Origin: Lentisphaeria bacterium UBA1829
GTDB taxonomy: Bacteria; Verrucomicrobiota; Lentisphaeria; Victivallales; UBA1829
Direction: 5' to 3'
NCBI GenBank assembly: GCA_002338895.1
Contig: DDJH01000230.1
Span: forward strand, 3,619 to 14,927
Length of the DNA stretch: 11,309 nucleotides
Made by a program: the position numbers and the translations under genes. Position 1 is the first letter of the stretch; each line of letters starts with the position of its first letter. Shown here in pieces: positions 1 through 11,309 of the stretch. The notes beneath the pieces were generated by a model that worked only from the letters and a program-made list of their open reading frames with translations, made no database searches and had not been told where the DNA came from.

Positions 1-50
1 TAACGGCTTCCCATTCCGGCAGCGAGAAGAACCAGAGTTTTGTCTTTCAT
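1..50 (-). CDS. Nucleotidyltransferase (NTP-transferase family), N-terminal 16 codons only
   Basis: Reading leftwards from the ATG at 50-48, the first 16 codons give MKDKTLVLLAAGMGSR, and the gene leaves the window. A short hydrophobic strand followed by L-A-A-G-x-G-S-R is the N-terminal signature loop of sugar-phosphate and NDP-sugar nucleotidyltransferases, which binds the NTP phosphates (family knowledge). The start is supported by an AAGGAG ribosome-binding site on the minus strand (complement of 62-67), 11 bases upstream. The LacI-type gene ends 38 bases upstream on the same strand, so the two are probably co-transcribed. That would fit a sugar-activation or phosphosugar role, but the fragment is too short to fix the substrate. 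A MobA- or IspD-like member is also possible. Confidence 0.72.
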   Translation of the reverse strand, partial: MKDKTLVLLAAGMGSR

Positions 51-88
51 CGGAAGTGAATCTCCTTAATAAATTATGATTCTGTTGA

Positions 89-1069
89 TTATGTTGATTG
101 TCGCAATACCAGATCACAGGGGACGATCTCCGGGGGCAGATGGGTCTTTCCCCGGAGCTGACGCTCCAGAAGTTCCGCCGCGACCTTTCCGATGGTCCCG
201 AGATGCAGGGAAACGGAAGAGAGAGCCGGCGTGAAAAAGCGTGACGCGGCGATGTCGTCGAATCCGATCACCGCCAGATCATCCGGAACGCGGACGGCGT
301 TTTTTTCCGCCTCCTTGAGCAGTCCCATCGCCATCACATCGGTTGCGCAGAGGACGCAGTCGGTCTCCGGATGGCGGTTCCGGATGTAGTTCAGGGCGTT
401 GACGCCGAACCGGAAGCCCGCTCCGCCGGGTATGACGGGGATTCGTTCCGATCCGCCGAACCCACGCTGAAAGCCGAGACGTTTGGCACTGTCGAGGTGG
501 CCGGAGAGATAGACGGGGTGACGGCGGCCTGTCTCGCGGAAATATTTCCCCGCGAGAAATGCGCCGTATTCATTGTCGTGCAGGACCGTGTTCCAGGGGA
601 AACCGGGAATCGTTCCGATCAGGACATAGGGAACCGAACAGCTTTCCGCCGTCTCCGCGAGCTTCCCCGCTCCGGGAGTCCCCGCAACGACGAGGATCCC
701 GGCGATGCTTCCGTTCAGCATCCGCGCCTTTGCCGAATCGATCACATGATCGTCGTTTTCATCGAACGGCGTCACCGTGAACACATGGTCGGTTCCGAGA
801 TGACGTTTGATGTTGACGGTGATCTCCGCCGTGAAGTAGTCGGGTTCGCCGGAATAGAGTTCCGGGTAGAAGAAGACCAGTTCCGGAAGATCGTTGTCCG
901 ACCGGATCCGGCGGACTCCGGAGGAGTAGCCGTATTTCTGGGCGATTTCAAAAATCCGTTTGCGCGTCTCCGGACTGATCCGGCCGTTCCCGGTAAACGC
1001 CCGTGACACCGTCGCAATCGACACTCCCGCCTTTTCCGCAAATTCCTGAATCGTGATCCGGTTTCTCAT
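89..1069 (-). CDS. LacI-family transcriptional regulator
   Basis: This 326-residue protein has the usual LacI/GalR length and layout. Residues 5-50 are the helix-turn-helix and hinge region: TIQEFAEKAGVSIATVSRAF, then ISPETRKRIFEIAQKYGY. Residues about 62-326 form the periplasmic-binding-protein-like sensor domain, ending in the typical block with VPDDLAVIGFDDIAASRF (about 260-280) and a closing LLERQLRG. Such proteins are cytosolic repressors that release DNA on binding a sugar or sugar phosphate; the ligand here is unknown. The start at 1069 is supported by AAGGAT on the minus strand (complement of 1075-1080). A perfect 15-bp inverted repeat lies 22 bases upstream and suggests autoregulation. 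The gene precedes a nucleotidyltransferase on the same strand and is divergent from the U32/QueG-like unit. It may control either or both. Confidence 0.93.
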   Translation of the reverse strand: MRNRITIQEFAEKAGVSIATVSRAFTGNGRISPETRKRIFEIAQKYGYSSGVRRIRSDNDLPELVFFYPELYSGEPDYFTAEITVNIKRHLGTDHVFTVTPFDENDDHVIDSAKARMLNGSIAGILVVAGTPGAGKLAETAESCSVPYVLIGTIPGFPWNTVLHDNEYGAFLAGKYFRETGRRHPVYLSGHLDSAKRLGFQRGFGGSERIPVIPGGAGFRFGVNALNYIRNRHPETDCVLCATDVMAMGLLKEAEKNAVRVPDDLAVIGFDDIAASRFFTPALSSVSLHLGTIGKVAAELLERQLRGKTHLPPEIVPCDLVLRQST

Positions 1070-1090
1070 TCTTCATCCTTCATTTTCGCT

Positions 1091-1105
1091 GGAATGTACC
1101 ATTCC
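1091..1105. promoter_or_regulatory. Perfect inverted repeat, candidate LacI-type operator
   Basis: GGAATG-TAC-CATTCC has two perfect 6-base arms around a 3-base centre. It lies 22 bases upstream of the LacI-type start and downstream of that gene's likely promoter, where a bound repressor would block transcription. LacI operators more often have an even palindrome with a central CG, so the odd length is atypical. Binding by this regulator is inference. Confidence 0.5.
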
Positions 1106-1120
1106 GAATCAAAAATTACA

Positions 1121-1149
1121 AGAATATGCGAGAAAATAAGATGCGTAAA
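1121..1149 (-). promoter_or_regulatory. Probable promoter of the LacI-type gene
   Basis: On the minus strand TTTACG (complement of 1144-1149) is followed after 17 bases by TATTCT (complement of 1121-1126). Each box matches the sigma70 consensus at four of six positions. The spacing is ideal and the 15-bp palindrome sits just downstream of the expected start point. The match is moderate. Confidence 0.4.
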
Positions 1150-1159
1150 TTTTTACACA
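1142..1159. repeat. AT-rich imperfect palindrome in the divergent control region
   Basis: TGCGTAAATTTTTACACA pairs at seven of nine symmetric positions, with core GTAAA/TTTAC. It overlaps the -35 box proposed for the LacI-type gene. It could be a second regulator site or chance in an AT-rich stretch. Confidence 0.3.
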
Positions 1160-1219
1160 GCCCCTTCTCTGATCCACCTTTCCCCTTCGCCCGCTCCGAA
1201 TCTGTCAATGCTCTTTTCT

Positions 1220-1241
1220 AAAAAAAATCCATGTTTTTTTT
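1220..1241. promoter_or_regulatory. A-tract and T-tract upstream of the rightward promoter
   Basis: Eight A (1220-1227) and eight T (1234-1241) are separated by TCCATG, and the pair ends 10 bases before the -35 box at 1252. Such tracts can act as a curved or UP-like element that strengthens a promoter. The two tracts could also pair as a weak hairpin, but there is no GC stem, so a terminator is unlikely. Confidence 0.3.
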
Positions 1242-1251
1242 CTTCTCCGGA

Positions 1252-1280
1252 TTGACTTTCCCGAAAGAGTGATGTATAAT
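1252..1280 (+). promoter_or_regulatory. Strong sigma70-like promoter of the U32/QueG-like unit
   Basis: TTGACT (1252-1257) is followed after exactly 17 bases by the perfect -10 box TATAAT (1275-1280). It points into the U32-like gene and predicts a leader of only about 35 bases, too short for a cobalamin riboswitch. It is among the best consensus promoters in the window. Confidence 0.8.
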
Positions 1281-1296
1281 TAACTCACCAGTGATG
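1268..1296. repeat. AGTGATG direct repeat around the -10 box, with a TCAC/GTGA palindrome
   Basis: AGTGATG occurs at 1268-1274 and again at 1290-1296. The 22-base offset is about two helical turns, and the copies flank the TATAAT box. The second copy overlaps the small palindrome TCAC-CA-GTGA (1285-1294). The placement over the promoter suits a regulator site, but the motifs are short and may be chance. Confidence 0.3.
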
Positions 1297-1321
1297 AAAA
1301 TAAAAAATCAGAGATGATGTC

Positions 1322-2359
1322 ATGAAATTCATGGTGGGCTACCAGCTGAACGCGCGGACGGATCTGCTTGCGGCGGTCATCCGCGCGAAGGAACGGATTC
1401 ATGAAGTTTACTTTCCGTGGGGGGATATTCCAACCGGCCGCGGTGTTCCTCTGGAACAGGGGGAACTGCTTCCGCTGGAGGCGCAGAATCTGCTTGTGGA
1501 AGATCTGAAACGACTTACGGAGGAAAAGATCGGACTCAACCTGCTTCTGAACGGGAACTGCTACGGGAAAGAGAGCCTGTCGCGGATATTCTTTGAGAAG
1601 ATCGGCAATTCGACGGACTGGCTTTCGAAGCGCTTTCTTCTCCGGTCGGTGACGACCTCCTCGCCGGTGATCGCGAAATTTCTGAAGAGGAACTTTCCGG
1701 ATCTGGAGATCCGGGCCTCGGTGAACATGGAAATCGGCACGACGCAGGCGATGGACTACCTTGCGGAGTGGTTCGACGGCTACTATATGAACCGGGACTT
1801 CAACCGCAGCCGTCGGCGCATTGCGGAATTGAAGCAGTGGTGCGATGCGAACGGGAAGAAACTGTATCTTCTGGCGAACAGCGGCTGCCTGAATTTCTGT
1901 TCGGCGCACCAGTTTCACGACAATCTTGTTTCGCACGAGCAGGAGATCCGGGCGATGGACAACGCCTACAACTTCCGGGGCATCTGTCACGACTACCTCG
2001 CCCGGAAGGAGAAGCAGATCCACTATCTCCGGGATACGAACTTCATCCGTCCGGAAGACCTCCCCCTCTACGAACCCTTTTTCGACGTTGCGAAACTGGC
2101 GACCCGCAGCAGCCGCGATCCGGTCCGGATTCTGGAAGCCTATCTGAGCGGCTCGTATCACGGCAATCTGATGGATCTGATGGAGCCCGACCATGCCGAG
2201 GCGTTCTATCCGGCGATTCTGGAAAACAGCCGGATTCCGGCGGAATTCGGAGAACACGTTCTGAATTGTCCGAAGAACTGCGGGCAGTGCACATACTGCG
2301 AGGAAATTTTCAGCAAGGCGAAAGTCATACTTGAATCAGGAGGAATTGCTTCATGCTGA
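1322..2359 (+). CDS. Peptidase U32-like Fe-S protein
   Basis: This 345-residue cytosolic protein resembles the U32 family. Despite the family name, its characterised members UbiU/UbiV, RlhA and TrhP act in oxygen-independent hydroxylation of quinone precursors or RNA, and UbiU/UbiV bind a 4Fe-4S cluster. Supporting blocks are ANSGCLNFC with a following histidine (C189, C193, H196) and a further C222. Next come FIRPEDLPLYEPFFDVAKLA (about 240-260) and the GNLMDLM segment. A cysteine-rich tail, C316-x3-C320-x2-C323-x2-C326, is well suited to a cluster. There is no signal peptide or membrane helix. The ATG at 1322 has only a weak purine-rich site (GAGATG, 1311-1316). The last bases overlap the next gene by 7, so translation is probably coupled. 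The substrate is unknown. Assignment to the U32 superfamily rests on motif memory, not a search. Confidence 0.65.
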   Translation: MKFMVGYQLNARTDLLAAVIRAKERIHEVYFPWGDIPTGRGVPLEQGELLPLEAQNLLVEDLKRLTEEKIGLNLLLNGNCYGKESLSRIFFEKIGNSTDWLSKRFLLRSVTTSSPVIAKFLKRNFPDLEIRASVNMEIGTTQAMDYLAEWFDGYYMNRDFNRSRRRIAELKQWCDANGKKLYLLANSGCLNFCSAHQFHDNLVSHEQEIRAMDNAYNFRGICHDYLARKEKQIHYLRDTNFIRPEDLPLYEPFFDVAKLATRSSRDPVRILEAYLSGSYHGNLMDLMEPDHAEAFYPAILENSRIPAEFGEHVLNCPKNCGQCTYCEEIFSKAKVILESGGIASC

Positions 2360-3420
2360 CCAGTGAAATGGTAAAGAAGGCGGCGCTGGCCGCCGGAGCC
2401 GATCTGTGCGGAATCGGCGACATGGCGCGTTTCGAAGGCGCGCCGAAGGAAATGGATCCGCGCTACATCTTTCCGGAGGCCAAAACGGTTATCGGGATGG
2501 TGTTCCGGATTCCGCGCGGCGTCCAGCGCGGCATCGAAGAGGGAACGCAGTTTTATCAGTATCCTTCGATGGCGTACGGCGGAATCAACGAGATCTATGC
2601 GCCCGCGGTGCTGTATCAGGTGGGCAAGCTCATCGAGGATCACGGATACGAGGCGGCGGTCTACCGCAACACCGGCGCGCGCGGGGTGGTGTCCGACATG
2701 GACGGCTCGCCCGGCAACTCCCTCTCACCCGAGGAGCAGATCGAGATCAATGAACAGGCCAAGACCAAGACGGCGCATCATCGTTCGGTTCAGTTCACCC
2801 GTCCGGTCCGGGAAGGCACGGTTGCGCCGGACCTCCAGTTTCACTTCCGTCTTGCCGCGGTTGCCTGCGGACTGGGGGAGATCGGCTGGAGCAAGATGTT
2901 TCTGACGGCCGAATTCGGTCCGCTCCAGCGTGTTGCGTTCATTTTCACCGATGCGCCGCTGGAACCGGATCCTCTGTACAGCGGTCCGCCGATCTGCCGG
3001 CGGTGCATGGCGTGCGTCCGGGAGTGTCCGGGCCAGTGTCTGGATCCGAAGGAGAGCATCACGGTCTACATCGGCGGCAAGAAGTGCGAGTGGGGAAAAC
3101 TCGACGAATGGAAGTGCTACGCCTTCTACACCCACGCCGGGCGCAAGTTCAATCCGTTTGTTCCGAAAGAGGTGTTCGATAAAAACGAAAACGGGGATCT
3201 GGATCTTCTGGAAGGCAAATGCAAAGCGTCGGAAGCGGAGATCATGAAGGTCTACGGCGCGCTGGAAAAATATTTTCCGACGTGGGTCGGATACAATATG
3301 GCCAAATGCGGCGGCTGCATCCGCGCCTGCGTAAGCATGCTGGAGAAGAAGGGCGGATGCATGGAACACCGCTTCAAATCCCCGCTCCGGACGGGGAAAC
3401 GCTGGATCATGGACCGTTGA
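2353..3420 (+). CDS. QueG-like (COG1600) 4Fe-4S protein, paralogue 1
   Basis: The protein has 355 residues, the longest of three tandem paralogues. COG1600 includes epoxyqueuosine reductase QueG and relatives of reductive dehalogenases, which are cobalamin and Fe-S reductases (family knowledge). The N-terminal part has GADLCGIGDM (15-24) and PEAKTVIGMVFRIPRG. CGLGEIGWSKMFLTAEFGPL, then FTDAPLEP, leads into cluster motif 1, C215-x2-C218-x2-C221-x3-C225-P. A conserved W-x-C (C255) is followed by NPF, and cluster motif 2 is C319-x2-C322-x3-C326. Compared with its sisters it carries an insertion at about residues 110-155 and a longer linker between clusters. The start at 2353 has AGGAGG (2338-2343) nine bases upstream and overlaps the U32-like gene. 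No signal or Tat peptide is seen. Whether it binds cobalamin cannot be judged by eye. It is probably not the housekeeping QueG, given the divergent context. Confidence 0.8.
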   Translation: MLTSEMVKKAALAAGADLCGIGDMARFEGAPKEMDPRYIFPEAKTVIGMVFRIPRGVQRGIEEGTQFYQYPSMAYGGINEIYAPAVLYQVGKLIEDHGYEAAVYRNTGARGVVSDMDGSPGNSLSPEEQIEINEQAKTKTAHHRSVQFTRPVREGTVAPDLQFHFRLAAVACGLGEIGWSKMFLTAEFGPLQRVAFIFTDAPLEPDPLYSGPPICRRCMACVRECPGQCLDPKESITVYIGGKKCEWGKLDEWKCYAFYTHAGRKFNPFVPKEVFDKNENGDLDLLEGKCKASEAEIMKVYGALEKYFPTWVGYNMAKCGGCIRACVSMLEKKGGCMEHRFKSPLRTGKRWIMDR

Positions 3421-3431
3421 AAGGAGCCGTT

Positions 3432-4343
3432 ATGCTGACAGCAGAACTGATCAAACGCAAGGCGCTGGAATTCGGCGCCGACCTTGTCGGAATCGGAGAC
3501 ATCGCCCATTACGAGGGAACGATTCCGCAGCGCGATCCGCGCAAAATTCTTCCCGCGGCGACCTGTGTAATCGGATTCGGATTCCGGGTTCCGCGCGCAC
3601 TGTACAAAAGCATGGAACAGGGATCGCAGTTTTTCAACTACACCCAGCTCGGCGTGAAGTACATCGACGAGGACCTCGCCGAAATCTTCCTGCTCAAGAT
3701 GGGCGGACTGATCGAAAATGAAGGGTACGACGCCTGCCTTCAGCGGAACGTCTCCAATCTCCGCATCAGGGGGGATCACACGACGAACGCGGAGCTGATC
3801 GACACCTATGAACTGGTCCACGCCGAGGCGATCGCTCCGGACAAACCGGTTCCGGACGTCATCATGGACTTTGCCCGTTCCGCGGAGATTTGCGGACTGG
3901 GCTCCGTCAGTATGCACGGCAACGTCATCACGCCGCAGTTCGGACCGTTTGTCCGTTTTGCGTTCATTGTGACCGACGCGCCGCTGGAATGCGACGCTCC
4001 GTTCCAGAAGCAGCTCTGCGACCGCTGCGGCGAGTGCGTGAAAGCATGTCCGGGCCACGCGATCGCTCCGGACGGCGAACTGAACACCTGGCAGTGCGCC
4101 GTCTACTACCGGGGGGCGCACAAGTCCAATCCGTTCATGACGGAGGAGTTCCTGAAAGGGGATCCGGAACGGGAGGCGATTCGAAACGGAACAAAGGTGT
4201 TCGACCGGGAGAGCGCACGGGCAATCTATAAAAAACTGGACTTTCTTCCGAGCCGGTCCACCGGCTACGCGCCCTGTCTCTGCGGAAAGCGGTGCGACAT
4301 GGCCTGCTATCATCATCTGAAAGCGAAAGGAATTCTCGCATGA
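3432..4343 (+). CDS. QueG-like (COG1600) 4Fe-4S protein, paralogue 2
   Basis: I chose the ATG at 3432, giving 303 residues. It has AAGGAG (3421-3426) five bases upstream, and its N-terminus, MLTAELIKRKALEFGADLVG, aligns with paralogue 1; the open frame upstream overlaps that gene and matches nothing. Further blocks are VIGFGFRVPRA, CGLGSVSMHGNVITPQFGPF and VTDAPLE. Cluster motif 1 is C196-x2-C199-x2-C202-x3-C206-P. W-x-C (C222) is followed by YYRGAHKSNPFM. The second cysteine group is C282-x-C284-x3-C288-x3-C292, so the core spacing is x3/x3 where paralogue 1 has x2/x3. It starts 11 bases after paralogue 1 and its stop overlaps the next start (ATGA). It is probably a cytosolic redox protein acting with its neighbours. 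The substrate is unknown. Confidence 0.8.
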   Translation: MLTAELIKRKALEFGADLVGIGDIAHYEGTIPQRDPRKILPAATCVIGFGFRVPRALYKSMEQGSQFFNYTQLGVKYIDEDLAEIFLLKMGGLIENEGYDACLQRNVSNLRIRGDHTTNAELIDTYELVHAEAIAPDKPVPDVIMDFARSAEICGLGSVSMHGNVITPQFGPFVRFAFIVTDAPLECDAPFQKQLCDRCGECVKACPGHAIAPDGELNTWQCAVYYRGAHKSNPFMTEEFLKGDPEREAIRNGTKVFDRESARAIYKKLDFLPSRSTGYAPCLCGKRCDMACYHHLKAKGILA

Positions 4344-5308
4344 AAACCCTGAACGAACGGATCACCGAAACGCTGAAGGCGCATGGAGCGGATCTTGTCG
4401 GATTCGGCGGAATCGAACGGTTCCGCGACACGGCGGTCCCCGCGATTTTTCCGAAGGCTCGAACCGTGATCGGAGCGGCCTTCCGGGTTCTGCGCGGTTC
4501 GCACCGCGGTGTGGAGGAGGGCTCCACCTACTATCAGTATACGACCACGGGAGTGGAAACCATTGAAGAGACCGTCATGCCTCTGGCGATGCTCCGGGCG
4601 TGCGCGGTTCTGGAAGACGCCGGATTCGACGCCCTCCCGCAGAAACGCAATCAGCTGATCATGCAGAGCTGCGACGACACCAATCCCGAGGTCAACTACT
4701 CGGAGATCTACCGTGGCAAAACCGCGGAAAACCAGCTGGACTTTGAAGAGGCCGCCGTCCTGTGCGGACTCGGCGAACGCGGATTTTCCGGAACGCTGCT
4801 GACGGACGACTTCGGTCCGTTCCAGCGTCTCTGCTTCATTCTGACCGATGCGGAGCTGGAGGAGACCCCTCTGGCGCAGCCCCACCTCTGCGACCGGTGC
4901 GGGAAATGCGCACAGGCCTGTCCCGGCCACGCCATCGACCCGTCAAGCGGGAAAGTCGACCACTGGCAGTGCGCCGCCTACTACGTGGGTGCCAACATGA
5001 CGAAGAATCCCTTCATGCCGCCGGACGCCTATCTGCATGAACCGGACCGTCTCGCGATCATCGCCGGCGAGGCGAAGCTCTCTCCGGAGCGCGCCCGGAA
5101 GATCATCGACGAAACCTTCTTCTATCCTCCGATCAAGCACGCCTATCTGAGCAGCATCTGCGGACGCGCCTGCGATGTGGCCTGCTACATCCACCTGGAG
5201 GAGAAAGGTGTTCTGAAACGCTCCTTCAAAACCCCCTTCCGCAAACGCCCCGAGTGGAAACTCTCCATTCAGATCGAGACGGAAGAGGAGAAGAACGCGC
5301 ACGCCTGA
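4340..5308 (+). CDS. QueG-like (COG1600) 4Fe-4S protein, paralogue 3
   Basis: The start is the ATG at 4340 inside the ATGA overlap with paralogue 2, with AAAGG (4326-4330) nine bases upstream, giving 322 residues. The frame is open further upstream, but those codons lie inside the previous gene. The N-terminus has AHGADLVGFGGIERF, then ARTVIGAAFRVLRGSHRGVEEG. CGLGERGFSGTLLTDDFGPF and LTDAELEE precede cluster motif 1, C184-x2-C187-x2-C190-x3-C194-P. W-x-C (C211) leads into YYVGANMTKNPFM. The second group is C274-x3-C278-x3-C282, followed by YIHLEEKG. It is closer to paralogue 2 than to paralogue 1 in this second motif. The charged tail, ending in IQIETEEEKNAHA, is not shared with paralogue 2. 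A strong intrinsic terminator begins 11 bases after the stop, so this is the last gene of the unit. Confidence 0.8.
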   Translation: MKTLNERITETLKAHGADLVGFGGIERFRDTAVPAIFPKARTVIGAAFRVLRGSHRGVEEGSTYYQYTTTGVETIEETVMPLAMLRACAVLEDAGFDALPQKRNQLIMQSCDDTNPEVNYSEIYRGKTAENQLDFEEAAVLCGLGERGFSGTLLTDDFGPFQRLCFILTDAELEETPLAQPHLCDRCGKCAQACPGHAIDPSSGKVDHWQCAAYYVGANMTKNPFMPPDAYLHEPDRLAIIAGEAKLSPERARKIIDETFFYPPIKHAYLSSICGRACDVACYIHLEEKGVLKRSFKTPFRKRPEWKLSIQIETEEEKNAHA

Positions 5309-5318
5309 TCCACCCTCC

Positions 5319-5356
5319 ATCCCGCCGGAAGACCTTTTTCCGGCGGGATTTTTTTT
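5319..5356 (+). terminator. Intrinsic terminator of the U32/QueG-like unit
   Basis: The perfect 12-bp stem ATCCCGCCGGAA/TTCCGGCGGGAT (5319-5330 and 5338-5349) closes a 7-base loop. It runs into eight T (5349-5356, the first shared with the stem). It lies between convergent genes. On the minus strand there is no T-run after the hairpin, so it should act rightwards only. Confidence 0.93.
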
Positions 5357-5385
5357 CTGCTCCGCAGCGACTCCTTTTTCGGAAT

Positions 5386-6297
5386 TCAGGGAAAGATCCC
5401 TCTTTTCCGGTACTCCTTTGGAGAAACGCCGAAGAACCTGCGGAATCCGGTTGAGAAATTCAACGCATCGGAACATCCCGAAAGCGCGGCGATCTCCTTG
5501 ATGGAGAGCTCGGGACGGAACAACAGTCCTGCGGCGCGTTTCATCCGGCATTCGACCAGTTTGCGATGCGGCGTGCAGCCGTAGGCCCTCTGAAAGAGGC
5601 GCAGGAGGTGATTGACCGAACAGCCGCAGCGCTCCGCCATCTCCGGCAGGGAGAACGGATGTTCCGGATGCTGTTCAAAATCCCGGACGAGACGGACCAG
5701 GGCGGGAGGGATCTTCCGATTTTCCTCCCGGTAGCAGAGGAATTGAAAGAGTTCCATGGTGAGCCTTCCGTTGCGTCGATGATTTTCGGTTCCGGAATAG
5801 CGGATGTTTTCGCGGAAAGCGCCGATCAGCCGATCCATCTCGAGCGGATCCATGCCGGGAATGACGCCGGGAGCTTCCAGACCGTACCGGCGCACCGCCT
5901 CCTGGAGCATCGGCCCCTCCAGCACGAGGGAGACCTTCCGACAGAAGCCCTCCGGACCGGTCATGAATTCGAATGACACCTCCGGCGGGAACACAATCAC
6001 ATCGCCGGCCTCCGCGAGATACCCGCACGTTCCGATCCGGCAGAACAGCGAACCGGATACGATTCTCTCCACGGAGCACATCGGCGGATTTTCCGAGCGC
6101 AGATGGGAGTTTTCGCACATTTCCGCCTCACAGACCCCGATGCAGTAAAACGGCTCGCGGATCGCAAAGCGGTCGATGCTGACGGGATCCATTCGCGAGA
6201 CCGTGTTGTTCTTCCGATAGCAGCACCGGTAACTCCCCGAAGATTTCCACAGGGGAAGGTCTCCCTGAAAGACGGACAGATCTTTTAGAGGTATCAT
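5386..6297 (-). CDS. AraC-family transcriptional regulator
   Basis: The protein has 303 residues. The N-terminal half (about 45-150) looks like an AraC-type cupin sensor, with ERIVSGSL and AGDVIVFPPEVSFEF. The C-terminal 100 residues carry two helix-turn-helix units: FSLPEMAERCGCSVNHLLRL (about 215-235), and from residue 265 SIKEIAALSGCSDALNFSTG, then FRRFFGVSPKEYRKRG, the classic AraC closing signature. Such proteins usually activate sugar-utilisation genes. This one is divergent from the prepilin-like and GH2-like genes and probably controls them. The start is uncertain: the ATG at 6297 has no clear ribosome-binding site, and Met36 (6192) would still leave the recognisable sensor domain intact. 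The promoter found upstream favours the longer form. The gene converges on the QueG-like unit, with the terminator between them. Confidence 0.9.
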   Translation of the reverse strand: MIPLKDLSVFQGDLPLWKSSGSYRCCYRKNNTVSRMDPVSIDRFAIREPFYCIGVCEAEMCENSHLRSENPPMCSVERIVSGSLFCRIGTCGYLAEAGDVIVFPPEVSFEFMTGPEGFCRKVSLVLEGPMLQEAVRRYGLEAPGVIPGMDPLEMDRLIGAFRENIRYSGTENHRRNGRLTMELFQFLCYREENRKIPPALVRLVRDFEQHPEHPFSLPEMAERCGCSVNHLLRLFQRAYGCTPHRKLVECRMKRAAGLLFRPELSIKEIAALSGCSDALNFSTGFRRFFGVSPKEYRKRGIFP

Positions 6298-6340
6298 GGC
6301 AGGTTGATTTTTAAAATATCTCTATCTCTTTTTCAAATGG

Positions 6341-6369
6341 AATATAGACCTTTTTCTGTTGATTTTCAA
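6341..6369 (-). promoter_or_regulatory. Probable promoter of the AraC-type gene
   Basis: On the minus strand TTGAAA (complement of 6364-6369) is followed after 17 bases by TATATT (complement of 6341-6346). It points into the AraC-type gene and predicts a leader of about 35 bases before the ATG at 6297. Confidence 0.6.
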
Positions 6370-6386
6370 ATAGATCAGAGTATCTT
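6359..6386 (+). promoter_or_regulatory. Possible promoter of the prepilin-like/GH2-like genes
   Basis: TTGATT (6359-6364) is followed after 16 bases by TATCTT (6381-6386), pointing to the prepilin-like gene. The -10 box is weak, as expected for a promoter that needs an activator. Its -35 box overlaps that of the divergent AraC promoter, so the two may compete. Confidence 0.4.
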
Positions 6387-6444
6387 TTTTCCGAAAGGAA
6401 CCACAATGCGGACTCTTTTCCGCCCATGAAGAAAGGAAGATGCG

Positions 6445-7260
6445 ATGGACACAATCCGAAAGAACCGGGAAACCGATCGGAAGTTTCCTTCCGTTTGTTT
6501 TCCATGCCGTGCAGAGAGAGTGGTCCGGAAGAGGAACCGTTTTTCTCTGATCGAACTGCTCATCGTCATAGCGATCATCTCCATTCTGGCCTCGCTGCTT
6601 CTTCCGGCGCTTCAGGCGGCGCGGGAGAAGGCGAATGCGATGTCGTGCATGAACAATCTGAAGACGCTCGGGATGGGGATGGGAACCTATCTGAACGACT
6701 CCGGGGATGATCTGCCGCCGTTCCGGGAAAGAACGAATTATCACTCCGCCTACTGGATTCAGGCTCTTCTCGGGTACGATTCCCATGGAGAGGAGAGTTC
6801 GGTGCACTACATTCCGTATTCCACGCTCGGATGTCCCGCGATGGAGAAGAAAATGAGTCTGGAGAAAGCGGCGGTGGAGCATCTGCCCCACTATGCGGTC
6901 AACGCCTACATTCTGACCCATTCGCTTGCGATGGACGGTTCAACGTCCAATGAAACACGAGCCGGGAAACATTCGCGGATCAGGAACCCGAGCGAAAAAT
7001 ACTGTTTCCTCGACGTCTGGCGGAACACCGGCAACACCCCGCTGACCATCGACCGAACCGAGGGATGGTACCGGATCGGCGGATGGGCGCAGTACGACAC
7101 CGACTACGGGACCGTCGCATTGCGCCATCAGAGCCGGGCCAATGTGCTTTTTGCGGATTTTCATGTTTCCTCCCTGCCCGGCAATCTCTCCGATCCGCAC
7201 ACGGGGCTTTTCAGTCTGACCGGCTGGAACGAAAGGAAACAGCACTTCTTCCCGTTCTGA
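6445..7260 (+). CDS. Prepilin-like protein with H-X9-D tail (DUF1559-like)
   Basis: The 271-residue protein has a long basic leader (residues 1-32) ending in RKRNR. From F33 comes the type IV/type II pseudopilin helix [20 protein letters not shown], with the conserved Glu at position +5 (E37), then [12 protein letters not shown]. The C-terminal region contains H228-x9-D238 in the context [10 protein letters not shown]. This matches the H-X9-DG segment of large prepilin-like families in Lentisphaerota and Planctomycetota, except that the Gly is Phe. Position -1 of the expected cleavage site is Arg, not the usual Gly. Such proteins would be inner-membrane or envelope proteins; their role near glycosidase genes is not established. 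The start has AAAGGAAG (6432-6439) five bases upstream. The GH2-like gene follows after 54 bases on the same strand and is probably co-transcribed. Confidence 0.88.
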
Positions 7261-7314
7261 TTTTCCCGCCCGAATTGCAGATAAGACAAACGAACAGAAA
7301 GATTCTGACTTTCT

Positions 7315-10300
7315 ATGCTGAAACAACTTTTTCTTCCACTACTTCTTTTTCTGACGCTCCTTGTGACGGGGGCGGAGGGGGAGAACCGTCTTCTTGCCCG
7401 TCCGGGCTATTCCCCGAAGATCCACACGGCCGGCGATGCGAACTATCGCGCGGATGAAAACGGCCTGCATCTCCAGCTGAGCGGACATCTTGCGGTTGTC
7501 GGGATCCGCTTTCCGCTGACGGAGGGAACGACCGACCTTCTCCTCTCCGGCGAATCCTCGTGCCGGGATGTGAAGGAGGGAGCGGAATCCTGGCGGCAGG
7601 GACAGGTCAGTTTGATCTTCTTCGACAAGGAGGGGCGGCGGATGAAGACCCGTTCCGGAAATCGGCCGCATCGTCTTTCCGGCACACAGACGTGGAGAGC
7701 GTTTCAGCTCGGCTTCACCGTTCCGGAAGGAGCCGTTTCGGCGGAGCTGGACGGAAGCAATTACGGGGAGTCCGGCAGGGTGGAGTTCCGGAATCTGAAG
7801 CTCTCCGAACACCGGGGCAAATTGCGGATGGATGCACCTGTTCCGGACGGGAGCACGCAGGAACAGATCTGGTCGCTTGACGATGCGTTCCGGAAGAAGA
7901 ACGCTCTGCGGGAGACAATCTGCCTGAACGGTCTCTGGCAGTTTCTCCCGGTGCGGGAGGCGGATTCCAGGCAGATCCCTCCGCCGGGCAGCGGCTGGGG
8001 ATACTTCAAAGTTCCGGGCGTCATTCCGGACAACAGCTGGCTTTCCGGCTCCGCGCAGAGCATCTGGTATCATCCGCAGCAGACCGACCGGATTCCGGAA
8101 GCGGAGATCAACCGGGCCTGGTATCGCCGCACTCTGATTCCGCCCCGGGAGTGGAGCGGGAAACGGCTGATTCTTGCATTCACGGGTCTCCAGAGCCGTG
8201 CGGACGTGTTTGTCGACGGCCGGAAAGCCGGCAGATCGTTCTATCCCGGCACGCCGGTGGATCTGACAGGTTTCCTGAAGCCGGGAAAACGTTCCGAACT
8301 GGCAGTTCTGGTTGCCGCGGTCCGTTCGAAAGAATCCTCGAAGATCTATATGGCCGGCGACCGGACGGTGAAAGCGTTCGAGATGCGCAACCGGGGCATC
8401 ACCGGCGATCTGTTTCTCTCCGCCATTCCGGATGCGGGCGTCTTTTCGGATGTCCGGATCGAGACCTCCGTCCGGAAGTGGCGCATCGCCTTTGACTGCG
8501 GACTGGAACGCATCCGCCCCGGACGCTATCGGATCCGTGCGGAGATCCGGGAGAAGGAGAAACCGATCCGCGTCTTCGACTCGCCGGTTTTTGAACGCCG
8601 GGACGGACAATCGCGCTATCGCTTTGATTCTCCGTGGCGCGATCCGAAACTCTGGGACACCGATCACCCTGAAAACCTCTACACCGCAACGCTGACCCTC
8701 TTTTCCGCGGAATCAGACACCCCGCTGGATCAGTTCGGCCCGGAGCAGTTCGGTTTCCGGGAGTTCCGGATCGAGGGCCGCCAGTTTCTTCTGAATGAGA
8801 TTCCGATCCATCTTCGGATGCTTGTCGCCCAGCTTCCGACCTACTCCCCGGATGTCACCAACGACGCACACTGCGATGCAATCTGCCGGAAGCTCTCCGA
8901 ACTGAACGTCAACACCCTGATCTCCGGCGCCTACAACTGCGATCCCGGCACGATCGGCTATCAGGACTCGTTCTACCGTTCCGCCGCACGGCACGGGATT
9001 CTGACGTCGCTCACACTTCCGCATGTGAAGAACTACCCCGATCTTCTCACCAATCCGGCCACTGCGGCGCGCTACCGGGCGGAGGCGGAATGGTTTCTGC
9101 GGCGCCACCAGAACAATCCCTCGATCGTTCTCTATGCGATGAACCACAATTTCACCGGTTACTACGGCAACCAGAATCCGCAGAAAATCGACGGCATTCA
9201 TTCTCAGGACGCATTCGGGAAAAGCGAACCGAGACAGCGCGCCTCCGCGGCCTGGCGGATCGTCCATGCACTGGATCCCTCCCGTCCCATCTACCACCAC
9301 GAGAGCGGCAATCTGGACGGGATCTACACCATCAACTGCTACCTCAACTGGGCGCCGATTCAGGAGAAAAGCGACTGGTTCGAACACTGGGAATCCCGCG
9401 GACGCATTCCGCTGATGCTTCTGGAATGGGGCGCTCCGCACGTCGCCAGCTATTCCAGTCACCGGGGCAACCCCTTCATTCATCACGCGGCGGTCAATCA
9501 GTGGCTTCATCTTCTGGAGTGGGGGGCTCCGTTTTTTGGGGAGGAGGTCTATGCCTCCACTCCGGCTCTGAAGCGCTACTACCGGGAGGAGAGCCGTCTT
9601 CTCCGGGACAATGCGAAGCTCCATCTCTGGCAGCTGCAGAGCGCCTGGGACGCCACCAATCTTCCGCAGAGAATCTGGGAGAAACAGCTTCACGACAATC
9701 TGTTCGCCCTGCGCCGCCGCGGCGTTTCCGCAATTCTTCCGTGGGATCAGACCCGTCTGATGGTCCGGAAGAGGGAGTTTCAGGCGAAGGAAAATCCGGA
9801 TCGTTTCCGGGATCTGAAGCGTCCGGGCGTCTCTCCCGACCGTTTCAACACCCGGCAGATGCGCACGAACTGGATGCTGGCATACGATCTTTCCAGCTTT
9901 GAACCGACTCTGTTCGGACGGGCTCTCGCCGCGGGATTCGCCGAAATCACCGGACGGATCACCGGACCGGGCCGCGAATTCTCGCAGAAGGACCACAACT
10001 ACCGGGCGGGCGAAACGGTCCGCAAACAGCTGACGATTCTCAACGACAGCCGCCGTCCCCGTCCGGTCTCCTGGAGCTGGCGGATCCCGGAGCTCGGGAG
10101 AGAAAACGCGGGCACCGTCACCCTTGCGCCGGGGACCTTCGCGGAAATCCCGCTGGAGTTCCGGATTCCCGCCGACTGCACCCGTCCGTCGCTCACAATT
10201 CAGGCGAACTTCCGCTGCGCGGGATTTCCGGACTGCGCGGACCGTTTTTCCATCGACGTGATTCCCCGCACGCCGCCCGGAGTGCCGCAATCCGGGATCG

Positions 10301-10464
10301 GAGTTCTGGATCCGGAAGGTTCGGCCAAAGCCCTTCTTCGCCGCCTCTCGGTTCCATTCCGGGAGATCCGGGAGGGAAAGGATTGTTCCGGACTCCGGCT
10401 TCTGATCTGCGGACGGAACTCGCTGCAGAAGCCGATTCCCGGACTGGAAAAGGCGATGGGATAA
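7315..10464 (+). CDS. Secreted GH2-type glycosidase-like protein, 3' end lost at a junction
   Basis: A signal peptide (1-20, cleavage after VTGA) is followed by a beta-sandwich region (about 25-195). A GH2 sugar-binding domain (about 200-365, starting LNGLWQF) and an Ig-like domain (about 375-485) come next. The TIM barrel opens with REFRIEGRQFLLNEIPIHLR (484-503) and runs to about 780. A further beta domain (about 895-985) precedes the start of a Rossmann-like tail (GLRLLICGRNSL). E704 in MLLEWGAP fits the GH2 nucleophile. At the usual acid/base position (N-E) the sequence reads AMNHN (N610-H611-N612), so the general acid is missing or located elsewhere. Ribosome binding looks weak. The frame stops after PGLEKAMG, mid-domain, where composition changes abruptly, so the stop at 10464 is probably not native. 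The role is likely breakdown of a plant or host glycan outside the cytoplasm; the substrate is unknown. Confidence 0.88.
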   Translation: MLKQLFLPLLLFLTLLVTGAEGENRLLARPGYSPKIHTAGDANYRADENGLHLQLSGHLAVVGIRFPLTEGTTDLLLSGESSCRDVKEGAESWRQGQVSLIFFDKEGRRMKTRSGNRPHRLSGTQTWRAFQLGFTVPEGAVSAELDGSNYGESGRVEFRNLKLSEHRGKLRMDAPVPDGSTQEQIWSLDDAFRKKNALRETICLNGLWQFLPVREADSRQIPPPGSGWGYFKVPGVIPDNSWLSGSAQSIWYHPQQTDRIPEAEINRAWYRRTLIPPREWSGKRLILAFTGLQSRADVFVDGRKAGRSFYPGTPVDLTGFLKPGKRSELAVLVAAVRSKESSKIYMAGDRTVKAFEMRNRGITGDLFLSAIPDAGVFSDVRIETSVRKWRIAFDCGLERIRPGRYRIRAEIREKEKPIRVFDSPVFERRDGQSRYRFDSPWRDPKLWDTDHPENLYTATLTLFSAESDTPLDQFGPEQFGFREFRIEGRQFLLNEIPIHLRMLVAQLPTYSPDVTNDAHCDAICRKLSELNVNTLISGAYNCDPGTIGYQDSFYRSAARHGILTSLTLPHVKNYPDLLTNPATAARYRAEAEWFLRRHQNNPSIVLYAMNHNFTGYYGNQNPQKIDGIHSQDAFGKSEPRQRASAAWRIVHALDPSRPIYHHESGNLDGIYTINCYLNWAPIQEKSDWFEHWESRGRIPLMLLEWGAPHVASYSSHRGNPFIHHAAVNQWLHLLEWGAPFFGEEVYASTPALKRYYREESRLLRDNAKLHLWQLQSAWDATNLPQRIWEKQLHDNLFALRRRGVSAILPWDQTRLMVRKREFQAKENPDRFRDLKRPGVSPDRFNTRQMRTNWMLAYDLSSFEPTLFGRALAAGFAEITGRITGPGREFSQKDHNYRAGETVRKQLTILNDSRRPRPVSWSWRIPELGRENAGTVTLAPGTFAEIPLEFRIPADCTRPSLTIQANFRCAGFPDCADRFSIDVIPRTPPGVPQSGIGVLDPEGSAKALLRRLSVPFREIREGKDCSGLRLLICGRNSLQKPIPGLEKAMG

Positions 10465-11182
10465 AACTATTCACGAGTTCATAGACATGCTCGCGAGGGT
10501 TCAGGGCATTATAATTATAGAATTCGTCAAAGTATTTGCCAATCAGCTTAGCCATGCAATGACTGATCAAGGTCAGTGTGCCCCCAGTTTGCAGGCAGGC
10601 TTCACCGAATGTCTGCAGGCTTTTAGGCAGAACGAGCTTTTCCAACTGCGGGCAGTTGAAGAAGACCTTGTCGCCTAGTTTTTCGAGTTTTTGGTTTAAA
10701 GTGACGTGTTTGAGGGAGGTACAGTCTCGAAAGGCCTCATGATCGATCTGACGTACCTCATCAGGCAGATCGATCGCGCTTAGGGAAGGGCAGGAGGCAA
10801 AGGCATTGTGCTCAATGTGGCGCAGCGTCAAAGGCAGTACCACTTCCTTTAAAGAAGTACAGAAATAAAATAAGCTGCGGCTGATCGTCTGCAGATTTTG
10901 AGGCAGTCGCACTTTTTCGAGCGCACTGCAGCGGGCAAAGGCATTTCCGCCGATGGCCTGAATGGAGTCGGGCAGGATGACTTCCTTCAGCTTTGCACAT
11001 TGATAAAAGGCCAGATTCCCAATGCGCATCACACCATCTAAAAAGGTCACGGATTCAAGATCATTGCTGCCGTAGAAAGCGAAGTCCTGGACGGATTCGA
11101 TTCCGGATGGGACGATGACATGCTTTTTGTGACCGTGATAGGCGACGAGTTCGCCATTTTTTATTTCAAATTCATTCATCAT
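10193..11182 (-). CDS. BspA-like leucine-rich-repeat protein (native part 11182 to about 10461)
   Basis: The first 240 or so residues are native. After EFEIKNGELVAYHGHKKHVI there are seven LRR_5/BspA-type repeats of 23 residues with the pattern L-x2-V-x-LP-x2-[LIV]-x2-I-x3-AF-x2-C, for example LKEVILPDSIQAIGGNAFAR. An aromatic-rich segment, GKYFDEFYNYNALNPREHVY, then ELVNSFIP follows. From about residue 241 the reading frame is antisense to the GH2 gene (Pro/Ser/Arg-rich, no family features) and should be ignored. Such repeats mediate protein binding; no signal peptide is seen, so a cytosolic place is likely. GAGGTG (complement of 11185-11190) lies only two bases from the first ATG but five from the second (11179), which may be the true start. 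A consensus promoter lies upstream. Gene style and GC suggest a Firmicutes donor, perhaps Erysipelotrichales-like (inference). Confidence 0.8.
   Translation of the reverse strand: MMNEFEIKNGELVAYHGHKKHVIVPSGIESVQDFAFYGSNDLESVTFLDGVMRIGNLAFYQCAKLKEVILPDSIQAIGGNAFARCSALEKVRLPQNLQTISRSLFYFCTSLKEVVLPLTLRHIEHNAFASCPSLSAIDLPDEVRQIDHEAFRDCTSLKHVTLNQKLEKLGDKVFFNCPQLEKLVLPKSLQTFGEACLQTGGTLTLISHCMAKLIGKYFDEFYNYNALNPREHVYELVNSFIPSPFPVRESASAASSVRRSEAGVRNNPFPPGSPGMEPRGGEEGLWPNLPDPELRSRIAALRAACGESRRWKNGPRSPEIPRSGSSPEL
10456..10464. other. Junction between two unrelated DNA segments (probable chimera)
   Basis: Left of about 10461 the GH2-like frame is intact and GC-rich (38/60 in 10321-10380). Right of it the sequence encodes, on the minus strand, an LRR protein at lower GC (26/60 in 10861-10920). 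The GH2 frame hits a stop one codon after the point. The LRR frame loses its repeat-family sequence at the same point and runs on into the antisense of the GH2 gene. No repeat, insertion-sequence end or target duplication is seen. A misassembly is the simplest reading; a true recombination is possible. Confidence 0.8.
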
Positions 11183-11206
11183 TTCACCTCATTCTATCTA
11201 GTCCTT

Positions 11207-11235
11207 ATTCTAAGCATTTCTTTTTCGGTTGTCAA
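11207..11235 (-). promoter_or_regulatory. Strong promoter of the LRR gene
   Basis: On the minus strand the perfect -35 box TTGACA (complement of 11230-11235) is followed after 17 bases by TAGAAT (complement of 11207-11212). The leader to the first ATG is about 20 bases. The strict consensus fits a low-GC Gram-positive style promoter. Confidence 0.8.
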
Positions 11236-11255
11236 TGCAGCGCAAAAAATATAAG

Positions 11256-11271
11256 TCGACGAATCCGTCAA
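11256..11271. promoter_or_regulatory. Candidate operator 1, GACG-N4-CGTC
   Basis: TCGACGAATCCGTCAA holds the inverted repeat GACG-AATC-CGTC (11258-11269). Its reverse complement matches the second site (11294-11309) at 13 of 16 positions. It covers the -35 box of the rightward promoter and lies behind the LRR promoter. A TetR-type dimer is a plausible binder, but no such gene is visible in the window. Confidence 0.45.
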
Positions 11272-11284
11272 CAAAGTCTATAAT
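11256..11284 (+). promoter_or_regulatory. Divergent promoter pointing out of the right edge
   Basis: TCGACG (11256-11261) is followed after 17 bases by a perfect TATAAT (11279-11284), pointing rightwards to a gene outside the window. The weak -35 box lies inside one palindrome and a second palindrome follows the -10 box. This suggests a repressed promoter. Confidence 0.45.
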
Positions 11285-11293
11285 ATCTAAATG

Positions 11294-11309
11294 TAGACGA
11301 AATCGTCGA
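11294..11309. promoter_or_regulatory. Candidate operator 2, GACGA-AA-TCGTC
   Basis: TAGACGAAATCGTCGA holds perfect 5-base arms, GACGA (11296-11300) and TCGTC (11303-11307). Its centre is 38 bases from that of operator 1, and it sits over the expected start point of the rightward transcript. It ends exactly at the window edge, so its full extent is not known. Confidence 0.45.

Follow-up and report, generated by a model that had tools for sequence, protein, structure and literature searches.

A conserved four-gene iron-sulfur operon in Lentisphaeria as a candidate sugar-responsive anaerobic redox module

In a stretch of 11,309 nucleotides from Lentisphaeria bacterium UBA1829, analysed here in full and referred to as the window, four genes denoted U, A, B and C form an operon with a conserved order, which we propose to encode a single enzyme module dedicated to oxygen-independent redox chemistry under repressor control. 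Our confidence that this whole reading of U-A-B-C as a sugar-responsive anaerobic redox module is correct is evenly balanced. The operon and the elements associated with it are as follows:

89-1069, minus strand: LacI-family repressor gene, divergent from the operon (Pfam LacI, 2e-13; Peripla_BP_3, 1e-21)
1252-1280, plus strand: sigma-70-type promoter, TTGACT-17-TATAAT, 11 of 12 consensus bases
1280-1297, plus strand: putative operator-like element TTAACTCACCAGTGATGA, read from the sequence
1322-2359, plus strand: U (P0001), 345 aa, Fe-S protein with a predicted U32 fold
2353-3420, plus strand: A, 355 aa, reductive-dehalogenase/QueG fold, ligands for two [4Fe-4S] clusters
3432-4343, plus strand: B, 303 aa, paralogue of A
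4340-5308, plus strand: C, 322 aa, paralogue of A
5319-5349, plus strand: intrinsic terminator, 14-pair stem followed by a T run

The genes are closely packed, with a 7-base overlap between U and A, an 11-base gap between A and B and a 4-base ATGA overlap between B and C, and the operon in the window stops at its own terminator. Re-reading of the sequence reproduced exactly the gene coordinates, overlaps and gap given in a preliminary description of this DNA, together with its promoter and terminator. The window holds one promoter-like site (mean of 1.2 in shuffled sequences) and six terminator-like sites (mean of 5.0), counts that alone are not above chance; the two signals are nonetheless credible because of their position and the long stem. 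A, B and C share 33-39% pairwise identity.

B was found in 36 of the 197 genomes of the class (that of G001, which includes the Lentisphaerae/Victivallales bins behind loci L002, L003, L004 and L007), and 26 of the 36 have the order U-A-B-C, with B and C fused in one of them. In three further B-carrying genomes the set is split, or truncated where a contig ends, but fits this order, and one has A-B-C-U; wherever the contig can be read, the order is almost always this one. An adjacent U is clearly absent beside A-B-C in three genomes (G083, G087 and G773). Relatives of the set were found in bins of Planctomycetota and Clostridia, the latter represented by a single bin, G006, in which U-A and A-B-C lie on two contigs. 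The preliminary description had envisaged a conserved 1+3 Fe-S system, to be abandoned if the neighbourhood was conserved in no relative; neighbourhood comparison found the order kept in relatives and, as judged from these genomes, the set is no local accident. The fusion, a single 615-aa frame in L004 that keeps both four-Cys motifs, hints at assembly; it was seen in one bin and could also be a sequence error.

Phylogenetically, A, B and C are separate clades, each recovered in all 200 bootstrap trees, with B and C as sisters (clade support 100/100 for B and 100/99 for C); row L085, which falls inside the A clade, is an isolated A-like gene with neither B nor C. By median identity, A (85%) is much better conserved than any other member and U (50%) is the least conserved; since U is also missing in three genomes, the four proteins need not form a single obligate complex. 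Beyond U-A-B-C, there is a wider family of U+A pairs. An A-like gene adjoins a U-like gene in 57 of the 63 loci mapped, a rate biased upward because, apart from the 43 loci, mostly better-scoring, mapped among the 65 U matches listed (in 42 of 194 genomes), loci were picked by A or B matches.

The label 'QueG-like', previously given to A, B and C, holds as regards distant QueG homology, whereas the A-family profile (73 rows) lies nearer to reductive dehalogenases (E 1e-21) than to QueG (E 4e-12). With the NCBIfam dehalogenase model TIGR02486, A, B and C score 39.1, 44.7 and 42.9 bits, respectively, none reaching the curated cut-off of 160, and with the QueG model TIGR00276 they score 23.5, 53.2 and 32.2 bits, all under the curated threshold of 200 bits; only for B does the QueG model give the better score. 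The structural model of A predicts a reductive-dehalogenase fold with cobamide and ferredoxin modules; the protein ends 29 residues past the last cluster Cys, beyond which the model shows no helical repeat. The Foldseek/VIA-align lists for A also hold nitroreductases at lower Z, which were given no weight.

Eight Fe-S Cys ligands (C215, 218, 221, 225, 255, 319, 322 and 326) are present in all 38 rows tabulated (19 A, 10 B and 9 C), in a pattern that matches in 38 of 38 the QueG ligands of two [4Fe-4S] clusters as given in the accessible text of PMC4646009. The same text equates PceA Tyr246 with QueG Tyr101, the catalytic Tyr of the DYH motif; all 38 rows have Glu at the aligned place, in a part of the alignment that is weak (mean posterior 0.55). 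Arg occupies the place of PceA Arg305 in every A, B and C row, and that of PceA Asn272 holds Asn in 19/19 A and 9/10 B and Arg in 9/9 C. With Tyr replaced by Glu, none of the three paralogues has the full PceA set Tyr246/Asn272/Arg305. A reductive dehalogenase role, acting on a halogenated and perhaps sugar-like substrate, would agree with reductive dehalogenases being the best profile and fold matches and with the conserved Arg305 equivalent, but appears improbable given bit scores of 39-45 where the cut-off is 160, the replacement of the catalytic Tyr by Glu, no twin-arginine signal seen by eye in P0002-P0004, no membrane anchor gene in the four-gene operon, and LacI control and glycosidase neighbours that do not suggest organohalides.

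According to the accessible text of PMC4646009, proteins with the class III cobamide fold are known to do one of two things, dehalogenate or reduce epoxyqueuosine. As an alternative epoxyqueuosine reductase, the set would take part in tRNA modification, a reading for which distant QueG homology speaks and which we consider scarcely credible: among the 23 carrier genomes examined, QueA is present in all and QueH in 18, and the other five have a separate long QueG-like match; moreover, scores of 23-53 bits compare with a cut-off of 200, and the regulator is of the LacI type. A-B-C is not needed for queuosine. This tally rules out A, B and C as ordinary QueG/queuosine enzymes, while intact ligands and separate clades rule out decayed copies; the contrary outcome named in the preliminary description, one paralogue being the QueG of the genome and the others its decayed copies, thus did not occur.

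Cobamide use by A, B and C is faintly suggested. A cobalamin riboswitch exceeds the gathering score in 6 of the 23 carrier genomes and is found at E <= 0.001 in 16; PF02310 is absent in one of the 23 and rests on one ~800-aa ORF in nine. No cobalamin riboswitch was detected near the operon in the nine sources scanned, where Rfam matched nothing but a group II intron in L002.

In U, C80, C189 and C222 are invariant and C193 nearly so, and a C-terminal motif, C316-x3-C320-x2-C323-x2-C326, is also nearly invariant. The earlier designation of U as U32-like agrees with the predicted model, a U32 TIM barrel, and not with the Pfam U32 profile (PF01136), which has no match in P0001 and matches 5 of 76 U relatives at E <= 0.01 (best 5e-4). 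The Foldseek/VIA-align lists for U also hold many other TIM barrels, which were given no weight. A PDB sequence search returned no match with P0001 and, with the U alignment, 5d88 only (E 2.4), and comparison with E. coli UbiU, UbiV and TrhP profiles gave probabilities of 0.2-2.8% with single-sequence templates of low power. U32 oxidases carry out O2-independent hydroxylation with prephenate. The accessible text of PMC11574389 describes them as acting on quinones and RNA and as having the Cys motif CX6CX15CX3C, which the Cys spacing of U does not follow.

Hydroxylation of an RNA base or quinone by U, in the manner of UbiU/UbiV, RlhA and TrhP and with A-B-C as accessory reductants, would suit the U32 fold; we regard it as very improbable, since the low-power UbiU, UbiV and TrhP profiles have no significant match to U, the Cys spacing differs, and the patchy distribution (36/197 in the class) and local LacI gene are unlike housekeeping. 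A weightier alternative, although still unlikely, is that A-B-C has no chemistry of its own and is an electron-transfer/reactivation complex that delivers low-potential electrons to U, the real enzyme (a U32 hydroxylase/dehydroxylase). The two cluster-ligand sets kept in A, B and C despite loss of the catalytic Tyr, the four further near-invariant Cys at the U C-terminus and the usual adjacency of U-like loci to an A-like gene (57/63 mapped, in a biased sample) all argue for it, whereas A-B-C without adjacent U in three genomes, the far stronger conservation of A, and retention of the dehalogenase Arg in A, B and C and of Asn in A and most B argue against it.

The divergent LacI gene is a candidate dedicated regulator of the operon. 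Its counterpart in L001 is 92% identical and occupies the same place. Of 34 loci, 19 have a LacI-like ORF next to U; none was seen beside U in the other 15, of which L003 and L140 have <500 bp there. On the first ORF map, LacI accounted for 16 of 57 genes at positions -1/-2 versus 4 of 205 elsewhere (Fisher 1e-8), a test that uses 16 LacI loci (the LacI genes of L001, L132 and L146 being counted only in the 19/34) and a profile built from 12 LacI genes, of which 11 belong to the 16. The core of TTAACTCACCAGTGATGA, TCAC-CA-GTGA at 1285-1294, lies directly past the -10 box, and L001 has TCAC-TG-GTGA there. At this operator-like position, 15 other loci have another palindrome. The palindrome TAACTGTATNACGNNGACAGTTA has 11 sites in 24 genomes, nine of them directly upstream of U or a paired A, compared with four sites for a reversed-pattern control; together with a 22-base variant, this putative operator marks 15 of 34 loci. 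Because of the four control sites and of two 3-mismatch TAACTGTATNACGNNGACAGTTA sites (L127 and L128) that lack a U- or A-like gene within 1.5 kb, no further regulon members were counted.

An MGH1-like glycoside hydrolase lies <=20 bp downstream in 7 of 37 loci, and an aldose 1-epimerase does so in L055. The hydrolases are 70-94% identical in the comparisons made, so the seven loci may be one lineage; several downstream proteins had no Pfam match. LacI regulators and some downstream genes point to a sugar, the neighbours being a soft clue. Nothing seen points to the quinone-like or xenobiotic substrate suggested previously; the LacI gene, glycoside hydrolase and aldose epimerase favour a sugar instead.

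For the sugar-responsive module that we favour, we infer complex formation, a cobamide, and the reaction with its direction and substrate. A, B and C would be three specialised reductive dehalogenase/QueG-family subunits, all of them having the ligands for a pair of [4Fe-4S] clusters and at least one probably holding a cobamide, and U would be their partner, a distant U32-fold Fe-S protein. A sugar-like effector would free the LacI-type repressor, and the low-potential two-electron reaction would most likely either cleave a C-O bond reductively or transfer oxygen, its substrate being an intracellular sugar or a molecule derived from a glycoside that feeds carbohydrate catabolism. A bolder and rather doubtful extension is that the set represents a new class of oxygen-independent, sugar-induced metalloenzyme complex, in which three dehalogenase-fold subunits (Glu for Tyr, cobamide) and a U32 partner might remove or move carbohydrate oxygen, the toolkit being reused in 1+1 (U+A') form and as tandem A' modules next to IclR or AraC regulators, with one module for each substrate.

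A literature search, mostly among papers available without subscription, found no published description of the U-A-B-C set, and its reaction appears to be undescribed so far. If true, a module coupling class III cobamide and U32 folds beside a sugar-type repressor would bring carbohydrate chemistry in anaerobes within the reach of both families, and the LacI gene and operator-like site make the inducer, and hence the substrate, directly testable.

Like reductive dehalogenases (PceA, NpRdhA; TIGR02486), A, B and C keep the Arg305 equivalent, but they fall far under the family cut-off, have Glu in place of Tyr246, show no visible export signal and occur as three distinct paralogues with a U32-like gene in one operon. 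They differ from QueG (TIGR00276) in having no C-terminal HEAT repeat domain, in having Glu where the DYH motif has its Tyr and in the dehalogenase Arg, which is absent from QueG. With the U32 oxidases (UbiU/UbiV, RlhA, TrhP) and Mk0906 (5d88), U shares the predicted U32 TIM-barrel fold and a C-x3-C pair (C189, C193), whereas it lies below Pfam detection and is set apart by its Cys spacing, its extra C-terminal four-Cys motif and its operon partners, which belong to the dehalogenase family.

The window carries a gene for a U32-fold Fe-S protein (U) followed by three paralogues of the reductive-dehalogenase/QueG fold (A, B and C), which are 33-39% identical pairwise. The preliminary description had read these as a unit with a 7-base overlap, an 11-base gap and a 4-base overlap between successive genes, served by one promoter and one terminator, all of which the coordinates bear out.

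Features of the window
89-1069, LacI-family gene, divergent from U-A-B-C
1252-1280, promoter ahead of U
1322-2359, U, same direction as A, B and C
2353-3420, A, same direction as U, B and C
3432-4343, B, same direction as U, A and C
4340-5308, C, same direction as U, A and B
5319-5349, terminator after C
5386-6297, minus strand, AraC gene, beyond the terminator
6445-7260, DUF1559/pilin-like gene, beyond the terminator
7315-10464, GH2-like protein, beyond the terminator
10193-11182, minus strand, BspA-type LRR protein, beyond the terminator

B was found, with one match apiece (E <= 1e-80), in 36 of the 197 genomes of the class, and the gene neighbourhoods of all 36 were read. The 1+3 arrangement, previously raised as a possible multi-subunit system, proved to be kept in 26 of them as U-A-B-C; three more (G171, G828, G101) are consistent with this order but split or interrupted by contig ends, one (G851) has A-B-C-U, three (G083, G087, G773) have A-B-C without U, and in three (G772, G779, G854) contig ends are too close for the order to be read. 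Partial sets occur beyond the class: U-A-B in a Planctomycetia bin (L005) and at L101, two genomes of one phylum with both loci ending at contig ends, while an Oscillospiraceae bin (L006, L086) has U-A and A-B-C on separate contigs. Planctomycetia and Clostridia bins are among the named A homologues at 80-83%, and U (E <= 1e-20) was detected in 42/194, 2/299 and 6/246 genomes of three phyla. Over 27 full sets, median identities were 50, 85, 69 and 64% for U, A, B and C, and their pairwise distances show correlations of 0.71-0.88, a result that shared ancestry by itself would also produce.

In a 108-row tree (24 rows of A, including the lone A-like gene of L085, and 21 each of B and C), A, B and C each formed a single clade in 200/200 bootstrap trees, with B and C as sister clades. 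At L004 (genome G004), one of the 26 ordered sets, B and C are merged into one frame of 615 aa (L004:10127-11974) retaining both CxxCxxCxxxC motifs; fusion of two proteins is a usual hint of contact between them, and this one hints that B and C may work in contact. An A-like frame of 818 aa at L114:4331-6787 also has two such motifs.

U-like and A-like genes adjoin in 57 of 63 loci of a biased sample. Apart from U-A-B-C, 23 loci have two-gene modules (A'-U'), several with an IclR gene between A' and U' or alongside. An ORF of 234-241 aa lies between A' and U' at L069, L072, L073 and L075; that of L069 is IclR by direct scan, and the other three cluster with it by BLAST. Tandem A'-A' genes are accompanied by AraC genes at L108, L109 and L110, not at L107, and a second triple set without U (IclR-A2-A3-A4, L082:7100-10805) has A-like genes that belong to none of these three clades. 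Among 110 neighbours of two-gene and tandem modules there were 16 IclR and 12 AraC matches; 100 pooled neighbours of the operon gave 11 LacI and four MGH1-like domain matches. Tandem U-like arrays, five genes at L080:7294-13296 and three at L081:8142-11640, had no A-like ORF within 1.5 kb.

In the first ORF map, a LacI gene stood at -1 or -2 of U in 16 of 34 U-bearing loci (16/57 genes at these positions vs 4/205 at the other positions of these loci; Fisher 1e-8), and an all-frame scan added L001, whose LacI is 92% identical to that of the window, L132 and L146, giving 19/34. Since the LacI proteins beside U are of several poorly related types, the association is, on protein comparison, with the family and not with a single inherited gene. 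An operator-like palindrome near the -10 box was present in 15/34 loci, as TAACTGTATNACGNNGACAGTTA in nine and a 22-base variant in six, and the variant tracks LacI type: the 23-base form accompanies LacI proteins 57-84% alike (L053, L055, L059, partial, and L061), the 22-base form a pair 75% alike (L004, L050), and neither form the other types (window, L002, L005, L054, L056, L058). For six palindrome-bearing loci the first map showed no LacI next to U; in one of the six, L146, the rescan revealed it. Allowing up to 3 mismatches, the 23-base pattern had 11 sites in 24 genomes. Of these, eight lie at U and one at the A' of an A'-U' pair, nine in all; with the reversed pattern, used as control, there were four sites. 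The window and L001 have TCAC-NN-GTGA at the palindrome's position instead, a candidate operator.

In 7/37 C-bearing loci, an MGH1-like glycoside hydrolase starts right at the end of C or no more than 20 bp from it, counting L061 after its ORF was trimmed to the homologous start; where compared, these hydrolases are 70-94% alike, and no signal peptide was visible by eye in the five starts inspected. An aldose 1-epimerase follows C by 8 bp at L055 and a xylose-isomerase-like barrel by 110 bp at L051; for most of the other downstream proteins checked, Pfam gave no match. The window has the terminator and the AraC gene between C and the next genes of the same direction, and the BspA-type ORF, encoded on the other strand, shares 272 bases with the end of the GH2 ORF. 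A group II intron lies just downstream of U-A-B-C at L002:9426-9566.

QueA was present in all 23 carrier genomes examined and QueH in 18, where QueG-type matches reached 51 bits at most; the five without QueH (G005, G006, G083, G087, G171) have a long QueG-type match of 111-203 bits away from A-B-C, although only that of G005 passes the curated QueG cut-off. QueH and the long match are thus complementary, one or the other occurring in each genome. Judged by gene content, A-B-C are therefore not needed for queuosine in these genomes.

Given the fold, ligands and regulation, the reaction proposed is a two-electron one at low potential, with a molecule derived from sugar as its substrate; it would be driven through the six predicted clusters of A-B-C, with a cobamide as the probable reactive centre and U as a partner for oxygen chemistry. 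Against the cobamide, a cobalamin riboswitch exceeds the gathering score in only 6/23 carrier genomes, and PF02310 is absent in one and dependent on a single ORF of about 800 aa in nine; the three genomes without U adjoining A-B-C count against an obligate foursome. Among the matches listed, the literature searches gave no paper on the U-A-B-C set.

The eight cluster cysteines are kept in 19/19 A, 10/10 B and 9/9 C rows of the alignment, in the same order as those of the epoxyqueuosine reductase QueG (PMC4646009). Arg is found at the place of Arg305 of the reductive dehalogenase PceA in 38/38 A, B and C rows, and the Asn272 place holds Asn in 19/19 A and 9/10 B rows and Arg in 9/9 C rows. Tyr246 of PceA is conserved in dehalogenases and QueG, whereas A, B and C have Glu instead (38/38 rows; Glu80 of A in the HMMER alignment, with a mean posterior of 0.55 for that stretch); Tyr is present there in 15/29 A-like rows of two-gene and tandem modules. 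With Glu for Tyr246, a kept Arg305 and this Asn272 pattern, A-B-C are, as far as alignment tells, a distinct branch, with a predicted site that is partly dehalogenase-like.
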